Of a stretch of DNA of 64,000 nucleotides, positions 1 to 64,000 are shown piece after piece. Origin of the DNA: Psychroserpens ponticola (GTDB lineage Bacteria > Bacteroidota > Bacteroidia > Flavobacteriales > Flavobacteriaceae); contig NZ_CP116221.1 of assembly GCF_023556315.2 (NCBI RefSeq), positions 1,251,001 through 1,315,000 on the forward strand. Reading direction: 5' to 3'. Below the pieces are notes generated by a model. It did no database searches, had not been told where the DNA came from, and saw only the letters and a list, made by a program, of their open reading frames with translations. The position numbers and the translations under genes were made by a program. Position 1 is the stretch's first letter. Every line of letters starts with the position of its first letter.

Positions 1-228
1 TCGTTTGGCTAATGGTGTTTTTTTTGTTGAGTAGGCATTATTCCAATCGTTTAAGTAAATCACTTTTAACGCATCGTCACTAGTGTTATGATATATGATT
101 TTCTGTTGTATGTGAATGGTTTTATTTTCCACATCAAAATCGGCTTTTAGATCAATAGAATTTTGACCAAAACCTATTTTAAATAAGAGCAAACTAAATG
201 CAACAAAAATGAACAGTTTTAATTTCAA
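1..228 (-). CDS. Partial: N-terminus of a secreted M1-type (gluzincin) metallopeptidase
   Basis: The 76 N-terminal residues are visible; the rest lies beyond the window edge. Residues 1-22 form a clear signal peptide (MKLKLF, hydrophobic core, then GFGQ). The following stretch, with IIYHNTSDDALKVIYLNDW and then TPLAKR, resembles the N-terminal beta domain of flavobacterial M1-like aminopeptidases; that is recognition from memory, and no catalytic HExxH is within view. I chose the TTG at 228 because no ATG fits and because TTG overlaps the TGA stop of the upstream nuclease-fold gene (ATTGA), which implies translational coupling. The product would be periplasmic or at the outer membrane. The peptidase assignment is moderate, the reading frame itself is strong. 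Confidence 0.6.
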   Translation of the reverse strand, partial: MKLKLFIFVAFSLLLFKIGFGQNSIDLKADFDVENKTIHIQQKIIYHNTSDDALKVIYLNDWNNAYSTKKTPLAKR

Positions 229-1493
229 TGTGCTACGATGAATTTTAATGGTTTATTTTGTAATTCTTGCGATGTTATGTAATATATACCATTTGACATA
301 GATGACATGCTTTCTTCAATATATAACGAATTTTTAACAGTTATAGTTTTAATTACTTGTCCTAAACTATTGTTAATAGTTACCGTTTTTAATTGAGCTA
401 AAGGATTTAGTTTAAGCATTAAAGTGTTGTTGATGACATTAGAACCAACAAATTGCATTGCAGATAGAGTTGTAAATTCTTCTAATGATAATGTTTGATT
501 CGTTTGTAACTCTAATGTAACGGGAAGGTGGTCACTAAAATTATGCAAAGCATTTCTTATGAAGGACGAATAATCTGCTCCACTACAATCTGATGAATTG
601 ATTGCTTGATTGTAACATTGTACGTTTGCGTTATTTCCAAAAACCTTATATGAATTTTCTACAAATTTAATTTCAGGATTTGTTTGCATGTTTTCCGACG
701 TCAAAATAAAATCGAATCGATCATCAAAACCTCCAGTAGCACCACCAAAACCTGTTTGTGTTCTTGTAGATTGTGTCATAACCTCAATGTAACTAGTGTT
801 ATTATGCCAGCTTCCAATTTGATCTGCAGGATCTATAAAGTCGATATTATTGTTATTATCAGTATCTATGAGTTCTTGAAATGCAGGTTCGGAATGCGTG
901 TATACATTGAAATCTCCAGCCAGAACTACATTGCTGTCCGAAGGTAATGCATCTAAGTAGGCCACTAAATCTTCAACCATTTGAAGACGAAGTGCTTGAT
1001 TTTCAGTGCCACTAGATGCTTTTAAATGACAAACAATAAAATCAATAAATACTGGATTTGTATCAGATTCTAATGAATTGATTTTCATTCGATAATGATT
1101 AAAATCTCTGTAAATACTTGTGACAATAGTTTGGCTTTCAAGGATGAATTTAGAACTATCATAATAAATTAAATTCTGAAGATCATTTTGATCACTAATG
1201 TTGTCGTCAGACGTATTTAATTCAAATATGGCGCTTTCAATATTTGGATTTAAAAATTGAAGGGAATTCAATATGGTTTGTGCACCATTTATATTATTTA
1301 ACTCACAAACCATAAATATATCAGGTCTGTAGTCATCTAAAATGGCTTCTAAATATTGTAAGCGATTAGGTACTGCATCTTCTAAAGGAAAATTTAAAAC
1401 ATTGTAAAACATTATTTTAAAATTCTCTTGTGCGTGCAATCCTTTAAATGCAAAGATGCAAATCAATACAAACAAACATAGTTTCTTTTTCAT
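225..1493 (-). CDS. Secreted endonuclease/exonuclease/phosphatase-fold protein with T9SS sorting tail
   Basis: A 422-residue protein. Residues 1-22 are a signal peptide ending HAQ. Residues about 25-330 carry the metal-dependent EEP (DNase I-like) motifs: FYNVLN (N31), CELNN (E64), CHLK (H156), GDFN (D194, N196) and the C-terminal SDH (D321, H322). All the residues expected for a divalent-metal phosphodiesterase are present. Residues about 340-422 look like a short type A type IX secretion sorting domain (VTINNSLGQVIKTI, then NGIYYI), so export to the cell surface or medium is inferred. The substrate could be extracellular DNA or another phosphodiester. It lies last-but-one in a minus-strand run behind uvrA and the LOG-family gene and overlaps the next gene by 4 nt. 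Confidence 0.85.
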   Translation of the reverse strand: MKKKLCLFVLICIFAFKGLHAQENFKIMFYNVLNFPLEDAVPNRLQYLEAILDDYRPDIFMVCELNNINGAQTILNSLQFLNPNIESAIFELNTSDDNISDQNDLQNLIYYDSSKFILESQTIVTSIYRDFNHYRMKINSLESDTNPVFIDFIVCHLKASSGTENQALRLQMVEDLVAYLDALPSDSNVVLAGDFNVYTHSEPAFQELIDTDNNNNIDFIDPADQIGSWHNNTSYIEVMTQSTRTQTGFGGATGGFDDRFDFILTSENMQTNPEIKFVENSYKVFGNNANVQCYNQAINSSDCSGADYSSFIRNALHNFSDHLPVTLELQTNQTLSLEEFTTLSAMQFVGSNVINNTLMLKLNPLAQLKTVTINNSLGQVIKTITVKNSLYIEESMSSMSNGIYYITSQELQNKPLKFIVAH

Positions 1494-1520
1494 AGCACTA
1501 TTAAAAAGTGAATGTTTGTT

Positions 1521-2207
1521 CTAGAAATTTGGACTTAAACCATAGTCTTTATAGAAACCGTCCAAAATGCCAATAACTTCATCAGCAGTATCTACAACGT
1601 GGATTAAATCTAAATCTTTTGGACTGATATTTTTTTCTTCGAGTAAGGTAGATTTTACCCAATCCATTAAACCTCCCCAAAAATCGGTTCCAACCAAGAT
1701 GATAGGGAATTTTTCAATTTTATTGGTTTGTATTAAAGTCATGGCTTCAAAAAGTTCGTCTAAGGTTCCAAAGCCTCCAGGCATCACTACAAAACCTTGA
1801 GAGTATTTTACAAACATTACTTTTCTAACAAAGAAGTAATCAAAATCCAAACTTTTATCAGAATCGATATACGGATTATCATGTTGTTCAAATGGCAATT
1901 CAATATTTAATCCTACAGAAGTTCCTCCTGCAATATGTGCGCCTTTATTACCAGCTTCCATAATTCCAGGTCCACCACCTGTAATGACACCATAACCATG
2001 GTCTACAATTTTGGTAGCTACTTCTTCTGTGAGTTTATAATATTTATGATCTGGTTTTGTTCTTGCAGATCCAAAAATGGAAACGCAAGGTCCAATTTTA
2101 CTGAGTTTTTCGTAACCGTTTACGAATTCACCCATAATTTTAAAAATTGCCCAAGAATCGTTGGTCTTAATTTCATTCCAACCTTTAGTGTTTTGTTCTT
2201 TCTTCAT
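1521..2207 (-). CDS. LOG-family protein (TIGR00730), nucleotide phosphoribohydrolase-like
   Basis: 228 residues with the full LOG signature: SIFGSAR at 43-49, TGGGPGIMEAGNKGA at 76-90, R128-K129, and PGGFGTLDE at 143-151. Characterised members cleave cytokinin riboside 5'-monophosphate or other nucleoside 5'-monophosphates to base and ribose 5-phosphate; older annotation as lysine decarboxylase is misleading. In bacteria the physiological substrate is usually unknown, and nothing here narrows it. No signal peptide, so cytosolic. It starts 31 nt downstream of uvrA and is followed 28 nt later by the secreted EEP protein, consistent with a uvrA-led operon. Confidence 0.9.
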   Translation of the reverse strand: MKKEQNTKGWNEIKTNDSWAIFKIMGEFVNGYEKLSKIGPCVSIFGSARTKPDHKYYKLTEEVATKIVDHGYGVITGGGPGIMEAGNKGAHIAGGTSVGLNIELPFEQHDNPYIDSDKSLDFDYFFVRKVMFVKYSQGFVVMPGGFGTLDELFEAMTLIQTNKIEKFPIILVGTDFWGGLMDWVKSTLLEEKNISPKDLDLIHVVDTADEVIGILDGFYKDYGLSPNF

Positions 2208-2237
2208 TTATATTCTTATTAATTTTAAGTCAACTGG

Positions 2238-5069
2238 CTAATTTAATTCTTTTTTCAAGAATTTAGCAGTGTAACTCTTTTTATCTTTAATTATCTCTTC
2301 AGGAGTTCCTTTTGCAACGATGTTTCCACCGCCTTGTCCACCTTCATAACCAATATCAATTATATGATCTGCCATTTTAATCACATCTAAGTTGTGTTCA
2401 ATGATTAAAACCGTATTTCCTTTATCTACCAATTTGTTCAGGACTAACATTAAGACTCTAATATCTTCAAAATGCAAGCCAGTAGTTGGCTCATCTAAAA
2501 TATAGAAGGTATTTCCTGTGTCACGTTTGCTAAGTTCTGTAGCCAATTTAATTCGCTGTGCTTCACCACCAGAAAGCGTTGTGCTTTGTTGGCCAAGCGT
2601 GATATAGCCTAAGCCAACATCGACGATTGTTTTTAGTTTTTTATGAATCTTTGGTATGTGTTCAAAGAAGTCGACAGCCTCGTTCATGGTCATATTGAGA
2701 ACATCACTAATTGATTTCCCTTTATAGCGAATTTCAAGAGTTTCTCTATTAAATCGTTTGCCTTGACAGGTTTCACATTCGACATAAACGTCTGGAAGGA
2801 AATTCATTTCAATTACACGTAAACCACCACCTTGACAGGTTTCACATCGACCACCTTTAACATTAAAACTAAAGCGACCTGGTTTATAACCTCTAATTAA
2901 AGCTTCAGGAATTTTAGCAAACAAACTTCGTATTTCGCTAAATGTACCTGTGTACGTTGCTGGATTACTTCTTGGCGTTCTTCCAATTGGAGATTGGTTA
3001 ATGTCAATCACTTTATCAATATGCTCTAATCCTTTAATGCTTTTGTAAGGCATTGGTATTTTGACGCCATTAAAGTAATAGGCATTCATTATTGGATAAA
3101 GTGTTTCATTAATGAGTGTTGATTTTCCACTTCCTGAAACACCAGTTATACCAATCATTTTTCCTAAAGGAAGGCTTATCGAAACGTTTTTTAAATTGTT
3201 TCCTGTACAACCTTTAAGTTCAATTTTTTTACCATTCCCTTTTCGTCGTTTTTTCGGAACAGGAATTTCTTTTTGACCATTGAGATAATCTGCGGTTAAA
3301 GTTTTGTGAGTTAGTAATTCTTCAGGAGTACCAATACTGATAATTTCTCCACCAAATTTCCCTGCTTTCGGACCAATATCTATGACATAATCTGCACGTT
3401 CTATCATGTCTTTATCATGTTCTACAACAATTACAGAATTGCCAATATCTCGAAGCGCGACTAAGGAATTGATTAATTTTTCGTTATCACGTTGGTGCAA
3501 ACCAATACTTGGTTCATCTAAAATATAAAGTACACCTACCAATTGTGAACCGATTTGAGTTGCTAATCTAATGCGTTGTGCTTCTCCACCTGATAGTGAT
3601 TTTGAACTTCTATTAAGTGATAAATAATCTAAACCAACATCTAATAAAAATTTCGATCTTGCTTTAATTTCTTTTATAATTTCTTCAGCAATTTTGAATT
3701 GTTTTTCACTAAGGTTGTTTTCTAAATCTTCAAACCATGCAGCAAAATCTACAATATCTTTATCAGCAAGTTCTCCGATGTTAAGCCCGTTGACCTTAAA
3801 ATACAGCGATTCTTTTCTAAGCCTTGAGCCTTCACAAGTTGGACAAGAGACTTTGTCCATGTATTCTTTTGCCCAACGTTTAAGCGATGTTGTTTCTGCA
3901 TTTTTATACTGACTTTCAATAAAGTTAGCAACACCTTCAAATTCTATTTTATAATCACGAGTTACACCTAAGCTTTTACTTTCAACTGAAAACTTATCGT
4001 TTCCACCATGCATAATCATTTGTTTGGCTTCATCAGGAATCGTTTTAAAAGTATCATTTAGACTAAAACTAAAACGCTGTGCTATGGTTTCGAATTGCTT
4101 AAAAATCCAACTGCTTTTTTGCGGACCATGAGGCGCTAGAGCACCAGCATTAATAGACAAATTTTCATCTGGAACAATTTTATTTTCGTTGACCTGATAT
4201 AAAGTTCCAATCCCATTACATGTCTGACAAGCACCTTTTGGTGAGTTGAAAGAAAAATTATTAGGTTCAGGATTAGGATAGGAAACTCCAGATGAAGGGC
4301 ACATAAGATTTCGACTAAAATAACGCGTTTCATTGGTGTCATGATCGAGAACCATCAATACATCTTCACCATGATACATTGCAGTATTTATGGTTTCAGA
4401 AAGACGCTTGTCATTATCAGCAGTATCATCAATTTTCAGTCGGTCAATGACAATTTCAATGTCATGCATTTTGTATCGATCAAGCTTCATGCCTTTCACT
4501 AAATCACGAACGTCACCATCAGTTCTTACTTTAACAAACCCTTGTTTTGCAATTTGTTCAAACAGTTCTCGATAATGGCCTTTTCTAGAGCGAATAATAG
4601 GAGAGAGGATGTTAATGCGTTTGCCTTTATAACTCGCTTTGATGAGGTCCTTGATTTGTTCATCATTGTAACTCACCATTTTTTCTCCAGTATTATAACT
4701 GTAAGCATCACTAGCTCGAGCGTAAAGCAAACGTAGAAAATCATAAATTTCTGTAATCGTCCCAACAGTAGATCGAGGAGATTTACTTGTTGTTTTTTGT
4801 TCGATTGCAATAACAGGAGATAAGCCATCAATTTTATCAACATCAGGACGTTCTAAGCCTCCTAAAAATTGTCTTGCATATGCAGAAAATGTTTCAATAT
4901 ATCGACGCTGACCTTCAGCATAAATTGTATCGAATGCTAAAGATGATTTGCCGCTTCCAGACAAACCTGTTATAACAACTAATTGTTCACGTGGAATGGA
5001 AACATCTATATTTTTTAAGTTATGCACTCTGGCACCTTTAACCTCTATGGTTTCGTGGAATTTGCTCAT
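2238..5069 (-). CDS. uvrA: Excinuclease ABC subunit UvrA
   Basis: 943 residues, the usual length for UvrA, the DNA-damage sensor ATPase of nucleotide excision repair that loads UvrB. Two ABC ATPase modules are visible: Walker A GLSGSGKS at 35-42 and GVSGSGKS near 645, with signatures LSGGEAQRI near 493 and 833. The C-terminal zinc finger (GGRCETCQGGG, later VECETCQGKRF) is intact. The first zinc module is unusual: MCPSSG near residue 257 has Ser where the second Cys of CPxC is expected, although the partner ACQTCNG is kept. This may be a lineage trait of Bacteroidota. A -7 box lies about 40 bp upstream. Confidence 0.98.
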   Translation of the reverse strand: MSKFHETIEVKGARVHNLKNIDVSIPREQLVVITGLSGSGKSSLAFDTIYAEGQRRYIETFSAYARQFLGGLERPDVDKIDGLSPVIAIEQKTTSKSPRSTVGTITEIYDFLRLLYARASDAYSYNTGEKMVSYNDEQIKDLIKASYKGKRINILSPIIRSRKGHYRELFEQIAKQGFVKVRTDGDVRDLVKGMKLDRYKMHDIEIVIDRLKIDDTADNDKRLSETINTAMYHGEDVLMVLDHDTNETRYFSRNLMCPSSGVSYPNPEPNNFSFNSPKGACQTCNGIGTLYQVNENKIVPDENLSINAGALAPHGPQKSSWIFKQFETIAQRFSFSLNDTFKTIPDEAKQMIMHGGNDKFSVESKSLGVTRDYKIEFEGVANFIESQYKNAETTSLKRWAKEYMDKVSCPTCEGSRLRKESLYFKVNGLNIGELADKDIVDFAAWFEDLENNLSEKQFKIAEEIIKEIKARSKFLLDVGLDYLSLNRSSKSLSGGEAQRIRLATQIGSQLVGVLYILDEPSIGLHQRDNEKLINSLVALRDIGNSVIVVEHDKDMIERADYVIDIGPKAGKFGGEIISIGTPEELLTHKTLTADYLNGQKEIPVPKKRRKGNGKKIELKGCTGNNLKNVSISLPLGKMIGITGVSGSGKSTLINETLYPIMNAYYFNGVKIPMPYKSIKGLEHIDKVIDINQSPIGRTPRSNPATYTGTFSEIRSLFAKIPEALIRGYKPGRFSFNVKGGRCETCQGGGLRVIEMNFLPDVYVECETCQGKRFNRETLEIRYKGKSISDVLNMTMNEAVDFFEHIPKIHKKLKTIVDVGLGYITLGQQSTTLSGGEAQRIKLATELSKRDTGNTFYILDEPTTGLHFEDIRVLMLVLNKLVDKGNTVLIIEHNLDVIKMADHIIDIGYEGGQGGGNIVAKGTPEEIIKDKKSYTAKFLKKELN

Positions 5070-5107
5070 AAATTAACCTGAAAATGCGAGTTCTGCTCAC
5101 AAAGTTG

Positions 5108-5115
5108 CAAAGGTA
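5108..5115 (-). promoter_or_regulatory. Predicted -7 promoter box of uvrA
   Basis: On the minus strand this reads TACCTTTG, an exact match to the Bacteroidota primary-sigma -7 consensus TAnnTTTG. It would start transcription near 5101, giving a leader of about 30 nt before the uvrA ATG at 5069. I see no convincing -33 TTTG at the canonical spacing. Confidence 0.55.
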
Positions 5116-5229
5116 CAATTTTTAGTTGTTAATTTAATTGAAGATTAGACTTGTAACAATTAGACTTGTTTCGTTTTTGGAATAAAACATTTAGAATTGA
5201 AAGTGTTTTAATTTCATGATTGTTTTGAA

Positions 5230-5577
5230 CTATAAAATACTTAATTCTTTAGCTTTAATTGACGCAATGTAATTCGCTTTTACTTTTGCTAAAAATCCGA
5301 AAAATTGACTTCCATCTTTTTTCTTAAGAATCACATACGTTTTACCATTTTCTTTAGTAATCACTTTGTCTACAATAACGATATTGTCATATACACTTGA
5401 GTAATTTCCTAATTTACCACGTTTGATTAATATATTTGGTTTTGGAAAGTTTATGTAATTAAAATTTTGAGCATAAGGCTCATTTATTATTAATTCGTCA
5501 CCAATTTTGGGTTGATCTTGCGCGTTAGAATAAAAACAAACCCCTAAAAATAATAGTGTGAGTACTAGTTTTTTCAT
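5230..5577 (-). CDS. Small secreted protein of unknown function
   Basis: 115 residues. Residues 1-20 are a textbook signal peptide (MKKLVLTLLFLG to SNAQ). The mature part of about 95 residues has alternating hydrophobic positions (NILIKRG, IVIVDKVITK, TYVILKKKDGSQFFGF), suggesting a small beta-rich fold, perhaps SH3-like. I do not recognise a family and see no catalytic motif or lipobox. It is a monocistronic minus-strand gene about 160 bp upstream of uvrA, so it may be co-transcribed or independent. Confidence 0.7.
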   Translation of the reverse strand: MKKLVLTLLFLGVCFYSNAQDQPKIGDELIINEPYAQNFNYINFPKPNILIKRGKLGNYSSVYDNIVIVDKVITKENGKTYVILKKKDGSQFFGFLAKVKANYIASIKAKELSIL

Positions 5578-5730
5578 AATAAAAGATATTTAAATTGAGA
5601 ATTTCACTAAAATATTGATTATTAACTTTCTGAACAATTTTTTTTAAAAGATTTAACTGTTTATTCACAATCTCCTTAGGAATTACTTTTTGTTCATTTT
5701 CTTTTATTAAATTGTTTGCAAATCCTAAAC

Positions 5731-5916
5731 ATGTTTCTTATAAAAAACATCAAAAATTATATCGATAAAAGTAATTTAAGCTGTCTGGATACAGCTTCTA
5801 TAGATAATATACCTAATGTTTCGCCAAAAGAAATTTTTGATTATTATGAGCCTGATGCTATAATTATAGCCATAATTGCATCACCTCAAACGGTTCTTAA
5901 TATCAAACAGAATTGA
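5731..5916 (+). CDS. Doubtful small ORF, 61 residues
   Basis: An ATG-started frame (MFLIKNIKNYIDK, with a hydrophobic patch AIIIAIIAS near the end) that stops 9 nt before the cyclophilin gene. A TTG 15 nt upstream could extend it slightly. There is no recognised domain and no strong ribosome binding site. It is reported because it occupies the otherwise empty 348-bp spacer 5578-5925 and is directly in line with the following gene; it may equally be the 5' untranslated region of the cyclophilin transcript. Confidence 0.22.
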   Translation: MFLIKNIKNYIDKSNLSCLDTASIDNIPNVSPKEIFDYYEPDAIIIAIIASPQTVLNIKQN

Positions 5917-5925
5917 ATCAAATTA

Positions 5926-6738
5926 ATGATGAAAACAAATATTAGAATTGCAATTACAATACTAGTATGCTTATTCTTACTAAGTTATAGTTCTAAGTAT
6001 GATCAAGATAAAACTATTGTAGAAATGACAACCAATTATGGCACAATGGTGATTGAGCTTCATAATGAAACGCCTTTACATCGTGACAATTTTATCAAAC
6101 TAGTTAATGATAAGGCTTATGATAGTTTACTGTTTCATCGTGTGATAGAAACCTTTATGATTCAAGGAGGAGATCCAGACAGTAAAAATGCAAAACTTGG
6201 TGACTTTTTAGGTGAAGGTGATTTAGAGTATTCGGTTAATGCGGAATTTAAACCAGACTTATTTCATAAAAAAGGAGCTTTATCAACTGCAAGAGTTGAA
6301 TCTCTTGGAAGAGTGTCGAGTGCGATGCAGTTTTTTATTGTTCAAGGTAAAGTCTATAATGATAGTCTATTAGAAGTTGCTGATTCGCGTATTAATAAAA
6401 TGCTGGCAAGGCATTATTTTTTAAACCAGCCAGAAAATGAAGCGCTTTGGACTGCTTTTAAAAAGGCAGAAGATGATGAAAATCAGTTCATGATTTTAAA
6501 TGATAGTATTAATAATATGGTAAAATACTTCACGGATTTTAAAACATATCGCATTCCGCAAACACAACGTGAAGTTTATAAAACGATAGGAGGAACACCT
6601 CATTTAGATCAGAATTATACCGTTTTCGGACAAGTAATTGAGGGTCTAGACATTATTGATTCCATGGCTAAGGTGAAAACCGACAAATGGGATCGACCTG
6701 TTAAAAATGTTATCATTAAATCTGTAAGAATTAGATAA
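5926..6738 (+). CDS. Cyclophilin-type peptidylprolyl isomerase, exported
   Basis: 270 residues. The cyclophilin core is evident: FHRVI at 70-74, MIQGGDP at 78-84 and QFFIVQG at 135-141, with the C-terminal strand TVFGQVIEGLDIID. It catalyses cis-trans proline isomerisation, here presumably in the envelope. About 50 extra residues (150-200) separate QFFIVQG from the final strands, an insertion common in Bacteroidota homologues. The N-terminus is a hydrophobic export signal ending LLSYSSK, where a lipoprotein of this type would have LLSCSSK: the lipobox Cys position is Tyr (TAT rather than TGT), so lipidation appears lost. It is followed 56 nt later by a conserved hypothetical gene. Confidence 0.92.
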   Translation: MMKTNIRIAITILVCLFLLSYSSKYDQDKTIVEMTTNYGTMVIELHNETPLHRDNFIKLVNDKAYDSLLFHRVIETFMIQGGDPDSKNAKLGDFLGEGDLEYSVNAEFKPDLFHKKGALSTARVESLGRVSSAMQFFIVQGKVYNDSLLEVADSRINKMLARHYFLNQPENEALWTAFKKAEDDENQFMILNDSINNMVKYFTDFKTYRIPQTQREVYKTIGGTPHLDQNYTVFGQVIEGLDIIDSMAKVKTDKWDRPVKNVIIKSVRIR

Positions 6739-6794
6739 TGAATTTATCATATAAATTTATATTTTAGTTAATCATAAATCAAAAGAAAATACAC

Positions 6795-7322
6795 ATGAAA
6801 TTATTAGGAATAGGATCAAGAATTAATCATTCAGAATATGGCAAAGGTGTCGTTACTAATGTCACATCAAAACATTATTGGGTGACGTTTATTGAAAACG
6901 GATTAGAAACTATCGAGCTTGATAGTGAATTTGAAGTTATTGAAGCTGCCGAAGATGAAGTAGATACGGTTAGCTTTTTTGATGTTGAAAGTAGTTTAGT
7001 TCAGATTCTGAAAAAATGGAGCGATGTCACAGAAGTCATTTCAATAGCTGATAAATGGAAAGGTGGAAAATTAATTCTAGAACCTGGAGATACAAGTTTG
7101 CAAAGCAAAGAGATTCCTATTGATGGTTTTTTCCATAAGATAACGATGGTTAGAGACCGACTTCGAGTGATGGAACAAAAAATTAACTCCAGTAAGAATC
7201 TTGATGAACAAGAAAAAATAGATCTTCAGCAATACATTACGAGGAGCTACGGAAGTTTAACCACTTTTAATGTGCTTTTTAAACTGAAAACGCAGCAGTT
7301 TGTTGGGCAGAAGAGTTCGTAA
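6795..7322 (+). CDS. Conserved hypothetical protein with N-terminal SH3/Tudor-like segment
   Basis: 175 residues, no signal peptide. The first 50 residues (GIGSRINHSEYGKGVVTNV, then WVTFIENGLETIEL) resemble the small beta-barrel found at the C-terminus of UvrD/PcrA helicases, a fold that binds RNA polymerase or nucleic acid. The remainder is helical and charged (KWSDVTEVISIADKWKGGKL and a late helix rich in Q, E and R). I do not know the function. It lies 56 nt after the cyclophilin gene on the same strand and is closed by a good intrinsic terminator, so the two probably form one operon. Confidence 0.75.
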   Translation: MKLLGIGSRINHSEYGKGVVTNVTSKHYWVTFIENGLETIELDSEFEVIEAAEDEVDTVSFFDVESSLVQILKKWSDVTEVISIADKWKGGKLILEPGDTSLQSKEIPIDGFFHKITMVRDRLRVMEQKINSSKNLDEQEKIDLQQYITRSYGSLTTFNVLFKLKTQQFVGQKSS

Positions 7323-7345
7323 ACTTAGACGTTTTTAATAATTTT

Positions 7346-7377
7346 AAAATCACTGTTTTTAGTAAATAGTGATTTTT
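7346..7377 (+). terminator. Intrinsic terminator after the 6795-7322 gene
   Basis: Perfect 9-bp stem AAAATCACT (7346-7354) with AGTGATTTT (7368-7376), loop of 13 nt, followed by a T-rich tail. Confidence 0.75.
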
Positions 7378-7397
7378 ATTTGTACAATTTCAAAATG

Positions 7398-7455
7398 TAA
7401 AGTATATTTGTCATATAGTAAAAATAATTTTACTTAATATAAAGTATATTTGTCA
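7398..7455 (+). promoter_or_regulatory. Promoter/operator with 16-bp direct repeat and inverted repeat
   Basis: An exact 16-bp repeat TAAAGTATATTTGTCA occurs at 7398-7413 and 7440-7455, 42 bp apart. Each copy contains the Bacteroidota -7 box TATATTTG (7403-7410 and 7445-7452). Between them lies the inverted repeat GTAAAA-N4-TTTTAC (7418-7433). The first copy is a reasonable promoter with a start near 7417; the second ends 3 nt before the ATG at 7459. Because the second gene of the operon encodes an XRE-family repressor, the duplicated box and the inverted repeat are candidates for an autoregulatory operator; that is inference. Confidence 0.6.
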
Positions 7456-7458
7456 ATT

Positions 7459-7908
7459 ATGGAAAAGAGTAGTTTTATTGAATGTGAGAGAAAAGGTTTA
7501 GAAAGACTAATTAATTTTAGATTGCCTCATTATTTTTATAAGATAGGAATGCTAATAGCAGGCTTGGCAATTGTAATGATGTTTGTTAGAGCATTTGCAA
7601 TGGAAGGAGATCAAGAAGTTCTTAAAGAAGTATTTAAAAAAGTACTTTTAATAGGTATGCTATTTATGTCTATTGCTAGAGATAAAGTAGAAGATGAGAT
7701 GGTCGTAAAATTAAGAATGCAATCTTATACCTATGCATTTGTAGCAGGTGTTATTTATGCTTTAGTTATGCCATTTGTTGAATATGGTGTTTCTAATGCA
7801 ATGAAACCAGAAGGTGAAGAATTTCATGACATTGGCGATTTCCAATTATTGTTATTTATTCTTATGGTTCAGCTCTTATGTTTTCATACTTTAAAACGTA
7901 TGCGATAA
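7459..7908 (+). CDS. Four-helix integral membrane protein in an operon with an XRE regulator
   Basis: 149 residues from the ATG at 7459, preferred over the TTG 9 nt upstream, which lies inside the direct repeat. Four hydrophobic segments are visible: around MLIAGLAIVMMFV, VLLIGMLFMSIA, AFVAGVIYALVMPFV and LLLFILMVQLLCF, with a short charged N-terminus. No catalytic motif. The stop TAA overlaps the ATG of the XRE regulator (TAATG), so the two are translationally coupled. Membrane protein plus small XRE regulator pairs are common in Bacteroidota; their role is unknown to me, perhaps sensing an envelope signal. Confidence 0.82.
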   Translation: MEKSSFIECERKGLERLINFRLPHYFYKIGMLIAGLAIVMMFVRAFAMEGDQEVLKEVFKKVLLIGMLFMSIARDKVEDEMVVKLRMQSYTYAFVAGVIYALVMPFVEYGVSNAMKPEGEEFHDIGDFQLLLFILMVQLLCFHTLKRMR

Positions 7909-8108
7909 TGAAAAACACAATAAAAGTAGAACGCGCTATTTTGAGTTTAACTCAAGATGATTTAGCCAAAAAAATAGGTGTATCACGTCAAACGATAAAT
8001 TCTATTGAAGCTAATAGATATGTGCCTTCAACGGTTTTAGCTTTAAAACTTTCAATGGTGTTTAGTAAACCAGTTAATGATTTTTTTAAACTCTCTGACA
8101 ATGATTAA
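7908..8108 (+). CDS. Small XRE-family HTH transcriptional regulator
   Basis: 66 residues, almost entirely one Cro/CI-type helix-turn-helix: LSLTQDDLAKKIGVSRQTIN then IEANRYVPSTVLALKL. The ATG at 7908 is chosen because it gives the family's usual N-terminus (MKNTIKVERAI) and overlaps the upstream stop; an in-frame ATG 30 nt upstream is unlikely. Homologous short regulators typically repress their own operon together with the adjacent membrane protein gene. Candidate binding sites are the repeat and inverted repeat at 7398-7455. A 22-codon hydrophobic ORF overlaps its 3' end. Confidence 0.92.
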   Translation: MKNTIKVERAILSLTQDDLAKKIGVSRQTINSIEANRYVPSTVLALKLSMVFSKPVNDFFKLSDND

Positions 8109-8169
8109 ATTAATACTTCTAATCGTTTCATTAATTCTCAATGTGGTCACAGCTATTTTAAAAGTGTAA
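8101..8169 (+). CDS. Possible 22-residue hydrophobic peptide overlapping the XRE gene
   Basis: The ATG at 8101 lies within the last codons of the XRE regulator (ATGATTAA arrangement, 8-nt overlap) and opens a 22-codon frame, MIKLILLIVSLILNVVTAIL then KV, predicted as one transmembrane helix. Coupling to the upstream gene is the main argument that it is translated. It is too short to be certain and could be chance in AT-rich DNA. Confidence 0.35.
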   Translation: MIKLILLIVSLILNVVTAILKV

Positions 8170-8225
8170 CAATTGTATCGTTTTTATATCTTTAGTATAT
8201 AGGTTTTAAATTTTTAAAGTCAATT

Positions 8226-9035
8226 ATGAAGATATTATCTAAAGGTGAATATTATGGCATCATGAAATCTGAGCATAATTATGATGGAGTTATGCTTTCA
8301 GAATACAATTATTTACAGGAAGAAACAGATTGGCATTACCACGAAAACCCTTATTTAATGTATGTACTACAAGGGAGTTTGTTTGATATTAATAAGAAAA
8401 AGCAAACAGCCTGTTCTTCAGGAAGTCTGTTTTTTTATAATTGGGATGAGCCACATTTTAATTCAAAACATTCTGATCATGCTAAAGGTTTTCATATTGA
8501 GTTTGAGCGACAATGGTTTAAAGAGAAGCAGTTAGATTTAAATTTATGGGAAGGAAGTCAGTTAATTGAAAATCCTAAACTTCACCATATATTAGCAAAA
8601 CTCTATTTCGAGTTTAAATGTGATGACGATTATTCTCAGGTTTCTGTTGAATTGTTATTATTACAACTTTGCGAAGGCATAGATTCGATACATATTATAA
8701 AAACCTTAGACGAACCCTTATGGATTCAAAAACTAAAGGATATATTGCATCAAGTGAATCAAAACCTAAGTTTAGATGCACTTTCAAAACAACTAGGAGT
8801 TCATCCCACTCACATTTCTAGAGCAGTTCCAAAACATTTAAAAACAACCTTAGGCGATTACATTAGACAACATAAAGTGAAGACAGCTATAGGTTATATG
8901 ATGAATTCAAAATTGTCCTTAACCGAAATAACCTATCTCAGCGGATTTTCAGACCAAAGTCATTTTATCAGATTATTTAAACTTTATATAGGAATGACTC
9001 CAAAGCAATATAGGAGGAAAATTAATGCATGTTAA
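8226..9035 (+). CDS. AraC-family transcriptional regulator with cupin-like sensor domain
   Basis: 269 residues. Residues about 35-80 (WHYHENPYLMYVLQGSLF and following) match the N-terminal cupin-type ligand domain, and residues about 168-267 hold the paired HTH of AraC/XylS regulators (LSLDALSKQLGVHPTHISR, then LTEITYLSGFSDQSHFIRLF and GMTPKQYRR). It probably activates nearby genes; the serine hydrolase 63 nt downstream on the same strand is the obvious candidate or co-transcribed partner. The effector is not evident. Start supported by AAAGTCAATT-ATG context and a TATCTTTA box upstream. Confidence 0.93.
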   Translation: MKILSKGEYYGIMKSEHNYDGVMLSEYNYLQEETDWHYHENPYLMYVLQGSLFDINKKKQTACSSGSLFFYNWDEPHFNSKHSDHAKGFHIEFERQWFKEKQLDLNLWEGSQLIENPKLHHILAKLYFEFKCDDDYSQVSVELLLLQLCEGIDSIHIIKTLDEPLWIQKLKDILHQVNQNLSLDALSKQLGVHPTHISRAVPKHLKTTLGDYIRQHKVKTAIGYMMNSKLSLTEITYLSGFSDQSHFIRLFKLYIGMTPKQYRRKINAC

Positions 9036-9098
9036 TTTCATTCTATTTTTTAAATAAATCGAGTTTTATATTTGGACTATTAACATAAAAATCAAAAC

Positions 9099-10172
9099 AT
9101 GAAATTTAAATGCCTTCTTTTACTTTGCTTATGTTTCTCAACACAACTTAGCGCTCAACTCGATTTTTCAAAGGCTAATAGTAAGTCATTGCTATTACTT
9201 AATGAGATGGACAGCATCGTTAAATCTGGTAAGTACGAACAAATTACGAGTATATTAGTCGCTCAAAATGGTCAAGTTTTATTTGAAAAATACTACAACG
9301 ATAATACTGTTGACTCAAAGCATAACACACGTTCTGCAACTAAAACGATGGCAACATTACTTACAGGAATAGCTATAGACAAAGGATTTGTAGCCTCTGA
9401 AAAAGATAACATATTTACTTATTTGAAACATACTTTACCAGTTAAAAATCCTGATAAACGCAAAGAGATCATTACCATTGAAGATTTACTAACGATGACT
9501 TCTGTTTTAGAATGTGATGATAGTAATTGGCATTCTCGAGGACATGAAGAACGTATGTATTTTATTGAAGATTGGACTCAGTTTTTAGTCGATTTGCCTG
9601 TACGTTCATATCCTTTTGGACCAAAGCCTGAGGATGCACCTTACGGAAGAGTTTTTGCTTACGCTTCTGCTAAAGCTGCTGCAGTAGCTGAAATTCTTCA
9701 GAATGCTATAAATGGAGATTTAGTGGAGTTTACCAAAAAGCATTTATTTGAACCTCTTGATATTACAGATTACACCTTAAATTATACGCCTAAAGGTATT
9801 TTGAATACAGCAGGAGGAAGCGAATATAGAAGTAGAGATTTTTTAAAACTGATTCAAATGTGTGTCAACAAAGGAAAATGGAATGGTAAACAAATTATTT
9901 CTGAATCTTGGATAGAAAAAGCAACGATGCCAAAAGTTAAAGCATATGATGACACAGATTATGGGTATTTTATGTGGCTAAAAAGCTTCGGAAAAACAAA
10001 AATGTATAAATCGTTTTACATGGCTGGTAATGGAGGAAACAAAGTTTTAGCCTGCCCAGAGCTTAATCTTACGGTTGTAATTACTGCTACAAATTATAAC
10101 AATCGTAATGCTCACAATTATACAGATGAGATCATGAATACTTATATTATTCCAACAACAGAGGCTAATTAA
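9099..10172 (+). CDS. Exported serine hydrolase, class C beta-lactamase/DD-peptidase fold
   Basis: 357 residues with a signal peptide (1-20, ending LSAQ). Catalytic motifs of the penicillin-recognising fold: SATK (nucleophile S79, K82), YAS (Y188-S190) and a GNGG segment near 313 in place of KTG. This family includes esterases, DD-peptidases and class C beta-lactamases; residues around the motifs do not identify the substrate, and calling it a resistance gene would be unjustified. It follows the AraC regulator by 63 nt. Its last 4 nt overlap the 3' end of the convergent sirtuin gene. Confidence 0.9.
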   Translation: MKFKCLLLLCLCFSTQLSAQLDFSKANSKSLLLLNEMDSIVKSGKYEQITSILVAQNGQVLFEKYYNDNTVDSKHNTRSATKTMATLLTGIAIDKGFVASEKDNIFTYLKHTLPVKNPDKRKEIITIEDLLTMTSVLECDDSNWHSRGHEERMYFIEDWTQFLVDLPVRSYPFGPKPEDAPYGRVFAYASAKAAAVAEILQNAINGDLVEFTKKHLFEPLDITDYTLNYTPKGILNTAGGSEYRSRDFLKLIQMCVNKGKWNGKQIISESWIEKATMPKVKAYDDTDYGYFMWLKSFGKTKMYKSFYMAGNGGNKVLACPELNLTVVITATNYNNRNAHNYTDEIMNTYIIPTTEAN

Positions 10173-10858
10173 AATTCGCGGGTTTTAAGTAAGTCGATTA
10201 ATGTTTTCATGCCTGAAGTCGCAGTGTCTGGAATCACTTTCAAAGCAGTTTTGCTATCCATTGCAGGATGAGGATCAATAAAATAAGTTGGTGTATTTTC
10301 TGGAACATAATGCATCAAACTAGCAGCAGGATAGACTTGCATAGAGGTGCCAATAATGACTAAAACATCAGCAGTTGCACAGATTTCCATTGCTTTTTCA
10401 ATCATAGGAACTGCTTCACCAAACCAAACAATATGTGGACGTAATTGATAGCCTTTCACGCATAAATCACCTAATACAAGATTTTTGGTCCAAGATTGGA
10501 TGTCGGTTTCATTTCTTGTGCTTCGCACTTTTAATAATTCACCATGCAAATGGACAACATCATTGCTTCCAGCACGTTCGTGAAGGTCGTCTACATTTTG
10601 AGTAATGATTGTAACTTTATAATCAGTTTCTAAATCAACTAAATCGAAATGCGCAGAATTTGGTTTGACTTCTAATAGCTGTTTACGACGTTGATTATAA
10701 AATTCTAAAACTAATTCTGGATTTTTTTGAAAGCCTTCAGGAGTAGCAACTTCCATTACATTATGACCTTCCCATAATCCGTTGGCATCTCTAAACGTTT
10801 TTAGTCCGCTTTCAGCACTCATTCCAGCACCAGTTAATACCACAATGTGTTTCTTCAT
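10169..10858 (-). CDS. cobB: Class III sirtuin, NAD-dependent protein deacylase
   Basis: 229 residues. NAD-binding motifs GAGMSAESGLKTFRD (10-24), TQNVDDLHERAGS and the catalytic HLHG are present, with GTSMQVYPA near the C-terminus. YNQR in the helix before the QN motif corresponds to the Y-x-x-R pair that favours succinyl or malonyl lysine in SIRT5 and E. coli CobB. The zinc ribbon is degenerate: where four Cys are expected there is only one (GDLC). Homologues in Flavobacteriaceae, as I recall, share this loss, so it is likely active. Cytosolic. Convergent with the serine hydrolase. Confidence 0.93.
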   Translation of the reverse strand: MKKHIVVLTGAGMSAESGLKTFRDANGLWEGHNVMEVATPEGFQKNPELVLEFYNQRRKQLLEVKPNSAHFDLVDLETDYKVTIITQNVDDLHERAGSNDVVHLHGELLKVRSTRNETDIQSWTKNLVLGDLCVKGYQLRPHIVWFGEAVPMIEKAMEICATADVLVIIGTSMQVYPAASLMHYVPENTPTYFIDPHPAMDSKTALKVIPDTATSGMKTLIDLLKTREF

Positions 10859-11044
10859 GTGTTTATGTTAATTGTTTTTTATTGACACCTGCTATTTGCT
10901 ATTAATCATTCTATCAAGTGATAAAATTTTGAATATGCTCGTTTCATAAACTAAAAATAACAATTTTATGTCATAGTAAGTTAGGTCTTTTGCGTTTGCT
11001 GTCTCAACTTATATAAATCTATCTTTAATTAAAAGATTGTAACG

Positions 11045-11052
11045 TATCTTTG
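11045..11052 (+). promoter_or_regulatory. Predicted -7 promoter box of the TrmH-like gene
   Basis: TATCTTTG, an exact TAnnTTTG match, 30 bp before the ATG at 11083. The 224-bp spacer 10859-11082 between the divergent sirtuin and TrmH genes shows nothing else that I can support. Confidence 0.6.
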
Positions 11053-11082
11053 TTCCTTGAAATGACATTCGTACCTTAGCGT

Positions 11083-11736
11083 ATGATTGATTTAGATCTT
11101 CTAGAACATTTAGAAACGTATCTCACAGAACATCGTAAAGAACGTTTTGCAAACGTGTTATCTCAACGTACCAAGCATTTTACTGTGGCTACAGAAGATG
11201 TGTATCAATTGCATAATACAAGCGCTGTAATACGAAGTTGCGATGTCTTTGGTATTCAAGAAGTTAATATTGTAGAAGAGATTAATAGCAAAAGTATTGA
11301 TCGCGAAATTGCAATGGGAGCACAGAAGTGGGTTGATTTAAATCGATATAATTCTGTAAAGGAAACGATTTTAGATTTAAAGCAGAAAGGTTACCAAATT
11401 GTAGCAACAACTCCTCATGAGAAAGATGCGATGCTTCATGATTTTGATATCACAAAAAAATCTTGTTTTTTCTTCGGAAGAGAAACAGAAGGTTTATCTC
11501 AAGACGTTATTGATGAAGCAGATTGTTTTTTGAAAATACCTATGGTTGGATTTACCGAAAGTTTGAATATTTCAGTTTCAGCTGCTATCATCTTACAACA
11601 TGTAACTACAAAACTGAAACAATCTAATATCAACTGGCAACTTACAGAAGTAGAGCAGCAAGAAAAACGATTAGATTGGTGTAAGAAAACAATTAAAAGT
11701 AATGAAGAGATTATTGAACGGTTTTATCAAATATAA
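11083..11736 (+). CDS. trmH: SpoU/TrmH-family tRNA (guanosine-2'-O)-methyltransferase
   Basis: 217 residues, close to E. coli TrmH. SPOUT trefoil-knot motifs are clear: SAVIRSCDVFGIQEV near 48-62, FFFGRETEGLSQ near 130-141, and the C-terminal IPMVGFTESLNISVSAA, where the NxSVS motif binds AdoMet. The likely reaction is 2'-O-methylation of G18 in tRNA; other SpoU substrates cannot be excluded by sequence reading alone. The C-terminal extension (QQEKRLDWCKK to IIERFY) is typical of TrmH. Single gene with its own promoter. Confidence 0.92.
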   Translation: MIDLDLLEHLETYLTEHRKERFANVLSQRTKHFTVATEDVYQLHNTSAVIRSCDVFGIQEVNIVEEINSKSIDREIAMGAQKWVDLNRYNSVKETILDLKQKGYQIVATTPHEKDAMLHDFDITKKSCFFFGRETEGLSQDVIDEADCFLKIPMVGFTESLNISVSAAIILQHVTTKLKQSNINWQLTEVEQQEKRLDWCKKTIKSNEEIIERFYQI

Positions 11737-11842
11737 TTGTTTATTTAATGTCACTAATCTAATATTCTGACACTTAAGACGATATAATTTGCTGATTAAT
11801 TTTAGATGAATAGATTCGTTTTTAATTAGTTATTATATAAAA

Positions 11843-12478
11843 ATGAGTGTTTTAATCAATCAATTAAAAACACTGCTTTATTCGTTTCTATTAATTTTTG
11901 TTGTTGGTCTAATATTGTTAGGGACTTTATTAGGGATTCATTTTCATAAAGATGTGCCATTAGAAATTTTAACAAATGATTTAGCAGTGATTGGAGAGCT
12001 TCCTATTTATGCAGGTTTTTTATCTCAAGTAGGAATTTTGTTGTGGTCTGCTGCTGCAGCAATATGCATGTATAGCGTTCAATTTATTGCTAATAAAGAA
12101 CATCAAAAGTTTATAAAGGCTTCGGTTTATATTACGATGCTTTTAGGTTTAGATGATGCGTTCATGTTTCACGAAACGTTATTTCCTTCTTTAGGAATTC
12201 ATCAAAAAGTTGTGTTTTTATGTTATGGAATAATGATGCTTGTTTATTTGTATCGATATTATAAACTAATTCTTACTACAGATTTTATCCTGTTTATATT
12301 TGCCTTGGGATGGTTTGGAATTTCTATGTTAATAGATAATTGTATACGTGATGTATCTCCATACATTACTAAGTTAGCAGAAGATGGTACTAAATTTATT
12401 GGAATAGTAACTTGGTTAGTGTTTTTTGCAAGAACCTGTAAGAAGTTTCAAGAATACAATGATTTAAAATCGACCTGA
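11843..12478 (+). CDS. Integral membrane protein of unknown function
   Basis: 211 residues with five or six hydrophobic segments (for instance FLLIFVVGLILLGTLLGIHF, LLWSAAAAICMYSVQFI, VVFLCYGIMMLVYLYRYY, FILFIFALGWFGISMLI). A conserved-looking polar motif GLDDAFMFHETLFP sits at the edge of a helix around residues 109-122; Asp, His and Glu there could bind a metal or form an active site, which is speculation. No recognised family. It converges on the next gene with a 15-nt overlap of the 3' ends. Confidence 0.75.
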   Translation: MSVLINQLKTLLYSFLLIFVVGLILLGTLLGIHFHKDVPLEILTNDLAVIGELPIYAGFLSQVGILLWSAAAAICMYSVQFIANKEHQKFIKASVYITMLLGLDDAFMFHETLFPSLGIHQKVVFLCYGIMMLVYLYRYYKLILTTDFILFIFALGWFGISMLIDNCIRDVSPYITKLAEDGTKFIGIVTWLVFFARTCKKFQEYNDLKST

Positions 12479-13246
12479 TTTTTTACTTCTGCTTAATACT
12501 TTGTATTCTTCGTAGCATTCACTAATGGCATCTAGAACTTGAAGATCATTCGCAGTTTCAATAAAGTCTTTAGAATAATTACACTGATTTATAATTTCGT
12601 CTAAATCATATTTATCAACTTGTAACAAGACTAAAAGCATTTCTCTATCAAAACGTGATGCCAAGTTATTTCTAATCTCATCGTCTTGCTTCATTTTTTT
12701 GAGCTTACGTAATTCGTTTGGTTTTTTTCCAAACATATTATGTAAGAAATCTGCAGGATTAAAAATAGCACCTAAAACCTTGTTTACAGCATTAGGTCTC
12801 TTACTTCCTGCTTCATAACCTTTGTTTGATAGTCCAGAAATACTGTATCTATAATTAGATTTAATAGGTACTTGCTTAATATCGACAGCTAAATAACCTG
12901 TCAGTTTTAATTGATTGACAACAACTTCTTCAAGGGCTAAGGCCAATTCGGTTAAACCGATTTTTGTATTGCCAAATTTAAGCCAATCGTTTGTGACTCT
13001 TACTTTTATAGATTTATAACCTAAATATGAAAAGTGAAGTGTATCATTAACATTAGCTCTAATTTCAAATACACCTTCATCATCAGATGATGTACCAATA
13101 ACTTGATTTAAGTTTACAATATTCACACGATCTATTGGAAGATCTGTTGATACATCAATGATAGTTCCTTTTACAGACGTTACATCTTGAGCAACACATA
13201 TAACTGTTGTAAAAAAAAGAAAAGCAAGTGCTTGTAGGTGTCTCAT
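12464..13246 (-). CDS. Secreted protein with CarboxypepD-regulatory-like domain
   Basis: 260 residues. Signal peptide 1-19 (ending VCVAQ), then a beta-sandwich of the carboxypeptidase-regulatory-like type at about 22-90 (VKGTIIDVSTDLPIDRVNI, DEGVFEIRA, LHFSYLGYKSI). This domain normally starts TonB-dependent receptors, but here no barrel follows; the remaining 170 residues are mostly helical and basic. Stand-alone proteins of this kind are frequent in Flavobacteriaceae, function unknown. A minus-strand box TACTTTTG (13284 to 13277) could be its promoter. Confidence 0.8.
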   Translation of the reverse strand: MRHLQALAFLFFTTVICVAQDVTSVKGTIIDVSTDLPIDRVNIVNLNQVIGTSSDDEGVFEIRANVNDTLHFSYLGYKSIKVRVTNDWLKFGNTKIGLTELALALEEVVVNQLKLTGYLAVDIKQVPIKSNYRYSISGLSNKGYEAGSKRPNAVNKVLGAIFNPADFLHNMFGKKPNELRKLKKMKQDDEIRNNLASRFDREMLLVLLQVDKYDLDEIINQCNYSKDFIETANDLQVLDAISECYEEYKVLSRSKKSGRF

Positions 13247-13335
13247 GTATTAAAATTACGATATAAAAGTAGTAAACAAAAGTAAATAACTAAACTAATG
13301 CCTAATATTTTGACTTAATATTAACAAGAAGGTTT

Positions 13336-13371
13336 AAAAAAACCTCGCAACATAATTGTTACGAGGTTTTT
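13336..13371 (-). terminator. Intrinsic terminator of the DEAD-box helicase gene
   Basis: On the minus strand a stem AAACCTCG/CGAGGTTT, extended inside by AACA/TGTT pairing, runs into seven T residues. It starts 4 nt after the helicase stop codon. Confidence 0.8.
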
Positions 13372-13375
13372 ATAT

Positions 13376-15319
13376 TTAATCTCTACGTCTTGAACGTCTT
13401 GGTCTGTCAGATCCAGAACTGCTTTCTGAACGTCTTGAAGATCTTGAATCTCCACCTGAACTTCGTCTATCACTTCTGTTTCCCGAACTTTCACTAGAAC
13501 GTCTATCGCCTCGATCTCTTGAGTCACTACGCCTTCCTGAGCCTTCAGATGAGCGTCTATCACTTCTGTTACCAGAACCAGAATCGCTACGTCTTCCAGA
13601 TGAACGTCTGTCATCGTTTCGTCTTCGGTCTCCACCACCAGAGCGTCTTCCTCCAGAAGAGCGTCCACCACCAGAACGACCACGACCTCTTCCGCCACCA
13701 CCTCTGTCTTCACTAACTTCAACATTAACGAATCTTCCGTCATGTTTGAAATCTGTAAAAAAGGCTAATACTTTCTCTTGTATTTCTTTTTCAGTATTAA
13801 AGAATGAAAAACTGTCTTTTACATCTACTTTAAAGACATCATCGCGACCTAACTCTAAAACTTCTTTTAAGAAATCTTTCAGTTTCATCCAATCGTAACC
13901 GTCTTTACGTCCTACATTAATAAAGTAGCGTGATTCATTTTTACTTCCGCCATAACCACGACCACCACTATCGCCTTCAGAATCTCTAGAAGAGCTAGGA
14001 ACATTCAGTTTTTTAGATTTTTGGTAATAATTATAGAAGCGCGTAAATTCAACAGAAAAGAATTTTTTAATCAATTCATCTTTATCTGTATCTTCGAATA
14101 ATTCGTTAATACTTGTTAAATGTTTGTCAATCTCGTCATTAACTTCAGTGTTGTGTATTTTGTTTGCAAGCGACATTAATTGTACTTCGCAAATTTCCAT
14201 TCCATCAGGAATTTCCTTTTTCTCAAATTCTTTCTTGATGATACGTTCGATACTTTTAATCTTACGGACTTCACTTTTAGAAACTATCACCATAGAGATA
14301 CCTGTTTTACCAGCACGTCCTGTACGTCCAGAACGGTGTGTGTAAATTTCAGCTTCGTCAGGTAATTGATAATTTATAACGTGAGTAATATCATCAACAT
14401 CAATACCACGAGCAGCAACATCTGTAGCTACAAGCATTTGTATTTGTTTATTTCTGAAAGATTTCATAACCATATCACGTTGGTTCTGACTTAAATCTCC
14501 ATGTAAAGCTCCTGCACTATAACCATCTTCGATTAAGTTCTCAGCAACTTTTTGAGTATCACGTTTTGTACGACAGAAAATTACAGAAAAGATATCTGGA
14601 TTTGCATCAGACAAACGTTTTAAAGCTTGGTAACGATCTCTTGCGTTTACTAAATAGTATTCGTGAGATACTTGGCTTGTACTTTCATTTTTGTTTCCTA
14701 CCGTAATTTCAATAGGACTATCCATGAATTTTCTAGCAATGTTAGACACTTCTTTTGGCATCGTTGCAGAAAATAACCATGTATTTTTATCATCTGGTGT
14801 ATGAGATAGAATATCAGTGATATCCTCATAGAATCCCATGTTTAACATTTCATCAGCTTCATCTAAAACTGAATATTCAATTTTAGAAATGTCAACCATT
14901 CTTCTACTAATCATATCTTTCATACGACCAGGAGTAGCCACAATAATTTGTGCGCCACGTTTTACAGCTCTTGCTTGGTCTTGGATACTTGCTCCTCCAT
15001 AAATAGCAACTACATTTAAACCTTTACAGTATTTTCCATATAGTTTAAGCTCGTTTGTAATTTGTAAACATAGTTCACGAGTAGGAGAGAGTATCAATCC
15101 TTGAGTCGTGCGACTGTCTACATTAATTTTTTGAAGCATTGGAAATCCAAATGCAGCAGTTTTACCTGTTCCTGTTTGCGCTAAGGCAACTAAATCGGTA
15201 TCTTCTTCTAATAAAATTGGGATTGCTTTTGCTTGTACATCACTAGGATTTTTAAATCCTAAATCATCAATAGCTGCAATAAGGTCTTCATTTAGACCGA
15301 GTTCTTTGAATGTGCTCAT
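13376..15319 (-). CDS. DEAD-box RNA helicase with DbpA-like domain and RG-rich tail
   Basis: 647 residues from the ATG at 15319; this start gives the family N-terminus MSTFKELGL, and the 22 upstream in-frame codons are basic and lie in the structured leader. Motifs: AQTGTGKT at 47-54, PTREL, DEAD near 157, SAT near 190, HRSGRTGRAG near 345. After the two RecA-like domains comes a DbpA/CsdA-type RNA-binding domain (about 470-550, FINVGRKDGYDWMKLKDFL) and then some 90 residues rich in Arg, Gly, Ser and Asp. By analogy to CsdA/DeaD it acts in ribosome assembly or mRNA decay, often at low temperature. The tail probably binds RNA. Confidence 0.95.
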   Translation of the reverse strand: MSTFKELGLNEDLIAAIDDLGFKNPSDVQAKAIPILLEEDTDLVALAQTGTGKTAAFGFPMLQKINVDSRTTQGLILSPTRELCLQITNELKLYGKYCKGLNVVAIYGGASIQDQARAVKRGAQIIVATPGRMKDMISRRMVDISKIEYSVLDEADEMLNMGFYEDITDILSHTPDDKNTWLFSATMPKEVSNIARKFMDSPIEITVGNKNESTSQVSHEYYLVNARDRYQALKRLSDANPDIFSVIFCRTKRDTQKVAENLIEDGYSAGALHGDLSQNQRDMVMKSFRNKQIQMLVATDVAARGIDVDDITHVINYQLPDEAEIYTHRSGRTGRAGKTGISMVIVSKSEVRKIKSIERIIKKEFEKKEIPDGMEICEVQLMSLANKIHNTEVNDEIDKHLTSINELFEDTDKDELIKKFFSVEFTRFYNYYQKSKKLNVPSSSRDSEGDSGGRGYGGSKNESRYFINVGRKDGYDWMKLKDFLKEVLELGRDDVFKVDVKDSFSFFNTEKEIQEKVLAFFTDFKHDGRFVNVEVSEDRGGGGRGRGRSGGGRSSGGRRSGGGDRRRNDDRRSSGRRSDSGSGNRSDRRSSEGSGRRSDSRDRGDRRSSESSGNRSDRRSSGGDSRSSRRSESSSGSDRPRRSRRRD

Positions 15320-15464
15320 TCTTTTGTTTTGTATTCGATTATGTCCTTTGGTGTTACAAAAGAAGCGAATCGACATACTAAACACTTAAACTTCTAGGTA
15401 ACACATCCTCACTCTGAGGAATTTAACATCCCAATTCTTTGGGATTTTTCAAGGTGCAAATATA
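15320..15464 (-). promoter_or_regulatory. Promoter and structured 5' leader of the DEAD-box helicase
   Basis: Minus-strand -7 box TATATTTG (15464 to 15457) predicts a transcript start near 15450 and a leader of about 130 nt. It contains two perfect hairpins: ATCCCAA/TTGGGAT (15428-15445, 4-nt loop) right at the 5' end, and TCCTCA/TGAGGA (15406-15420, 3-nt loop). A long structured leader suggests post-transcriptional control, as known for cold-shock RNA helicases. Confidence 0.5.
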
Positions 15465-15510
15465 GACTATTATTTTGAATGCACCTTTTATAGTCTTAGA
15501 ATTTCATATA

Positions 15511-15597
15511 ATTTCCGCGAATAATATGGTTATATCACGCGGAAAGTGTTATATTTATAACGATTCCGCGAGTAATAAAAGTATGTTTCGCGGAAAT
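15511..15597 (+). repeat. Two tandem GC-tipped palindromes upstream of the DUF234 ATPase
   Basis: Four arms alternate in orientation: TTTCCGCG (15512-15519), CGCGGAAA (15538-15545), TTCCGCG (15564-15570), CGCGGAAAT (15589-15597). Each pair encloses an 18-nt AT-rich loop, and the unit repeats with an exact 51-bp period; the two loops match at about 10 of 18 positions. The middle pair encloses a second palindrome, GTTATA-TT-TATAAC (15549-15562). GC-rich arms stand out in this AT-rich sequence. The array ends 25 nt before the ATPase start codon, so it may be operator, RNA structure or a mobile-element end. Confidence 0.75.
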
Positions 15598-15622
15598 TCT
15601 TATTTTTTTAAATAAAAATTTC

Positions 15623-17047
15623 ATGAAAATCATAGGAAGAAAAGAAGAGCAACAGGTTATGAAATCTTATCAAAACGATAAGAATGCACATCTATTAGCA
15701 GTCATAGGACGACGACGTGTTGGGAAAACATTTTTAATACGTCAGGTTTATAAAAATAATAAAGTATTTGAAATGACAGGTTTAAAAAATGCCAGTACTA
15801 AAAAGCAGTTATTAAACTTTACGTTTCAGATGAGTAAATATTTTAATCAAGGTGATATTTATAGTAAACCTGAAAGCTGGTTAGAGGCTTTCAATATGTT
15901 AACCAAAGAGTTAGAAAATCATAAAGGAAGAGTGAAACCTGTAGTGTTTTTTGATGAGTTGCCATGGATTGTTAGTAGAAAATCTGATTTTATGGAAGCT
16001 TTAGGGCATTGGTGGAATAATTGGGCTTCTCAACAAAAAATTATTGTAGTTGTATGTGGTTCTGCTGCGTCATGGATGCTAAAACATCTAGTAAATGCAA
16101 AAGGAGGATTGCATAATAGAATTACTAAACTAATCACATTAATGCCTTTTACGCTAAACGAAACTAAGGCATTCTTAGAAGAAAAATCAGTCCGGTTTAC
16201 TGATTATCAAACGATACAAATGTACCTTTCAATTGGTGGAATACCTCATTATTTAAATCATATCTCTAAAGGAAAAAGTGTACCGCAAAATATTCAGGAT
16301 TTATGTTTTGCTAAAGATGGAATTCTTAAATCAGAATTTGATAATTTATATCCAGCACTTTTTGATAATGCAAAACGACATATAGAAATTATTAAAGCTT
16401 TAGCGAGTAAAGCTAGTGGACTTAACCGACAAGAGATTTTAAAACGGACAAAAATGTCTGAAGGTGGCTGGTTTTCTAATATTTTAAATGAATTAGAAAC
16501 CTCTGGTTTTATTTCGACTTTTGAACCTTTAGAAAATAAAAAGAAAGATATGATTTACCGTTTAACCGACGAATATTCTTTATTCTATCTTACATTTATG
16601 GAAGGGCAAAGTAAATCTACAAACTGGTCTCGAATTAGTGAAAGTCAAGCCTATAAAATTTGGTGTGGTTACGCTTTCGAAAATCTATGTATCAAACATG
16701 TCGATAAAATTAAAAGTGCATTGCAAATTTCAGGAGTGCAATCATCAGTAAATAGCTACTTGCACAGAAGCGACTCTAATTTTGCTCAAGGATTTCAAAT
16801 AGATATGTTAATTGATCGAAAAGATGACATCATCAATATTTGCGAAATGAAGTTTTATTCAAGCGAGTTTATTATTAATAAAGGATATGCACAAAATATA
16901 AGAACAAAAAAGGAAGGTTTAAAAGCCGTAACTAAAACTAAAAAAATGGTGCATCTCACTTTTATTACATCTTATGGAGTTGTTGAGAATGTACATAAAT
17001 TGGAATTGATAGATAATGATTATACCATTTCAATTTTATTTGAGTAG
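15623..17047 (+). CDS. ATPase_2/DUF234-family ATPase with C-terminal PD-(D/E)xK nuclease-like domain
   Basis: 474 residues. An AAA-type P-loop ATPase occupies about 1-240: Walker A GRRRVGKTF (29-37), Walker B VVFFDELPW (107-115), GSAAS (146-150), and the family block GGLHNRITKL (161-170). A winged-helix segment follows (about 255-300). The C-terminal DUF234-type region has E353, D394 and ExK at 408-410 (CEMKFY), the pattern of a PD-(D/E)xK nuclease. Families of this architecture are widespread in archaea and Bacteroidota with no established role; DNA-directed defence or mobile-element function is inference. It is a single gene bracketed by a palindrome array upstream and a repeat-like element downstream. 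Confidence 0.85.
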   Translation: MKIIGRKEEQQVMKSYQNDKNAHLLAVIGRRRVGKTFLIRQVYKNNKVFEMTGLKNASTKKQLLNFTFQMSKYFNQGDIYSKPESWLEAFNMLTKELENHKGRVKPVVFFDELPWIVSRKSDFMEALGHWWNNWASQQKIIVVVCGSAASWMLKHLVNAKGGLHNRITKLITLMPFTLNETKAFLEEKSVRFTDYQTIQMYLSIGGIPHYLNHISKGKSVPQNIQDLCFAKDGILKSEFDNLYPALFDNAKRHIEIIKALASKASGLNRQEILKRTKMSEGGWFSNILNELETSGFISTFEPLENKKKDMIYRLTDEYSLFYLTFMEGQSKSTNWSRISESQAYKIWCGYAFENLCIKHVDKIKSALQISGVQSSVNSYLHRSDSNFAQGFQIDMLIDRKDDIINICEMKFYSSEFIINKGYAQNIRTKKEGLKAVTKTKKMVHLTFITSYGVVENVHKLELIDNDYTISILFE

Positions 17048-17140
17048 TAAGTATTTGGGCGTTTTAACACGCTCTCACTACTCAATCTTTTTGCAAAAAA
17101 AACAAAAAGGATTTCAAACAGGTCGTTCCATCGTTAACGC
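17041..17140. repeat. Repeat-like convergent-terminator element after the DUF234 ATPase
   Basis: Three nested structures: an 8-bp inverted repeat TGAGTAGT (17041-17048)/ACTACTCA (17077-17084) starting within the ATPase stop; a hairpin CTTTTTG (17087-17093)/CAAAAAG (17103-17109) flanked by T and A runs, a plausible bidirectional terminator; and near-inverted ends GCGTTTTAAC (17059-17068)/GTTAACGC (17133-17140). The layout GGGCGTT...AACGC around a T-run/A-run hairpin resembles, from memory, an intergenic repeat class in flavobacterial genomes; copy number could not be checked. Its right end overlaps the last codons of rdgB. Confidence 0.5.
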
Positions 17141-17712
17141 AATTGCGATAGAAATTGAACTAATTGTTTAACAGCTTTCCCACGATGACCAATACTGTTT
17201 TTTTCTTCAAGAGATATTTCAGCAAAGGTTTTATCATAACCTTCAGCTTTAAAAATAGGATCATAACCAAACCCTTTTACTCCATGTTTGGTTTCTGTGA
17301 TTTTACCTTTACAAATACCTGTAAACGTTTCTAATTCGCCTTCAAGATGAAGCGCAATTACAGTTTTAAACTGAGCATTTCGATTGGTTTTTTCTTCAAG
17401 ATTTTTTAATAACAAATTCATATTGTCATCAGCATCACGTTGCTCACCAGCATAACGTGCACTATAAACTCCTGGTTCCATATTTAAGGATTCAACCTCT
17501 AAACCTGTATCATCTGCAAAGCAATCGTAACCATAATGTTCTTTAATGTATTCTGCTTTTTGAATGGCATTGCCTTCAATTGTCAATTGTGTCTCAGGTA
17601 CATCTTCAAAACAACCAATATCTTTTAAACTTAGTAATTTAATATGTTCAGGGATTAAAGATTGTACTTCTTTGAGTTTATTAAGATTGTTTGTGGCGAA
17701 AACGAGTTGCAT
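17134..17712 (-). CDS. rdgB: Non-canonical purine NTP pyrophosphatase (RdgB/HAM1)
   Basis: 192 residues, the normal size. N-terminal FATNNLNKLKEVQ is the nucleotide-binding motif, FADDTGLEVESLN holds the catalytic Asp pair near residues 67-68, and GVKGFGYDPIF plus HRGKAVKQL are the C-terminal signatures. The enzyme hydrolyses ITP, dITP and XTP to the monophosphate, keeping deaminated purines out of nucleic acids. The final codons lie in the repeat-like element that separates it from the convergent DUF234 ATPase. Confidence 0.97.
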   Translation of the reverse strand: MQLVFATNNLNKLKEVQSLIPEHIKLLSLKDIGCFEDVPETQLTIEGNAIQKAEYIKEHYGYDCFADDTGLEVESLNMEPGVYSARYAGEQRDADDNMNLLLKNLEEKTNRNAQFKTVIALHLEGELETFTGICKGKITETKHGVKGFGYDPIFKAEGYDKTFAEISLEEKNSIGHRGKAVKQLVQFLSQLR

Positions 17713-17734
17713 CAGCTTTTATTCTTTTGAAACC

Positions 17735-17742
17735 CAAAAGTA
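17735..17742 (-). promoter_or_regulatory. Predicted -7 promoter box of rdgB
   Basis: Minus strand TACTTTTG, an exact TAnnTTTG match, with a start expected near 17728, 16 nt before the rdgB ATG. Confidence 0.55.
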
Positions 17743-17937
17743 CAACGCTTTTGATTGATATAAAACATCAAAATTGAGGGTTCCCAATAGTGTTAGATAA
17801 ATAGATTGCTGTCTTCGGACATAAAAACCTTGGTTTGGTCATTAAAACAGAATAAAAGTCATATAAAATGCTTAATTTCTATGTGGAATTTAAACGGTAA
17901 CATAGATACTGTAATTTTAATAATTCAATTAAGAAAA

Positions 17938-19578
17938 ATGAATGCATTCAACTCACCTTTAGATGCTTTTCTGTATTGGGAAGCTGAGTCTCCAAATCAA
18001 GTCTTTTTAAATCAACCAATTAATAATCAGAAAACGTCATTTACGTTTAAGGAAGCTGGCGAAGAAGCACGGAAAATGGCAGCGTATTTAAAGTCATTGA
18101 ACTTGCCAGAACGAAGTCATATCGCGTTACTTTCTAAAAATTGTGCGCATTGGATCATGTCAGACTTGGCAATTATGATGGCTGGTTATGTGTCAATTCC
18201 TATTTATCCAACGCTAAACAGTTCGTCTATGAATCAAATTTTGACGCATAGTGAATCTAAAGCAATAATAATTGGTAAGCTAGATGATTTTGCATCTCAA
18301 AAGGAAGGTATTCCCGATATTCCAAAAATTAGTGTTGGCTTATTTGGTGAAAGTGAAGGTGTTTTATGGGAAGATATTATTAATAATACAGAACAATTAA
18401 TAGATGTTCATAAACCAGAACCAGAAGCCTTGCACACTATTATTTATACTTCTGGAACTACTGGAAATCCAAAAGGTGTAATGCATACAGGAAGTAATTT
18501 TATGGAATCGTCTTCGACACTTGTTCGTGAGTTTTCTTTAGATACTAAAGTGAAATTATTTTCATATCTGCCTTTAGCTCATGTCGCAGAACGTTTGTTA
18601 ATTAATGGAGGAATTGTTTTAGGTGGTACAATCACATTTGTAGATTCTCTAGAAACATTTGCTAAAGATTTAGAAGCCGTTCAACCGAATCTGTTTTTTG
18701 CTGTGCCTAGAATTTGGACAAAATTTAGAGAGAAAATCTTAGAATCTATTCCACAGAAAAAACTTAATGTCTTATTAAAAATGCCAATTATTAACAACAT
18801 TATAAAAAAGAAACTAAAACAAAAACTGGGTTTAAGTGAAACGATTTTTATAGCTTCAGCTGCTGCACCAATTGCTTCAGAAATTGTCGAATGGTATTTA
18901 AAACTAGGCATAACTATTTATCAAGGTTATGGCATGACTGAAGATTGCTGTGTGTCGCATTTCAATAAACCTGGAGCCAATAAAATTGGAACTGTAGGCA
19001 AAACATTTGATAATGTAAAAGTCAAATTGTCTCCAGAAGGTGAGATTTGCATTAAGAATAAGTGCTTGATGAAAGGTTATTTTAAAGCTCCAGAATTAAC
19101 AGCGGAAGTCATAGATAATGAGGGCTATTTAAAAACTGGTGATATGGGAGAATTTGATCACGACGGATTTTTAAGTATTGTTGGTCGTGTAAAAGACCAA
19201 TTTAAAACCGATAAAGGGAAATACATTTCACCTTCTCATATAGAATTATTAATGACAGAAAACACAGATATTGAACAAATCTGTATTGTAGGTACTGGAA
19301 TTCCGCAACCTATAGCGTTGGTTACTTTGTCTGAACTTGGAAAAGCAAAGTCTAAACAAAATGTATCGAAATCTTTATTAACAAGCGTAACTAAAATTAA
19401 TCCATCGCTTGAAAAACACGAACGACTCGAAAAGGTAGTTGTTATGAAAGAAGATTGGAATGTCTCAAACGGACTGACAACGCCTAGCATGAAAGTGAAA
19501 CGAAATAGCATTGAGAAAATTCACCAGGAGTTTTATCCGAATTGGTTCAACACTTCAGAAAATGTGATCTTTGAATAA
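17938..19578 (+). CDS. AMP-dependent long-chain acyl-CoA synthetase
   Basis: 546 residues from the ATG at 17938 (MNAFNSPLDAFLYWEAESP). The open frame continues 44 codons upstream, but those residues do not look like the family and include the region where a leader is expected. Adenylate-forming motifs: IIYTSGTTGNPKGVMHT, YQGYGMTEDCC, and LKTGDMGEFDHDGFL. The protein activates a fatty acid as acyl-adenylate and then acyl-CoA; the substrate chain length is inferred only from similarity to FadD15-type enzymes. Cytosolic or membrane-associated. Divergent from rdgB. Confidence 0.92.
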   Translation: MNAFNSPLDAFLYWEAESPNQVFLNQPINNQKTSFTFKEAGEEARKMAAYLKSLNLPERSHIALLSKNCAHWIMSDLAIMMAGYVSIPIYPTLNSSSMNQILTHSESKAIIIGKLDDFASQKEGIPDIPKISVGLFGESEGVLWEDIINNTEQLIDVHKPEPEALHTIIYTSGTTGNPKGVMHTGSNFMESSSTLVREFSLDTKVKLFSYLPLAHVAERLLINGGIVLGGTITFVDSLETFAKDLEAVQPNLFFAVPRIWTKFREKILESIPQKKLNVLLKMPIINNIIKKKLKQKLGLSETIFIASAAAPIASEIVEWYLKLGITIYQGYGMTEDCCVSHFNKPGANKIGTVGKTFDNVKVKLSPEGEICIKNKCLMKGYFKAPELTAEVIDNEGYLKTGDMGEFDHDGFLSIVGRVKDQFKTDKGKYISPSHIELLMTENTDIEQICIVGTGIPQPIALVTLSELGKAKSKQNVSKSLLTSVTKINPSLEKHERLEKVVVMKEDWNVSNGLTTPSMKVKRNSIEKIHQEFYPNWFNTSENVIFE

Positions 19579-19670
19579 TTTTATCAATTCTTTATGACTT
19601 TTATTACTTAAAACTTGATTTATTTTTTTTAAATTTAAGTATTGAAATTAACCTAAAAATAAGATTGAAT

Positions 19671-19970
19671 ATGACTATAAATTTTAGATATGTCAATGTT
19701 GATATTAGTGAAACATTGAATGCATTTACAGAAGAAAAACTCAGTAAATTATCTAACAGATATGAGTTTTTAATAGGAGCAACAGTCCGTTTTAAACATG
19801 ATGAAAACAGTCACTCCAAAGGTAAAATTTGTGATATAGAATTAAGTTTGCCTGGACCACGACTATTTGCTACTTCTGATGAAGCAAAATATGAAGTCGC
19901 AGTTAGAGAGACCATTAGTGATTTAGAAAAACAACTTAAAAAGCGTAAAGAAGTTTATAAAACGCATTAA
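19671..19970 (+). CDS. hpf: Ribosome hibernation/translation inhibition factor HPF (short form)
   Basis: 99 residues from the ATG at 19671; an in-frame TTG two codons earlier is less likely. The fold signature is intact: INFRYVNVDISETLNAFTEEKLSKL, then ATVRFKH, CDIELSLPG, YEVAVRETISDLEKQLKKRKE. Short HPF/RaiA proteins bind the decoding centre of 70S ribosomes in stationary phase. It has no C-terminal dimerisation domain, so it is the short type. Followed by a strong terminator. Confidence 0.93.
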   Translation: MTINFRYVNVDISETLNAFTEEKLSKLSNRYEFLIGATVRFKHDENSHSKGKICDIELSLPGPRLFATSDEAKYEVAVRETISDLEKQLKKRKEVYKTH

Positions 19971-19989
19971 CTCTATAAATTTTTATGCT

Positions 19990-20034
19990 AAAAAGCCTCA
20001 TGAAATTCTAAATGATTTTATGAGGCTTTTTTTA
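19990..20034 (+). terminator. Intrinsic terminator after hpf
   Basis: Near-perfect 12-bp stem AAAAAGCCTCAT (19990-20001) with ATGAGGCTTTTT (20020-20031), followed by T residues; symmetrical A and T runs make it usable on both strands. Confidence 0.88.
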
Positions 20035-20117
20035 TATATTTAGCAGATGAAGACGTTTTAGGTCGACCAATGAATAACAAAGCCTATATTAAAAGTTTTA
20101 GTTTAGAGTAAACGACT

Positions 20118-20762
20118 ATGAAGTACACGACTTATATATTAATTTTTTGTTCTATATGTTTCTTGTCAAACTTCAAGAGTTCTAAAGTGTATGAGTTTGA
20201 TTATATCATTGAATACAAATCTTTGTTAAGTGGTAAGGAAGATCAATCGGTGTTTTATTTAACGAATTCAAAAGATAATGAGTACTGGGCCATAATTCGC
20301 AGTATTGATAAAAAAACTTATACTATAAATTTTTATAAACATAACTCCATAAGATTATTTACCAAACTGAATAAAAAGGACTTTTATAAAGCTGAAACTA
20401 TTTTACTAGAACGTCCTAAACATAACTACAAACGGAATTACAAAGCCAATAAAAAGGACTATTTTAAAGTTTTATCTGATACAATACTGGATCAGACACC
20501 AATTAGTAGATATGTTTTTAAATCAATTGATGTTCATGAACAAAAATTAGACGTTGAATATTTTGTTCAACCTAATACAAGTTTCCATTTACCAATACTC
20601 GTTATAGGTGAAGCTTATAAGAAGTGGGAGAAAGAAAAAAATATTCCTAATGGAATCTTTAAAGAAATGTACTTTTTAAATTCCGATAAAACAATTGTAG
20701 AAGCACATTATAAGCTTGTAGGATATCAAGCTTATAAAAAGCAGATAAAAGTTAAGTTTTAG
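20118..20762 (+). CDS. Exported protein of unknown function
   Basis: 214 residues. The N-terminus (MKYTTYILIFCSICFLSNF) is a hydrophobic export signal without a clear lipobox. The body is rich in Lys and Tyr with many beta-strand-like stretches (YIIEYKSLL, YWAIIRSIDKKTYTINFY, ISRYVFKSIDVHEQKLDVEYFVQ). The pattern YxFDYIIEYK at the mature start resembles GLPGLI-type periplasmic proteins of Bacteroidota, but I cannot confirm it. It is convergent with rlmH, separated by 2 nt. Confidence 0.7.
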   Translation: MKYTTYILIFCSICFLSNFKSSKVYEFDYIIEYKSLLSGKEDQSVFYLTNSKDNEYWAIIRSIDKKTYTINFYKHNSIRLFTKLNKKDFYKAETILLERPKHNYKRNYKANKKDYFKVLSDTILDQTPISRYVFKSIDVHEQKLDVEYFVQPNTSFHLPILVIGEAYKKWEKEKNIPNGIFKEMYFLNSDKTIVEAHYKLVGYQAYKKQIKVKF

Positions 20763-20764
20763 TG

Positions 20765-21238
20765 TTATTTATGATGATAAGGTTCATTGCGTAAAATCGT
20801 AAAACCACGATACAATTGCTCAATTACAAACAAGCGAATCATTTGATGTGAAAACGTCATTTTGGAAAAGGATAGTTTTCCATTTGATTTTTGATAGACA
20901 TCAGGTGAGAATCCATAAGGTCCACCAATCACAAAAACCAATCGTTTAATTCCAGAATTCATGTGCTTTTGTAAATAGTTTGAAAAGGCAACAGAATCTA
21001 GTTGTTTTCCATTTTCATCTAATAAAATCAAAACATCAGTTGGATTCAATTTATTTAAAATGAGTTCGCCTTCCTTTTGTTTTTGTTGGCTTTCACTAAG
21101 ATTTTTGGCTTTTTTAAGATCTGGAATAATCTCAAATTCAAATTTCACATAAAAACCCAAACGTTTTTGATAGTCTTCAATCAGCGCTTGTAGTTGTTTG
21201 TTATCTGTTTTGCCAATGGCAAGAAGTTTAATTGTCAT
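20765..21238 (-). CDS. rlmH: 23S rRNA (pseudouridine1915-N3)-methyltransferase RlmH
   Basis: 157 residues, the family length. SPOUT motifs LLDENGKQLDS, FVIGGPYGFSP and the diagnostic C-terminus MTFSHQMIRLFVIEQLYRGF then PYHK. RlmH methylates pseudouridine 1915 in helix 69 of 23S rRNA on assembled 70S ribosomes, using AdoMet, as a homodimer. Confidence 0.97.
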   Translation of the reverse strand: MTIKLLAIGKTDNKQLQALIEDYQKRLGFYVKFEFEIIPDLKKAKNLSESQQKQKEGELILNKLNPTDVLILLDENGKQLDSVAFSNYLQKHMNSGIKRLVFVIGGPYGFSPDVYQKSNGKLSFSKMTFSHQMIRLFVIEQLYRGFTILRNEPYHHK

Positions 21239-21243
21239 GATGT

Positions 21244-21269
21244 TGTCTGGTCGAGCGCAGTCGATACCT
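21244..21269. repeat. Copy of a dispersed intergenic repeat with TCGAGC-N5-TCGA-type core
   Basis: The plus-strand segment has core TCGAGCGCAGTCGA in the rlmH-nadC spacer. It matches 19 of 26 positions with a minus-strand segment at 37041-37066. Such short Ser/Arg-neutral hairpin-forming repeats are, from memory, scattered between genes in Flavobacteriaceae. A related half-site (GCTCGAGGAGACAG) and the palindrome GACAGAGTCTGTC (21346-21358) lie about 90 bp further on in the same 239-bp spacer. Confidence 0.4.
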
Positions 21270-21477
21270 TGTTAATTATCCTCTCATGAGCTGCGCACAG
21301 TACTTTCAATTTAAAAATATTTTAATTTCAAGTAATGCTCGAGGAGACAGAGTCTGTCAATTTAATATTCAAATTTAACGATTTTATAAAATTACAATAC
21401 CTTATCTTTTGTAATTTGGAATTTGTTTTTTTACTTTTTTAAGTTGCAATTACTATTTTTACATTAAATAGAAGGAT

Positions 21478-22338
21478 ATGATTTCAAAAGAACAATTCGA
21501 TAAAGAAATAGACATCATTATTACTAATGCTATCAGAGAAGATGTAGGTGATGGTGATCACAGTTCTTTAGCTTGTATTCCATATTCTGCAATGGGTAAA
21601 GCCAAACTTCTTGTAAAAGATGAAGGCATTATTGCAGGTGTCGAATTTGCTAAAGAAGTGTTTTCATATGTCGATAAAGATATGGTTGTTGAAACGTTGA
21701 TAGAAGATGGAAGTCCAGTTACATATGGAGACATTGTATTTTATGTGGAAGGTGCTTCGCAATCCATTTTAAAAGCCGAACGTTTAGTACTAAACGCCAT
21801 GCAACGTATGAGTGCTATAGCTACAAAAACAAAACAGTTTGTTGATTTATTAGAGGGTACAGGAACTAAAATTTTAGACACTAGAAAAACGACTCCAGGT
21901 ATAAGAGCTCTTGAAAAATGGGCTGTTAAAATTGGAGGAGGAGAGAACCACAGGTTTGCTTTATATGATATGATTATGCTTAAGGATAATCATATTGATT
22001 TTTCTGGAGGAATTACAAATGCAATAAATAAAACAAAGCACTATTTAAATGATACCAATCGTGATTTAAAGATTATTGTTGAAGCAAGAAATCTTGAAGA
22101 AATCAAAGAAATCCTAAGCGTAGGAGGTGTGTATCGTATTTTGATTGATAACTTTAATTATGAAGACACACGAACTGCTGTACAATTAATTGGAGATCAA
22201 TGTCTAACGGAGTCTTCTGGAGGAATCAATGAAAAAACCCTTAGAAAATATGCTGAATGTGGTGTCGATTATATTTCATCTGGAGCACTAACGCACTCGG
22301 TTTATAATAAAGATTTGAGTTTAAAAGCAGTTGAGTGA
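21478..22338 (+). CDS. nadC: Nicotinate-nucleotide pyrophosphorylase (carboxylating)
   Basis: 286 residues, standard for NadC, which converts quinolinate and PRPP to nicotinate mononucleotide, CO2 and PPi in de novo NAD synthesis. Signatures: EDVGDGDHSS near 20-29, RKTTPGIRALEKWAV (about 139-153) with the PRPP and quinolinate contacts, GGGENHRFALYDMIMLKDNH, and IVEARNLEEI. The neighbours are a small membrane protein gene and a VOC protein, not other NAD genes. Confidence 0.97.
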   Translation: MISKEQFDKEIDIIITNAIREDVGDGDHSSLACIPYSAMGKAKLLVKDEGIIAGVEFAKEVFSYVDKDMVVETLIEDGSPVTYGDIVFYVEGASQSILKAERLVLNAMQRMSAIATKTKQFVDLLEGTGTKILDTRKTTPGIRALEKWAVKIGGGENHRFALYDMIMLKDNHIDFSGGITNAINKTKHYLNDTNRDLKIIVEARNLEEIKEILSVGGVYRILIDNFNYEDTRTAVQLIGDQCLTESSGGINEKTLRKYAECGVDYISSGALTHSVYNKDLSLKAVE

Positions 22339-22386
22339 TTTTAATGACAAACACCTTTTAGGGTTGAGTTTTTTTAAGAAATTTTT

Positions 22387-22527
22387 ATGGTAATGCCTGG
22401 AGCGTTTATAAGATGGATATTTCTGCATAAAACAATATCATTCATAGAATTATTCAATGAAGATAGTGCCTATAATTATATATTAAGTTTATGTTTTATT
22501 GGACTGTTAGTAATCATTGCAAATTAG
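22387..22527 (+). CDS. Small membrane protein, 46 residues
   Basis: A frame too short for routine ORF calling, starting at ATG 22387 (or 22393, two codons later). It reads MPGAFIRWIFLHKTISFIEL, then a polar stretch NEDSAYN and a C-terminal transmembrane helix ILSLCFIGLLVIIAN. The PGAFIRW start with an Asn/Glu/Asp-rich centre followed by one helix recalls small conserved flavobacterial proteins. It sits 48 nt after nadC and 7 nt before the VOC gene, so it is probably co-transcribed. Function unknown. Confidence 0.55.
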   Translation: MVMPGAFIRWIFLHKTISFIELFNEDSAYNYILSLCFIGLLVIIAN

Positions 22528-22534
22528 ATTATAA

Positions 22535-22924
22535 ATGAAAACATCTTTATTTACTTTCGATCACATTGCACTTTCCGTAAAAAATGTAGACGAATCTGTT
22601 GAGTTTTATCAGAGCGTTTTTCAATTTAATGAAATTAAGAATACAGCTTCAAATTCTAAAACTAGATGGTTAGCCTTAGGCGAAAACAAACAACTTCATT
22701 TGATTCCTAAACCAAATTCTGACATAAAAACAAACAAGGCTGTTCATTTTGCTTTGTCTACAACCGACTTTAATTCATTTGTAAAGCATTTGGTGACATT
22801 AAAAATCGATTATTCAGATTGGCGAGACACACCAAACAAAGATTATATTCGAAAAGATGGCATTCAACAGGTTTATTTTCAAGATCCAAATGGATATTGG
22901 ATTGAAGTCAATAACGTAGTGTGA
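22535..22924 (+). CDS. VOC (glyoxalase/bleomycin resistance) superfamily protein
   Basis: 129 residues forming one full VOC domain of two beta-alpha-beta3 halves: FDHIALSVKNVDESVEFYQSVF at 7-28, LHLIPKP, HFALSTTDFNSFV and YFQDPNGYWIEVNN at the end. His in DHIAL, His in LHLIP or HFALS, and Glu in WIEV could ligate a metal. Members include lyases, dioxygenases and isomerases; the substrate is not predictable here. It follows the small membrane protein gene by 7 nt. Confidence 0.9.
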   Translation: MKTSLFTFDHIALSVKNVDESVEFYQSVFQFNEIKNTASNSKTRWLALGENKQLHLIPKPNSDIKTNKAVHFALSTTDFNSFVKHLVTLKIDYSDWRDTPNKDYIRKDGIQQVYFQDPNGYWIEVNNVV

Positions 22925-22939
22925 AAAACTGAGTAAAAG

Positions 22940-24355
22940 TTAACTAATAGCTAATCCCAAACGTTTGCCTTCTTTCAGCATCAATTGGTATGCAGCTTCA
23001 TATTCGTTAGGAATATCTCCTTCTAAAATGGCTTCTTTTATCGTTTCTTTAATTTGTCCGATTTCACGAGAAGGCTTAATGTTAAAGGCTTTCATAATAT
23101 CCTCACCTGAGATTGGTGGTTGAAAATTTCGTACTTGATCTCGTGCTTCAACTTCAACAATTTTATCACGAACTACTTTAAAATTATGGTGATATTTACT
23201 AAATTTCTTTGGATTCTTAGTAGTGATATCAGCTTCGCAAAGCGTCATTAAATCTTCGACATAATCACCAGCATCAAAAACCAAACGTCTCACTGCAGAA
23301 TCTGTTACAATATCTTGAGCCAAAACAATTGGTCTTGAACTCATAAATACCATTTTTTGAACAAACTTCATTTTTTCATTCAAAGGCATTTTTAATCTTT
23401 TGAATAAATGATATACCATTTTAGCACCTTCAAATTCATGTGCATGGAAGGTCCAGCCTACTTTTTTGCTAAACTTTTTAGTTGGTGCTTTTCCAATATC
23501 ATGGAGTAGTGCTGCCCAACGTAACCAAACATTATCTGTGTGTTTTGCAATATTATCGACGACTTCTAGGGTGTGATAAAAGTTGTCTTTGTGCTTCTGA
23601 CCTTCAATTTCGTCAATACCTTTTAAAGCAGTGATTTCAGGTAGTATATAATCTAAAAGTCCCGTTTTTTCAAGTAATAAAAAGCCAACAGAAGGCAGGT
23701 CACTTTCAAGAATTTTATTCAGTTCTACAACAATTCGTTCTTTAGTAATGATTTTAATACGATGCTTATTTCGTGAAATGGCTTCTAGAGATTTGGCTTC
23801 GATAATAAATCCGAGTTGCGTTGCGAATCGGATGGCTCTCATCATTCGTAATGGATCGTCACTATAGGTAATATCTGGATCTAAAGGTGTACGAATGATT
23901 TTATTTTGTAAATCATCAATGCCATTAAATGGATCTAATAATGTACCAAAATTAGCATTGCTTAAATCTAAAGCCAAAGCGTTTATCGTGAAATCTCTTC
24001 GATTTTGATCATCTTCAAGAGTTCCGTTTTCTACAACAGGATTTCTACTATTTTCATGATAACTCTCTTTTCGAGCACCTACAAATTCAATATCCATATC
24101 TTCAAACGGAAGCATTGCTGTTCCGTAGGTTTTAAAAACCTGAACTTTTGGTTTGTTTGCTAAGTTTTTTGAGACTTGTTTCGCTAGTGAAATCCCACTT
24201 CCAATAGCAACAATATCAATATCTTTATGTGAGCCTCGTTTTAAAATATGATCACGAACAAAACCACCAATAACATAGGAATCTAGATTCAGCTCTTTTG
24301 CAGAATTAGATATGATTTTAAAAATGGGATTATGTAAGGCGTCTTTGTAGTTCAT
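22940..24355 (-). CDS. cca: CCA-adding tRNA nucleotidyltransferase with HD domain
   Basis: 471 residues from the ATG at 24355 (MNYKDALHNPIF); the 11 codons upstream are not family-like and a -7 box (TAAATTTG, 24400 to 24393) gives a leader of about 30 nt. Class II polymerase-beta head: VIGGFVRDHIL, KDIDIVAIG, then RRDFTINALALDL and RMMRAIRFATQLGF. The C-terminal half carries an HD domain (YHTLEVVDNIA, LLHDIGKAPTK). It adds or repairs the 3' CCA of tRNA. The split of CCA- and A-adding activities seen in some bacteria cannot be judged here. Confidence 0.95.
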   Translation of the reverse strand: MNYKDALHNPIFKIISNSAKELNLDSYVIGGFVRDHILKRGSHKDIDIVAIGSGISLAKQVSKNLANKPKVQVFKTYGTAMLPFEDMDIEFVGARKESYHENSRNPVVENGTLEDDQNRRDFTINALALDLSNANFGTLLDPFNGIDDLQNKIIRTPLDPDITYSDDPLRMMRAIRFATQLGFIIEAKSLEAISRNKHRIKIITKERIVVELNKILESDLPSVGFLLLEKTGLLDYILPEITALKGIDEIEGQKHKDNFYHTLEVVDNIAKHTDNVWLRWAALLHDIGKAPTKKFSKKVGWTFHAHEFEGAKMVYHLFKRLKMPLNEKMKFVQKMVFMSSRPIVLAQDIVTDSAVRRLVFDAGDYVEDLMTLCEADITTKNPKKFSKYHHNFKVVRDKIVEVEARDQVRNFQPPISGEDIMKAFNIKPSREIGQIKETIKEAILEGDIPNEYEAAYQLMLKEGKRLGLAIS

Positions 24356-24503
24356 AAATATATTTCGATAGAAAACTGAATATTTCAAAGGACAAATTTA
24401 CGATTTAGTGTATTTTAAAAAAAATTACTTTCAGTTTGTTTTATTTTGGTAAATTTAGTGCAAAAGTATAGTAATCTTGCTAACGTATAATTGAACTCAC
24501 TTA

Positions 24504-25175
24504 ATGAATTTTTTTAATAAGAAATCTAATACAATAGACACTGTTTTTATTCACATAGGTAAATGTGGAGGTTCTTCTGTAATCGAAGAGTTGAAAAGGA
24601 AAGAGATTAAATTCATTGAAAAGCATGTGGCTGAAGTAAAATTCAGATCTAAAAAGAAATATTATATCATCATTAGAAATCCGATTTCTAGATTCGTTTC
24701 TGCGTTTAATTGGAGATATAAACTTGTTGTTGAAGATGGAGTTCAAAAAGATAGATTTGAAGGTGAAAAAGCATTTCTAGAGACTTATGAGAATGTGAAT
24801 ACTTTGGCTGAAAGCATATACAATGAAAATGATGAACTCGTTTTAGATTTTAAAAAAGAGGAGTTTTATATCCATCACATTAAAGAAGATATAGATTTTT
24901 ATTTAGGTGATGTGTTGAAGAAATGTAAAAAAGAACATATTATAGCTGTTCTTGCAACAGAGACATTAAGTGAAGACATAAAACGCCATTTTGATATCAA
25001 TTTGACGAGCCATTTAAAGAAAAACAAAAAAAGCACTCACTTATCTAACTTAGCGATAAACAATTTGGTTAGATATTTAAAAAAGGATTATGATTGTATT
25101 GAACGTTTAAATAACATGAATTTGCTAACAGAAACTCAGTATGAAAAATTATCTAATAGAACTTTTACAAGTTGA
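24504..25175 (+). CDS. Sulfotransferase family 2-like protein
   Basis: 223 residues. The PAPS-binding elements of carbohydrate sulfotransferases are recognisable: FIHIGKCGGSSVIEELKR (about 15-32) corresponds to the 5'-phosphosulfate loop, and IIIRNPISRFVSAFNWRY (about 54-71) to the 3'-phosphate site with the conserved Arg and Ser. It would transfer sulfate from PAPS to a sugar hydroxyl, probably in the cytosol on a nascent glycan. It is first in the surface-glycan locus, 59 nt before a second sulfotransferase-like gene. Activity is inferred from motifs only. Confidence 0.8.
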   Translation: MNFFNKKSNTIDTVFIHIGKCGGSSVIEELKRKEIKFIEKHVAEVKFRSKKKYYIIIRNPISRFVSAFNWRYKLVVEDGVQKDRFEGEKAFLETYENVNTLAESIYNENDELVLDFKKEEFYIHHIKEDIDFYLGDVLKKCKKEHIIAVLATETLSEDIKRHFDINLTSHLKKNKKSTHLSNLAINNLVRYLKKDYDCIERLNNMNLLTETQYEKLSNRTFTS

Positions 25176-25234
25176 ATTAAGAATATTTTGAGTACTTAAT
25201 TGCTGAGGTTTGTATCTTCGCGTAAAATAACTGT

Positions 25235-25945
25235 ATGGCGATTAAAATAGGGAATTTAAAACTTAATAGATTTATAAAGGGTATGATAGGTACAAGACTT
25301 ATCGACCCAATGGAAGTGTATTATGTCATAGATGAAAATGTTTTTTATCCAATAATATCTAAGTCAGGTTGTTCTACAATTAAGCAAGATTTAATACGAA
25401 GATATAATCCGAGTTTTAGCAGTAAGTTTCCAGAAATTCATCAGATTGATCCTGAGTTTGAAACCAATGGAAAGGTGCTAAGAAAGCATTTTTATAGTTT
25501 TAAAAAATACCGAAATTTCAGTAAAAACAAAACCGCTTGTTTGGTTATAAGAAACCCTTATGAACGTGTGTATTCTTGTTTTTTAGATGTTGAAAAAGGA
25601 AAAAATATTATGTATCAAGATCCTTCTGGTTTAACCTCCTTTTTTGGAATTCATAGTGGAGTCACTTTCGAGAAGTTTCTAAATAAAGTTATAAAACTAC
25701 CTGACCATTTATCTGATAGACATTTCAGAAGTCAATCATTTTGTTTGCAGAAAGGCGTTAAGGAAACCTTAAGTAATGTCGAAATCGTTCTACTTGAGAA
25801 CTATAACAAGAAAGATGCTGCTGCCACCAAACTCAATACAAATAACAAGACAATTCCTAAAGACATTTTAGAAGCACTAAAAAATAACAAGTCTTTTAAG
25901 AAACGATTCTCAGAAGATTTACAATTGTATAATGATGCAAAATAA
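25235..25945 (+). CDS. Second sulfotransferase-like protein of the glycan locus
   Basis: 236 residues. VFYPIISKSGCSTIKQDL (about 31-48) is a 5'-phosphosulfate-binding motif and ACLVIRNPYERVYSCFLD (about 100-117) the 3'-phosphate-binding motif. It is not an obvious recent copy of the upstream gene: the two share only the motifs. A -7-like box TATCTTCG (25213-25220) lies just upstream, so it may have its own promoter. It converges with a GT2 gene 10 nt away. Predicted PAPS-dependent glycan sulfation. Confidence 0.8.
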   Translation: MAIKIGNLKLNRFIKGMIGTRLIDPMEVYYVIDENVFYPIISKSGCSTIKQDLIRRYNPSFSSKFPEIHQIDPEFETNGKVLRKHFYSFKKYRNFSKNKTACLVIRNPYERVYSCFLDVEKGKNIMYQDPSGLTSFFGIHSGVTFEKFLNKVIKLPDHLSDRHFRSQSFCLQKGVKETLSNVEIVLLENYNKKDAAATKLNTNNKTIPKDILEALKNNKSFKKRFSEDLQLYNDAK

Positions 25946-25955
25946 AAGGATTGAT

Positions 25956-27044
25956 TTATAATTTATCCTTAAAAGTGTATTTTAAATAAATACTTTCGAT
26001 GCGTTTTAAAATTGTGTTTTTATCGATATTTCTTATGAGTTTAAATGCGGTTTCTGGGTTGATTTTTCCGTAATCTTCGAAGAGTTTATATTGTTTTAAT
26101 TCTTTCGCGTTTTTATTTTTATAATCGGTTACATTAAAATCTGTAAGATGCTTTTTTATTAAATCTTCAGCTTCAGATTTAAACGTTATGTTTTTGTTCT
26201 TTTTTGCAAATCTAAAAAATGCCGAGACCACAGTGATTTGAAACTTTAGAATATAAGTTCCAGTAATGATTTTACTGTCTTGATTCTTTTCAGGCGTATA
26301 AAAATTAGAAAATATCTTTTCAATAACCGTTAAATAGGATTTAAGATTATATAAACTATAATTTTTTGTGATCGAACTTTGATTTCCAATATTATAGTAA
26401 TAGGTAACTTCTGAATTAAAAATAATAGTTTTGGCTAAATACATGGTTTGGAAAAACCATAGTTCATCTTCGTGTACAATACCATCTTCAAAAGTTAAAT
26501 TATTAGAAAAAATAAATTCAGAATTGTATAGTTTATTCCAAGCAACAACGCTAAAAGGCGTTTCTATTGAAAGCTCAATAAAGTTAATGTCGCTTAAAGT
26601 TTTGTCAGTTATGGTATAATGCTCTAAAGTTTTTAAAATGCTTGTTGTTTGATTGTAAACTTCAGCACTTTTGCCCATAACCACATCTATTTCTGGCTGA
26701 TATAAGTCTGTGAGGCTTTTTAAACAATTCTCATCTAATAAATCATCAGGATCGAAGAATAAAATACAGTCTCCATTAACGTTTTTTAATCCAGTATTTC
26801 TTGCTCCTGAAAGTCCTTTGTTTTGTTGAGTAATTAAAGTAAATCGTTGGTCTTGTTTAGTCCATTTTTCGATTTCACTTTCTGTATTGTCAGTACTGCC
26901 ATCATTAATAATAATGCATTCCCAATGCTTATAAGTTTGCTTGAAAACACTTTCTAAACCTTTAGTGATAAATTTTTCTACATTATAGCAAGGCACTACA
27001 ATACTTACAAGTGGAGCATTCATTTTTTTGAGTTCTAAGGTCAT
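25956..27044 (-). CDS. Family 2 glycosyltransferase
   Basis: 362 residues. GT-A fold N-terminus: VSIVVPCYNVEKFITKGLESV (10-30), CIIINDGSTDNTE, NKGLSGARNTGL and FFDPDDLLDENCL with the metal-binding DxD-type motif. C-terminal part is helical. The ATG at 27044 overlaps the stop of the upstream GT2 gene by 1 nt (TAATG); a second ATG seven codons later is also possible. It adds a sugar from a nucleotide donor to a lipid- or core-linked glycan; donor and linkage cannot be read from sequence. Confidence 0.92.
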   Translation of the reverse strand: MTLELKKMNAPLVSIVVPCYNVEKFITKGLESVFKQTYKHWECIIINDGSTDNTESEIEKWTKQDQRFTLITQQNKGLSGARNTGLKNVNGDCILFFDPDDLLDENCLKSLTDLYQPEIDVVMGKSAEVYNQTTSILKTLEHYTITDKTLSDINFIELSIETPFSVVAWNKLYNSEFIFSNNLTFEDGIVHEDELWFFQTMYLAKTIIFNSEVTYYYNIGNQSSITKNYSLYNLKSYLTVIEKIFSNFYTPEKNQDSKIITGTYILKFQITVVSAFFRFAKKNKNITFKSEAEDLIKKHLTDFNVTDYKNKNAKELKQYKLFEDYGKINPETAFKLIRNIDKNTILKRIESIYLKYTFKDKL

Positions 27045-28036
27045 TAAAATAGACTTTTAAATAAAAATACCATTTTATCTATAAATGGTATTTGATTAAA
27101 ATATCCTGACTCATTTTTCACATAGTTATAGAATGTTTTATTGTAAGAACTTGCATTTCTAATGGTACGAATAATTACTTTATCTATATGAGATTCAAAA
27201 ATGGAGTGATTATAATAATTTGTTTCATTATTTCTAGCTTTTAAAGCTTTTGAAGCTTCTATTGCTGAAGTAATTTGTTCTGGACTAAGATTTCGATTTA
27301 AGGAAACAGCATTGAAATAATCATCTAAAGTTCCTTTGCTTTCATCAATTCCAAAATGAAGTAATTGTTTTTTCTTTATTAATACATTAGCCTTTTGAAG
27401 GTTTTTTTCTTTCGTCTGACTAATATTATTTGGATGCCATCTATAGTTAAGTAACGATTCTGGAATATTATAAAAATCGGTAATTTGAATCACTTCACTC
27501 CAAAGTCCGTAATCTTCTGCAGGTACATATTGATGCTCAAATCTAAAATCCTTAATAGCAGATGTTCTAAACATTACTGTTGGATTGCCAATACCACAAC
27601 TACTTAAAAATTGAACCTTCAATGCTTCAGCATCTACTGCGTGTTTAATTAATTTTTGTTTATCGCCAAAAAAGGTAAACCAAGTACCACAAACACCAAT
27701 GTTAGCGTTGTTTTTGAAAACGTCTAATTGTTTTTCAAATCGCGTAGGAAGCGAAATGTCATCGGCATCCATAAGCGCTATGAATTCCGTTTGAGCGCTT
27801 TCTATACCTTCGTTCCTTAAATTGGCTGGACCTTCGTTTTTAGTCTTATTAATAACTTCAACGCGATTATCTTTTTTTTGATACGCTTCTAATATAGAAG
27901 GCGTACTATCTGTAGAATTATCATTTAAAACCAAGAGTTTAAAATCTGTAAATGTCTGGTTAAGAATACTGTCTATTGCTTCTTCTAAGTACATTTCGCC
28001 ATTATAAACAGGCATAATTACAGTTAATAGATTCAT
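27044..28036 (-). CDS. Family 2 glycosyltransferase
   Basis: 330 residues. LTVIMPVYNGEMYLEEAIDSI at the N-terminus, LLVLNDNSTDSTPSIL, NEGPANLRNEGI, ALMDADDISLPTRFEKQ (DADD metal site) and VPAEDYGLWSEV (catalytic ED region near 180). It is translationally coupled to the downstream GT2 gene, so the two enzymes probably act successively on the same glycan. No membrane segment; peripheral inner-membrane location is usual for such enzymes. Confidence 0.93.
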   Translation of the reverse strand: MNLLTVIMPVYNGEMYLEEAIDSILNQTFTDFKLLVLNDNSTDSTPSILEAYQKKDNRVEVINKTKNEGPANLRNEGIESAQTEFIALMDADDISLPTRFEKQLDVFKNNANIGVCGTWFTFFGDKQKLIKHAVDAEALKVQFLSSCGIGNPTVMFRTSAIKDFRFEHQYVPAEDYGLWSEVIQITDFYNIPESLLNYRWHPNNISQTKEKNLQKANVLIKKKQLLHFGIDESKGTLDDYFNAVSLNRNLSPEQITSAIEASKALKARNNETNYYNHSIFESHIDKVIIRTIRNASSYNKTFYNYVKNESGYFNQIPFIDKMVFLFKSLF

Positions 28037-28085
28037 TGGTTTATGTTTTTCAATAGCAAAAGTAAGTATTTATAAAGCTTAACAT

Positions 28086-28093
28086 TATATTTG
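28086..28093 (+). promoter_or_regulatory. Predicted -7 promoter box for the 28108-30543 operon
   Basis: TATATTTG matches TAnnTTTG and would start transcription near 28099. A second match, TATTTTTG (28101-28108), overlaps the GTG start codon itself. Confidence 0.5.
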
Positions 28094-28107
28094 TAAAAAT
28101 TATTTTT

Positions 28108-28971
28108 GTGAGTAAAATACAAGTAGGCTTCTTAGTATCTTATGACTTTAATTTGCTGAAAAATGCAATTCCTAGGGTTTATGACGATGCTGACACCATT
28201 TTTTTAGCGATAGATGAAAATAGAACCACCTGGAATGGCGCTACATTTACAATTGATGATTCTTTTTTTGAATGGATAAAATCTATTGATAACCAAGGAA
28301 AAATTGTGATCTATAAAGACAATTTTTACGTTCCTGAATTGTCTACAATGGAATGCGAAGTTAGAGAACGAAAATTGTTAGCAGAACAAATGGGAGTAGG
28401 AAACTGGCTAATTCAGTTAGATGCTGATGAGTATTTTTTAGATTTTAAATCTTTTATAAAGACATTAAGGCAACACGATTCGTTTTTAAAGAATCCAGAA
28501 AAGAATCCCATTCAGTTTTCTACATTTTTAGTGAATATATATAAGTTTGTTGATGATGGTTGTTTATATATTGATGAGCCAACCAAATGTTTAACAGCGA
28601 CTAATTTTCCAAATTATCGTACTGGTAGAAATACGCGTAAACGTATTATATATACGAAACATTTAATGTTACATGAGACATTGTCAAGAGATGAAAGTGA
28701 GTTGGAATTCAAGTTTCAAAATTGGGGACACAAAAATGAATTGAATCCTCATTTCATGGATAAATGGAAATCGGCTAATGCAAGCAATTACAAATCCTTA
28801 ACAGATTTATTTTATTTGGAACCGCATAAATGGAAATCTTTGAATTTTACAAAAGGAAAGACGATTCCTGAAATAATAAAGACATTTTCAACGAACAATT
28901 TTGCTCCAACACGTACGTTTTTGCTGAAAAAGAATTTTGGGCAATGGTTTAAATTTTTATTTAAGACTTAG
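28108..28971 (+). CDS. Glycosyltransferase-like protein (GT2-related) of the glycan locus
   Basis: 287 residues with a GTG start at 28108. VGFLVSYDFNLLKNAIPRVY at the start is not a standard GT2 opening, but LIQLDADEYFLDFKSF (about 111-126) is a GT-A-type DxD metal site and HLMLHETLSRDESE resembles the late HET/ED region of GT2-like WaaE-type enzymes. It leads a three-gene plus-strand operon with a GT2 (14 nt later) and a sugar kinase. Donor and acceptor unknown; the assignment is at fold level. Confidence 0.75.
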   Translation: MSKIQVGFLVSYDFNLLKNAIPRVYDDADTIFLAIDENRTTWNGATFTIDDSFFEWIKSIDNQGKIVIYKDNFYVPELSTMECEVRERKLLAEQMGVGNWLIQLDADEYFLDFKSFIKTLRQHDSFLKNPEKNPIQFSTFLVNIYKFVDDGCLYIDEPTKCLTATNFPNYRTGRNTRKRIIYTKHLMLHETLSRDESELEFKFQNWGHKNELNPHFMDKWKSANASNYKSLTDLFYLEPHKWKSLNFTKGKTIPEIIKTFSTNNFAPTRTFLLKKNFGQWFKFLFKT

Positions 28972-28985
28972 CATTTGACAATTGT

Positions 28986-29783
28986 ATGAAAGCAACTTTA
29001 ATCATTTCAACATATAACTGGCCTCAAGCTTTAGAGCTTGTGTTGTTAAGTACACTTTGTCAAACCCAATTTCCTGACGAAATTATAGTTGCAGATGATG
29101 GCTCATCTCATGAAACTAAGTTGATAATAGAACAATTTAAATCTAAATTTGAGATTCCTTTAAAGCATGTTTGGCATGAAGATGATGGTTTCAGGAAATC
29201 TGTTATTTTAAATAAAGCGATTGCACAAGCTAAAGGAGACTATATTATTCAAGCTGATGGTGATTGTATTTTGCATAAAAATTATGTAGAAGACCATCTG
29301 CATTATGCTCAAAAAAACACTTATTTGTTTGGAAGTAGAGTAAATATTCAAGAAGATTATTTGGATGCTTTATTTGAAGAAAAACAAATTCGATTTCATG
29401 CCTTTTCTAAAGGAATAAAAAAACGTACACGAGCATTACATATCCCTCTTTTAAGTCGGTTTTATAGTGCTAGTGATCAATTTTCGAAAAAATACAGAGG
29501 TTGTAATACATCGTATTTTAAATCAGATTTTATTGCTGTTAATGGGTATAACGAAGACTTTAAAGGTTGGGGAAGAGAAGACTCTGAATTGGCTTTAAGA
29601 TTTCATAATTTTGGACTTCAAGGTAGGCGAATTAGATATCGAGGGATTGTTTTTCATATTTATCATAACGAGAAATCTAAAAGCAGACTTGAAATTAATA
29701 ATGATATCGAATTACAAACCATTGCAAATAAAACTGTTTGGTGTAAAAATGGTGTAGATAAATATTTAAGTGAAAAGAACTAA
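28986..29783 (+). CDS. Family 2 glycosyltransferase, chondroitin-polymerase-like C-terminus
   Basis: 265 residues. TLIISTYNWPQALELVLLST (4-23), IIVADDGSSHETK, GFRKSVILNKAI, IIQADGDCIL (DxD) and the late block YNEDFKGWGREDSELALRF typical of GalNAc-transferase-type GT2 enzymes. It is clearly paralogous to the gene at 31340-32167: WHEDxGFxK, ILNKA and the GREDSEL/GEDREL blocks correspond. Its 3' end overlaps the following LPS kinase gene by 14 nt, suggesting the two act on the same core region. Confidence 0.93.
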   Translation: MKATLIISTYNWPQALELVLLSTLCQTQFPDEIIVADDGSSHETKLIIEQFKSKFEIPLKHVWHEDDGFRKSVILNKAIAQAKGDYIIQADGDCILHKNYVEDHLHYAQKNTYLFGSRVNIQEDYLDALFEEKQIRFHAFSKGIKKRTRALHIPLLSRFYSASDQFSKKYRGCNTSYFKSDFIAVNGYNEDFKGWGREDSELALRFHNFGLQGRRIRYRGIVFHIYHNEKSKSRLEINNDIELQTIANKTVWCKNGVDKYLSEKN

Positions 29784-30543
29784 AACCATACATAAAGATT
29801 ATAAAGCTCACGAAGCATTTTTTGATGATATCATTTCAAATTTTGAATCAAAAGGAGAGCCCTTCGGAAATCAAGATCGTAATTCACTAAAATTATTTGA
29901 TTTAAACGGAACATCTATCAACGTCAAATCATTTCGCATTCCTAATTTTATCAATCAAATTGCTTATCGGTTTTTTAGAAAAAGCAAAGCGCAACGTTCA
30001 TTTGAATATGGAAATTGGCTTAAAAGCTTAGATATCGGAACACCACAACCTTTGGCTTATTATGAGTACAAAACAGGATTATTATTCAACAAAAGTTACT
30101 ACATAAGTGAACAACAAGATTGTGATTTAACATATCGAGAGTTAACTACGGATTTTGATTATCCTGATCATGAAAATATTTTAAGAGCATTTACAAGATT
30201 TACTTATAATTTGCACAAAAAGAATGTTCACTTTTTAGACCATTCTCCAGGAAATACTTTAATAAAAAAAGTTGGTGATGCCTATGAATTTTATTTAGTG
30301 GATTTAAATCGAATGGAGTTTAAGGAATTAGATTTTGAAACTCGCATTAAGAACTTTTCTAAACTTACAATTCATAAATTTATGATCGAAATTATGAGTG
30401 ACGAATATGCTAAATGTTCAGGTGAAGATTATAATAAAATAGTTGATTTAATGTGGTCAGATACGGAAGCTTTTCAAAATAGATATCATAAAAAAAGAAG
30501 ACTCAAAAACAAACTCAAGTTTTGGAAAAAGACTGAAAACTAA
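29770..30543 (+). CDS. Lipopolysaccharide core heptose/Kdo kinase (InaA/RfaP-like)
   Basis: 257 residues from a GTG at 29770 inside the upstream GT2 gene. Protein-kinase-like motifs of the LPS kinase family: VKSF (K53, ATP lysine), HFLDHSPGNTL (H154, catalytic D157, N162) and FYLVDLNRMEF with D178 replacing the DFG Asp. It likely phosphorylates an inner-core sugar such as Kdo or heptose on the cytosolic face. A basic C-terminus (HKKRRLKNKLKFWKK) may hold it at the membrane. Overlaps the 3' end of the convergent GT2 gene by 4 nt. Confidence 0.88.
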   Translation: MKRTKTIHKDYKAHEAFFDDIISNFESKGEPFGNQDRNSLKLFDLNGTSINVKSFRIPNFINQIAYRFFRKSKAQRSFEYGNWLKSLDIGTPQPLAYYEYKTGLLFNKSYYISEQQDCDLTYRELTTDFDYPDHENILRAFTRFTYNLHKKNVHFLDHSPGNTLIKKVGDAYEFYLVDLNRMEFKELDFETRIKNFSKLTIHKFMIEIMSDEYAKCSGEDYNKIVDLMWSDTEAFQNRYHKKRRLKNKLKFWKKTEN

Positions 30544-31295
30544 TTGTTTTTATATAATTTCCTGAGTTTCGCATATTTTAAATATGTAATGTTTCCCGTT
30601 TGCGCACTAATCACAAATCCATTTTTGCCATCTAAAAAGCCAAATCTTAAGAAGTAAGCTTTAAAAAAAGCCCAAAAAGGATTCCATAAAATTTTATAGA
30701 AAGGCGCTTTTTTTCCTTTATCATAATAAGCTTGTGCTGCAATGGTAGAAAAATATTCTGTTTTTTCATTAAACTCTTTATAACTCTGATAAGTCCAATG
30801 TAAAATATCACCTTTTAATTGACCTGATTTCCGATTGTTTTTTAATACAATTTCATCATGAGGATTAATGCCTTTCCACTCAGCAACACGTCTGTCAAAA
30901 ACACGTAATTTCTTATTTGGATACCAATCAGAATGCTTTATCCATTGTCCGCAAAAATTATTAAAACGATTGCAGTAATATCCATCAATTTGCCAATTAG
31001 ATTTTAGGTTTGCAATTGAGTTTTGAAGCGTTTCAGATAAAGCTTCATCACCATCAAGAGATACAATATAATCGTTTGAAGCTTGTTCTAGCGCAAAATT
31101 TTTCTGTTCAATATAACCAAGAAATTTTTGCTCTATAAAAGTGACATTATAGTTTAGGCAAATGTGTTTAGTGCTATCTGTAGAAAATGAATCAACTACA
31201 ATAATTTCGTCAACGACATTGGTAAGAGATTGCAAACACCTTTCAATGTTTTTCTCTTCATTAAACGTAATAATAACACCTGAGAGTTTAATCAT
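30540..31295 (-). CDS. WaaE/KdtX-type family 2 glycosyltransferase
   Basis: 251 residues. SGVIITFNEEKNIERCLQSL (5-24), IIVVDSFSTDSTK, GYIEQKNFALEQASNDYIVS, LDGDEALS (DxD equivalent), RVFDRR and GINPHDEIVL. This layout is that of lipopolysaccharide core beta-1,4-glucosyltransferase WaaE/KdtX relatives, often found beside Kdo transfer and core kinase genes; here the LPS kinase is the convergent neighbour. A hydrophobic stretch near the C-terminus (WAFFKAYFLRFGFL) may be membrane-associated. Confidence 0.92.
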   Translation of the reverse strand: MIKLSGVIITFNEEKNIERCLQSLTNVVDEIIVVDSFSTDSTKHICLNYNVTFIEQKFLGYIEQKNFALEQASNDYIVSLDGDEALSETLQNSIANLKSNWQIDGYYCNRFNNFCGQWIKHSDWYPNKKLRVFDRRVAEWKGINPHDEIVLKNNRKSGQLKGDILHWTYQSYKEFNEKTEYFSTIAAQAYYDKGKKAPFYKILWNPFWAFFKAYFLRFGFLDGKNGFVISAQTGNITYLKYAKLRKLYKNN

Positions 31296-31326
31296 TCGAC
31301 TTTCATCTTAATTTGTCAAAAATAAC

Positions 31327-31334
31327 TATTTTTG
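31327..31334 (+). promoter_or_regulatory. -7 box directly in front of the GT2 gene at 31340
   Basis: TATTTTTG ends 5 nt before the ATG at 31340, so transcription would begin at or within the start codon, predicting a leaderless mRNA. Confidence 0.45.
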
Positions 31335-31339
31335 ATGCA

Positions 31340-32167
31340 ATGAAAGCTATTGATATTTCAGTAATTATTAGTACATATAACAACCCAAAGTGGTTGCAAA
31401 AAGTATTGTGGAGTTTTGACGTGCAAACCTTCAAAAATTTTGAAGTTGTAATTGCTGATGATGGATCTACTGAAGAAACGAAATCACTAATAGATACAAT
31501 GGCTTTAGAAGTTAGTTATCCCATTCAACACATTTGGCATGAAGACAATGGATTTCAAAAAACAATCATTTTAAATAAGGCTACTGTTGCTAGTAATGGA
31601 AATTATTTAGTGTATACAGATGGCGATTGTATTGCTAGAGCAGATTTTTTGAATGTGCATGCTAGTAGAAGAGAAGCTGGTTATTTTTTGTCTGGAGGTT
31701 ATTTTAAATTGCCAATGGATATCAGTGAGATTATAACTGAAGTTGATATTAAAGCACAACATTGTTTTGATATTAAATGGTTAAAACAACACGGACTCAA
31801 ATCTACGTTTAAGAATAATAAAATCACGTCTACAGGTGTAAAAGAAAGTTTGCTCAATACGTTAACGCCAACAACAGCAACTTGGAATGGTCATAACGCT
31901 TCTGGTTACAAAAGTGATATAATTGCTGCAAATGGTTATGACGAACGTATGCAATATGGAGGCGAAGATAGAGAACTTGGTGAGCGTTTATTTAATGCAG
32001 GGTTGAAGGCAAAACAGATTAGATATAGTGCGATTTGTTTGCATTTAGATCATGCTAGAGGATATGTAAAACCTGAAATGATTGAAAAAAACAAAGCCAT
32101 TAGAGCGACTACAAAATCTGAAAAAATCACAAAAACAGATTATGGTATTGACAAACAAAAATCTTAA
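31340..32167 (+). CDS. Family 2 glycosyltransferase, paralogue of the 28986 enzyme
   Basis: 275 residues from the ATG at 31340. The frame is open for nine more codons from a TTG at 31313, but these contain the -7 box, so I reject them. DISVIISTYNNPKWLQKVLW at the start, VVIADDGSTEETK, HIWHEDNGFQKTIIL, YTDGDCIARADFL (DxD) and GYDERMQYGGEDRELGERLF. Same subfamily as the enzyme at 28986-29783, the pair flanking the LPS kinase and WaaE-like genes. It converges with the GT9 gene 8 nt away. Confidence 0.92.
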   Translation: MKAIDISVIISTYNNPKWLQKVLWSFDVQTFKNFEVVIADDGSTEETKSLIDTMALEVSYPIQHIWHEDNGFQKTIILNKATVASNGNYLVYTDGDCIARADFLNVHASRREAGYFLSGGYFKLPMDISEIITEVDIKAQHCFDIKWLKQHGLKSTFKNNKITSTGVKESLLNTLTPTTATWNGHNASGYKSDIIAANGYDERMQYGGEDRELGERLFNAGLKAKQIRYSAICLHLDHARGYVKPEMIEKNKAIRATTKSEKITKTDYGIDKQKS

Positions 32168-32175
32168 GGGTATTT

Positions 32176-33237
32176 TTACCTATTGAGTTTTAGAAATGTG
32201 TTTAAATCCTCAAAAAACAATGACGGTTTTATCATTGCATAATACGATTTGTAATTGTCTTTCAATTCTTTAGATGTAGAATTATTTACAATGTCTGGAT
32301 TGAAATCTTTCAGGTGAACGGAAACATTTTGTGTTCCATCTTCAAACATATTCCATGCTTCTTTAATAATCCAAGGCGAGAAAATAGTAAATGTTGGAAT
32401 ACTTAAAGCTTTTGCCATATTAACTGCTCCACCTTCATTTCCAATCATAGCTGTGCAATGATGCGTTATGGCTAAAAATTCTCGCAATCCTTTTCCGAAG
32501 ACATCAAAAAAGATGTGTTGTCGCGTTTCTGATGTACAAAAATTATAAACCGTTTTTGCTTCGTCTACCTGTTTCGGGATATAATTAAATAAAATTTGCC
32601 CATTAGTGTGTTCAACAATAAAATCAATCACTTTTGCCATGTGAGGTAGAGGATAGGTTTTATTATCACCACTTCCCAAAACACTAATCATGTAAATGGG
32701 TTTTGATAAATCTATATTTGAATCTAAAAGAAACGTTTTAGAGCGTTCAATTTCTTGAGCAGTAAGATGAATTTTCGGATGAATAGGTTTTGGAACTTGT
32801 TTAACTAAAGGTGCTAAGAGTTGCAACCTGTTTTCAATAGCTAATCCAGCATTAGTTTTAGCTACAGATGCTTCTTTATAGGTATGTGTATAGTAATATT
32901 TTGTATACCATTTATATTTTGAAATTTTAATTGCTGCACCAGAAAATTTCGTCATTAAATTACTTGATAATTTAGAGTATACATCAATAACGACATCATA
33001 TTTTTCTTTTTTGATGCCTTTTAGAAAGTTTAAAAATGTTACTCGACTGTCTTCTATTTCTGGAGTTACAAACAAAAACTTATCGATAAACGGGTTATGT
33101 TCTACAACAGGAAATGTATGTGAGTTTATCACATAATGAAGTTCAGCATTTGGATGTTCGGCTTTTAAAGCTTCAAACAAAATGCTTGTGGTGAGCACAT
33201 CACCAATCATTTTTTGTTGTATTATTAAAATTTTCAA
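32176..33237 (-). CDS. Family 9 glycosyltransferase (ADP-heptose:LPS heptosyltransferase-like)
   Basis: 353 residues. GT-B fold: ILIIQQKMIGDVLTTSILFE (3-22), HYVINSHTFPVVEHNPFID, ISVLGSGDNKTYPLPHMAKV, and the donor-site block HHCTAMIGNEGGAVNMAKAL near 255-275 with FTIFSPW after it. Family members transfer L-glycero-D-manno-heptose to the inner core; Bacteroidota often use them for other core sugars, so the donor is uncertain. It ends the glycan locus and lies 84 nt downstream of dapD on the same strand. Confidence 0.92.
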   Translation of the reverse strand: MKILIIQQKMIGDVLTTSILFEALKAEHPNAELHYVINSHTFPVVEHNPFIDKFLFVTPEIEDSRVTFLNFLKGIKKEKYDVVIDVYSKLSSNLMTKFSGAAIKISKYKWYTKYYYTHTYKEASVAKTNAGLAIENRLQLLAPLVKQVPKPIHPKIHLTAQEIERSKTFLLDSNIDLSKPIYMISVLGSGDNKTYPLPHMAKVIDFIVEHTNGQILFNYIPKQVDEAKTVYNFCTSETRQHIFFDVFGKGLREFLAITHHCTAMIGNEGGAVNMAKALSIPTFTIFSPWIIKEAWNMFEDGTQNVSVHLKDFNPDIVNNSTSKELKDNYKSYYAMIKPSLFFEDLNTFLKLNR

Positions 33238-33321
33238 AACTCTAAAACGCTAAGCGTTATTTTATTATTAATTTACTCAATCTCAAAATCAATTTGAATG
33301 ATTTCGGTGATTTTAAAATAG

Positions 33322-34137
33322 TTATACTGCAACGTCATATTCTCGTAACGCATCATTAAGAGACGTTTTTTTATTGGTACTTTCTTTACGTTTACCAATA
33401 ATTAGTGCACAAGGCACATTGTAATTTCCAGCAGGAAACGTTTTAGTATAACTTCCAGGAATTACAACAGAACGTTCAGGAACGACACCTTTCATTTCAA
33501 CAGGCTCATCTCCAGTAACATCAATAATTTTTGTACTCATGGTCAAAACGACGTTAGCTCCTAAAACTGCTTCTTTTTCAATACGAACACCTTCAACAAC
33601 AATACAACGAGAACCAATAAATGCGCCATCTTCTATAATAACTGGTGCAGCTTGCAACGGTTCTAAAACACCTCCAATTCCAACTCCTCCAGATAAATGT
33701 ACATTCTTCCCAATTTGAGCACAACTGCCAACTGTTGCCCAAGTATCAACCATTGTTCCTTCATCTACATAAGCACCAATATTTACATAACTAGGCATTA
33801 AAATAGTACCAGGAGAAATATATGCTCCATGTCTAGCTACTGCATTTGGTACCACACGAATTCCTTTCTTTTTATAATCTCGTTTTAATGGAATTTTATC
33901 ATGATACTCAAAAATACCAGCTTCAAGAGTTTCCATTTTTTGAATTGGAAAATATAAAACAACAGCTTTTTTTACCCATTCATTAACTTGCCAACCCGTT
34001 TCAATTGGTTCTGCAACTCGTAAAGTTCCTTCGTCTAAAAGATCGATTACAGATCGTATACTTTTAATAGTGGAATCATTAGTTAAAAGTGAGCGATCAT
34101 TCCATGCTTCTTCTATATGTTGTTGTAATTCTTTCAT
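33322..34137 (-). CDS. dapD: Tetrahydrodipicolinate N-succinyltransferase
   Basis: 271 residues, the family length. A left-handed beta-helix of hexapeptide repeats occupies about 100-220 (VRPN... then GAYISPGTILMPSYVNIGAY, VDTWATVGSCAQIGKNVHLS, GGVGIGGVLEPLQAAPVIIE). DapD succinylates tetrahydrodipicolinate with succinyl-CoA in the lysine/meso-diaminopimelate pathway. Its promoter box lies 22 bp upstream, and beyond that is the divergent noncoding region leading to ruvX. Confidence 0.97.
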   Translation of the reverse strand: MKELQQHIEEAWNDRSLLTNDSTIKSIRSVIDLLDEGTLRVAEPIETGWQVNEWVKKAVVLYFPIQKMETLEAGIFEYHDKIPLKRDYKKKGIRVVPNAVARHGAYISPGTILMPSYVNIGAYVDEGTMVDTWATVGSCAQIGKNVHLSGGVGIGGVLEPLQAAPVIIEDGAFIGSRCIVVEGVRIEKEAVLGANVVLTMSTKIIDVTGDEPVEMKGVVPERSVVIPGSYTKTFPAGNYNVPCALIIGKRKESTNKKTSLNDALREYDVAV

Positions 34138-34158
34138 CTTAATTTAAGTCGGTTTTTA

Positions 34159-34166
34159 CAAAGATA
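34159..34166 (-). promoter_or_regulatory. Predicted -7 promoter box of dapD
   Basis: Minus strand TATCTTTG, exact TAnnTTTG match; start expected near 34152, leader about 15 nt. Confidence 0.6.
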
Positions 34167-34215
34167 AGTCTATAAAATTGGTCTCATAATTTCTAATTCA
34201 GAAAAAATAAAAAAA

Positions 34216-34360
34216 TATGTGACCAATTAAAAAATAGTGTGTCTTATAGTTGTGATTATTATATCTTGAGTGTTGTCCCTAATACAAACACTTGAGTTCT
34301 TTAATAATTAATAGCTAATTTTTTAAAACACCTTTCTTTCCCTAGGAAGGTGTTTTTGTT
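34216..34360 (+). ncRNA. Candidate small RNA unit A between dapD and ruvX
   Basis: Begins with a 28-bp element (34216-34243, starting TATGTGACCAATT and ending GTGTGTC) that recurs with three mismatches in unit B. About 110 bp further lies an intrinsic terminator with plus-strand T tract (34325-34360). dapD and ruvX diverge, so neither needs a terminator here; that argues for an independent plus-strand transcript of roughly 105 nt. Within it AGTGTT and AACACT could form a stem (34270-34294 region). No significant ORF. The shared element is presumably promoter or operator, though it lacks a TAnnTTTG box. Confidence 0.5.
34325..34360 (+). terminator. Intrinsic terminator of unit A
   Basis: 10-bp stem AAAACACCTT (34325-34334)/AAGGTGTTTT (34347-34356), 12-nt loop, then TTTTTGTTTT on the plus strand. 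Confidence 0.8.
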
Positions 34361-34374
34361 TTATTAATTCCTGA

Positions 34375-34513
34375 TATGTGACCAATTGAAAAAAGGTGTG
34401 TCATAATAGTATAACATGAACTGTTTAAGGTAGAGGGTAAACAAGTTTATGGATGATTATTAATGGTTGATTATTTTGAAACGCTTCTTTGACCTACAAA
34501 GAAGCGTTTTTTT
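34375..34513 (+). ncRNA. Candidate small RNA unit B between dapD and ruvX
   Basis: Second copy of the 28-bp element at 34375-34402 (TATGTGACCAATT...GTGTGTC), starting 159 bp after the first. A strong plus-strand terminator follows at 34478-34513, so the distance from element end to terminator stem end (108 nt) nearly equals that in unit A (113 nt), while the transcribed bodies differ in sequence. The body includes a G-rich patch (GGTAGAGGG) and no convincing ORF. An alternative is a ruvX leader with an attenuator, but ruvX has its own -7 box after this terminator. Confidence 0.5.
34478..34513 (+). terminator. Intrinsic terminator of unit B
   Basis: Perfect 13-bp stem AAACGCTTCTTTG (34479-34491)/CAAAGAAGCGTTT (34497-34509), 5-nt loop, followed by a plus-strand T tract; the opposite strand has only three T residues after the stem. 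Confidence 0.9.
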
Positions 34514-34526
34514 GCTTTATAAGAAT

Positions 34527-34534
34527 TACTTTTG
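34527..34534 (+). promoter_or_regulatory. -7 box of ruvX, 4 nt before the start codon
   Basis: TACTTTTG followed by CAAT and the ATG at 34539. Initiation would be at or next to the start codon, predicting a leaderless ruvX mRNA. Confidence 0.5.
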
Positions 34535-34538
34535 CAAT

Positions 34539-34952
34539 ATGGCAAGATTACTAGCAATAGATTATGGTACAAAACGAACAGGTGTTGCTGTAACAGATGA
34601 GTTACAGATTATTGCTTCTGGTTTGACTACAGTTGATACCAAAGAATTAATTGGGTTTTTAAAGGCCTATATTTCTGAAGAATCAGTTGAATTATTTATT
34701 GTTGGAGAACCAAAGCAAATGAATTTTGAATCGTCTGAAAGTGAAGTGCATATTTCTAAGTTTTTAGAAAAATTAAAAAAAGCATGCCCAGATATTCCTA
34801 TTAAAAGAATAGATGAGCGCTTTACTTCTAAAATAGCATTTCAAACTATGATTGATAGCGGACTTAATAAAAAGCAACGCAAAAACAAAGCTTTAGTAGA
34901 TGAGATTAGTGCAACAATAATTCTTCAAAGTTACTTGTATAATCAATCTTAA
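34539..34952 (+). CDS. ruvX: RuvX/YqgF-family pre-16S rRNA nuclease
   Basis: 137 residues from the ATG at 34539, the family length; the in-frame extension upstream would read through the unit B terminator hairpin and is rejected. RNase H-like fold: LLAIDYGTKRTGVAVTD (catalytic Asp in the first strand), LFIVGEPKQMNF, RIDERFTSKIAFQTM and DEISATIILQSYL with the last Asp. YqgF/RuvX processes the 5' end of 16S rRNA in E. coli. Followed 65 nt later by def. Confidence 0.94.
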   Translation: MARLLAIDYGTKRTGVAVTDELQIIASGLTTVDTKELIGFLKAYISEESVELFIVGEPKQMNFESSESEVHISKFLEKLKKACPDIPIKRIDERFTSKIAFQTMIDSGLNKKQRKNKALVDEISATIILQSYLYNQS

Positions 34953-34989
34953 TTAAATATTAAAAGTTATAAAATCAGAATAAGAATTG

Positions 34990-34997
34990 TATTTTTG
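34990..34997 (+). promoter_or_regulatory. Predicted -7 promoter box of the def-DUF5606-mazG operon
   Basis: TATTTTTG, exact TAnnTTTG match, 20 bp before the def ATG. Confidence 0.6.
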
Positions 34998-35017
34998 CAA
35001 TCGAAAAATTAGATTAG

Positions 35018-35608
35018 ATGATATTACCAATTGTTGCTTATGGCGACCCAGTTTTAAGAAAAAAAGCAGAATCAATTACTAAGGATTATCCAAAACTAGA
35101 TGCGCTTTTAGAGAATATGAAAGAGACGATGTATGGTGCTTTTGGTGTAGGGTTAGCTGCGCCACAAATAGGATTGCCTATTCGCTTATTTTTAGTTGAC
35201 ACATCTCCTTTTGCTGAAGATGAAGAATTTACTGAAGAAGAGCAGGAGACTTTGAAAAAATTCAAACGTACATTTATAAATGCTGAAATCATTGAAGAAG
35301 AAGGAGATGAGTGGGCTTTTAATGAAGGCTGCTTAAGTATTCCTGATGTTCGCGAAGATGTTTTTAGACAACCAAAAATAAAAATTCAGTATCAAGATGA
35401 AAATTTTGAAACGCATACTGAAGAATTTGACGGTTTGATTGCGAGAGTGATTCAGCATGAATACGATCATATTGATGGTATTTTATTTACAGATAAATTA
35501 TCATCATTAAAAAAACGTTTGATAAAAGGAAAATTATCAAACATTTCAAAAGGAAAAATAAATGTAGATTATAGAATGCGTTTCCCTGCTTTAAAAAAGA
35601 AACGATAA
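35018..35608 (+). CDS. def: Peptide deformylase
   Basis: 196 residues. The three catalytic motifs are intact: GVGLAAPQIG (about 45-54), EGCLSIP (metal-binding Cys, near 107) and QHEYDHIDG (HExxH, near 147-155). It removes the N-formyl group from nascent polypeptides using Fe2+ or another divalent metal. An acidic insertion (EDEEFTEEEQET) between motifs 1 and 2 is typical of Bacteroidota versions. First gene of an operon with DUF5606 (26 nt) and mazG. Confidence 0.97.
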   Translation: MILPIVAYGDPVLRKKAESITKDYPKLDALLENMKETMYGAFGVGLAAPQIGLPIRLFLVDTSPFAEDEEFTEEEQETLKKFKRTFINAEIIEEEGDEWAFNEGCLSIPDVREDVFRQPKIKIQYQDENFETHTEEFDGLIARVIQHEYDHIDGILFTDKLSSLKKRLIKGKLSNISKGKINVDYRMRFPALKKKR

Positions 35609-35634
35609 CACAAAAAAATCATAGCATATAAATT

Positions 35635-36063
35635 ATGAGTTTAGATAAAATACTTTCCATTTCAGGAAAACCAGGATTATATAAAATTATCGCACAAACA
35701 AGAAATGGCTTTGTTGCAGAATCTTTAATTGACCAAAGAAAGGTGAATGTTAATATTCATAGTAACGTGAGCATTCTTAGTGAAATTGCAGTGTATACAT
35801 TAACTGAAGAGTTGCCATTAAGAGAGGTTCTTAAAAAGGTAATGGAAAAAGAAAGCGGTAATCAAACATCGATTAGCCATAAAGATTCTAAAGATACTTT
35901 AGAGGAGTATTTCTTTGAAGTATTACCCGATTATGATGAAGATCGTGTATACGCTAGTGATATCAAAAAAATCATTCAATGGTATAACTTACTTCAAAAG
36001 CATGATATGTTAGATGCTTTAGAAGAAGACAAAGAAGTTATTGCTTCTGAAGAGGAAGAATAA
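35635..36063 (+). CDS. DUF5606 domain-containing protein
   Basis: 142 residues. The N-terminal 50 residues (LDKILSISGKPGLYKIIAQT, then GFVAESLIDQRKV) form the DUF5606 beta-domain known only from Bacteroidota; the C-terminal part is acidic and helical, ending in EEDKEVIASEEEE. No enzymatic motif. It is consistently found, as here, between peptide deformylase and mazG, which suggests a link to translation or nucleotide quality control, but no function is established. Confidence 0.9.
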   Translation: MSLDKILSISGKPGLYKIIAQTRNGFVAESLIDQRKVNVNIHSNVSILSEIAVYTLTEELPLREVLKKVMEKESGNQTSISHKDSKDTLEEYFFEVLPDYDEDRVYASDIKKIIQWYNLLQKHDMLDALEEDKEVIASEEEE

Positions 36064-36072
36064 GGATTAAAC

Positions 36073-36846
36073 ATGTCTGATAAAACATTGCAATTAAAAG
36101 CTTTTGAGCGTTTACTCATTATTATGGATGAGTTACGTGAACAATGTCCTTGGGATAAAAAGCAAACCATGCAAACGCTTCGTCATTTAACTATTGAAGA
36201 GGTTTATGAGTTAGGAGATGCTATTTTAGATGATGACTTAGATGAAGTTAAAAAAGAATTAGGAGACGTCTTACTTCACATTGTATTCTACTCAAAAATT
36301 GGTAGCGAATCTAATGCTTTTGATATTGCAGATGTTTGTAATAGCATTTGCGACAAGTTAATTGATCGTCATCCTCATATCTATGGAGATGTTGTTGTTG
36401 AAAATGAAGACGATGTTAAAAGAAATTGGGAGCAGCTTAAGCTGAAAGAAGGCAAGAAAAGTGTACTTGAAGGTGTGCCAAAAAGTTTACCAGCCATGGT
36501 AAAAGCCAATAGAATTCAAGATAAAGTTGCAGGTGTAGGATTTGATTGGGAAGAACCTAATCAAGTCTTTGAAAAAGTAGAAGAGGAGCTCGGCGAATTA
36601 CAAGTTGAAATCAATGCTGGCAATCAAAATCAGATAGAAAGCGAATTTGGTGACGTATTGTTCTCAATGATAAATTACGCACGATTTTTAAAGATCGATC
36701 CAGAAAGTGCTTTAGAGCGTACTAATAAAAAATTCATCAAGAGGTTTCAATATTTAGAACAGAAATCTAAAGAATTAGATAAGCCATTATCTGATATGAC
36801 GCTAGCAGAAATGGATATATACTGGGAAGAAGCGAAAAAAATATAA
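36073..36846 (+). CDS. mazG: Nucleoside triphosphate pyrophosphohydrolase MazG
   Basis: 257 residues, the full-length two-domain type. Domain 1: CPWDKKQTMQTLRHLTIEEV with EExxE (EEVYELGDAI) and ELGDVLLHIVFYSKI. Domain 2: FEKVEEELGELQVEI and EFGDVLFSMINYARF. Each has the ExxE...ExxD helix bundle that binds magnesium. It hydrolyses NTPs and dNTPs to monophosphates, which can lower (p)ppGpp or remove damaged nucleotides. Last gene of the def operon; the downstream 250 bp hold structured noncoding sequence. Confidence 0.96.
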   Translation: MSDKTLQLKAFERLLIIMDELREQCPWDKKQTMQTLRHLTIEEVYELGDAILDDDLDEVKKELGDVLLHIVFYSKIGSESNAFDIADVCNSICDKLIDRHPHIYGDVVVENEDDVKRNWEQLKLKEGKKSVLEGVPKSLPAMVKANRIQDKVAGVGFDWEEPNQVFEKVEEELGELQVEINAGNQNQIESEFGDVLFSMINYARFLKIDPESALERTNKKFIKRFQYLEQKSKELDKPLSDMTLAEMDIYWEEAKKI

Positions 36847-36902
36847 TTTTTTCAATTCTCGACATCCAAACACACAAAATCATTCGTATATAAATTAGAT
36901 TG

Positions 36903-37034
36903 GAAACTTAGTATAAGTTTCTCTATCATAGGTAGGCAATCTTAATTGTATAGTTAAGCGGATAAATTAAGATTAAAATTTAGTTTAGTTAGGTATAAAA
37001 TCCTGTCTGTTTTTGCAGACAGGATTTTATTTTT
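36903..37034 (+). ncRNA. Candidate structured RNA or long 3' UTR between mazG and yebC
   Basis: Three consecutive hairpins in 132 nt: GAAACTTA/TAAGTTTC (36903-36921, 3-nt loop), AATCTTAATT/AATTAAGATT (36938-36974, 17-nt loop) and the terminator stem (36997-37028). No ORF. The sequence sits between convergent genes, so it may be the structured 3' end of the def-mazG mRNA or a separate small RNA; I see no TAnnTTTG box just upstream, which favours the 3' UTR reading. Confidence 0.4.
36997..37034. terminator. Bidirectional intrinsic terminator between mazG and yebC
   Basis: Perfect 13-bp stem AAAATCCTGTCTG (36997-37009)/CAGACAGGATTTT (37016-37028), 6-nt loop, with a better T tract on the plus strand. 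Confidence 0.88.
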
Positions 37035-37040
37035 TATAAA

Positions 37041-37066
37041 GTTTTCGAATGTGCTCGAAATGACAA
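37041..37066 (-). repeat. Second copy of the TCGAGC...TCGA intergenic repeat
   Basis: The minus strand carries the core TCGAGCACATTCGA preceded by TTGTCATT; it aligns with 21244-21269 at 19 of 26 positions. It lies between the terminator and the end of yebC. Confidence 0.4.
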
Positions 37067-37100
37067 TATACTAATAATGATACTTTATTAGTACTAACAA

Positions 37101-37847
37101 CTAATCTGTAGATTCCTCCATCGTATGATACACGTTTTGCACATCATCATCTTCTTCCAATTTTTCTAGAAGTTTTTCAACGTCTTCTGCTTGTTCTGGA
37201 GTAATGGTTTTTGTCACTTGTGGAATACGTTCAAATCCTGAAGAAATAATTTCAATTGAATTCGTTTCAAGATACGATTGTATGTTTCCAAAACTTTCAA
37301 ATGGCGCATAAATCATAACGCTCGTTTGCTCATTTCCTTCTTCATCTTCATCTGTGTCTTCAAAAATTTCTTCAACACCAAAATCGATAAGCTCTAATTC
37401 TAATTCTTCTAAATCTAATTCTTCGCCTTTAATTTTAAAATTACAGGTATGGTCAAACATAAAAACGACAGAACCTGAAGTTCCTAAGCTACCATCACAT
37501 TTGTTAAAGTAAGAACGTACATTAGCTACAGTACGCGTATTATTATCTGTGGCAGTTTCAATAAGTACTGCAATTCCATGTTGTGCGTAACCTTCAAATA
37601 AAACTTCTTTATAATCACCTTGATCTTTCTCACTGGCTTTCTTAATAGCACGTTCAACATTATCTTTTGGCATGTTAACCGCTTTCGCATTCTGAATGAC
37701 GGCTCTTAATCTAGAGTTTGAATCTGGATCAGGACCACCTTCTTTTACAGCCATTACAATGTCTTTACCTATGCGAGTAAAAGCCTTGCTCATTGCTGAC
37801 CAACGTTTCATTTTTCTTGCTTTACGAAATTCAAAAGCTCTTCCCAT
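37101..37847 (-). CDS. YebC/PmpR-family protein
   Basis: 248 residues. The N-terminus is the family hallmark (GRAFEFRKARKMKRWSAMSK), followed by GGPDPDSNSRLRAVIQNAKA, MPKDNVERAIKKA, EVLFEGYAQHGIAVLIE and DNNTRTVANVRSYFNK. An acidic stretch (FEDTDEDEEGNE) lies near 170. Members were described as DNA-binding regulators; recent work on YebC-type proteins links them to ribosome stalling at proline-rich stretches, so translation support is an alternative role. Monocistronic, convergent with the mazG operon. Confidence 0.94.
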   Translation of the reverse strand: MGRAFEFRKARKMKRWSAMSKAFTRIGKDIVMAVKEGGPDPDSNSRLRAVIQNAKAVNMPKDNVERAIKKASEKDQGDYKEVLFEGYAQHGIAVLIETATDNNTRTVANVRSYFNKCDGSLGTSGSVVFMFDHTCNFKIKGEELDLEELELELIDFGVEEIFEDTDEDEEGNEQTSVMIYAPFESFGNIQSYLETNSIEIISSGFERIPQVTKTITPEQAEDVEKLLEKLEEDDDVQNVYHTMEESTD

Positions 37848-37917
37848 TATCGTTCTATTTTAAAAGTTTTTTGTTGAATTCAAAATTATTGAAATTTAAT
37901 TGAAATGCCAACAAACA

Positions 37918-38952
37918 TTAGTCATTTGGAATGTGATTTGCTAAAAAATTTGCGTTGGTATTATTAATTTGGTTAATCGTGTTTTGGCGATCATTATTTA
38001 ATTCTGTATTTACCTTATTATAATTCTTAACCGCTTTATTGATATCTTTTACTTTCTTATTATAGGCATCAATTTGTTCTTTGGTGCGTTCACGTTCAGG
38101 TGTTTGTTCTAAACTGTTTTTTATCTTCTCGAAGTCTTCATTTAGAATTAAAAAATCGGTCAATTGAGGAATTTTATTTTCAGTTTCATCAATAAAGAAT
38201 TCAAATGCTTTTTTTGTAGCGTTAATTATAGAATCATCATTTTTATATTGAGACTGTTCTTTTAAGGCTATTAGGCCTTCTTTTGCTGCAGCATTTAATG
38301 CATTTGAATTTTGTTGAATAGCGCCTACATCATTAGACTCAACAGCTTCCCATAGATATACTTCATTAATATATACTTTGAAATAAACCAAATACATATC
38401 ATTATAATGTTCAAAAACTTCATTTGAGATTTTCATTTTTCTCCCAAGATCATTTTCACTTTCAATAATTTGAATCTCATGTTTTTCAGCAAAGGCATAA
38501 AAGTTGGTTTCGTATTCTTGTTGCGATTCTTCCATTTTTTTATCAGCCAATTCTTGAGCAACGATATATGCTTCCATAGCATCGTAAGATTGATCTGCGA
38601 CTTCTTTCATATCAACAATAGCAGCATAATCGTGATTTAAGAGACTTTTGTTTAGTTGCATGTGCTTTAACACTTGGTTCTTGTATTCATCACCATCAAA
38701 ACCATCTGCCTTTTCAATTTTTGCGATTGCTTTGTCTATTGTTTTTAGCAAATTTTTGCGCTTGCCTTCAATACTTCTGTCGCTATTACTATGAGCAACT
38801 GCTTTAGTGTATTTCCACATATTTTTTGTAATAGCTTGTTGTTCTTCAGCTACAAAATCTAAATATTCTGAGGCATTGTCAAAACTTTGTGCAGTTACAA
38901 AAGTTGAAGTCAGAATGCAAAATAAGCTAAGAGTTAATGTGATGCGTTTCAT
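37918..38952 (-). CDS. Exported helical protein of unknown function, paired with an S41 protease
   Basis: 344 residues: signal peptide 1-21 (ending VTAQ), then an almost entirely helical, charged sequence with coiled-coil character (EQTPERERTKEQIDAYNKKV, KAVKNYNKVNTELNNDRQ). No catalytic motif or known domain. LIC11966-like or similar surface families come to mind but I cannot confirm this. It begins 1 nt after the stop of the S41 protease gene, so it is co-transcribed and could be a substrate, adaptor or inhibitor of that protease. Confidence 0.75.
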   Translation of the reverse strand: MKRITLTLSLFCILTSTFVTAQSFDNASEYLDFVAEEQQAITKNMWKYTKAVAHSNSDRSIEGKRKNLLKTIDKAIAKIEKADGFDGDEYKNQVLKHMQLNKSLLNHDYAAIVDMKEVADQSYDAMEAYIVAQELADKKMEESQQEYETNFYAFAEKHEIQIIESENDLGRKMKISNEVFEHYNDMYLVYFKVYINEVYLWEAVESNDVGAIQQNSNALNAAAKEGLIALKEQSQYKNDDSIINATKKAFEFFIDETENKIPQLTDFLILNEDFEKIKNSLEQTPERERTKEQIDAYNKKVKDINKAVKNYNKVNTELNNDRQNTINQINNTNANFLANHIPND

Positions 38953-38953
38953 G

Positions 38954-41011
38954 TTAATCGGTTATGTTTAAGTTTAAAAGGTCTAGCAATATATAATGTG
39001 CTTCAGATATATAGATGTCATTTTGAATCGTCTTTAAAAAGGCTTCGTTGACTTCTTTTTGTTCATTATTATAACTAAGAACCTCAATTGTTGAACTTGT
39101 ATTACTTACTACTAAAGTAGATGTATTGTTGTTAATAGAATCACTAAATAATTCCCACTGCGAATGGTATGCATTCATGTTTTTATATACGTTTTGTAAC
39201 GTGAGAGGATATTCCGTTTTTAATTCAAAATAATTGTCTATAATAAGCGTATTAAGAGATTTTACAGCGTCAAAGGCTAAATTACTCCCAACTCTAATTC
39301 GATTTTTTGTTTCTAAAGCTTTCAAAGGTAGTGCTTTAAGTTTAATATATTTTAGAGTAGGCTCAATAGAATCATTATCTAGTGCAAATGAAGAAAAGCG
39401 TTCTTCAGTTTTAAAATTGTCATATAAGTTGGGTAGTTGTATGTCTGGAATAACACCAACAGACTGATGGCTTTGTCCTGTAATGCGATAAAATTTTTCG
39501 ACAGTAAGTTTTGAAAACCCTAATTGTGAATCTTCGTCTAATGGCAGAATGACTTGCGCAGAAGCTTTACCATGTGAAGTTGAACCTACAACAATTGCTC
39601 TATTATAATCCTGCATTGCTGCTGCAAAAAACTCTGAAGCTGATGCACTAAAATTATTAATAAGAATAACGATAGGTTTCATAAATAACGAACCTCTATT
39701 TGTATCTTTAATCGTAAATGTATCACCATTTCCATATTTTAAAATGGATAATGGACCTCTATTTATAAACATGCCAGACAAATCTGCTGCTTCTTTCATT
39801 GAGCCTCCACCATTAAATCTTAAATCTAGAATAAGCGCATCAATATTTTCCTTTTGGAGTTTGTAAAGTTCTTTGGCAACATCATTTGCGACACCTAATC
39901 CGTTTGGAGATTCAAAATCTGAATAAAAATTATTGATACTGATGTATCCTATATTCGCTTTATCTTTTAACAGGTAACCAGTTACTGTATTATCTTCAAT
40001 TTTGGTTTTAGTTTTTGTGAGTTCGATGTCTTTAAGAGTTCCATTTTGTTTCTTAATTTTAAATGTGATGGTTGTATTATTTTCATCATTTATAAAAGCA
40101 ACTATGTCATCATTTGAAACACAATAGGTTTCTAAAATGATATCGTTTGCTTGTAAAGATTTTATAATATCATTCGTTTCGAAATCACCATTAATAAATG
40201 CAGGACTTCCAGGAGTGATGTGTGCAATTACAATATTGCCTTTGTCATTTTTGTTTGTTATAATTCCGAAAGACAGCTGGTCGTTTGAAAGCGAATTAAC
40301 ATAGGTTGTTTTGTCAGTTGCATTGAAAAATGTAGAATTTGGATCATGAAAAGCCACATAAGCATTCAAAAAGGCTTCTTTTACAAATTGTGAAAGTCCG
40401 CCATTTTTGTTTTGCAATTCTTCAAGTTTGCATAATTCTTTTTGTATAATTTTAGGTTTAATCTCTTTCTCTTCCTTTTTAAAGTTTGCTGAAAGGTTTT
40501 CGATTATAGAATCTTGTTCAATAAGTTCAAATAAGATGTTATATCGAATACGTTTGCTCCAATAGTTAATTGTTTCTGTATTATCATCAAGATATGTATA
40601 AGCAGCATCTGGAGCAAAACGCAAGGTGTCTTTACCAGAATAATCAAATTTAGATTTAGAAAAACCATGTATGATTTGTTTTGCATTTTCAATGCGTTTG
40701 ACAAGAATTTCACTGTATTCATCAATAAATGCACAATCGTTATTGGCAATATAATCATCTAATTGTAAACGATCTTTTTCAAATACATCAATATCTTTTT
40801 GAATAAAGAATCTTTTTTTGTCATCTAATTGCGCTAAAAACAGTTTGTAAACACCAACAGAAAGACTGTCGTCGATTGGTTTTGGTTTGAAATGTTCTTT
40901 TTTAACTAAAGCTTTTATCGCTTGTAATTGTTCACAAAATTCGGGTTGATCCTGAGATTGTACACTTAAAAAACAGCATAATAAAGAAAGTAAAGTGAGT
41001 TGTTTAAGCAT
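38954..41011 (-). CDS. Exported S41-family (C-terminal processing) peptidase
   Basis: 685 residues. Signal peptide 1-19 (ending VQSQ), an N-terminal helical region, a PDZ domain (about 230-330, including GNIVIAHITPGSPAFING), and the tail-specific protease core: IGYISINNFYSDF, ALILDLRFNGGGSMKEAADL, catalytic Ser in NFSASASEFFAAA near residue 457 and Lys in SHGKASAQ near 482, then GVIPDIQLP. This resembles Prc/Tsp of E. coli in layout and size. It degrades or trims periplasmic proteins from the C-terminus. Followed at once by the helical exported protein. Confidence 0.95.
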   Translation of the reverse strand: MLKQLTLLSLLCCFLSVQSQDQPEFCEQLQAIKALVKKEHFKPKPIDDSLSVGVYKLFLAQLDDKKRFFIQKDIDVFEKDRLQLDDYIANNDCAFIDEYSEILVKRIENAKQIIHGFSKSKFDYSGKDTLRFAPDAAYTYLDDNTETINYWSKRIRYNILFELIEQDSIIENLSANFKKEEKEIKPKIIQKELCKLEELQNKNGGLSQFVKEAFLNAYVAFHDPNSTFFNATDKTTYVNSLSNDQLSFGIITNKNDKGNIVIAHITPGSPAFINGDFETNDIIKSLQANDIILETYCVSNDDIVAFINDENNTTITFKIKKQNGTLKDIELTKTKTKIEDNTVTGYLLKDKANIGYISINNFYSDFESPNGLGVANDVAKELYKLQKENIDALILDLRFNGGGSMKEAADLSGMFINRGPLSILKYGNGDTFTIKDTNRGSLFMKPIVILINNFSASASEFFAAAMQDYNRAIVVGSTSHGKASAQVILPLDEDSQLGFSKLTVEKFYRITGQSHQSVGVIPDIQLPNLYDNFKTEERFSSFALDNDSIEPTLKYIKLKALPLKALETKNRIRVGSNLAFDAVKSLNTLIIDNYFELKTEYPLTLQNVYKNMNAYHSQWELFSDSINNNTSTLVVSNTSSTIEVLSYNNEQKEVNEAFLKTIQNDIYISEAHYILLDLLNLNITD

Positions 41012-41046
41012 AGAGGGATTTAGTAGGTTTAAAATTTGGTTTTAGA

Positions 41047-41337
41047 TTAGTCTTGAACTTCAACAATAGCTTCAATGGCGTCTGCTAATTTAAAATCTTT
41101 ATCTGTAACACCATTGACGCTATGTGTTGATAAAGATATTTTTAAAACGTTATACACATTGCTCCAGTTAGGATGATGGTTTTGCGCTTCACATTCAAAG
41201 GCAATTCTACTCATGGCACTAAAGCAATCTTTGAAATTATCAAATTCAAATTCGGCATGAATAGCATTTTTATGATATTCCCAATCTGGAAAACGCAATA
41301 GCTTTTTTTCAATAATGTCATCTGACAGTAAACTCAT
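41047..41337 (-). CDS. phhB: Pterin-4a-carbinolamine dehydratase
   Basis: 96 residues, one complete PCD/DCoH domain: FEFDNFKDCFSAMSRIAFEC, the signature AQNHHPNWSNVYNVLKISLS with the two catalytic His, and THSVNGVTDKDFKLADAIE. It recycles 4a-hydroxytetrahydrobiopterin produced by phenylalanine hydroxylase; stand-alone genes can also act in molybdopterin or moonlight otherwise. Located 35 nt upstream of the S41 gene on the same strand. Confidence 0.94.
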   Translation of the reverse strand: MSLLSDDIIEKKLLRFPDWEYHKNAIHAEFEFDNFKDCFSAMSRIAFECEAQNHHPNWSNVYNVLKISLSTHSVNGVTDKDFKLADAIEAIVEVQD

Positions 41338-41453
41338 GGATTTATTTGTTTCTATTAAAAGTAAGAAATTTTATCGTAAAGTAAGAACTTATACCTTTTC
41401 ATAATACAAAATGAGATAAACAGACAAAATAAACTTTAAAAGGTAGTTTTTAA

Positions 41454-42287
41454 TTATTTATTAAGCTCTTGAAGTACTTCAAGACTCGTAACTTGAAGAT
41501 GTTTAGGGAGTTTGTTGAATTTTGGAAGCACAGCTAAATAACGATCTTCATTGGTTGTATAAACGTGTTTATATTGCACACCATTTTTTGTTGTTATCTG
41601 ATTAACAATATCTTTAATATATTCATCATGATGTACTAAATCTGTACTTCCTAAATGAAAAACGCCAGATTTATTTCGATTAATCATATAATGAATTTGT
41701 TGGGTAACCTTGGTATCGGTTGTTACATTCATGATAAGGTTTGGGAAAATTTCAATAGCAGTTTTATCTGCTAAATGCTGTTTCAGTTCTTTTAGTCTTG
41801 GTGATTGAACTCCTAAAACCATCGGAAGTCTTACAATTGCTGATTTTTTCTTTGGAAGGCGTAGCAGCATGTTTTCAATTTTTATTTTAAAATGCCCATA
41901 AATACTACCACTAAAGGTTTTGTCTAGCTCGTAACTTGGATACTTGCTGTAAGCATCAAATACATTAGCTGAAGATAGAAAAATGATTTTGCAATCATGT
42001 TCTAATACATATTCAGATATGTGTTGATGAGCAATAGTTTGCGCTTGAAAATCTCCTCGTAACGCAGAAATAATAATCGAAGGTTTAGTTGCTTCTAAAA
42101 CTTCATAGACATCATCTTGTTCAACATTATATTGCAAAAAATGATTGTTGCTTGTAAAGATTTTATGTGGAACTCTATAGGTGCCAAAAGTTTTAAAATA
42201 GGAGCATAATTCCTTATAAATTGCATTACCTATAAAGCCACTTGCACCAAGAATTAATATGCGATGTTTGCTTTCGTTCCCTTTCAT
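41454..42287 (-). CDS. SDR-family NAD(P)-binding protein, dTDP-4-dehydrorhamnose reductase-like
   Basis: 277 residues. Rossmann start RILILGASGFIGNAIYKEL (9-27) with the GxxGFIG pattern, then IIISALRGDF, IIFLSSANVFDAY, and SGSIYGHFKIKIENMLL where Y and K of YxxxK are visible. RmlD-like and atypical epimerase families share this layout. It could supply a deoxysugar or act outside sugar metabolism. It lies 24 nt after gcvT on the same strand, far from the glycan locus. Confidence 0.85.
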   Translation of the reverse strand: MKGNESKHRILILGASGFIGNAIYKELCSYFKTFGTYRVPHKIFTSNNHFLQYNVEQDDVYEVLEATKPSIIISALRGDFQAQTIAHQHISEYVLEHDCKIIFLSSANVFDAYSKYPSYELDKTFSGSIYGHFKIKIENMLLRLPKKKSAIVRLPMVLGVQSPRLKELKQHLADKTAIEIFPNLIMNVTTDTKVTQQIHYMINRNKSGVFHLGSTDLVHHDEYIKDIVNQITTKNGVQYKHVYTTNEDRYLAVLPKFNKLPKHLQVTSLEVLQELNK

Positions 42288-42311
42288 GAATCCTTACAAC
42301 AATAGCTAAAA

Positions 42312-43382
42312 CTATGCTTTATAAAATGGAAGTTTTACAACAGTAGCTGGAATTGTTTTTTTACGAATCTGAATGTTTATTTTACTATTCACATCTGCAA
42401 AAACTGCAGGTACATAACCTAATCCGATGCCTTTGTTTAAACTAGGTGACATGGTTCCGGAAGTTACGACTCCTATTGTTTTTCCGCTTGAATCAACAAT
42501 ATCATAACCATGACGAGGAATGCCTCTGTCGTCTAATTCAAAAGCAACTAATTTGCGTTCTGCGCCACGACGTTTTTCATCTTCTAAAGCTTCAGAATTT
42601 GTGAATGTTTTGGTGAACTTCGTAACCCAACCTAAACCAGCTTCTATAGGAGAGGTGGTATCATCAATATCATTTCCGTAAAGGCAATAACCCATTTCTA
42701 AACGCAACGTATCACGAGCAGCAAGACCAATGGGTTTTGCACCAGCTTCAACAACTTTATCCCAAACTTGTTTGACTTCAGTGTTTTTACAGTAGATCTC
42801 AAATCCGCCACTTCCAGTATAACCCGTTGCAGAAATAATCACATGATCTATACCTGCAAAATCACCAACCACAAAGTTGTAAAATTTTATTTCAGAAAGA
42901 TCATGACTAGAAAGTGTTTGCATAGCTTCAACCGCTTTTGGGCCTTGAATCGCTAATAGCGAATAATTTTCACTTAGATCTTTCATCTCTGCGCCTACAT
43001 CATTTTTAGATGAAATCCAGTTCCAATCTTTTTCAATATTACTAGCATTCACAACTAATAAATAGGTTTCTTCTTTGATTCTATAGATGATTAAATCGTC
43101 AACAATTCCACCAGTATCATTAGGTAAATAGCTGTATTGTGCTTTTCCAATAGTTAATTTTGATGCATCATTGCTACATGTTTTTTGAATTAAAGCAAGA
43201 GCATTTGGACCTTCGATTAAAAATTCTCCCATGTGAGACACATCAAAAACACCAACTCCAGTTCTTACGGCTTCATGTTCAATATTGACACCATCATACT
43301 GTACTGGCATATTATAACCAGCAAAAGGAACCATTTTTGCGCCTAATGCTTCGTGAGTTTCAGTTAAAGCTGTATTTTTCAT
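42312..43382 (-). CDS. gcvT: Glycine cleavage system aminomethyltransferase (T protein)
   Basis: 356 residues, standard length. Motifs: [30 protein letters not shown], the folate-binding [43 protein letters not shown] and [17 protein letters not shown]. With P, H and L proteins it releases ammonia from glycine and makes 5,10-methylene-tetrahydrofolate. The other gcv genes are not in the window. First gene of a two-gene operon with the SDR protein. Confidence 0.97.
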
Positions 43383-43429
43383 GACATATAGATTTTAAAA
43401 GGCTAAATTTTACCTTTGAATTTTCATCA

Positions 43430-43437
43430 CAAATGTA
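43430..43437 (-). promoter_or_regulatory. Predicted -7 promoter box of gcvT
   Basis: Minus strand TACATTTG, exact TAnnTTTG match, predicted start near 43423 and leader about 40 nt. No glycine riboswitch-like fold is apparent in this short leader. Confidence 0.5.
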
Positions 43438-43524
43438 TCAAAATTATCTGTGTTATTTTAATACGAATTCGAATGAAATTCTTAATGTTTGTTAATTTGA
43501 ATAGCGAGTTTTGAAAGCACTAAT

Positions 43525-43953
43525 TTAATCCTTTAAGAGGTCTTCAAAATCGGTAAAGAAATTCTCAAATTTAGCCATGTTTGTATTGAAAAACGCCATC
43601 ACTTCTTGCCATGAGTTTTTATTATGAATGGATACTTTTTGTTCGAGAGGTACGTAGATTCTAGAGATTTCCTTTCCGTTGACTAAGTAATATTCTTCCT
43701 CAAAAATGGCTTCAGGTAAGTAATCGTCTAATAAAATGGATTTTAAAGACTGAAGTTTTTCCCAAGAATTGATTCGGTGTTCTAAATCATCTTCAAGATC
43801 TAATGCGACTAGTGCAGATTTTGTGTCAAAGTGAAATTTAAATGAAAAGCCTTTGATCTTTGTGTCATATAAAATCCACTTCCTTGGAAAGGATTTTCCG
43901 AAGCTGGTCCAAAATAACTCTCTTAATTGTCTTGATTCTTCTTTAGAGAACAT
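43525..43953 (-). CDS. DUF4268 domain-containing protein
   Basis: 142 residues. FSKEESRQLRELFWTSFGKS at the start and the middle segment FSFKFHFDTKSALVALDLE match DUF4268, a domain also found fused to restriction-type nucleases; here it stands alone with no nuclease motif. Acidic and aromatic, cytosolic. It starts 2 nt after the stop of the ZIP transporter gene, in an operon with that gene and a methyltransferase. Confidence 0.85.
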   Translation of the reverse strand: MFSKEESRQLRELFWTSFGKSFPRKWILYDTKIKGFSFKFHFDTKSALVALDLEDDLEHRINSWEKLQSLKSILLDDYLPEAIFEEEYYLVNGKEISRIYVPLEQKVSIHNKNSWQEVMAFFNTNMAKFENFFTDFEDLLKD

Positions 43954-43955
43954 AG

Positions 43956-44630
43956 TTAAATAAAATAAGCAATTCCAACACCTAAAATAATAGCAATGAG
44001 TTTAGATAAGTTGAATTTATGACCTTCACTAGATTCAAATAAAATAGTTGTAGAAATATGAAAAAAGATTCCAATTACAATAGCATTGATAGTATAAATA
44101 TGGTCTATAGCCAATTCTGATGTGTTAGAAATTAAAGTTCCTAATGGTGTCATTACTGTAAATACTAATAAGAAAAATATAATATGTAATTTACTGTAAT
44201 TGGATTGCAATAAAAACGCTGTTATTAAAGCTGCAATCGGAATTTTATGAATTAATACGCCATATACCATATCATTATGTTCATGAATAGGAAAACCTTC
44301 TAAGAAACTATGAATGCACAAACTAATAAATAATAACCACGGAAATACAGTTTCGTTTTTATGAATATGTACATGGCCATGTTCAGCACCTTTAGAGAAA
44401 AATTCCAAAATAATTTGAAGTAGAATGCCGCTCATAATATATAGGCCTGTAACTTTTGCCTCTAAGTGTTCATAAACTTCAGGTAATAAATCAAAAAGTG
44501 TTAATGCCAATAAAAAAGCACCACTAAAAGAAAGTAAAAGTTTCGTGTTTATGGTGTTTTGTTTTTTGTTGATTAGTGCCAAAATCACACCAATAACAAC
44601 TGCAAGAATGGGTAATAAATATGTATTCAT
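43956..44630 (-). CDS. ZIP-family metal ion transporter
   Basis: 224 residues, eight or so membrane segments. ZIP hallmarks: LFDLLPEVYEH in TM2, the variable loop with His (GAEHGHVHIHKNE), SLCIHSFLEGFPI (TM4, H and EG motif) and HKIPIAALITAFLL (TM5, HK motif). It imports zinc or another divalent cation, probably into the cytosol. Bacteroidota homologues lack a classical regulator nearby, as here. In operon with a methyltransferase upstream and DUF4268 downstream. Confidence 0.92.
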   Translation of the reverse strand: MNTYLLPILAVVIGVILALINKKQNTINTKLLLSFSGAFLLALTLFDLLPEVYEHLEAKVTGLYIMSGILLQIILEFFSKGAEHGHVHIHKNETVFPWLLFISLCIHSFLEGFPIHEHNDMVYGVLIHKIPIAALITAFLLQSNYSKLHIIFFLLVFTVMTPLGTLISNTSELAIDHIYTINAIVIGIFFHISTTILFESSEGHKFNLSKLIAIILGVGIAYFI

Positions 44631-44660
44631 TTTTTAATACTACTCAAATAAAATTATGGA

Positions 44661-45392
44661 CTATTTAAAAATCATTACTAAACGTTCAGATGTGTTTTTG
44701 TGAAATGCATTTAGCTTATAATCTCCAAAAACATCTAATAAATAAACTCCAGCTTTTTCAAACAAGATTTTAAAGTCATTTAAAGTCAACGCCCTTACAT
44801 GTTCTTGAAATTCATAATCTTCACCATTTGCATTAAAGGTTATGGTTTTAATGATATAACCATCTTCAACATGTCGTTTTTGGTGGAAGTCAATGCCTTC
44901 AACAGTTTTTACATTTTCGGCAACTAAATTATCGATAACAAAATCAGTATTCATGAAGTCAATGACTCCAAAACCATAGTCGTTTAAATTAGCTTTTATT
45001 GCTTTTATTGTCTTAAGGTTGTCATCTTCATTTTCAAAATATCCAAAACTAGTAAAGAGATTAAAAACGGCATCAAATGTTTTACCGTAAGGTTTACACA
45101 TATCATGCACATCAAAATGCAAGGTGTCATTTTCAAATTGTTTAGCGTAATCAATACTATTTTTAGATAAATCTACACCAGTTACATCATAACCTAAAGA
45201 ATTTAGATACATGGAGTGACGGCCTTTTCCGCAGGCAAGATCCAGAATTTTACCATGCTCAGGAACGTTTAAATATTCCGTTAGGTTGTCCATAAACAAT
45301 TGTGCTTCACTATGATCTCTATCCTTATAAAGAATATGATAAAATGGTGAGTCAAACCAAGATGCGTACCATTGTTGTGTGTCTTCTGCCAT
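44661..45392 (-). CDS. Class I SAM-dependent methyltransferase
   Basis: 243 residues. KILDLACGKGRHSMYLNSLG (about 44-63) is motif I, VTGVDLSKNSIDYAK motif II, and FDAVFNLFTSFGYF motif IV. Substrate unknown; the size and SFGYF motif resemble small-molecule methyltransferases. Its promoter box TATTTTTG (45449 to 45442) faces a mirror-image box for the divergent THUMP gene. A hairpin TTCCCAT/ATGGGAA (45399-45416) ends 6 nt upstream of the start codon and could mask the ribosome binding site. Confidence 0.88.
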   Translation of the reverse strand: MAEDTQQWYASWFDSPFYHILYKDRDHSEAQLFMDNLTEYLNVPEHGKILDLACGKGRHSMYLNSLGYDVTGVDLSKNSIDYAKQFENDTLHFDVHDMCKPYGKTFDAVFNLFTSFGYFENEDDNLKTIKAIKANLNDYGFGVIDFMNTDFVIDNLVAENVKTVEGIDFHQKRHVEDGYIIKTITFNANGEDYEFQEHVRALTLNDFKILFEKAGVYLLDVFGDYKLNAFHKNTSERLVMIFK

Positions 45393-45441
45393 GTTTACTT
45401 CCCATTGTCATGGGAATCCTTTTAATTCTTCTATTAAGCCA

Positions 45442-45460
45442 CAAAAATACTTTATTTTTG
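45442..45460. promoter_or_regulatory. Palindromic back-to-back divergent promoter
   Basis: CAAAAATA-CTT-TATTTTTG is a perfect inverted repeat whose arms are two exact -7 boxes, one per strand, for the methyltransferase (45392, minus) and the THUMP methyltransferase (45481, plus). With only 3 bp between them, RNA polymerase cannot occupy both at once. Confidence 0.6.
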
Positions 45461-45480
45461 CTATCTATTAGTCGTATCGT

Positions 45481-46638
45481 ATGGAGAATAATTATAAAAT
45501 GGTAGCCAAAACATTGTTTGGTTTTGAAGATTTATTAGAACGTGAACTTATTCAATTGGGAGCGATTCATGTAAAAAAAGGGGTTCGTAATGTTAGTTTT
45601 GAAGGCGATAAAGGCTTTATGTACAAAGCAAATTTGGCATTGCGTACTGCCATAAAAATTCTAAAACCTATTCATACTTTTAAGGTACGAAATGAACAAG
45701 ATCTTTACGATAATATCTACAAAATGTCTTGGGGAAATTATCTAAAGCCTACAGGTACTTTAGCGGTTGATGCCACTGTTAATTCTCAAGTATTTACACA
45801 TTCATTATATATTGCTCAAAAAACAAAAGATGCTATTGTTGATAAATTTAGAGACACCGATGGACAACGACCAAATGTAGATTTGAAATTTCCTGACGTT
45901 AAAATTAATGTGCACATCGATAGAAATACCTGTAATATCTCTTTAGATTCATCTGGAGATTCATTACATAAAAGAGGTTATAAAACGGCTACTAATATTG
46001 CGCCAATAAATGAAGTTCTTGCAGCTGGTTTAGTGATGCTTTCAGGTTGGGATGGACAATCAGATTTTATGGATCCAATGTGTGGTAGTGGAACTATTTT
46101 AGCTGAAGCCGCTATGATTGCATGTAATATTCCACCAAACTTGATGCGTAAAGAGTTTGCTTTTGAACGTTGGGCAGATTGGGATGTTGATTTATTTGAA
46201 AAAATTGAAGAATCATTACTTAATAAAACTAGAGATTTTCATCATAAGATTATTGGTTATGATAAGTCACCAAGTGCTGTTTCAAAGGCTCAAGCAAATA
46301 TTGAAAACGCAAAATTAGAAGATTTTGTTCATATACAACATGAAGATTTCTTTAAGACTCGAAAATCTGGAGACGACAAATTACACATGGTGTTTAATCC
46401 GCCTTATGGTGAACGATTAGATATTGATATGGAAAGCTTTTATCAAGATATTGGAGACACCTTAAAACAAGGCTATCCAGGAACTGATGCATGGTTTATT
46501 ACATCAAATTTAGATGCTTTAAAACATGTAGGTTTACGTCCTTCACGAAAAATCCATTTGGTTAATGCAAAGCTAGAAGCACGTTTAGTAAAATATGTAA
46601 TGTACGAAGGAAGTAAGAAAGGGAAGTATATGAACTAG
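45481..46638 (+). CDS. THUMP-domain class I SAM-dependent RNA methyltransferase
   Basis: 385 residues. A THUMP RNA-binding domain fills about 45-155 (LYDNIYKMSWGNYL, VFTHSLYIAQKTKDAIVDKF), followed by the Rossmann methyltransferase: DPMCGSGTILAEAAMIA (motif I) and FNPPYGERLD (NPPY catalytic motif). It corresponds to the N-terminal RlmL half (m2G2445 of 23S rRNA) rather than the RlmKL fusion of E. coli. Start supported by the -7 box 20 bp upstream. Confidence 0.92.
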   Translation: MENNYKMVAKTLFGFEDLLERELIQLGAIHVKKGVRNVSFEGDKGFMYKANLALRTAIKILKPIHTFKVRNEQDLYDNIYKMSWGNYLKPTGTLAVDATVNSQVFTHSLYIAQKTKDAIVDKFRDTDGQRPNVDLKFPDVKINVHIDRNTCNISLDSSGDSLHKRGYKTATNIAPINEVLAAGLVMLSGWDGQSDFMDPMCGSGTILAEAAMIACNIPPNLMRKEFAFERWADWDVDLFEKIEESLLNKTRDFHHKIIGYDKSPSAVSKAQANIENAKLEDFVHIQHEDFFKTRKSGDDKLHMVFNPPYGERLDIDMESFYQDIGDTLKQGYPGTDAWFITSNLDALKHVGLRPSRKIHLVNAKLEARLVKYVMYEGSKKGKYMN

Positions 46639-46672
46639 TTGGCATTTGCCTTTTTTATCTTAGAGATAATAG

Positions 46673-46680
46673 TAACTTTG
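46673..46680 (+). promoter_or_regulatory. Predicted -7 promoter box of the phosphoethanolamine transferase operon
   Basis: TAACTTTG, exact TAnnTTTG match, 22 bp before the GTG start at 46703. Confidence 0.5.
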
Positions 46681-46702
46681 AGAATACTATAAATTAAATT
46701 TT

Positions 46703-48328
46703 GTGCTAAAAGGCTTTTTTCAAAAATCTTACAAGAAGTATTTACCTTTTTTATTGGTATTCTTTTACCCTTGGATATGCCTTAGTATTGTTGGGTTTTT
46801 TGAAATTCCTTTTTTTAAAAATTACCTTAAGGAGATTATTGGGTTTGGATTACTTTCAATTATTTTATTTAGCATTTTAATTCTTGCGAAAAATAGAATG
46901 AAATGGTTGCGACTGTTTTTTATGTTTTTGTTGTCTTTTTTAGTTTTCGTAAAACTTAGTTTTCATCATCATTACAGTGTTAAATTATCCTCTTCTGCTT
47001 GGTTTGTAATTTTAGAAACACATTCTTCAGAAGCCTTAAGTTTTTTAAATAATTATTTTGATGTTTATACCATCATTCTTTTAGTAATCGCTTTGTTACC
47101 ATGTGTTGTTTTAGCGTTTTCTAAAGTGTTTAAGACCAAGTGTTATAAATTATTTGACTCGATAACTTCTTTTAAAACGAATGTTGCTTTATGTGTTTTG
47201 ATACTAGTTTCGAGTATTGGAATTTGTATAAAATTCAATAAAGAAAACTTTTTGTTGATGAGTTTATCTTCATATAAAGAATACCAAATTGTGAAAAAAC
47301 AGTTTGAAACGGAATTGGCTCAGAAAACAAGTGAACATTTAAAAGTTATATCTTCAATTGAAGAACCTCAAACCTATGTCGTTGTAATTGGTGAGTCTAC
47401 ATCATCTTGGCATATGCAATTGTATGGTTATGAAAGAGAAACTAATCCTAGACTTTCAGAAATTAAAGATGAGCTTTTTGTATTTGATAGTGTTATTGCA
47501 CCTAATGTGCATACCGTTTTGGCTTTAGAAAAAATATTGACATTTTCAGATTATAAAACACCTAACAAAAATGACAATGCTTCAATAATTCAGCTTGCCA
47601 ATCAAGCAGGTTTTACGACATATTGGATTTCTAGCCAACGACCAATCGGTATTCATGAAAGTGTTGCGGCAACAATTGCGAGAGCTTCAGATAAAAGAGT
47701 ATATACGAATACTGAGGATTATAATTACCAGATTTTGGACAACAGTTTATTGCCAGAATTGGATGTAATTTTAAATGATGAACATAAAAAAAGAGTGATT
47801 TTTGTGCATCTTATAGGAACTCATATTCCATATGATAAGCGGTATACTAAATCATTTGATTATTTTAATGATGAAAATATAAATTCAAAATTCAAGAATG
47901 AAAAGGTCATTAAAATTGTAAACGCCTATGATAATGCAACACGATATAACGATCATATTGTGAGATCTATAATTGAAAAAGTAAAAGCAAAACAAACCAT
48001 AAGTTATGTGACTTACTTATCTGATCATGGAGATGAAGTATATGACACTAAGGATTTTCTTGGTCATAATGAATATCATGCCACACGACCAATGTATGAA
48101 GTGCCATTTATAGTCTGGTTTTCTGATCTTTATAAAAATAAAATTGGAAACTATAACAATAGAGCAATTGTGCAAAGGCCTTATATATTAGAAGATTTTA
48201 TTTATAGTTTCTCTGAAATAAGCCAAATTCAATTTAAAGGTTTCGATGAAAGGAAGAGTATTTTTAATCCTAACTTCACTAAAAAAACACGATGGATTAA
48301 GAAAAATATAGATTATGATAATAGGTGA
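46703..48328 (+). CDS. Lipid A/LPS phosphoethanolamine transferase (EptA/CptA type)
   Basis: 541 residues, GTG start at 46703. Residues 1-185 contain about five membrane helices; 215-530 form a periplasmic sulfatase/alkaline-phosphatase domain: VVVIGESTSSWHMQLYGYER (metal Glu and Thr/Ser nucleophile), HLIGTHIPYDKRY and YLSDHGDEVYDTKDFLGHNE with the zinc-binding Asp-His pair. It transfers phosphoethanolamine from phosphatidylethanolamine to lipid A or core sugar. The GEST motif resembles CptA more than EptA. The downstream phosphodiesterase-fold gene overlaps its end by 14 nt. Confidence 0.92.
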   Translation: MLKGFFQKSYKKYLPFLLVFFYPWICLSIVGFFEIPFFKNYLKEIIGFGLLSIILFSILILAKNRMKWLRLFFMFLLSFLVFVKLSFHHHYSVKLSSSAWFVILETHSSEALSFLNNYFDVYTIILLVIALLPCVVLAFSKVFKTKCYKLFDSITSFKTNVALCVLILVSSIGICIKFNKENFLLMSLSSYKEYQIVKKQFETELAQKTSEHLKVISSIEEPQTYVVVIGESTSSWHMQLYGYERETNPRLSEIKDELFVFDSVIAPNVHTVLALEKILTFSDYKTPNKNDNASIIQLANQAGFTTYWISSQRPIGIHESVAATIARASDKRVYTNTEDYNYQILDNSLLPELDVILNDEHKKRVIFVHLIGTHIPYDKRYTKSFDYFNDENINSKFKNEKVIKIVNAYDNATRYNDHIVRSIIEKVKAKQTISYVTYLSDHGDEVYDTKDFLGHNEYHATRPMYEVPFIVWFSDLYKNKIGNYNNRAIVQRPYILEDFIYSFSEISQIQFKGFDERKSIFNPNFTKKTRWIKKNIDYDNR

Positions 48329-49064
48329 CAATAGAAAGAAACTCGTCAAAATTGTGCTTGGTGTTTTGCTGCTATTAGTGGTTTATAAACTAAATCCATA
48401 CCGAATTCAATTTATAGGGCATTATGACAAAATATGGGCTCATCGTGTGAATAGTACAGAAAAACTAGAGTCTGCGGTAGACTATTTTAAAGGTGTTGAA
48501 TTAGATTTAGTTTTTGATTCTGTTACAAATAAATTAGATGTTAATCATCCTCCTGTAAAGTCTATAGGATTAAACTTTCAAACCTATTTGTCTAAGATTA
48601 TAATTACTGAAAAGCCTTATTTGTGGTTGGATATAAAAAACTTGAATCATGAAACAGCAGAAGATATTTATTCAAGACTCACTAATTTAGTTGAAAATTA
48701 TAAGTATCCTAAAGAAAAAATTCTTGTCGAAACCAGATATCCTGAGGCATTGTTTAAATTCTCACAATATGGATTTATGACAAGTTATTACCTCGATTAT
48801 AAAATTGAAAATTTGAAAGGTGATGCCGCAAAAAATGAGGCTAGTAAAATTAGTTCTATTTTAAAAAATCAACCTGAAATTGGGATATCTTCAAGTTATC
48901 ATGGTTATGATTTTATGACAGAATTTTTTCCAAATAAAACAAAATATATTTGGGTTTTAACGCCAAGGTTTCATTCAGATTTTTTTAAAATAAGACGAAT
49001 GCTTGATGATCAGACAGTAAGCGTCGTTTTAGTGAGGTACAATGCTTCAGAAGGCAATAGGTAA
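48315..49064 (+). CDS. Membrane-anchored phosphodiesterase-fold protein, menorin/FAM151-like
   Basis: 249 residues. One N-terminal transmembrane helix (about 10-26), then WAHRVNSTEKLESAVD, GVELDLVF and KLDVNHPP: the HxxNS, ExD and HPP pattern of the FAM151/menorin branch of the PLC-like phosphodiesterase (GDPD-related) superfamily. Later strands KPYLWLDIKN and KILVETRYP fit a TIM barrel with metal residues. It overlaps the phosphoethanolamine transferase gene by 14 nt, so a role in surface lipid or headgroup turnover is plausible. Enzymatic activity is untested and the family assignment is mine. Confidence 0.6.
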   Translation: MIIGDNRKKLVKIVLGVLLLLVVYKLNPYRIQFIGHYDKIWAHRVNSTEKLESAVDYFKGVELDLVFDSVTNKLDVNHPPVKSIGLNFQTYLSKIIITEKPYLWLDIKNLNHETAEDIYSRLTNLVENYKYPKEKILVETRYPEALFKFSQYGFMTSYYLDYKIENLKGDAAKNEASKISSILKNQPEIGISSSYHGYDFMTEFFPNKTKYIWVLTPRFHSDFFKIRRMLDDQTVSVVLVRYNASEGNR

Positions 49065-49589
49065 TTAATAGTTTGCTTTAAGCGTTTTGGTATGATGTTC
49101 AATATGATGAGCTGTCCACATGATAATTTCCCGAATAGGCATTTTACCCATTAGTGGATGTGGAAGTATTAATGAATCTAAATTTTTGTCGGATATTTTT
49201 CTTGTTTTATACTGAAGTTTTTTGCTTTCGACCTGTAAACGATCCAACAAATATTGCTTTTCTGTTAAAGCTGGAATTTCCATGTTTTTTGATGGTCCAT
49301 ATGTTTTTCCTTTCACATCTTTTAAGCGTTCTTGATACCGATTAATAACGGTTTGGTAATCTCTAAGGCCTCTATTGGTTTTTCCAAATTTATATCGCAA
49401 TACAAATTTAGGCATGCTCAATGCACTATTTAAGGGCTTGATACTTTGAAGCAGATGTAAGGCGTGTTGGCCTGTTGTCCATTTACCTTTAGGACCAGTT
49501 GTCCATTTGTCATCTTCTTGTTCTGAAATCCAACGGACTAATGCGTTGTTTTTTTCTTCTATCAGTTCTGCAATAGCGTCTTTATCCAT
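49065..49589 (-). CDS. DinB-family protein
   Basis: 174 residues in a four-helix-bundle layout with the three expected metal-binding His: TGQHALHLLQSI near 45-56 and the C-terminal MWTAHHIEHHTKTLK. DinB-like proteins of this kind include thiol transferases and stress proteins; no activity is defined for this branch. Cytosolic. It abuts the phosphodiesterase-fold gene tail to tail with no gap. Confidence 0.88.
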   Translation of the reverse strand: MDKDAIAELIEEKNNALVRWISEQEDDKWTTGPKGKWTTGQHALHLLQSIKPLNSALSMPKFVLRYKFGKTNRGLRDYQTVINRYQERLKDVKGKTYGPSKNMEIPALTEKQYLLDRLQVESKKLQYKTRKISDKNLDSLILPHPLMGKMPIREIIMWTAHHIEHHTKTLKANY

Positions 49590-49673
49590 AGAGCTTCCTT
49601 TTACTTATGGAAAAGATATAAAATATTTATGGATTTTGTATGATATGTGTTATTTGTAAATAAGAAAGAAATT

Positions 49674-50423
49674 CTATTCTTCCTTGTCGACCACCACTTT
49701 TTTATCCTTTTTGATTATAGGTATTAGGTAAGATAAATTATATCCAAAGCCGATACCAAAGCGTCCACTATCGTAAGTTCTATTAAAACCTGGTATGTAT
49801 AAGTTTTCAAAATCATCAGGTACATCTTCATTGATTAAACTTTTAATTTGAACATTGAGACCTAAAAATAAATTGCTAAACAATTCTGCTTTAATTCCTA
49901 TAATAATTTCTGCCCAAATAGCTGTTAGTCCATCAATTTCTCTTGCTTCTTCAGAAGACAATTGAGTAGGCCAATATTGATTGGTATTATATATTGTATA
50001 ATTATCTAAGTTTTGAGTAAAAGAACTAGCTCCAGCACGAAAACCAAAATAAATCATATTTTGCATGTCAAGCCAATTTTGAAAAGAATTATAATCAATA
50101 CCAGCTTTAAAATAACTACCATTTGCAGTCACACTTAAGAAATCTGTTGATATGGAGCGTTTTTCATTTCCTAATTCACCAGCTAAATATAGTTTTTTTG
50201 TCAATCTATAATCTCCAGAAATTTCAAAACCTGTATAGTCGTCATCGATAACAGTTCTAATTAATCTACCTAAATCGACACCTAGACGTAATCCATATTT
50301 TTGTTTATAAATTAGGGTGTCAGTAGTCGTTTCTCCATCAATTGATTCTTGAGCATTTAAAATACTACAGAAGAGAAAGAGGCAACTACTAATGGAAAAA
50401 ATTAAAATGTGTCGTTGTTTCAT
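49674..50423 (-). CDS. DUF6048-type outer membrane beta-barrel-like protein
   Basis: 249 residues from the ATG at 50423 (MKQRHILIFSISSCLFLF), with a signal peptide ending NAQE; the frame also opens 7 codons earlier. The body alternates amphipathic strands (LGRLIRTVIDDDYTGFEI, SYFKAGIDYNSF, MIYFGFRAGASSF, WAEIIIGIKAELF) as in small outer-membrane barrels. It overlaps the end of the DUF6452 gene by 35 nt. The rlmD-DUF6452-DUF6048 order recurs in Flavobacteriaceae as I recall; function unknown. Confidence 0.8.
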   Translation of the reverse strand: MKQRHILIFSISSCLFLFCSILNAQESIDGETTTDTLIYKQKYGLRLGVDLGRLIRTVIDDDYTGFEISGDYRLTKKLYLAGELGNEKRSISTDFLSVTANGSYFKAGIDYNSFQNWLDMQNMIYFGFRAGASSFTQNLDNYTIYNTNQYWPTQLSSEEAREIDGLTAIWAEIIIGIKAELFSNLFLGLNVQIKSLINEDVPDDFENLYIPGFNRTYDSGRFGIGFGYNLSYLIPIIKKDKKVVVDKEE

Positions 50424-50943
50424 CTTCAATTGATTGATTATCATTTAAGGCTTGTGCAAGAACAATCCATCTGTTCGTGTCATCTTCATCAAGTAATATA
50501 TTAACTGCTTTAAAAATTGTTTTATAACCACAAGCACGAGAAACATAAACTGTTTCAGTAATATAATTTATTGTAATGATATCTACGTTACCGGTTTCAA
50601 AATCATCATCTTCATCATCAGGAGTTCCATTATCATTTATGGCGTAGTTTTTAATAAAACGAAATTGGGTTGAGTTTTCATTCGTTTTAAGTGGTAATTC
50701 TACTGCGCTTACACTAGTAGTGCCTCCTATATAATCAGAAAGCGGCTCATCATTATCGATACCTTGAATAAATAACTTAGGAACATTTTTAGTAGTCTCC
50801 TGATTAGAAATGTCAAAAAACTTCAATAACAATCGAGGTGTTGTTGGTACATCTTCTGGACAAATATCATCACGCTCACAAGTGCATACAGTAAGGAGTA
50901 ATATAACTGCTAGACTAATTTTTTTTATGATGTTTAATTTCAA
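50389..50943 (-). CDS. DUF6452-type lipoprotein
   Basis: 184 residues. The N-terminus MKLNIIKKISLAVILLLTVC then TCERDD has a lipobox-like LTVC/VCTC ending, predicting an acylated outer-membrane lipoprotein. The mature part has Cys-rich start (CERDDICPEDVPTTPRL), then beta-strand pattern (LLLKFFDISNQE, VDIITINYITETVYVSRACGY). Probably works with the barrel protein encoded by the overlapping downstream gene. No known biochemical role. Confidence 0.8.
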   Translation of the reverse strand: MKLNIIKKISLAVILLLTVCTCERDDICPEDVPTTPRLLLKFFDISNQETTKNVPKLFIQGIDNDEPLSDYIGGTTSVSAVELPLKTNENSTQFRFIKNYAINDNGTPDDEDDDFETGNVDIITINYITETVYVSRACGYKTIFKAVNILLDEDDTNRWIVLAQALNDNQSIEDETTTHFNFFH

Positions 50944-50961
50944 GATTATTTGATTTATGTA

Positions 50962-52374
50962 TTAGTGTTTTTCCAAAAGTACAACATTTTCAACATGATG
51001 CGTTTGAGGAAACATATCTACAGCCTGTGTTTTCGTTATTTTATAAATATCTTTCATTAATGCTAAATCTCTTGCTTGAGTAGCGCTATTGCAACTTACA
51101 TATACTACTTTCTCTGGAGCAATATTTAAAATCTGCTGTACAACATCTTTATGCATGCCATCACGAGGAGGATCTGTAATAATAACGTCTGGCTGACCAT
51201 TTTTATTTATGAATTCTGTATTGAATACATTTTTCATATCGCCAACATAAAAGTCAACGTTATCAATGGCATTTAATTGTGCATTTTCTTTTGCAGCTTT
51301 AATGGCATCTGGAACAGCTTCAACACCAACAACAAATTTTGCTTGTTTTGCAACAAACTGAGCAATGGTTCCTGTACCTGTATATAAATCATAAACAAGT
51401 TCGTCACCTTTTAATCCTGCAAAATCACGAGTAATTTTATATAACTCGTAAGCCTGATCAGAATTGGTTTGATAAAATGATTTGGCATTTATTTTAAAAC
51501 GTAAGCCTTCCATTTCTTCAAAAATATGATCGTTGCCTTTGTAGCAAATTACATCTTGGTCATAAATAGTGTCGTTAGCTTTACCATTAATGATGTATTG
51601 CAAAGACGTAATCTGCGGAAAAGTTTCAGCAATATAATCTAAAAGCAGAATGCGTTTTTTTTCATCGTCTTTAAAAAACTGAATGACAATCATCAAATCA
51701 CCTGTAGATGATGTTCTAACCATCATTGTACGAAGAAGACCAGTTTGTTGTCTTGTATTAAAAAACGCTAATCCGTTTTCAATAGAAAAGTCACGAACAG
51801 CATTTCTAATCGCATTTGAAGGATCTGCTTGAAGCCAACATTTGTTGATGTCAAGGATTTTGTCCCACATTCCTGGAATGTGAAATCCTAAAGCATTTCT
51901 ATCTCCTAAATCTTTATCAGAATCGACCTCTTCTTGAGTCAACCATCTAGAATCACTAAACGAGAATTCCATTTTGTTTCTATAAAAATAGTGTTCAGTT
52001 GATCCTAAAATAGGAGTGATTATAGGTAATTCTAAATGACCAATTCTAACAAGGTTGTTAGTCACTTCTTTTTGTTTGAACTCTAATTGAAACTTGTAAT
52101 CCATGTGTTGCCATTTACAGCCACCACAAACACCAAAATGTTCGCATTTAGGTTCTGTACGTTTATCAGATAAGGTGTGGAATTTTATGGCTTTGCCTTC
52201 ATAATACGATTTACGTTTCTTGAAGGTTTGTACATCTACAACATCTCCAGGTACAGCATTTGGTAGAAATACTACTCGTCCATCAGGAGCTTTAGCAACG
52301 GTTTTTCCTTTTGCTCCAGCATCAACCACTTCAATGTGCTCAAAAATTTGTCTTTTACTTTTACGTCTAGCCAT
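50962..52374 (-). CDS. rlmD: 23S rRNA (uracil1939-C5)-methyltransferase RlmD/RumA type
   Basis: 470 residues. N-terminal TRAM domain (about 10-65, GRVVFLPNAVPGDVVDVQTF), then a [4Fe-4S] cluster motif CEHFGVCGGCKWQHMDY, the AdoMet site VYDLYTGTGTIAQF and the catalytic segment DPPRDGMHKDVV with VVYVSCNSATQARD containing the nucleophilic Cys. It methylates U1939 (or U747-type sites) in 23S rRNA. A -7 box TATTTTTG ends 4 nt before the ATG, predicting a leaderless mRNA. Leads the DUF6452-DUF6048 operon. Confidence 0.95.
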   Translation of the reverse strand: MARRKSKRQIFEHIEVVDAGAKGKTVAKAPDGRVVFLPNAVPGDVVDVQTFKKRKSYYEGKAIKFHTLSDKRTEPKCEHFGVCGGCKWQHMDYKFQLEFKQKEVTNNLVRIGHLELPIITPILGSTEHYFYRNKMEFSFSDSRWLTQEEVDSDKDLGDRNALGFHIPGMWDKILDINKCWLQADPSNAIRNAVRDFSIENGLAFFNTRQQTGLLRTMMVRTSSTGDLMIVIQFFKDDEKKRILLLDYIAETFPQITSLQYIINGKANDTIYDQDVICYKGNDHIFEEMEGLRFKINAKSFYQTNSDQAYELYKITRDFAGLKGDELVYDLYTGTGTIAQFVAKQAKFVVGVEAVPDAIKAAKENAQLNAIDNVDFYVGDMKNVFNTEFINKNGQPDVIITDPPRDGMHKDVVQQILNIAPEKVVYVSCNSATQARDLALMKDIYKITKTQAVDMFPQTHHVENVVLLEKH

Positions 52375-52378
52375 AGAG

Positions 52379-52386
52379 CAAAAATA
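52379..52386 (-). promoter_or_regulatory. -7 box of rlmD, 4 nt before the start codon
   Basis: Minus strand TATTTTTG, then CTCT and ATG. Initiation would fall at the start codon. Confidence 0.5.
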
Positions 52387-52481
52387 ACAATAGCCATAAA
52401 TAAAAATGTAAGTAAATAGGATTATCTTTAAAAAACTTCAAAATAAAATGAACCTTTTTATAAGTTCAGCGTCCTTAGAGT

Positions 52482-52988
52482 ATGAGAGTTATTAACAGTC
52501 ATAAACGAAAACTTAATCAGCCTATAAAAAAGGTGTCTGAGTTATTTAAAACCTTAGCTACTAAAAATGATAAGATTTGGCCTTCTAATAATTGGCCTGC
52601 GATGCGCTTTAAAGATGGTTTGAGCTTAGGAAGTCAAGGAGGTCATGGTCGAATTCGCTATACAATTATTGCTTTTGAAGCTGGAAAACACATTAAATTC
52701 AAATTTACAAAACCAGAAGGGTTTAATGGAACACATGAATTAAATATTATAACCATTTCTGATCATACTTCGGAAATTAATCACATCATAAAAATGAAAA
52801 CAAATTTCAAAGCGACCTTTTTATGGGTGTTTATAATTCGTTGGTTGCATGATGCTTTAATTGAAGAGGCTTTTGATACTGTAGAGAATTACTTTTCCGA
52901 AGAAAAAAAAGTACCGAAATACAATTTTTGGGTCAACTATTTAAGAGGTTTTTACAAACGCAAGTCGTTTCAAGCAAAACAGGCATAG
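52482..52988 (+). CDS. SRPBCC (START-like) family protein
   Basis: 168 residues. The sequence follows the helix-grip pattern of SRPBCC proteins: an N-terminal strand (INSHKRKLNQPIKKVSELF), a central beta-sheet (GRIRYTIIAFEAGKHIKFKF, THELNIITISDHTSEINHII) and a long C-terminal helix (FIIRWLHDALIEEAFDTVEN). Ligand and role unknown. Its stop codon is immediately followed by the TTG start of the ECF sigma gene, so the three-gene set SRPBCC-sigma-DUF6768 is one operon. Confidence 0.8.
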   Translation: MRVINSHKRKLNQPIKKVSELFKTLATKNDKIWPSNNWPAMRFKDGLSLGSQGGHGRIRYTIIAFEAGKHIKFKFTKPEGFNGTHELNIITISDHTSEINHIIKMKTNFKATFLWVFIIRWLHDALIEEAFDTVENYFSEEKKVPKYNFWVNYLRGFYKRKSFQAKQA

Positions 52989-53540
52989 TTGAAAAAAGAT
53001 AGTCATATAGATGCAAAACTCGTAACAGCATATCAAGCTGGAGATCAAAGTGCAATAGCAGAATTGGTGAAGCGTTGGCATCTGATATTTTGTACTAAGG
53101 CCTTTTGGATCGTTAAAGATGCTGATTTATCTAAGGATATAGCGCAAGACAGTTGGCAAACTATTATGGATAAACTCCATACGCTACAAAAACCTTCAAG
53201 TTTTAAAAGTTGGGCTTTACGAATTGTGTATTCTAAATCACTAGATGTTTTGAGAGAATTGAGTCGAAAACGCATTCAAGAAACCGAATTCAAAATGTTG
53301 CAAGTGTCTTTTGTTGAAGACGATAAAGAAAACACAGAACTCAAAGACATGCTTTTAAAAGCGATCAAGCATTTACCAAAACAGCAACAAATAGTTTTAA
53401 GATTATTTTACACTGAATCGTATTCATTAAAAGAAATCAGTACGCTTTTAAACATATCTATAGGAACTACAAAATCAAGATTGTTTCATGCTAGAGAGAA
53501 ACTTAAATTAATACTTAAAAACAAAAATTATGAAAACTAA
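52989..53540 (+). CDS. ECF-type RNA polymerase sigma factor
   Basis: 183 residues from a TTG start directly after the upstream stop. Region 2: AYQAGDQSAIAELVKRW and DLSKDIAQDSWQTIMDKLH; region 4: HLPKQQQIVLRLFYTESYSL, KEISTLLNISIGTTKSRLFH. No region 3, as in ECF sigma factors. Its 3' end overlaps by 11 nt the gene for a membrane DUF6768 protein that is a candidate anti-sigma. Regulon not known; the operon could be autoregulated. Confidence 0.94.
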   Translation: MKKDSHIDAKLVTAYQAGDQSAIAELVKRWHLIFCTKAFWIVKDADLSKDIAQDSWQTIMDKLHTLQKPSSFKSWALRIVYSKSLDVLRELSRKRIQETEFKMLQVSFVEDDKENTELKDMLLKAIKHLPKQQQIVLRLFYTESYSLKEISTLLNISIGTTKSRLFHAREKLKLILKNKNYEN

Positions 53541-53916
53541 TAAGGAAGATATCGATCAATTAATTAAAGACACATTAACACAAGAAGAAGCTAAATTCTA
53601 TGACAAATTAGAAGAACAAGATGTTCTAGGAATGATAGGAGGTTTGTTCACTGGTAAGAACAGGTGGATTAATATTCTTATGAATATCATGACCATAATA
53701 TTCTTTGGGTTATTTATCTATAGTGTAGTCAACTTCTTTGATACAACTGAAACGAAAGAACTTATAAAATGGGGAATTGGAAGTCTCGTATTTCTAATTG
53801 GTGTGAGTATGCTTAAGATATTTGCTTGGATGCAAATGGATAAAAATGCGATACTAAGAGAAATGAAGCGTTTAGAATTGCAAGTGTCATCATTATCTGG
53901 AAAAATTTCGGAATAA
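53530..53916 (+). CDS. DUF6768-type membrane protein, candidate anti-sigma factor
   Basis: 128 residues. A helical acidic N-terminus (EDIDQLIKDTLTQEEAKFYD), an amphipathic stretch (GLFTGKNRWINILMN), then two transmembrane helices (IIFFGLFIYSVVNFF and GIGSLVFLIGVSMLKIFAW) and a C-terminal coiled-coil-like helix (ILREMKRLELQVSSLSGK). The 11-nt overlap with the ECF sigma gene implies stoichiometric expression. Anti-sigma function is inferred from position and topology; no classical ASD motif is visible. Confidence 0.82.
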   Translation: MKTNKEDIDQLIKDTLTQEEAKFYDKLEEQDVLGMIGGLFTGKNRWINILMNIMTIIFFGLFIYSVVNFFDTTETKELIKWGIGSLVFLIGVSMLKIFAWMQMDKNAILREMKRLELQVSSLSGKISE

Positions 53917-54043
53917 GATTTTAAAGTATTAATTTGCAACTCTTAGGGATGATTTCTTTCCCACGCTGAATTTTCGGACTCTTCGAAAGGATAAAGGTAG
54001 ATAAGGAATGGATATTTTATTCATTTATTAAATTATTTTTAAA

Positions 54044-55288
54044 ATGGCTGTTTTAGACCAATTAACTTCGCAACAAGCGATCGATTTAGAAAACAAGTAT
54101 GGTGCACACAATTACCATCCATTACCAGTAGTACTGAGTAGAGGAGAAGGTGTGTATGTTTGGGATGTAGAAGGTAAGAAATATTACGATTTTCTATCTG
54201 CTTATTCTGCAGTAAACCAAGGGCATTGTCATCCGAAAATTGTCAATGCAATGACAGCTCAAGCGCAAACCTTGAGTTTGACCTCAAGAGCATTTTATAA
54301 TGATGTGCTTGGAAAATATGAGAAATTTGCTTCAGAGTATTTCAACTTTGATAAGTTATTACCAATGAATACAGGTGCAGAAGCTGTTGAAACCGCTTTA
54401 AAAATTTGCCGTAAATGGGCTTATGAAGTAAAAGGAATTGATGAAAATAAAGCAGAAATCATCGTTTGTGAGAATAATTTCCACGGAAGAACAACAACAA
54501 TCATTTCGTTTAGTAATGATCCTGTTGCTAGAAAAAACTTCGGACCATATACAGACGGATTTATAAAAATTGAATACGATAACCTTAAAGCTTTAGAAAC
54601 TGCTTTAGAGAAAAATTCTAATGTAGCTGGATTTTTAGTAGAACCAATTCAAGGGGAAGCTGGTGTATATGTTCCAAGCGAAGGTTATTTAACTCAAGCT
54701 AGGGCTTTGTGTGAAAAACATAACGTATTGTTTATCGCTGACGAAGTGCAAACTGGAATAGCAAGAACAGGTAAGTTATTAGCTGTAGATCATGAAAATG
54801 TAAAGCCAGATATTTTAATTCTAGGTAAAGCATTATCAGGAGGCGCTTATCCTGTAAGTGCTGTATTAGCCAATGATCCAATTATGAATGTAATAAGGCC
54901 TGGTAATCATGGAAGTACATTTGGAGGTAATCCAATTGCAGCAGCAGTTGCTATTGCTGCTCTTGAAGTTGTAAAAGATGAAGATTTAGCTGAAAATGCT
55001 TTTCAATTGGGAGAATTATTCCGAAGTGAATTGAATAAGTTCATAGAAACAAGCTCTATTGTAAATCAAGTAAGAGGTAAAGGCTTATTAAATGCTATTT
55101 TAATTAATGATGATGAAGAGAGTGATACTGCTTGGAATATCTGTTTGGCATTGCGTGATAATGGTTTGCTAGCAAAACCTACACATGGAAATATTATCCG
55201 TTTTGCTCCACCATTAGTAATGAATAAAGAGCAATTACTAGATTGTGTTTCTATTATTACAAAGACTTTAAAAGAATTTGAAATTTAG
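54044..55288 (+). CDS. rocD: Ornithine--oxo-acid transaminase
   Basis: 414 residues. PLP class III aminotransferase: [20 protein letters not shown] at the start, [50 protein letters not shown] and the PLP Lys in [18 protein letters not shown], then [14 protein letters not shown]. The YHPLPVV segment and length favour ornithine aminotransferase over acetylornithine enzymes. It converts ornithine and 2-oxoglutarate to glutamate semialdehyde, linking arginine degradation and proline synthesis. Single gene with terminator. Confidence 0.95.
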
Positions 55289-55304
55289 AGCTTTATATAT
55301 GCTA

Positions 55305-55342
55305 TAAAAAAAACCTCAATATTATGTATTGAGGTTTTTTTT
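55305..55342. terminator. Bidirectional terminator after rocD
   Basis: A near-perfect stem with A-run/T-run flanks around CCTCAATA (arm ends near 55322) and TATTGAGG; suits both rocD and the convergent CCC-motif gene. Confidence 0.85.
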
Positions 55343-55362
55343 ATTTAGAAGTTGATCAATTT

Positions 55363-55707
55363 TTATTGATCAAACATTTCTCTCATTCTTTCTTGCATTA
55401 ATTCTTGGTCTTGCAAAGCCTCCCAACCAAACGTCATTACTGCCCATAATGTGAATAATAAGTATAAAACACTTAAAATTAATCCTATAATGGCTAAGAT
55501 CTTTCCAGTCTTTACATTTTTAAAACCAGTATATAAATCAGGATTTTCAGCATAAATTTTAGTCGCTTTTTTTGCTAGTACTATTGTAACAATACCTAGT
55601 ATTAATCCTACAATACCATAGCAACAACAGGTTACTATAGATAGAATACCTAGTACTAAAATTAATGTTGAATTTTGTAATTGTTCTTGAGTTTGATTGT
55701 TTTCCAT
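55363..55707 (-). CDS. CCC-motif membrane protein
   Basis: 114 residues from the ATG at 55707 (MENNQTQEQLQNSTL); a GTG/ATG further upstream would overlap the DUF2752 gene. Two or three membrane helices: LILVLGILSIVTCCCYGIVG (with the CCC motif at the centre), LILGIVTIVLAKKATKIY and LAIIGLILSVLYLLFTLWAV. The name is purely descriptive and the role unknown. It follows the DUF2752 gene by 10 nt, a pairing repeated in Flavobacteriaceae. Confidence 0.85.
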   Translation of the reverse strand: MENNQTQEQLQNSTLILVLGILSIVTCCCYGIVGLILGIVTIVLAKKATKIYAENPDLYTGFKNVKTGKILAIIGLILSVLYLLFTLWAVMTFGWEALQDQELMQERMREMFDQ

Positions 55708-55717
55708 GTGATATGTT

Positions 55718-56005
55718 TTAGTTGAAAAAGGTTTTGTATATAAAATTACCAAGTATTATTATGGCATTTAGCACTGCCAAAATAACAATAATTTTATAAG
55801 CATGTTTAAAATTTCTAAAGTTATTTAATATAATGAAGCCAATTAAAGCAATTAAACTATATATCGCAGGATACATGTAAAAGGCAGCAATTAAATCGCC
55901 TTGAAATATGAGTGCTACAGAACGTTGCATCCCACAACCCATACAGTCTAAGCCGAAGAGTTTCTTATTTAAACAAGGTAGCATGTACTCTTCTGGAGAA
56001 GACAT
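55718..56005 (-). CDS. DUF2752 domain-containing membrane protein
   Basis: 95 residues. The signature CMGCGMQRSVALIFQGDLIAA (about 21-41; C, C, R and the following helix) identifies DUF2752. Two further transmembrane helices follow (YSLIALIGFIILNNF, IIVILAVLNAIIILGNFIY). No function established; the CxxC might bind a metal. In operon with the CCC-motif gene, and 51 nt downstream of the T9SS protein gene on the same strand. Confidence 0.88.
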   Translation of the reverse strand: MSSPEEYMLPCLNKKLFGLDCMGCGMQRSVALIFQGDLIAAFYMYPAIYSLIALIGFIILNNFRNFKHAYKIIVILAVLNAIIILGNFIYKTFFN

Positions 56006-56055
56006 AAGTTTTCAATTGGTATTCAAAAATAATAAAATTATGAAAACGAAAACGC

Positions 56056-57930
56056 TTACTTGTTTTTTATTATCAATTTTTTGGAAAGTGTTTCATTATT
56101 ATTTAAACCAATAACAGTTACATAAACTCCATCACTAAAATTAGTTGTAGAAAAGTGATACATGTCTTTGTTATCTAAATCTATAGCATTGAGAACCTGT
56201 TTCCCTGAAACATCAAAAAGGGATACATTATTAATATGTAAACTATTTGGGTTCTTAATCGTTAATAGAGAATTGTTGTTATCTTGAAATATTATGAAAT
56301 CTGAAATTGTAATTTCTTCATTACTTAGTGTGTTTTCATTATTAAAAGTAACTTCAAAACGACTGTCATATATGCCTTCCGCTAAAGAAATATTAAAACT
56401 TCCATTTTTGATATCTGTATATGTGTTTGCTACATTATCATAGATATAGACTTGTATTGAATCATCAACATCTGTAAGTTCGTTTATTGTAATACTAAAT
56501 GTAGAGGCTTGTGTAGAAGCCTTAAATACTATTGGAATTCTTGCATCTTGCTCATATGCCAAAGATTTAATAACTAGTTTATGGTCTTCGATTAAAAAAT
56601 ATACATCATCACTTAATTGAGAAATGTTTTTACCATCACAAAATTTATTATAGCTTAAATCTGTATTGTCCCTAAAGGCAATTACACTTTCTTTATAATA
56701 TAAATCATTAACCTTTGTGTGAATTCTTATTTCAGGAACTATAGTTGGATGGTTTATTATATCCATATAATCTAATCCGTTATGAGACATCGCAATAACT
56801 TCTTCTCCTTGAGAATTTTGTCTAGCAAAGATAGAACCAGTACCAGATACGGTTGAATCTTCAGGTAAATACACTCTCATAGAATTATTAAGTGTGATAA
56901 CGCCTCCTGCAGCAACACCAGCATTATCAACACTGGTTACAACAAAACCTTGACCTATAGAAGCAAAGCGTCTAGCAAAGTTAGGTTGGTAATTTGGACT
57001 TAAACCAGAAGTAGCACCATTATCTCCTCCATCACCATCATAGCTTCCAAAAGTCACTCTTGTGTATGTGCCATGATCGTTTAAATCTCCTAAAGGTCCT
57101 GGAGCATAAACGGCATATCCACCTTCATAAGTTTGTAAAAAATGAGAGCCTGTGTTTTTTTGTTCCCAAAAATAAATATTGCCATCTAATCTAGCTGCGT
57201 TATTTGGAACATTTGCAAATATCAATTTGAGGTCTAATGCAGAAGGGTAAGGATTACCTGTTAAAGTATTTACTTGTTCATCTAATCCTGAATTAGAATC
57301 TGCATCAGTTCCATTAAATAAACAATTAAAAGTAATATCACCATTATTAGGACGACCTCTAAAGTCTAATGTATTGTTTGTATTCGGACTTCCTTTTGTT
57401 GTAAATCCATAACCAGGATTTACATTTCCAGAATTAAAAATTTGATTCCAACCGTTATAGCCACCAGCAGATTCTAAAGACCACATCCAGTAATTTGAAA
57501 GTTCAGTTACAGTGCCATTATACGCTGAGGTAAAACTATATGCTGTAGAAATTACATTTGCCAAATCAGTATCATCATCTGGGTCATGTATGTTTGTTCC
57601 GTTAAAAGCAACATTTGAACCAGTAGCTCCATCTACGCCTACACCAACAGGACTACACCAATAATTATATTCATAGATGCCTTTTGTTTGTTTTTGATAA
57701 ACAGAAAGTTCACCAGCGTCTGAATTTTTTATGTTTGTATTTTGTAATAATTGAGCGTCTCCTCGCAAATAAAAGTTAGAAGTAGGTGTTTCAAGTCGGA
57801 TATCATCATTTACAAAAACAACGACATCTTTTGCGTAAATAAAGCTATCGTTATCGACATAGAGATCTACTTGTGCAAAAGTAAAATTCGAAATAAAAAC
57901 TGTGATTATGATGGAGTAGAAGTTTTTCAT
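56056..57930 (-). CDS. Large secreted surface protein with T9SS sorting domain
   Basis: 624 residues. Signal peptide 1-19 (ending TFAQ), a long Asn/Asp/Gly-rich extracellular region without a known catalytic motif, containing YWCSPVGVGVDGATGSNVAF near 75 and NTLTGNPYPSALDLKLIF near 217, which recur in surface proteins of this phylum. The last 80 residues form a type A sorting domain (SLHINNVSLFDVSGKQVLNA, then FSDGVYVTVIG and KKLIIKNK). It is probably secreted through the type IX system and attached to the surface. Adhesin-like role is a guess. Confidence 0.88.
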   Translation of the reverse strand: MKNFYSIIITVFISNFTFAQVDLYVDNDSFIYAKDVVVFVNDDIRLETPTSNFYLRGDAQLLQNTNIKNSDAGELSVYQKQTKGIYEYNYWCSPVGVGVDGATGSNVAFNGTNIHDPDDDTDLANVISTAYSFTSAYNGTVTELSNYWMWSLESAGGYNGWNQIFNSGNVNPGYGFTTKGSPNTNNTLDFRGRPNNGDITFNCLFNGTDADSNSGLDEQVNTLTGNPYPSALDLKLIFANVPNNAARLDGNIYFWEQKNTGSHFLQTYEGGYAVYAPGPLGDLNDHGTYTRVTFGSYDGDGGDNGATSGLSPNYQPNFARRFASIGQGFVVTSVDNAGVAAGGVITLNNSMRVYLPEDSTVSGTGSIFARQNSQGEEVIAMSHNGLDYMDIINHPTIVPEIRIHTKVNDLYYKESVIAFRDNTDLSYNKFCDGKNISQLSDDVYFLIEDHKLVIKSLAYEQDARIPIVFKASTQASTFSITINELTDVDDSIQVYIYDNVANTYTDIKNGSFNISLAEGIYDSRFEVTFNNENTLSNEEITISDFIIFQDNNNSLLTIKNPNSLHINNVSLFDVSGKQVLNAIDLDNKDMYHFSTTNFSDGVYVTVIGLNNNETLSKKLIIKNK

Positions 57931-58070
57931 TATGAATTAAATTGGTTTGTAATGACTTAGATTTTAAAGTAATGCATAAATGTACCAATTTTTTTTATAA
58001 TAACTATCTGACTTTTAGTGATAATAGTGTAATTTCGATAAATTGTAGTTTATAACGCTAAAAAATCAAA

Positions 58071-58283
58071 ATGTCAAGAGTAATAAGTTATATTTTAATA
58101 TTAACTGGCGCAATTATAGCCATTTACGCTCAAGCTGGAGAGCAACAAAATCAATACGTCTTAATTGGAGGAATCATGGTTTTAATGTTGGGTATTTATA
58201 GAGTTTCTAGAAATATTCCCAGTAAAAAAGATCAAGAAACTAATCAACAAGATGAAAACATTCAAAATAAAACTAAGTCATGA
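58071..58283 (+). CDS. Small membrane protein, 70 residues
   Basis: Two hydrophobic helices (VISYILILTGAIIAIYAQAG and YVLIGGIMVLMLGIYRV) separated by a short turn, and a polar Gln/Asn/Lys tail. Its last 4 nt overlap the start of the Smr-domain gene (ATGA), so it is translationally coupled to it. No recognised family. Similar small double-helix proteins precede Smr genes in related genomes as far as I remember. Confidence 0.75.
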   Translation: MSRVISYILILTGAIIAIYAQAGEQQNQYVLIGGIMVLMLGIYRVSRNIPSKKDQETNQQDENIQNKTKS

Positions 58284-58831
58284 GTTTTCAAATTGGAGAT
58301 GAGGTTACAGTATTAGATGATGATATCTCAGGTAAAGTTGTTACTGTAATACATGATAATGTTGGTGTTGAAACATCGGATGGTTTTGTTTTAGAATTTA
58401 GATCTAATGAACTGATCAAAAAGAAATCTTTTTCAAGTGATGTCTTTTCAAATGCTAGTATGCAAGATATTATCAAACAAAAAGAACAGCATTCTAATAA
58501 GAAATCCATAAAAACGAAGCCAAAGGAGCGTAATTTACCTACTATGGAAGTCGATTTGCATATCCATAAGTTGACCGATTCAAATAGACGAATGACAAAT
58601 TACGACATGCTCACATTGCAGTTAGATACTGCAAAACGACAATTAGAATTTGCGATGCGAAAACGCATTCAGAAAATGGTATTTATCCATGGTGTAGGAG
58701 AAGGTGTGCTTAAAATGGAGCTAGAAACGCTTTTCAGACGCTATGAGAATATTAAGCACTATGATGCTGACTTACAAAAATATGGTAATGGTGCAACTGA
58801 AGTCTATATCTTTCAGAATACAAATTCTTAA
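58280..58831 (+). CDS. Smr/MutS2-type domain protein with N-terminal KOW-like segment
   Basis: 183 residues. Residues 1-50 (FQIGDEVTVLDDDISGKVVT, then DGFVLEFRSNELIK) form a small KOW/DUF2027-like barrel. Residues about 90-180 are an Smr domain: MEVDLHIHKL (DLHxH) and MVFIHGVGEGVLKMELETLF (HGxG), motifs of nucleases that act on branched DNA or collided-ribosome mRNA. The linker is basic. The final 4 nt overlap the convergent lipoprotein gene. Function in recombination or translation quality control is inferred from the domain. Confidence 0.9.
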   Translation: MSFQIGDEVTVLDDDISGKVVTVIHDNVGVETSDGFVLEFRSNELIKKKSFSSDVFSNASMQDIIKQKEQHSNKKSIKTKPKERNLPTMEVDLHIHKLTDSNRRMTNYDMLTLQLDTAKRQLEFAMRKRIQKMVFIHGVGEGVLKMELETLFRRYENIKHYDADLQKYGNGATEVYIFQNTNS

Positions 58832-59778
58832 TTAAATACCGGACTTCCAGGTCTACTATCAACAGTAACATTAGTATCATTTAAGGTTCCAAAATTAAAT
58901 GTCTGTTGTGTAATTGAAGGTAAATTGATATTGTAAATAGTAACTGTTATTGTGTACAACATTCTAATTTCATGTGATCTAAAAGCTGTTGCAGGAACTG
59001 TTGTGGCAATTTGGTCATTTAAATAATCACTAAGTAATGGGAAGTTTTCGTCAGTTTTGTCATCCATAGGGTCGTTATTGATAATAAAGTTTTCTTCATC
59101 ACGTGTTAAAACACCATCGCCATCATCATCTGTATCAAGATAATCTGGTATCATATCTGGATTCATTGTGCTATTTGCATCTGTATTCTTAGGGTTTGTT
59201 GTAGGGTCGTTATCACCATCAAGGTTTTCTGTGTCAATTTCATCGATAGTTAACACATTGTCACCATCATCATCTTCATCTAGATAATCTGGAATTTCGT
59301 CACCATCTGTATCTGTTGGATTTGTTGCAGGATCATTATCGCCATCTAAGTTTTCATCTTCAAGATATGAAGGGATACCATCATTATCATCTTCTACTAA
59401 AACAGTTTTAATATTAACTTCGCCACCAATACTAACTTCATCACTCTCAATTTGAAGATTAGAAGGAGGTATGTCATTGCAGAAGAAATTGTTATTTGGC
59501 GTTCTTCCGTAAGACCTATAGTTAAAAACGTTAGTACCACCTAAAGGCAGAGTGGTTTCGTATTCAAAGTTGTCATCAACATCTAAAATTTCTTCTAAAG
59601 TTAAGTCTTCAAATAGGATGGATAAAGTTTCAGAAGTGTTCTCATTGATTTTATAAAACACTAATTCACCACACTGCTCGAATTCATCATCAAAATCTAA
59701 GGATACTAATATGATATCTCCATCGTCGCATGTAGTAAATAAAAAACCAAAACAAAATATATATAGAAATTTTCGCAT
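58828..59778 (-). CDS. Calcium-repeat-containing surface lipoprotein
   Basis: 316 residues from the ATG at 59778 (MRKFLYIFCFGFLFTTCDDG); a start four codons earlier is possible. FTTC is a lipobox, so the protein is likely acylated. The centre contains two tandem units of about 45 residues, each with ENLDGDNDPxTNP, IPDYLD and DDDGD.VLTxDE, thrombospondin-type-3-like calcium-binding loops rich in Asp. The N-terminal 120 residues are beta-rich with paired Cys. No catalytic motif; a surface or matrix structural role is likely. Confidence 0.82.
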   Translation of the reverse strand: MRKFLYIFCFGFLFTTCDDGDIILVSLDFDDEFEQCGELVFYKINENTSETLSILFEDLTLEEILDVDDNFEYETTLPLGGTNVFNYRSYGRTPNNNFFCNDIPPSNLQIESDEVSIGGEVNIKTVLVEDDNDGIPSYLEDENLDGDNDPATNPTDTDGDEIPDYLDEDDDGDNVLTIDEIDTENLDGDNDPTTNPKNTDANSTMNPDMIPDYLDTDDDGDGVLTRDEENFIINNDPMDDKTDENFPLLSDYLNDQIATTVPATAFRSHEIRMLYTITVTIYNINLPSITQQTFNFGTLNDTNVTVDSRPGSPVFN

Positions 59779-59914
59779 GCTGTAATTCATTAAGAAACAA
59801 AAATAGAGATTTGTAAATTTATAACGATACGATTAACAAATAATTTTGATTGGTGATTATCAGTTTTATTTACAGGAAGATTATTGCATCTTTGCACTAT
59901 TGTTTTACTAAAAT

Positions 59915-61078
59915 ATGGATACAGTTTATTTAGATAATGCGGCTACGACTCAAATGCGCGATGAGGTGATTTTTCGCATGACTGAAATTATGAAAATTAG
60001 TTTCGGAAACCCTTCATCTACACATAGTTACGGAAGGCAGTCTAAGTCTATAATCGAAACTTGTAGAAAATCTATAGCATCACATTTTAAGGTATCTGCT
60101 TCTGAAATTGTGTTCACTTCTGGTGGTACTGAAGCTGATAATTTAATATTAAGAAGTGCAGTAAGAGATCTTGGTGTTCAAGAAATTATTACATCCAAAA
60201 TAGAGCATCATGCCATTTTGCATACTGTAGAAGTTCTTGAAAAAGAATTTGGAATTAATGTAAAGTATGTCAATATAAAACCTGATGGTCATATTGATTA
60301 TGCTCATTTTGAGCAATTATTAAATTCTAAGTCTAAACAATTATTAAATTCTAAGTCTAAACAATTAGTGAGTTTAATGCACATTAATAATGAGATTGGA
60401 AATAAATTAGATATAACAAAGGTCGCTGATTTATGTAAACGTAATAAGGCTCTATTTCATAGTGATACTGTGCAGTCTGTTGGACATTATCAAATTGATT
60501 TAGAAAACATTCCAGTAGATTTTATTGCTGCAAGTGCGCATAAATTTCATGGACCAAAAGGTGTTGGTTTCGCTTTTATTAGAAAGAATTCTGGGATAAA
60601 AGGTTCCATTTTTGGTGGCGAACAGGAGCGAGGTTATCGTGCTGGAACTGAAGCTATTCATAACATTGTCGGTTTAGATGAAGCTTTAAAATTGTCTTAT
60701 AAAAACCTAGAAACAGAGCGTAGTTCTATTTTAGATATTAAAACCTATTTTATTAAAAAACTCCAAGACGTTTTTCCTGAAGTGGCATTTAACGGAAGCT
60801 GTACCGATTTAGAGAATAGCACATACACACTTATTAATGTTTGTCTGCCAATTGCTGCTGAAAAAGCATCATTACTTCAGTTTCAGTTAGATTTAAAAGG
60901 GATTGCTTGTTCTAAAGGAAGTGCCTGTCAAAGCGGAAGTTCACAAAACTCTCATGTATTAAGTCAGATTTTAAACGACGAACATTTAATGCGACCTTCA
61001 GTTCGTTTTTCTTTTAGTATATTTAATACCAGAGCTGATGTTGATTATGTTATTGAAGTTTTGAAAGAATTTGTTTAG
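59915..61078 (+). CDS. Cysteine desulfurase family (NifS/IscS-like) aminotransferase V
   Basis: 387 residues. PLP-fold motifs: YLDNAATTQMRDEV, SFGNPSSTHSYG, FTSGGTEADNLIL, HHAILHTVEVLE, AASAHKFHGPKGVGF (PLP Lys in HKFHG) and the catalytic Cys loop SKGSACQSGSSQNS. It removes sulfur from cysteine for Fe-S cluster or tRNA thiolation; which one is not clear as no iscU/sufU neighbour is visible. A 24-bp perfect tandem duplication inserts an extra LLNSKSKQ before VSLMHINNEIGN, in a surface loop. Its end overlaps the TonB receptor gene by 4 nt. Confidence 0.93.
   Translation: MDTVYLDNAATTQMRDEVIFRMTEIMKISFGNPSSTHSYGRQSKSIIETCRKSIASHFKVSASEIVFTSGGTEADNLILRSAVRDLGVQEIITSKIEHHAILHTVEVLEKEFGINVKYVNIKPDGHIDYAHFEQLLNSKSKQLLNSKSKQLVSLMHINNEIGNKLDITKVADLCKRNKALFHSDTVQSVGHYQIDLENIPVDFIAASAHKFHGPKGVGFAFIRKNSGIKGSIFGGEQERGYRAGTEAIHNIVGLDEALKLSYKNLETERSSILDIKTYFIKKLQDVFPEVAFNGSCTDLENSTYTLINVCLPIAAEKASLLQFQLDLKGIACSKGSACQSGSSQNSHVLSQILNDEHLMRPSVRFSFSIFNTRADVDYVIEVLKEFV
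60314..60361 (+). repeat. Perfect 24-bp tandem duplication inside the cysteine desulfurase gene
   Basis: Two identical 24-bp units (60314-60337 and 60338-60361) followed by the first six bases of a third. The reading frame is kept and eight residues are duplicated. Identity at every position, including wobble bases, implies a recent slippage event. Confidence 0.9.
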
Positions 61079-63552
61079 AACCTAGTACTCAAACGCACAT
61101 TAAAAACACGAGGTGTTAAGAAGTTAGGAACTGCAAACTGACGTTTACTATAAACATCACGAACCCAAGTATTTGTAATTGAATTTTGAGCATTGAAAAT
61201 ATTGAAAATTTCAAAACCAATAGAGAGTTCTTTAAAACGTTGTTTCCATTTTGTTGTATACTCTTTATTTGAATCTACCAATAGGTAAGAAATACCTACA
61301 TCTGCACGTTTATAGGCTGGTAAACGATTTTGAAACTGATATGGATTTGCATAACTAGGTGATCCTCCAGGAACTCCAGTATTGTAGACAAGATTCAAAT
61401 ACATTTTTAAATCTGGAAGTGCTTTCATATAATCTTGAAATAAAGCTCCAAATTTTAAGCGTTGATCGGTTGGTCTTGCTATATAGCCTTTATCATCAAT
61501 GTTTTCTTCTGTTTTAAGATATCCGAAACTAAACCAACTTTCAGTGCCAGGAATAAATTCACCGTTTAGACGCATGTCAAGTCCATATGAATATGCAGTA
61601 GCATTATTGGTAGCACTATAACGTATTCTAACATTCTCTAAGGTATACGGATTTACATCAGTTAAATTCTTATAATACGCTTCAGTTACTAATTTAAAAG
61701 GGCGTTCCCACATTTCGAAACTGTATTCATTACCCAAAACAATATGAATAGATTTTTGTGCTTTTACATCTGGTTGTACAGTTCCTGAAGCATCTCTTAA
61801 TTCTCTGTAGAAAGGAGGTTGGTAATACATTCCACCTGCAAGTCTAAATAGCATATCTTTTTCCCAATCTGGTTTGATTGCAAATTGTGCTCTCGGACTA
61901 AAAACGGTTTGTGTAGAGCTTGTTACGCCATCTTGATTTGGAACTTTACTATTAACTGTCCAATTATGAATTCTAACACCAGCATTATAAAACACTTCAT
62001 GTGCTCCAAGCATTGAGCGTTTGCTCCATTGTGCATAAGCTTGTAATCGGTCAATTTGTACTTCGTTTGTTGCTCTTACATTCTGAAACGCTACTAATGG
62101 ACCTTCAAAAGGCTCATAAGGTTGGTTATTTGGTATGTCGTAAATAGGAGGTCGAACCGAAAAACCAGCACTGTCAATAACTTCCCATTCAACTAAACGA
62201 TCTCTAATGTCTTCGTGTGTATACTTTACAGACCATTCAAGAGTGCTCTCTTCATCTAATTTGTAATCCCCTTTGTGCTCCACATTAAAGATTAATGCAT
62301 CTAAATCATTTCGAGCATGTGTGAGTTGAGAACCTATGCCTTCGCTAAACTCAACTTCACCTAAATTTTCATCTCCAATATTGCTATTGACTTCACCTAA
62401 TCGATATTGCGCTAAAATATCAAAGTATTCTTCTTCAGTAGTGTGATATGCAGAAGCAATCAATTTTAGCGTTAAATCTTCAGTTGGAAAATAATTGGCT
62501 TTAAAAGCTCCGAAAGTTGTTAGATATTGATCTTTTTCTTGTCCTTCATAAAATACTAACAAAGCAATTGGTTGGTCTAAAGTACCAAAGTTTGTTTGTC
62601 TATTCTGAGGTTTGAAATTGTATTTATTAAGCGATATGTTTCCGAGGAAATTTAAATGAAATTTATCTGAAAATTTATAAGTTAAATACGTTTGTGCATC
62701 AGCAAAAACAGGAATAACATTAGATTCTGTTTCTAAAGAATTTATCAATAAACTATTGTCTCTATAACGCAAACCTATAATTCCAGAAAACTTAGAATCT
62801 TTGCTTACAGCTTCTGCAGCAATACTTCCGCCTAAAAGGCTCGCTTCTGCACGTATACCAAATTTTAGTGGTGTACGATATGTAATATCTAAAACAGAAG
62901 ATAGTTTGTCTCCATATTTCGCTTGAAAACCACCAGCTGAAAAATCAACATTTTGTACCAAATCTGTATTTACAAAGCTCAATCCTTCTTGCTGCCCTGA
63001 ACGGATTAAAAATGGACGATAGACTTCAATTTCATTAACATAAACTAGATTTTCATCAAAGTTACCTCCACGAACTGAATACTGCGTACTTAATTCATTT
63101 GAGATATTGACACCTGGTAAGGTTTTTAAGATGTTTTCAACACCAGGTTGTGCGCCTTTAATCGTTCTTAATACAGCAGGAGCAATAGAAACAACACCTT
63201 CAACAGAGTGCTTTGTGTTGTGATTTATGACAACAGTTGTAATCTGTTCAATCTCGATTTTCATAACAGGATTGAATTCTATTTCCTCTCCATTTTTTAA
63301 GTTAAAAGTCGCTTCAACTCTTTTGTGAGATAAATGTGTAAAAATTATTGTAACGTCAGTGTTCGCAGGAATTTTAAGCTCATAAAATCCGTTTTCATTG
63401 GTCGTGGTTCCTGAGCTTCCAGCTTTTATGTTTACATCATAAATGGGTTGTTGCATATCATCAAGTACAACACCTTTAACCGTTGCGTTTTGTGAAATAC
63501 CTAAAAGCGGTAAACTTAATAAGAGTAATAGGAGTAGACTGTTTATTTTCAA
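61075..63552 (-). CDS. TonB-dependent receptor with carboxypeptidase-regulatory-like N-domain
   Basis: 825 residues. Signal peptide 1-20 (ending GISQN), CarboxypepD_reg-like domain (about 22-105, VKGVVLDDMQQPIYDVNIKA), plug domain (about 125-230: VLRTIKGAQPGVENILKTLP, GVNISNELSTQYSVRGGNFD) and a 22-strand barrel ending in the typical aromatic C-terminus (FNVRLSTRF). No SusD partner is adjacent, so it is not a canonical polysaccharide utilisation pair; the ligand is unknown. It starts 12 nt after the stop of the M23 peptidase gene. Confidence 0.95.
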   Translation of the reverse strand: MKINSLLLLLLLSLPLLGISQNATVKGVVLDDMQQPIYDVNIKAGSSGTTTNENGFYELKIPANTDVTIIFTHLSHKRVEATFNLKNGEEIEFNPVMKIEIEQITTVVINHNTKHSVEGVVSIAPAVLRTIKGAQPGVENILKTLPGVNISNELSTQYSVRGGNFDENLVYVNEIEVYRPFLIRSGQQEGLSFVNTDLVQNVDFSAGGFQAKYGDKLSSVLDITYRTPLKFGIRAEASLLGGSIAAEAVSKDSKFSGIIGLRYRDNSLLINSLETESNVIPVFADAQTYLTYKFSDKFHLNFLGNISLNKYNFKPQNRQTNFGTLDQPIALLVFYEGQEKDQYLTTFGAFKANYFPTEDLTLKLIASAYHTTEEEYFDILAQYRLGEVNSNIGDENLGEVEFSEGIGSQLTHARNDLDALIFNVEHKGDYKLDEESTLEWSVKYTHEDIRDRLVEWEVIDSAGFSVRPPIYDIPNNQPYEPFEGPLVAFQNVRATNEVQIDRLQAYAQWSKRSMLGAHEVFYNAGVRIHNWTVNSKVPNQDGVTSSTQTVFSPRAQFAIKPDWEKDMLFRLAGGMYYQPPFYRELRDASGTVQPDVKAQKSIHIVLGNEYSFEMWERPFKLVTEAYYKNLTDVNPYTLENVRIRYSATNNATAYSYGLDMRLNGEFIPGTESWFSFGYLKTEENIDDKGYIARPTDQRLKFGALFQDYMKALPDLKMYLNLVYNTGVPGGSPSYANPYQFQNRLPAYKRADVGISYLLVDSNKEYTTKWKQRFKELSIGFEIFNIFNAQNSITNTWVRDVYSKRQFAVPNFLTPRVFNVRLSTRF

Positions 63553-63564
63553 AAGGCTTCTTTT

Positions 63565-64000
63565 TTATTTTCTAAAAAACGTTGCTTCAAATGTAGAACT
63601 ATTTCCAATATTATCTATAACAATTACTTTCAAATTATTTTCAGTATCAGAAACCACACTATCATCAAAATTATAAGTTAGTGTGTCTTTTTTATAATCA
63701 TATTCCATTAAAATCCATTTTCCGTTAATGGTTCCTCTATAATTACCAATGCCTGAAAGGTTGTCATCAATTCTAATTTTAATGAATTCAGACTTACTGA
63801 TCCATTTGCCATCTTGAAAATTTACAGGCTTAATTGTTGGGCTTATTGTATCTGTTACTAAAGTGAAAGTGCCTAAAGATTTCGTTCTTGCGGTTAAATA
63901 ATTACCTTGTCGACTTGTTCTAACATAATATGGACGTTTATAATAACCATAAAGTTTTGCAATAAACAATTTGCTTTTATCTTCTTCAGAATAGTTTTCA
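63565..64000 (-). CDS. Partial: C-terminus of an M23-family peptidase-like envelope protein
   Basis: The last 145 residues of a gene that continues beyond the window. The visible part (WISKSEFIKIRIDDNLSGIG, YRGTINGKWILMEYDYKKDT, LTYNFDDSVVSDTENNLKV) matches, from memory, the Ig-like C-terminal module that follows the LytM/M23 domain in large flavobacterial peptidases; the zinc-binding HxxxD and HxH motifs would be upstream and are not visible. Co-directional with the TonB receptor 12 nt later. The family is therefore likely but not proven here. Confidence 0.65.
   Translation of the reverse strand, partial: ENYSEEDKSKLFIAKLYGYYKRPYYVRTSRQGNYLTARTKSLGTFTLVTDTISPTIKPVNFQDGKWISKSEFIKIRIDDNLSGIGNYRGTINGKWILMEYDYKKDTLTYNFDDSVVSDTENNLKVIVIDNIGNSSTFEATFFRK

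Follow-up and report, generated by a model that had tools for sequence, protein, structure and literature searches.

Tandem units of probable small RNA genes with a predicted ECF-type promoter between dapD and ruvX in Psychroserpens ponticola

The window, meaning the whole 64-kb stretch of Psychroserpens ponticola DNA that was analysed, contains a spacer between the divergent genes dapD and ruvX that holds two tandem units (Table 1), each composed of a short element followed by a body of approximately 75 nt and an intrinsic terminator. A sequence-only reading had described the element as 28 bp present twice with three mismatches at a distance of 159 bp, which was confirmed, and the repeat was delimited as 32 nt (34215-34246 and 34374-34405) with 88% identity. 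Comparison with relatives narrowed the core to GTGAC-N15-GTGTC, mostly with T before and TTAA after it, in which the N15 linker varied freely in sequence and was constant in length. The terminator scan recovered the plus-strand intrinsic terminator claimed after each copy, the bodies between the repeats differed as described, and of the claimed spacing of 108-113 nt the value held for unit 1 (109 nt from element start to terminator stem start) and failed for unit 2 (104 nt). Seven terminator-like sites were present in positions 33000-36000 compared to a shuffle mean of 1.2. The core with up to one mismatch matched twice in the 64-kb window, both exactly, versus 0.82 expected; as 22 of 100 shuffles had at least two matches, the element count is weak evidence if the window is taken alone.

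Table 1. Features of the dapD-ruvX spacer and the ECF sigma gene of P. ponticola. Positions are those of the window except for the ECF sigma gene.
Feature	Position	Strand	Basis or remark
dapD, tetrahydrodipicolinate N-succinyltransferase, left neighbor	33322..34137	-	NCBIfam PRK11830, 365 bits vs cutoff 204
Spacer dapD-ruvX, holds both RNA units	34138-34538		divergent neighbors
dapD -7 box TATCTTTG (TAnnTTTG), outside the RNA units	34159..34166	-	genus spacers
Element 1 (GTGAC-N15-GTGTC), predicted to be the ECF-type promoter of small RNA 1, with GTGAC as -35 and GTGTC as -10	34219..34243	+	pattern, comparison
Small RNA 1 (RNA1), predicted, approximate start	34249..34361	+	fold, covariation
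RNA1 invariant segment, part of (ATTAATAGCTAATT), possible seed	34307..34320	+	invariant in 19/19 aligned sequences
RNA1 intrinsic terminator stem	34325-34356	+	terminator scan
Element 2 (GTGAC-N15-GTGTC), predicted to be the ECF-type promoter of RNA3, the second small RNA	34378..34402	+	pattern, comparison
Second small RNA (RNA3), predicted, approximate start	34408..34514	+	fold, covariation
GTTTAAGGTAGAGGGT segment shown by the RNA3 hairpin, possible pairing site	34423..34438	+	exact in 16/20 genus sequences
RNA3 intrinsic terminator, 13-nt arms 100% complementary, 5 nt between	about 34479-34509	+	terminator scan, covarying pairs
ruvX -7 box TACTTTTG, past both terminators and 4 nt from the ATG	34527..34534	+	genus spacers
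ruvX, Holliday junction resolvase RuvX, right neighbor	34539..34952	+	NCBIfam TIGR00250, 72.5 bits vs cutoff 43.25
ECF sigma gene (locus L052)	G000:C1:2281790-2282389	-	Pfam Sigma70_r2 and r4

The promoters of the neighboring genes were recognizable from TAnnTTTG, which is described as the -7 box of the primary sigma factor in this phylum (PMC9723704; PMC7366714). All 20 genus spacers had this box close to dapD on the minus strand, and 19 had it ahead of ruvX, there always 4 nt from the ATG and past the last terminator. With its own box after the last terminator, ruvX need not depend on the units, and as the boxes of both genes lie outside the units, these look like stand-alone RNA genes rather than ruvX leaders. 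None of 98 instances of the element had TAnnTTTG within 35 nt downstream, in agreement with the earlier observation that the element lacks the usual box.

The predicted fold of RNA1 includes an outer stem (34249-34261/34302-34315) and an apical hairpin (34265-34274/34287-34296) with the loop GUCCCUAAUACA, followed by the terminator, and that of RNA3 a hairpin (34415-34427/34438-34451) with an exposed G-rich loop, likewise followed by the terminator. Fold z-scores were -7.3 for the whole RNA1 and -4.0 minus its terminator, and -6.1 and -3.15, respectively, for RNA3. In an alignment of 20 RNA3 sequences, eight of 26 pairs (the RNAalifold structure with one pair added by hand) changed on both sides versus 3.8 in shuffles, including 4 of the 12 pairs of the hairpin, and none of 500 shuffles reached any of five covariation measures. 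For RNA1 (19 sequences, excluding the decayed copy of genome G002), changes on both sides were identified in 7/21 pairs and four of the five measures were reached by at most five of 500 shuffles; the measure of further pair types was not unusual, being reached in 472 of the 500. Both-side changes occurred in four of the five pairs of the RNA1 apical stem, and the outer stem hardly varied and was therefore barely tested by covariation. Taken together, eight of the ten measures for the two RNAs were reached by 0/500 shuffles, in tests that are inflated by kinship among the sequences. No Rfam family matched at gathering score in the whole 64-kb window. Sixteen matches obtained in the spacer at relaxed thresholds fell far below the gathering scores, mostly covered terminator hairpins, and were taken as chance; the top one was PyrG_leader with 32 bits compared to the required 65. 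Each unit combines a promoter-like element of its own, no ORF, an intrinsic terminator, and a conserved fold, as expected of a small RNA gene.

The units were conserved in most of the genus. Spacer DNA was matched in 21 of 23 Psychroserpens genomes (the misses being G007 and G022), and 20 whole spacers were extracted. Two or three units were present in the dapD-ruvX spacer of 19/23 genomes and one more genome, G015, had its units divided between two contigs, with spacer matches and elements on both. This architecture, in 20 of the 23 genomes including the split one, and the covarying hairpins support the earlier proposal of two co-regulated small RNAs. The extracted spacers carried two or three elements each with up to one mismatch, and G002 had only one exact element. 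Three body families were distinguished by eye and alignment: RNA1 and RNA3, to which the first and second units of the window belong, and RNA2, which the window lacks. RNA3 was the unit adjoining ruvX in 20/20 spacers. An extra terminator-bearing stretch with no clean element was seen by eye between RNA2 and RNA3 in G005, G020, and G021 (L033, L032, and L034, respectively) and is possibly a unit whose promoter was lost. The RNA3 core was also identified in 17 loci of named genome records, including ten from Psychroserpens and five further records from two Algicola MAGs, a Bacteroidia bacterium, a Flavobacteriales bacterium, and Arcticiflavibacter. Matches to the core in Paenibacillus alvei and a Chitinophagaceae MAG, neither of which matches the RNA3 model, were taken as chance.

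Over its whole length, the P. ponticola genome contains 15 exact copies of GTGAC-N15-GTGTC compared to zero for the reversed pattern, which is stronger evidence than the count in the window. Two copies are those of the window units and 11 of the 13 others precede ORFs, with a same-strand ATG frame 3-167 bp downstream. The 3-bp distance belongs to an ECF sigma gene whose true start is probably further down. The copies at L054 and L056 lie inside ORFs and may be due to chance, only a 35-aa frame follows the element at L058, and a 56-aa frame at L053 is doubtful, with a larger one further on. Pfam analysis of ten downstream proteins identified LysM/BON, PAS and HATPase, DUF2853, sigma-70, and DUF3078 domains, and five proteins were without a family. 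Only the two promoter halves were conserved between the element sites. A two-box promoter-like signal of fixed spacing is common to the candidate regulon members and the sigma gene itself.

The ECF sigma gene is preceded by the element and followed by a 58-aa ORF, for which no Pfam or NCBIfam match was obtained, and then by a gene for an MscS-type channel (Pfam MS_channel_1st_1). Its best NCBIfam match by E-value was SigX (PRK09640) with 105.4 bits versus an equivalog cutoff of 194; the protein passed the sigma70-ECF superfamily cutoff and is, below the equivalog cutoff, called SigX-like only. All of 50 ECF loci had an mscS match downstream in the same orientation, with a gap between ECF and channel gene similar in length to that holding the 58-aa ORF in P. 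ponticola. Among 48 ECF loci fetched by protein regardless of the element (20 from the genus and 28 from other genera, the best of 72 ECF-positive genomes), the element lay upstream of the ECF gene exactly in 42 and with up to one mismatch in 46. No element preceded the ECF gene in G041 and G166. Exact pairs of the two boxes at spacings of 8-22 in these loci had a spacing of 15 in 42/43 cases.

The presence of the ECF sigma and the element also coincided across genomes. The ECF gene was identified in 20 of the 23 Psychroserpens genomes (19 of the 21 first searched, and then present in G010 and absent from G022). The 19 ECF-positive genomes of that first set carried 4-12 copies each of GTGAC-N15-GTGTCTWA, the two ECF-less ones zero and one, and the reversed pattern matched twice over the same 21 genomes. 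The ECF-less genus members had a 93-bp spacer with no unit (G007), a 1205-bp spacer with no element (G022), and a decayed array with one exact element (G002). The G022 spacer (L235) has repetitive frames (FRLPSSVFRLPSSVFRL) upstream of ruvX, which suggests a minisatellite. A family survey of 199 genomes from 198 genera with preset cut-offs (ECF E <=1e-45 and the pattern GTGAC-N15-GTGTCTWA) assigned 69 genomes to ECF plus element, five to ECF only, five to element only, and 120 to neither (Fisher p 6e-41, with shared ancestry ignored), and the pattern had approximately 266 matches in the 199 genomes versus 10 for its reversed form. The ECF-only genomes, defined by no exact element, were G040, G091, G140, G171, and G177. 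Four of the element-only genomes (G061, G089, G203, and G204) had one copy each, as by chance, and the fifth (G067) had six copies together with a remoter ECF relative (E 2e-42). This co-occurrence with one ECF sigma supports, at the level of sequence, the earlier suggestion of recognition by an alternative sigma factor, and it would equally be produced by another co-inherited regulator that binds the element.

One such possibility is an operator role for the element, to which an activator or repressor protein would bind, with the RNAs made by the primary sigma factor from ordinary promoters. The direct-repeat-like TGTGAC/TGTGTC halves are 20 bp apart, that is, about two helical turns, and could be bound by a dimer. 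This explanation is nevertheless unlikely, as TAnnTTTG was absent from the 35 nt downstream of all 98 elements though dapD and ruvX both have it, and as the element co-occurs with the ECF sigma and precedes its gene in all but two of the 48 loci. The constant distance of 15 bp and the GTC at the -10 position also agree with an ECF promoter, which counts against an operator.

The dapD-ruvX site was also compared in 26 ECF-positive genomes of other genera (30 minus four of the genus), where the two genes were divergent in 26/26. N15 elements with terminator-bearing units were identified there in seven (G030, G051, G104, G106, G118, G162, and G178), the terminators being assigned by script for G030, G106, and G162 and by eye for the others. 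A like unit with a spacing of 16 was present in G143 and the element lay ahead of a small exported-protein gene in G196; no element within one mismatch was found at this site in the other 17. As N15 units occur at dapD-ruvX in seven of 26 genomes, the ECF sigma does not need an array there, and an array at this site is one lineage-dependent home of the regulon and no fixed part of it. By eye, the spacers of 17 of the 26 genomes (L231, L236-L239, L241-L243, L245-L248, L250, and L252-L255) seemingly hold a small exported-protein gene (MKT...) in place of RNA units; the element precedes this gene in G196, and some others show an apparently decayed element.

Covariance models of RNA1 and RNA3 were run on 61 sequence sources, and both bodies were recovered in relatives, as the sequence-only reading had proposed to examine. 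The RNA3 model matched G162, G015, and Arcticiflavibacter (L176), with weaker matches in G051 (E 4e-5) and G118 (E 0.009), and the RNA1 model matched L176 and G162, with weak matches in the decayed G002 (2e-4) and in G178 (0.004). Neither model matched G030, G104, G106, or G143 at E <0.01, and no further copy of either RNA was found at E 0.05 in a 400-kb sample of the P. ponticola genome. These results indicate that the promoter and the place persist and the bodies change. Away from dapD-ruvX, nine successive elements were identified within 1.4 kb in G134, a member of another genus (minus strand of L191, G134:C1:2107000-2112500; 2545-3845 when counted along the reverse complement of L191), and eight or nine of the units had a terminator, with some near-identical bodies and two C-rich ones. 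They probably form an extensive array of small-RNA genes driven by the same sigma. Two units in G041 and G155 (plus strand; L187 around position 2069, L192 around position 1984) were observed to start with GCTATTAATCAATAAA, containing the complement of RNA1 ATTAATAGC, and this start might serve as an antagonist or as a common signal.

The units might also be tandem leaders or attenuators, that is, RNA switches, controlling ruvX, and the sequence-only reading had offered a duplicated RNA switch beside its argument that a terminator between divergent genes has no protein gene to serve. That argument is misleading: the spacer is divergent, yet ruvX lies on the plus strand and might in principle be served by a terminator there. 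Against such a role, the ruvX box lies downstream of terminator 2. The shared strand, the end of the second terminator approximately 30 nt before the ruvX ATG, and the sub-threshold likeness to the Rfam leader families PyrG_leader and PyrR would fit a leader. Control of ruvX is very improbable, as its independent box follows both terminators in 19 of 20 spacers, G007 keeps ruvX with its 93-bp spacer free of units, a similar array lies away from dapD-ruvX in G134, and the window had nothing at Rfam gathering score; the switch proposal was not supported, none of the units being found to lead into a gene. The notion that the units code for short peptides instead of functional RNAs is hardly credible even with a short ATG-to-TAG frame in the P. 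ponticola RNA3, as the longest frames inside the bodies span only 7-21 aa in RNA1 and 10-17 aa in RNA3 (20 genomes) and the RNA3 ATG is lost in several relatives and one- or two-base indels are present, yet the stems covary. Equally implausible is a functionless dispersed or mobile repeat that happens to bear terminators: the units are tandem and the core is dispersed in the genome, to which extent the dispersed repeat without linked terminators envisaged earlier was found, yet both tandem copies have terminators, 11 of the 13 other copies stand 3-167 bp before an ATG frame, only the promoter halves are conserved between sites, and the dapD-ruvX place is kept in several genera with losses in the genus that accompany ECF loss.

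The two units are therefore, with good though not complete confidence, interpreted as stand-alone small-RNA genes, each with its own terminator and its own predicted promoter of one autoregulated SigX-like ECF sigma, whose products would be induced by stress and would likely act in trans by base pairing. From the sequence evidence for the units, element, terminators, conserved folds, and ECF co-occurrence, we infer ECF recognition, transcription, stress signal, pairing, and targets. In the proposed mechanism, envelope or membrane-tension stress would activate the ECF sigma, which would transcribe its own gene through the same element and produce both a protein regulon (LysM/BON, DUF2853, exported-looking proteins, and a PAS kinase) and the two RNAs. 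Transcription of each unit would start from the ECF promoter GTGAC-N15-GTGTCTTAA and stop at the unit's own intrinsic terminator, and the RNAs would most likely pair in trans through the segments that are invariant in them, thereby serving the sigma response as its RNA arms. A more speculative extension, which we regard as possible and rather doubtful, is that a SigX-like mechanosensing sigma conserved in the Flavobacteriaceae feeds an "RNA cassette array" in which promoter-terminator units duplicate in tandem at a fixed site and receive new bodies in different genera. The RNAs would then form a repressive arm that includes feedback on the mscS messenger of the sigma's own operon.

Target searches gave the mscS messenger as the best single lead for RNA1, and it may be put forward as a weak candidate from sequence complementarity. 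The mscS leader of the P. ponticola ECF operon contains a 14-nt perfect complement to the RNA1 invariant segment and, among 367 leaders (366 from the 400-kb sample and the window, plus mscS), ranked first by longest exact complement to RNA1 and second by duplex energy with the segment. It ranked 98th of the 367 by energy with the whole RNA1, 29th by energy and 78th by exact complement against RNA3, and 322nd against the RNA3 loop. Per-genome shuffles of the leader gave a median p of 0.06 in 18 genus genomes (the set without G015 and G010), where the core AGCTATTAA was kept in 14 of 18 mscS leaders and the longest complement fell on the core in only eight. Also against this lead, base pairs of the predicted fold occupy part of the RNA1 segment, and the segment is retained in G051 and G178, where the mscS leader has no complement to it. 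ACCCTAA was observed in place of AGCTATTAA in the mscS leaders of several other genera (genus loci L052 and L060-L078). The 10-mer AGCTATTAAT, complementary to the RNA1 segment, had 79 sites in the P. ponticola genome versus 22 for its reversed form; this excess was dropped as evidence for leader targets because the sites were mostly inside ORFs, with 22 of 30 examined sites within a long ORF on either strand and one free site up to 70 nt before an ATG frame. For the RNA3 loop no target set is proposed, its complement (up to two mismatches) being rarer than the reversed control (172 vs. 298). A kissing interaction between the G-rich loop of RNA3 and the C-rich ones of RNA1 or RNA2 was considered from visual inspection.

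The enterobacterial RNAs MicA, RybB, and MicL are sigma-E-dependent, trans-acting small RNAs encoded by single unlinked genes. The P. ponticola units resemble them in placing small RNAs as presumed trans-acting response arms under an ECF sigma of the envelope-stress type, with pairing deduced here from sequence, and differ in having two or three tandem promoter-body-terminator units (nine in G134) with bodies that vary between genera. Pseudomonas SigX (with CfrX and the MscS-like CmpX) is described as answering membrane stress, with a mechanosensing complex proposed as its control (PMC7641640; PMC8999054). In the SigX-CfrX-CmpX system of Pseudomonas aeruginosa (ECF102), the ECF gene adjoins genes for a small protein and an MscS-like channel, which are reported to be sigma-controlled (PMC7641640; PMC8999054), and here an ECF gene likewise stands beside an MscS-family channel gene, with a 58-aa ORF between them; unlike that system, the ECF gene comes first in the gene order, the SigX cutoff was missed, and the 58-aa ORF is without a family. 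In the same bacterial family, Rfp11 of Flavobacterium psychrophilum is listed as a putative regulatory RNA under the ECF motif SM6 (PMC9723704), giving ECF-driven RNAs in this family a precedent. Rfp11 shares with the units a putative RNA under an ECF-type promoter, whereas SM6 is described by a CGT box at -10 and is associated with T9SS genes as well as with an ECF/anti-sigma pair, with no GTGAC/GTGTC in the main text of that study (PMC9723704). PrrF, Qrr, and other sibling small RNAs also provide several RNAs for one regulatory theme, some in tandem (PrrF1/F2), but are defined as highly similar in sequence (PMC4211561), whereas the units described here have similar promoters and dissimilar bodies. 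The element, the array, or these RNAs were not recognized in the openly accessible main texts searched, and no paper combining GTGAC, GTGTC, sigma, and Bacteroidetes was found within the same scope. What we consider new is that the presumed RNA arms of such an envelope-type sigma are arranged in tandem cassettes whose bodies differ, RNA arms as such being already known.

Small-RNA regulation in the Bacteroidota is thinly charted, and few of the ECF sigmas of Bacteroides thetaiotaomicron are described as having a known promoter (PMC7366714). The data supply a precise promoter consensus, a probable sigma factor, a candidate protein regulon, and RNA families outside Rfam, with the element and the ECF sigma occurring together in about one third of the family genomes sampled. 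The natural losses in G002, G007, and G022 and the turnover of units at dapD-ruvX provide a case for studies of small-RNA origin, and the findings raise the question of whether the Bacteroidota may have an envelope-stress sigma with RNA arms, as is the case for enterobacterial sigma-E.
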